6,190 bases of DNA from a bacterium (lineage in GTDB: Bacteria; UBP15; UBA6099; DSWB01): the NCBI GenBank assembly GCA_020061125.1, contig JAGUYV010000197.1, positions 1 through 6,190 of the forward strand, written 5' to 3'. Made by a program: the position numbers and the translations under genes. The first letter of the stretch is position 1; every line of letters begins with the position of its first letter. Below are positions 1 through 6,190 of this stretch, piece after piece. The notes under the pieces were generated by a model that was not told the origin of the DNA, did no database searches, and worked only from the letters and a program-made list of their open reading frames with translations.

Positions 1-120
1 GGGCCGCGCCGCGCGCGCGATTTCCGGCGCGTCCGCGCACAGCGTGAACCACCCGTTGTCCAGCCGCCTCACGCTGCGCACCTGCGCCTTGACAATGTGT
101 TTGCGGGGTTTCGTATCCAT
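1..120 (-). CDS. PyrK-like dihydroorotate dehydrogenase electron-transfer subunit, N-terminal fragment
   Basis: The minus strand reads from an ATG at 120-118 for 40 codons without a stop and runs off the left edge. The peptide begins MDTKPRKHIVKAQVRSV and ends FTLCADAPEIARAARP. A basic start, then a beta strand (KAQVRSV), then 'L-x-A-PEIA-x-A-x-P' just before the expected G-Q-F is the typical opening of the FAD-binding barrel in PyrK and related ferredoxin-reductase-type subunits. In PyrK this domain passes electrons from the catalytic subunit's flavin through an Fe-S centre and FAD to NAD in pyrimidine synthesis. The FAD motif, NAD domain and cysteine cluster all lie outside the window, so another member of this reductase superfamily (a sulfide dehydrogenase or hydrogenase subunit, for example) is possible. 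A weak purine-rich stretch (GGAAAAGAG on the minus strand) lies about 10 bases upstream of the ATG. The gene diverges from the methyltransferase operon. Confidence 0.55.
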   Translation of the reverse strand, partial: MDTKPRKHIVKAQVRSVRRLDNGWFTLCADAPEIARAARP

Positions 121-185
121 GCCGCCGCGCTCTTTTCCGGGTCTGCCCGCAGGCCGTCGGGAACCGCACCCGCGGTCCTGCAAGG

Positions 186-191
186 ATTATA
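186..191 (-). promoter_or_regulatory. Candidate -10 box for the pyrK-like gene
   Basis: The minus strand reads TATAAT exactly at 191-186, in an AT-rich patch within GC-rich DNA. Transcription would start near 179, giving a leader of about 60 bases before the ATG at 120. No good -35 hexamer lies 16-18 bases upstream (the sequence there is GCGCGA-like), and there is no TGn extension, so the call rests on the hexamer and position alone. Confidence 0.3.
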
Positions 192-243
192 AAGAAACAC
201 CATATAAATCGCGCGGGATCGCAAAATTATTCCGCAAAACCCC

Positions 244-262
244 CGCCCGCGCGGGCGCGCCC
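244..262. repeat. Overlapping GC-rich palindromes
   Basis: Bases 244-257 (CGCCCGCGCGGGCG) are a perfect 14-base palindrome. It overlaps a second perfect 10-base palindrome, GGGCGCGCCC, at 253-262. There is no T-run on either side, so this does not look like an intrinsic terminator. It could be a protein-binding site or simply a by-product of very GC-rich sequence. Confidence 0.5.
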
Positions 263-380
263 CACCCGCAAAATCACCTTGAGCAAAGCCCCGGACGGCA
301 TGCTCATCCCAACTCATCAAGGCCTTCCCCGTGGCGGGGTAAGATTTCCTTGGCGTGTTTGAAAAACTCATGAAAGGCTT

Positions 381-408
381 TTGCCGCAAACCCGCGATTT
401 GTTATAAT
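381..408 (+). promoter_or_regulatory. Sigma-70-type promoter of the methyltransferase operon, producing a leaderless mRNA
   Basis: A consensus TATAAT lies at 403-408, with a 4/6-match -35 element TTGCCG at 381-386 and a 16-base spacer. The expected start of transcription, about seven bases after the -10, falls at 414-417, on or next to the A of the ATG at 417. There is no Shine-Dalgarno sequence between the -10 and the start codon. Bases 405-407 are an in-frame TAA, so translation cannot begin further upstream in this frame. Confidence 0.6.
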
Positions 409-416
409 GTGTACAA

Positions 417-1544
417 ATGAGCAGTCTATCTTTTTGGAACAGCACCCGGGAACGCCTTGACGGCAAACCGCCTCTACTTGATTTTTTTGCTGGCAGCGGT
501 TTGGCGTCGGAAGGCCTGAAAGATTTTTTTCAAACTGTTTGGGCCAACGACATCTGCCCCAAGAAAGGCGCGGTGTTTTGCGCCAACCATCCGGAACACA
601 TATTTGAGCTTGGCTCAATAACAAATATTTCGGGAAAGAGCCTACCGAAAGCATGTGTGTCCTGGGGGAGCTTCCCATGTCAGGATTTATCGCTTGCGGG
701 CAATCTAAACGGAATTTCGAGCGATAGAAGCGGTCTGGTATGGGAATGGCTGCGCGTTATGGATGAAATGCCCGCAAGGCCTCCAATCTCCGTTGCAGAA
801 AATGTCGTTGGCTTGATATCGGCGGCGAATGGCAAGAATTTTGTGCCATTACATCAAGCATTGGTGAATCGTGGCTACAAAGCAGGCGCCGTTGTGATTG
901 ATGCGGCTAATTGGGTTCCGCAATCAAGAAAGCGCGTGTTTATTATCGCTGTCAAGGCGGGAACGAATACGGAGCACTTGGAATCAAATACGCCGTTATG
1001 GTGTCATCCGGATTCCATTAAAAGCATCGCCGAATCCTTGGACAAATGGGTCTGGTGGAATATTCCCAAGCCTAACGGAAAACGAAAGCGCCTTGACGAG
1101 GTAATTGATCCGGCCGCACCATGTTTTGATGCAGATAAGACGGACTCGGTTATTGATCTCATTCCTCAATCACATATAGTCAAATTGCGTGACGCCGCAG
1201 CAAAAGGTCAGAACATATTCCCTGGCTATAAGAGAATACGAAACGGGAAGCAGGTTCTGGAACTTAGATTCGATGGGCTTGCAGGCTGTTTAAGAACGCC
1301 GCAGGGCGGAAGCAGCCGCCAATTTCTGATAATCAAGGAAAACGGCTCCATCAAGACGCGCCTGTTAACAGTGAAGGAAGCCGCCGCATTAATGGGAGTG
1401 CACAAAAATTACAGAATTCCAGGAACATACAATGATGGATACAAGGCCATGGGTGATGCGGTGTGTGTTCCTGTCGTTCGATATCTGGCGAAACACCTTT
1501 TGTACCCCCTATCGCAGGCTGTAATGGAGACGGTTTCCATATGA
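417..1544 (+). CDS. DNA (cytosine-5-)-methyltransferase of a predicted type II R-M system
   Basis: This 375-residue protein transfers a methyl group from S-adenosylmethionine to C5 of cytosine in a specific DNA sequence. The C5-methyltransferase motifs appear in canonical order: motif I LLDFFAGSGLASEGL (residues 20-34, SAM binding); motif IV GSFPCQDLS (84-92), with the catalytic cysteine C88; motif VI ENV (128-130); motif VIII QSRKRVFI (169-176); motif IX LRTPQGGSSRQ (292-302); and motif X MGDAVCVPV (345-353), with GD where GN is usual. The target-recognition segment between VIII and IX spans about 115 residues, suggesting a single short recognition site; the site itself cannot be read from sequence. 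Motif I begins only about 20 residues in, so there is no N-terminal regulatory helix-turn-helix of the M.SsoII kind. The ATG at 417 is the only credible start: an in-frame stop lies 12 bases upstream, and it is probably leaderless. Its stop codon overlaps the next gene's start (ATGA). GC content is visibly lower than in the flanking genes. Confidence 0.95.
   Translation: MSSLSFWNSTRERLDGKPPLLDFFAGSGLASEGLKDFFQTVWANDICPKKGAVFCANHPEHIFELGSITNISGKSLPKACVSWGSFPCQDLSLAGNLNGISSDRSGLVWEWLRVMDEMPARPPISVAENVVGLISAANGKNFVPLHQALVNRGYKAGAVVIDAANWVPQSRKRVFIIAVKAGTNTEHLESNTPLWCHPDSIKSIAESLDKWVWWNIPKPNGKRKRLDEVIDPAAPCFDADKTDSVIDLIPQSHIVKLRDAAAKGQNIFPGYKRIRNGKQVLELRFDGLAGCLRTPQGGSSRQFLIIKENGSIKTRLLTVKEAAALMGVHKNYRIPGTYNDGYKAMGDAVCVPVVRYLAKHLLYPLSQAVMETVSI
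1526..1530 (+). promoter_or_regulatory. Ribosome binding site that fixes the DUF4928 gene start
   Basis: GGAGA ends 10 bases before the ATG at 1541, inside the last codons of the methyltransferase. Together with the ATGA overlap it supports 1541 as the start, not the in-frame ATG at 1463, which would add 26 residues inside the methyltransferase gene. Confidence 0.65.
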
Positions 1545-2464
1545 ACATTGATATTGCGCTGGCTGATTTTGCAAAGGAAAACAGCTTTTCCAACAAAGGT
1601 CCCCTTTGCGTCGCGCTTGTTGTAACCAGACACGCCGCGAAGAAAGGCTTGCCGCTCGATCCTGATTCGCTGTTGACGCACAGCGAAGGGCAGGTCATCG
1701 GGATGGGTAAGTCGAGCGTGCAGGCGATACTCAAAGAGCATGGAATTGATCGAGTATTGGCGGAGGAAGGAGGCAGAACGAGCCGCGGCAGCGTACGCAA
1801 CATGAAAAAATATGTGGCCTTTCTCAACGGTTTGCACAGCAAGCAGGAAATTGATCTTCTCCGGGTTGAACAATGGTGGATCCGCATGGTTTCAAAGCAT
1901 TTTGCTGGGAAACCTTTCTCACTGAAATTCGATGCTTCAAAGTCATTGCGATCCGTAATCCGGGATCTGATGTTTCAAGCGGAAAAGAGACAGTCGCAAT
2001 CTGGAGGATATACCATTGCGGGGACAATGTTGCAGCATCTTGTTGGGGCGAAATTGAATTTGCTGCTCAATAAACGAGTGGAACATCACGGAGCCTCGGT
2101 GGCGGACAAATCATCGAGACGCGACGGCGATTTTCTTATTGAAGATGTCGCCATTCACGTTACGACTGCACCTGGTGAAGCGCTAATCAGAAAATGCAGC
2201 GGCAATCTCAATTCAGGCCTAAAACCCATGATCATCACTTCTCAAAAGGGCGTGGCCATTGCACAGGGCCTTGCTGAAAACGCGGGCGTCGGAGACAGGA
2301 TAGACATATTTGACGCCGAACAATTTCTTGCTGGGAATCTATATGAACTTGGAAAATTCAAAAGCTCTGGACGCAAGACAACAGCTAAGCACTTGATTGA
2401 CGAATACAACAGCATTATTGAATCCTGTGAGACGGATCCAAGCCTTTGTATTGAGTTGTCATAA
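1541..2464 (+). CDS. DUF4928-family protein, predicted type II restriction endonuclease
   Basis: This 307-residue protein begins MNIDIALADFAKENSF. I recognise it as a DUF4928-type protein from conserved stretches: NKGPLCVALVVTRHA (18-32), EEGGRTSRGSVRNM (75-88), LQHLVGAKLNLLL (164-176), DGDFLIEDVAIHVTTAPGEA (195-214) and GLAENAG (243-249). The family is recalled, not searched. The gene lies between a cytosine-5 methyltransferase and vsr, which is where a cognate restriction endonuclease is expected. No signal peptide or membrane segment is visible, consistent with a cytoplasmic DNA-acting protein. The stretch around D197 to T208, followed by a strand LKPMIITSQKG (227-237), looks like the beta-hairpin core of a PD-(D/E)XK nuclease, but the usual E-x-K is replaced by H-V-T (206-208). 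Cleavage is therefore inferred, mainly from context. The 1-110 region is probably helical and could contact DNA. The start overlaps the methyltransferase stop (ATGA) and the stop overlaps the vsr start (TAATG), so translation should be coupled. Confidence 0.8.
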   Translation: MNIDIALADFAKENSFSNKGPLCVALVVTRHAAKKGLPLDPDSLLTHSEGQVIGMGKSSVQAILKEHGIDRVLAEEGGRTSRGSVRNMKKYVAFLNGLHSKQEIDLLRVEQWWIRMVSKHFAGKPFSLKFDASKSLRSVIRDLMFQAEKRQSQSGGYTIAGTMLQHLVGAKLNLLLNKRVEHHGASVADKSSRRDGDFLIEDVAIHVTTAPGEALIRKCSGNLNSGLKPMIITSQKGVAIAQGLAENAGVGDRIDIFDAEQFLAGNLYELGKFKSSGRKTTAKHLIDEYNSIIESCETDPSLCIELS

Positions 2465-2871
2465 TGACAGATGTATTTTCCCAAAAACAGCGCAGCATGA
2501 TAATGCGCCGGGTGAAAAGCAAGGACACGGCGCCGGAGGTGTTTGTCCGATCGTTGACGCATCGCCTGGGATACCGGTTCCGGTTGCATAGAAACGACTT
2601 GCCGGGAAATCCGGATTTAGTCTTCCCTTCAAGAAAAAAAGTGATTTTTGTTCACGGATGTTTCTGGCACGGACACAACTGCAATCGAGGGCGAAGAGTG
2701 CCCAAGACAAATCAAGCATATTGGACGGAGAAGATAACAAAAAACAAAGAACGAGATAAAAACGCTCGAAGTTCGCTGAAGAAAATGGGTTGGTCGAGCA
2801 TGATTATTTGGGAATGTGAATTAAAAGATACTGATAAGCTGATTCTCAAAATTGTGTCATTTGTTGAATAA
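2464..2871 (+). CDS. vsr: Very short patch repair endonuclease (Vsr)
   Basis: Vsr nicks the strand carrying T in T:G mismatches that arise when 5-methylcytosine deaminates, starting repair back to C:G. This 135-residue protein has the family's key residues at almost the same numbers as the E. coli enzyme: E25 in TAPEVFVR, the catalytic D51 in LPGNPDLVFP, and H64, W68 and H69 in VHGCFWHGH. The zinc ligands would be C66, H71, C73 and C118. The N-terminal RSMIMRRVKSKDT, which in E. coli helps position DNA, is also present. It is about 20 residues shorter than E. coli Vsr (156), with the loss at the C-terminus after the catalytic domain. The ATG overlaps the last base of the DUF4928 stop (TAATG). 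There is little Shine-Dalgarno sequence, so translation probably depends on coupling. Its presence implies that the upstream methyltransferase modifies a target where deamination gives a mismatch this enzyme recognises. Confidence 0.95.
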   Translation: MTDVFSQKQRSMIMRRVKSKDTAPEVFVRSLTHRLGYRFRLHRNDLPGNPDLVFPSRKKVIFVHGCFWHGHNCNRGRRVPKTNQAYWTEKITKNKERDKNARSSLKKMGWSSMIIWECELKDTDKLILKIVSFVE

Positions 2872-2892
2872 CCAGCGGCCCTTTGCGAAACA

Positions 2893-2921
2893 TAATCAGC
2901 GGTCCTGATACATGATATACT
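2893..2921 (+). promoter_or_regulatory. Candidate extended -10 promoter for the GH3 gene
   Basis: TGATATACT at 2913-2921 fits an extended -10 (TGn + TATACT, 5/6 match to TATAAT). A weak -35-like TAATCA lies at 2893-2898 with a 17-base spacer. Transcription would start near 2928, leaving a leader of about 35 bases that contains the ribosome binding site at 2950. No clear terminator separates vsr from this promoter, so some read-through from the R-M operon is possible. Confidence 0.45.
2895..2909. promoter_or_regulatory. Small dyad in the GH3 promoter, possible operator
   Basis: ATCAG-CGGTC-CTGAT is a 5-base inverted repeat with a 5-base centre, lying over the end of the putative -35 and the spacer. 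The CAGCGGTCCT it contains (2897-2906) is a near copy (9/10) of CAGCGGCCCT at 2873-2882, 24 bases upstream. The position would suit a regulator, but such short repeats can occur by chance. Confidence 0.25.
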
Positions 2922-2949
2922 TTTGTGGATTGACCATGACTGATTCACT

Positions 2950-2954
2950 GGAGG
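2950..2954 (+). promoter_or_regulatory. Ribosome binding site that fixes a GTG start for the GH3 gene
   Basis: GGAGG is a strong Shine-Dalgarno sequence with eight bases between it and the GTG at 2963. The upstream in-frame ATGs at 2912 and 2936 have no comparable site, and the one at 2912 overlaps the -10 element. Starting at the GTG also gives a standard signal peptide without an acidic leader. Confidence 0.7.
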
Positions 2955-2962
2955 CGATCACC

Positions 2963-5605
2963 GTGGCGGGATTGCGGATTCGAAGTTTTGTTTTTTCACT
3001 GGCGTTGTTGTGCGTTGCTATTGGCGGCGCGGCGCGGGCGGAGGAGGTGTGGCGGGACACCGGGGCTTCGCCCGAGGCGCGGGCGCTGGACCTCGTGGCG
3101 CGGCTCACGCTCGACGAGAAGATCGGGCTGCTGACCTATTCGGCCCAGGCCATTCCGCGGCTCGGCATCCAGCTCTATTACCACGGCAACGAGGCGCTGC
3201 ACGGCATCGTGCGGCCGGGCAAGTTCACGGTGTTCCCGCAGGCCATCGCTCTGGCCGCCACCTGGAACCCGGATCTGATCCAGGCCATGACCACGGCCGC
3301 ATCGGACGAGGCGCGCGCGCGCAACAACGAGATGGGCCGCGTCATTGACCTCAAGTCCAGCGGCCTGCTCTCTTTCTGGTCGCCCACGGTGAACATGGCG
3401 CGAGACCCGCGCTGGGGCCGCACGCCCGAGACCTACGGCGAGGATCCGTTCCTCACAAGCCGCATCGGCGTGGCGTTCGTCAAAGGCCTGCAGGGCGGCG
3501 ATCCGCGCTATATCAAGGTGGTGTCCACGCCCAAGCATTTCGCGGTGAACAACGAGGAGCACAACCGGGACCGCTGCGATGTGAAGGTGAGCGAGCGGGA
3601 TCTGCGGGACTATTATCTGCGGCCGTACAAGGCGGCCGTGCAGGAAGCCAACGCGCAATCCATCATGGGCGCATATAACGGGCTAAACGGCGTGCCGTGC
3701 AACGCGAACCCGTGGCTGCTGAACACGGTGCTGCGCGACGAATGGGGCTTCGACGGATATGTGGTCACGGACTGCGGCGCGCTTTCCAATCTGATCTCCG
3801 CGCACCGGTTCGTGAACTCCGGCCCCGAGGCCGCCGCGGTTGCCATCAACGCGGGCGTGGACCTGGAATGCGGGGGCGCGGAGATTTTCGTAAAGCACCT
3901 TGGTAAGGCCGTTGAAATGGGCCTGGTGACCGAGGAAACGGTGACGCAGGCGGCGTACCGCGTGCTGCGCGGCCGGTTCCGGCTCGGGTTCTTCGACCCC
4001 GTGGAAATGGTTCCCTACAACAGCTTGAGCGCAGACCTTATCGGCAGCAAGGAGCACCAGGAGCTTGCGCGGCGCATCGCGCGCGAGTCCATGGTTTTGC
4101 TCAAGAACAGCCGCGCGGGTTCCGCGCCGCTGCTGCCCCTGGACGCCGGCGCCATCAAGAGCGTTGCGGTGGTGGGGCCGAACGCCGGAGAGGCGCGGTT
4201 CGGAGACTACAGCGGCACGCCCGTGCATCCGGCGGTGTCCCCGGTGGACGGGATCCGCAACAAGCTGGCGGGCCGCGCGGAAGTGAAGTTCGTGGAGTGG
4301 ACGCCCCTGCCGCAACAGGACTATCAGCTCATGCCGTCCTCGGCTTTCAAAAACGGCGCGGAGCGCGGTCTCAAGGCCGAATATTTCGATAACCCCAAAT
4401 TCGAGGGCGCGGCCCAGACCGTGCGCACAGACGCGGGCGTGGATGTGGACACGCAGAACAAGCCGCCGGACCCGGCCGTTCCGGGCGGGCGTTTCGCCGC
4501 TCGCTGGACAGGCAAACTGGTCCCCGCGGCCTCGGGCGAGCACAAACTGTCGCTGAACACCGACGGCCGCGTGCGCCTGCTGATAGACGGAAAAACCATC
4601 ATGCAGCGCGACGCCAAGGAGCGGCCCAAATTCAGTTCGGGCAAAACCATGGATGTGTACGCCGCGCAGCAGTACCAGAACATGCGCATGGAAGCGCCGG
4701 TCACGCTCGAAGCGGGCCGCGAATACGAGATTGTTCTGGAGTATGCGCACCGGGACGGCAACGCGCTGTGCCGCCTGGAGTGGATCCCGCCCGCGGGCGA
4801 TCTGGCCGCGGCGCGCGCCAACGAGATGCAGGCCGCGCGCGATAGCAACATTGTAATCGCAGTCATGGGCATCGGTCTCGAACACGAGCGCGAGGGCAAG
4901 GACCGCGACAACCTGGACCTGCCCTTCGGCCAGACCGACTATGTGAAGCAGTTGCTCGAAGCCAACCCCAACACCATAGTCGTGCTCGTGGGAGGGTCGT
5001 CCCTGGCCGTGAACTGGATTGACGAGCACGCGCCCGCGGTTCTCGAAGCCTGGTATCCGGGCGAGCAGGGCGGCAACGCCATCGCGGATGTGCTTTTTGG
5101 CGACTATAACCCTGCGGGGCGGCTCCCGCTCACCTTTTATAAATCCATGAGCGATCTGCCCGCGTTCGACGACTACGACATCACCAACAACCGCACTTAC
5201 CTGTACTTCACCGGCGATCCTCTGTATCCGTTCGGCCACGGTTTGAGCTACACCGGGTTCGAGTACTCGAACCTCAAGGCCGAGAACAGGGGGGACCGGC
5301 TCGCGATCACCCTGGACATCGCCAACACGGGCGCGCGCGACGGGGACGAAGTGGCGCAGATTTACATATCGCAGAAAACCGACGGCGATCGCAAAGTCCC
5401 CATAAAGCAACTCTCCGCATTCAAGCGCGTGCATTTGAAGAAAGGCGAAAAGCGGTCCGTGTCCATGGAAGTGGATTTCGAAACCCTGAAGCTGTGGAAC
5501 GAGGACTCAAAGGCCGCGGAACTCATGGCTCACAGCCTCGAAGTGCAGGCCGGCGCTTCATCCGCGGACATCCGGCTGCGGCAGACCGTCGAGCTGAAGA
5601 AGTGA
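2963..5605 (+). CDS. Secreted GH3 glycoside hydrolase with PA14 insertion (beta-xylosidase/beta-glucosidase-like)
   Basis: From the GTG start the protein has 880 residues. A Sec signal peptide spans residues 1-26: basic LRIR, hydrophobic SFVFSLALLCVAIGG, then the cleavage site ARA|EE. It is therefore exported to the periplasm or outside. The GH3 N-terminal barrel (about 45-330) carries RDPRWGRTPETYGEDP, KHFAVNNEEHNRD (from K191) and GYVVTDCGA with the catalytic nucleophile D270. The GH3 C-terminal sandwich is split by a PA14 domain (about 469-612, GLKAEYFD to LEWIPP), a sugar-binding insertion known in several GH3 enzymes. The domain then resumes with LEHEREGKDRDNLDLP (639-654), whose glutamates are candidates for the acid/base. 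It continues with AWYPGEQGGNAIADVLFGDY and YPFGHGLSYT, and ends in a fibronectin-III-like domain (about 770-875). The KHFAVNNEE and DCGA pattern resembles the beta-xylosidase/plant-type GH3 group, but beta-glucosidase or arabinofuranosidase activity cannot be excluded. It removes terminal sugars from oligosaccharides with retention of configuration. Strongly GC-rich, unlike the R-M cassette upstream. Confidence 0.93.
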   Translation: MAGLRIRSFVFSLALLCVAIGGAARAEEVWRDTGASPEARALDLVARLTLDEKIGLLTYSAQAIPRLGIQLYYHGNEALHGIVRPGKFTVFPQAIALAATWNPDLIQAMTTAASDEARARNNEMGRVIDLKSSGLLSFWSPTVNMARDPRWGRTPETYGEDPFLTSRIGVAFVKGLQGGDPRYIKVVSTPKHFAVNNEEHNRDRCDVKVSERDLRDYYLRPYKAAVQEANAQSIMGAYNGLNGVPCNANPWLLNTVLRDEWGFDGYVVTDCGALSNLISAHRFVNSGPEAAAVAINAGVDLECGGAEIFVKHLGKAVEMGLVTEETVTQAAYRVLRGRFRLGFFDPVEMVPYNSLSADLIGSKEHQELARRIARESMVLLKNSRAGSAPLLPLDAGAIKSVAVVGPNAGEARFGDYSGTPVHPAVSPVDGIRNKLAGRAEVKFVEWTPLPQQDYQLMPSSAFKNGAERGLKAEYFDNPKFEGAAQTVRTDAGVDVDTQNKPPDPAVPGGRFAARWTGKLVPAASGEHKLSLNTDGRVRLLIDGKTIMQRDAKERPKFSSGKTMDVYAAQQYQNMRMEAPVTLEAGREYEIVLEYAHRDGNALCRLEWIPPAGDLAAARANEMQAARDSNIVIAVMGIGLEHEREGKDRDNLDLPFGQTDYVKQLLEANPNTIVVLVGGSSLAVNWIDEHAPAVLEAWYPGEQGGNAIADVLFGDYNPAGRLPLTFYKSMSDLPAFDDYDITNNRTYLYFTGDPLYPFGHGLSYTGFEYSNLKAENRGDRLAITLDIANTGARDGDEVAQIYISQKTDGDRKVPIKQLSAFKRVHLKKGEKRSVSMEVDFETLKLWNEDSKAAELMAHSLEVQAGASSADIRLRQTVELKK

Positions 5606-5711
5606 CGATTTGAGCCGAACCAACGCTTTGCGCACCGCCATGCCCAGCGCCGCGCGCGTTTTTCTGTCACGCGGTCTACTATTCCGGAGTGTCTGCGGGT
5701 AGGATACAGGC
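5606..5711. other. Short intergenic region between the GH3 gene and hflX
   Basis: This 106-base gap contains a GC-rich run ending in TTTTT (5659-5663) but no clean stem before it, so no intrinsic terminator is called. A -10-like TACTAT lies at 5677-5682 without a convincing -35. Nothing else is recognisable. Confidence 0.4.
5701..5704 (+). promoter_or_regulatory. Ribosome binding site of hflX
   Basis: AGGA lies seven bases before the ATG at 5712. It supports this start, which also gives the conserved HflX N-terminus. Confidence 0.5.
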
Positions 5712-6190
5712 ATGGAACCGGAGAAAGCCATTCTTGCGGGATTCCGTGCGCGCGGCCAGGAGCCGGGGGAGCCGGGCGACCCCTATGTGGAACTGTCGCG
5801 CCTGGCCGGCACCTCGGGCGCACAGGTCGCGGACATCGTGACCCAGCCCGAGCAGCGGCCCACGCCCCAGTTCTTCATCGGATCGGGCAAGGTCGCGGAA
5901 ATCCACGAGCGCATCCACGAACTGGACGCGGATCTTGTGATTTTCAACCACGAGCTGACGCCGTTGCAATTTCGCAACCTCGAGCGCGAGCTGGGCGTGA
6001 AGGTCATTGACCGCACGCAGCTCATCCTGGACATCTTCGCCATGCGCGCGCAGAGCCGCGAGGGCCGCATTCAGGTGGAGCTTGCGCAACTGGCCTACCT
6101 GCTGCCGCGCATCGCGGGCAAAGGCGTGGAACTGTCGCGCCTGGGCGGCGGCATCGGCACCCGCGGCCCCGGCGAAACCAAGATCGAGAC
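5712..6190 (+). CDS. hflX: GTPase HflX, N-terminal part (cut by the window edge)
   Basis: The frame is open from the ATG at 5712 to the end: 159 codons plus two bases, out of about 400-450 usual for the family. HflX is a ribosome-associated GTPase that binds the 50S subunit and splits or rescues stalled ribosomes, notably under heat stress. Typical features are the opening EKAILAGF, then LSRLAGTSGAQVADIVTQ and FFIGSGKVAEI (residues around 28-64). These are followed by NHELTPLQFRNLE, the conserved helix GRIQVELAQLAYLLPRI (118-134) and the glycine-rich loop LGGGIGTRGPGETKIE (144-159), which is highly diagnostic of HflX. The G domain with Walker A (G1) and later G motifs lies beyond the window, so GTPase competence cannot be checked. 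It is on the same strand as the GH3 gene, 106 bases downstream, with no evident functional link. Confidence 0.92.
   Translation, partial: MEPEKAILAGFRARGQEPGEPGDPYVELSRLAGTSGAQVADIVTQPEQRPTPQFFIGSGKVAEIHERIHELDADLVIFNHELTPLQFRNLERELGVKVIDRTQLILDIFAMRAQSREGRIQVELAQLAYLLPRIAGKGVELSRLGGGIGTRGPGETKIE

Follow-up and report, generated by a model that had tools for sequence, protein, structure and literature searches.

A DUF4928 protein as the predicted restriction endonuclease, EcoT38I-like in fold, of a compact operon with a cytosine-5 methyltransferase and Vsr

The window, the stretch of DNA analysed here, is a whole contig of 6190 bases from a 4.1-Mb draft genome in 513 contigs. It carries three co-directional genes (Table 1), flanked by genes for a GH3 glycosidase and hflX, that encode a C5-cytosine DNA methyltransferase (M), a DUF4928 protein (R) and a very short patch repair (Vsr) endonuclease (V). 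The methyltransferase and DUF4928 genes overlap by 4 bases (ATGA), and the DUF4928 and vsr genes by 1 base (TAATG). The same M-R-V order is found again in an unrelated MAG (locus L008; 60, 67 and 59% identity for M, R and V) and elsewhere, and the arrangement is therefore not due to chance. A putative promoter was assigned from its position ahead of the methyltransferase gene; promoter-like sites as such are not commoner in the stretch than expected by chance (2 found, 3.1 expected in shuffles). Because the -10 element of this site ends 8 bases ahead of the methyltransferase ATG, the transcript may be leaderless or almost so.

Table 1. Features of the M-R-V operon; positions count from the first base of the window.
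Feature	Position	Strand	Details
C5-cytosine DNA methyltransferase (M)	417..1544	+	375 aa; ATG 417, TGA 1544; PF00145, TIGR00675
DUF4928 protein (R)	1541..2464	+	307 aa; ATG 1541, TAA 2464; predicted Type II restriction endonuclease, EcoT38I-like PD-(D/E)XK fold
Vsr endonuclease (V)	2464..2871	+	135 aa; ATG 2464, stop 2871
Methyltransferase catalytic Cys88, motif IV SFPCQ	678..680	+	read from sequence; aligned across lineages
DUF4928 putative active-site hairpin	2105..2158	+	Asp189, Gly196-Asp197-Phe198, His206 (DxxxxxxGDFxIxxxAIHVT); invariant in 15 sequences
Sigma-70-like promoter (putative)	381..408	+	TTGCCG-16-TATAAT, TG before -10; 10/12 matches

The methyltransferase matches its profiles over the full length (PF00145, E 5.7e-42; TIGR00675 (dcm), 2.4e-43) and contains, in order, the motifs FAGSG (I), SFPCQ (IV), ENV (VI), QSRKR (VIII), RLLTVKEAA (IX) and GDAV (X). 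The whole-protein match and the order of the motifs place it among the C5-cytosine DNA methyltransferases, with M.HaeIII and M.HhaI as the nearest solved structures. Its best-scoring model was DruM2 of Druantia (PDLC00028), an assignment that we rejected because the partner Dru genes are absent: neither the large Druantia helicase nor any other Dru gene lies beside it within the contig, where its neighbours are the DUF4928, vsr, GH3 glycosidase and hflX genes. The Vsr protein scores above the cut-off with PF03852 (3.4e-32) and TIGR00632 (vsr; 3.6e-46). As seen from its alignment with E. coli Vsr (1cw0; 4.2e-30), it retains Asp51, His64, Cys66, Phe67, Trp68, His69, His71, Cys73 and the C-terminal Cys, that is, every catalytic residue and zinc ligand, and both profile and residues make it a member of the Vsr endonucleases. 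An earlier reading of this DNA from sequence only had described three genes overlapping by 4 and 1 bases, with intact methyltransferase and Vsr motifs; the coordinates and overlaps were confirmed, as were the motifs, by reading them and by aligning Vsr to 1cw0.

The DUF4928 protein matches PF16280 (DUF4928) at 2.5e-53 and 181.8 bits (gathering score 25 bits) over residues 21-305 of 307. The sequence-only reading held that the family carries nothing beyond a domain-of-unknown-function label. This is right for Pfam, and NCBIfam returned no match for the protein; PADLOC-DB 2.0 (2023), however, lists the family already under REase_II, with a model (PDLC03543) that the protein matches as a full-length member at 1.7e-42. 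The restriction-enzyme label for the family is thus not new. What is new is the predicted EcoT38I-like fold, the missing canonical (D/E)xK lysine, methyltransferase partners that appear to have been exchanged, and the Vsr-methyltransferase fusions in related loci. A literature search for DUF4928 returned no description of activity and one incidental mention, a Vsr / DUF4928 / C5-methyltransferase set given uncommented on SGI1-related islands of Marinobacter (PMC9035990).

An AlphaFold2 model of the window DUF4928 protein (13 aligned sequences; pLDDT 82.8, pTM 0.62) had a sole Foldseek match below E 0.001, DNA-bound EcoT38I (7edb, E 4.2e-5). VIA-align also ranked EcoT38I first (Z 11.8, 275 residues aligned, model residues 1-307), with the second EcoT38I entry at Z 8.6; BspD6I, MspJI, AspBHI, NgoMIV, PspGI, BstEII and BsaWI followed with Z of 5-7 over the core only (about model residues 132-298). 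With a second AlphaFold2 model, made for a DUF4928 protein 32% identical to that of the window (L017; pLDDT 83.7), EcoT38I again came first in VIA-align (Z 11.6, and Z 9.0 with rmsd 7.7 Å), here by re-ranking only, as it was not among the Foldseek top 50. The two models were built from largely the same 13 sequences and are not fully independent, and the rmsd of the top match is high in both (6.4 Å for the window, 16.3 Å for L017), a match that is not tight and fits domain movement. Both models contain the common alpha-beta core of the PD-(D/E)XK superfamily, and together they make a good, though predicted, case for an EcoT38I-like PD-(D/E)XK fold over the full length of DUF4928. Searches with phmmer and two profiles (E up to 10) gave no sequence match between DUF4928 and EcoT38I or any solved restriction enzyme. 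Because no sequence homology is detectable, we call the protein EcoT38I-like in fold, and not a relative or isoschizomer of EcoT38I. The presence of MspJI and AspBHI among the structural matches (Z ~6.7) would suit a modification-dependent, MspJI-like nuclease that cuts foreign methylated, and not unmethylated, DNA. We consider such an activity extremely unlikely, given that these weaker matches share the catalytic core alone, whereas EcoT38I covers residues 1-307, and that every intact copy lies beside a C5 methyltransferase, so that, unless the two motifs differ, the nuclease would attack the DNA of its own host.

An alignment of 15 diverse DUF4928 members shows no variation at Asp189, Asp197, His206 and, in a helix, Lys171 (numbered as in the window protein), and has an E-G-x-R-T-x-R-G type block at 76-83. 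The model places strands at 198-200 and 203-207, with Asp197 opening the first strand of the hairpin and His206 within the second. The strand expected to bear the canonical (D/E)xK reads A204-I-H206-V-T208, with an invariant His206 and no lysine, and Glu213 is not invariant. Either catalysis would therefore use residues other than the canonical set, or the enzyme is atypical; Asp197 and His206 are the probable catalytic pair, assisted by Lys171 or Asp189. The missing (D/E)xK could also mean that the methyltransferase and Vsr form a stand-alone epigenetic pair, of which solitary C5 methyltransferase and Vsr-like examples exist (Caulobacter ScmA/VsrA, PMC12907096), and that DUF4928 lacks nuclease activity and acts as an accessory protein that binds DNA or regulates. 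The full-length predicted fold, however, matches a solved restriction endonuclease, and the Asp197/His206 hairpin is invariant; moreover, DUF4928 decays where the methyltransferase is absent (see below), which a harmless regulator is not forced to do. We therefore regard an accessory role as very unlikely.

We gathered DUF4928 relatives from plasmids, genomes and viral contigs; the phage collection contained none. A C5 methyltransferase gene lies directly upstream on the same strand in all 25 DUF4928 loci with readable upstream DNA (evident fragments set aside), a count that includes near-identical plasmid copies and corresponds to an estimated ~19 independent cases at 90% identity. L008 was counted among the 25 despite a frameshift near its DUF4928 start, L019, which begins at a contig end, was left unjudged, and a genome match below the curated cut-off (G558; 71 residues, E 6.8e-4) was not counted. 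DUF4928 is thus not mostly found away from methyltransferases, a pattern named beforehand as one that would speak against the middle gene being the cognate restriction enzyme, and this assignment is supported by the linkage and by the predicted EcoT38I-like fold. Vsr is present in 13 of the 25 loci, fusions to the methyltransferase included; it mostly follows downstream, but L053 has it in convergent orientation, L056 ahead of the methyltransferase gene, and L049, L050 and L051 as a fusion to the methyltransferase N-terminus. The proposal of a complete restriction-modification unit with its own Vsr repair therefore stands for the constant M-R linkage, while Vsr is an optional companion and not a fixed part.

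DUF4928 copies without a methyltransferase are broken, the fate to be expected when a restriction gene is left without its methyltransferase. In L030 the gene survives as a frameshifted remnant, and in L023 as a fragment at a contig end. An M-R query was matched in part by 62 E. coli genomes. Coverage in the ten listed is 26-30% of the query and falls entirely in the DUF4928 part, leaving the methyltransferase part unmatched; in the two stretches inspected (L078 and L079), the annotation splits DUF4928 into two pieces and shows no methyltransferase. In these stretches (L078:1063-4543, L079:421-4564) the remnant lies beside NACHT and RelA/SpoT genes, near a relaxase gene, and the region is probably a hotspot for defence genes within a mobile element. 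The L023 fragment (L023:4998-5204) occupies the extreme end of its contig. The remaining genes there (terminase, portal and head genes) resemble those of Mu, and the fragment may represent host sequence attached to a phage terminus.

The frameshift in L008, the nearest relative found and itself from a MAG, indicates either that loss of R occurs or that an assembly error mimics it. By the same token, the window operon could be a restriction system by descent whose restriction enzyme is inactive in the source genome; with its three open frames, complete motifs and all family-invariant residues kept in DUF4928, we hold this to be very unlikely.

The operon has a GC content of 0.48 and a GC3 of 0.50, whereas the GC3 of its neighbours, the GH3 glycosidase and hflX genes, is 0.84-0.85. 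DUF4928 is present in one copy in the source genome and in none of six genomes of the same order. Those six genomes have hflX orthologues that share 69-73% identity with the hflX of the contig; the contig therefore belongs to the lineage, and an insertion is the simplest account of the operon. From its composition and distribution, the M-R-V block looks horizontally acquired. Related DUF4928 copies are carried by conjugative and mobilizable plasmids with carbapenemase genes, including units near IMP-63 and IMP-10 genes on Pseudomonas aeruginosa plasmids (L002:1-5872, L007:538-5085), and may affect which DNA such plasmids coexist with.

Comparison of the methyltransferases partnered with DUF4928 revealed divergent lineages. 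Lineage A (the window, L008, L014, L052, L053a, L054 and L056) has mutual identities of 53-64%, and lineage B, of a Pseudomonas/Burkholderia/Azospirillum plasmid type, is ~40% identical to it. DUF4928 proteins of the A and B groups are 43-58% identical, and diversity within A nearly equals that between the groups. In methyltransferase trees A and B are ~1.8 changes per column apart, both branches being supported (100/100 and 99/98); in the DUF4928 tree the B group branches off by 0.09 with weak support (81/78). The target-recognition regions of A and B methyltransferases share YKRxR...RFDxxAGCLRTPxGGSS[RK]Q, and lineage B methyltransferases are also paired with an unrelated restriction-enzyme family (PADLOC PDLC03501). 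The simplest reading of these sequences would be that methyltransferases of one specificity have been swapped around the same restriction enzyme, although unequal rates could also have produced the contrast between the trees. If partners were exchanged in this way, several divergent methyltransferases should have one target in common, a prediction that would help to assign motifs to many unannotated systems. One locus (L053:4045-8126) has a single DUF4928 gene with two methyltransferases, of lineage A and of a lineage C, and a convergent vsr, and is possibly an intermediate of methyltransferase exchange.

The lineage C methyltransferase of L053 is 71% identical to a Vsr-fused type. These fusions (L049:4491-6113; L050:4810-6447, minus strand; L051:3158-4786) come from three genomes of one class; each is one uninterrupted frame of 540-545 aa that contains the two Pfam domains and has DUF4928 directly behind it. 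Their Vsr part keeps Asp51 and Phe-Trp-His69 and has lost the zinc ligands (IFIDGDFWHGGQW instead of IFVHGCFWHGHNC). A limited literature search found no description of a Vsr-methyltransferase fusion.

Taken together, the window very probably contains a Type II restriction-modification operon that was acquired horizontally, with DUF4928 as the cognate restriction endonuclease and Vsr as a companion. Of the genes that define this type, a methyltransferase gene with complete catalytic motifs is present, and a linked, separate restriction endonuclease gene is present by prediction. As judged from its enzyme class, the methyltransferase would place 5-methylcytosine in one sequence motif of the host genome. 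The DUF4928 nuclease, which by analogy should work as a dimer, would cut the same motif when unmethylated on incoming DNA, as its predicted fold suggests. Vsr, a member of its family by profile and residues, would nick T:G mismatches that arise by deamination of 5-methylcytosine in or near the motif, and would thereby keep the system from losing its own sites by mutation. The overlapping genes and single promoter would couple expression, M probably being translated first. We also propose, tentatively and with somewhat less than even confidence, that DUF4928, with an EcoT38I-like fold and a non-canonical site (an invariant His at the place of the lysine), is the constant element of modular units. 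In these units methyltransferases of divergent lineages would act on one DNA target, shared elsewhere with an unrelated restriction enzyme, and Vsr would be separate, fused or absent. A domain of unknown function gains a concrete structural and mechanistic prediction, and the M-R-V operon is compact and clonable, with a target motif that could be found in one experiment.

Among known systems, EcoT38I of an E. coli P2 prophage (PDB 7edb, 7e8r) is like DUF4928 in overall predicted fold over the full length, whereas the two have no detectable sequence similarity. EcoT38I reportedly recognises GRGCYC, with a control gene and the genes of the system in head-to-head orientation; the window has co-directional, overlapping genes instead. 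The EcoT38I gene was absent from 13 E. coli P2 prophages of different junction classes. One P2 prophage cargo, in E. coli E10 (L058:3526-6295), encodes a ParB-N protein with similarity to PD-Lambda-5_A, a 318-aa protein and a convergent C5 methyltransferase; the 318-aa protein gave no family match and, when tested as a candidate for EcoT38I, proved not to be it. For the 5mC methylation of GRGCYC in Propionibacterium (PMC11649196), no tie to DUF4928 could be established.

Linkage of vsr to a C5 methyltransferase gene is known from other pairs (PMC6116569, PMC12907096). E. coli dcm-vsr and Neisseria V.NgoAXIII/V.NgoAXIV have this linkage and the Vsr residues in common with the window; E. coli dcm, however, is solitary, whereas the window has M and V separated by a restriction gene. 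The same layout is found in M-R(-V) units with PADLOC REase_II PDLC03501 (L032:1558-4003, L033:2986-4963, L034:1792-3806), on plasmids of Desulfosarcina, Paracoccus and Roseobacter. Their restriction enzyme is of a different family, with a plain D...ExK (HDY...IELKG), no DUF4928 match and no Pfam family. Their methyltransferases are ~38% identical to that of the window and ~60% to those of the Pseudomonas DUF4928 units, and the Desulfosarcina Vsr is 61% identical to the window Vsr.
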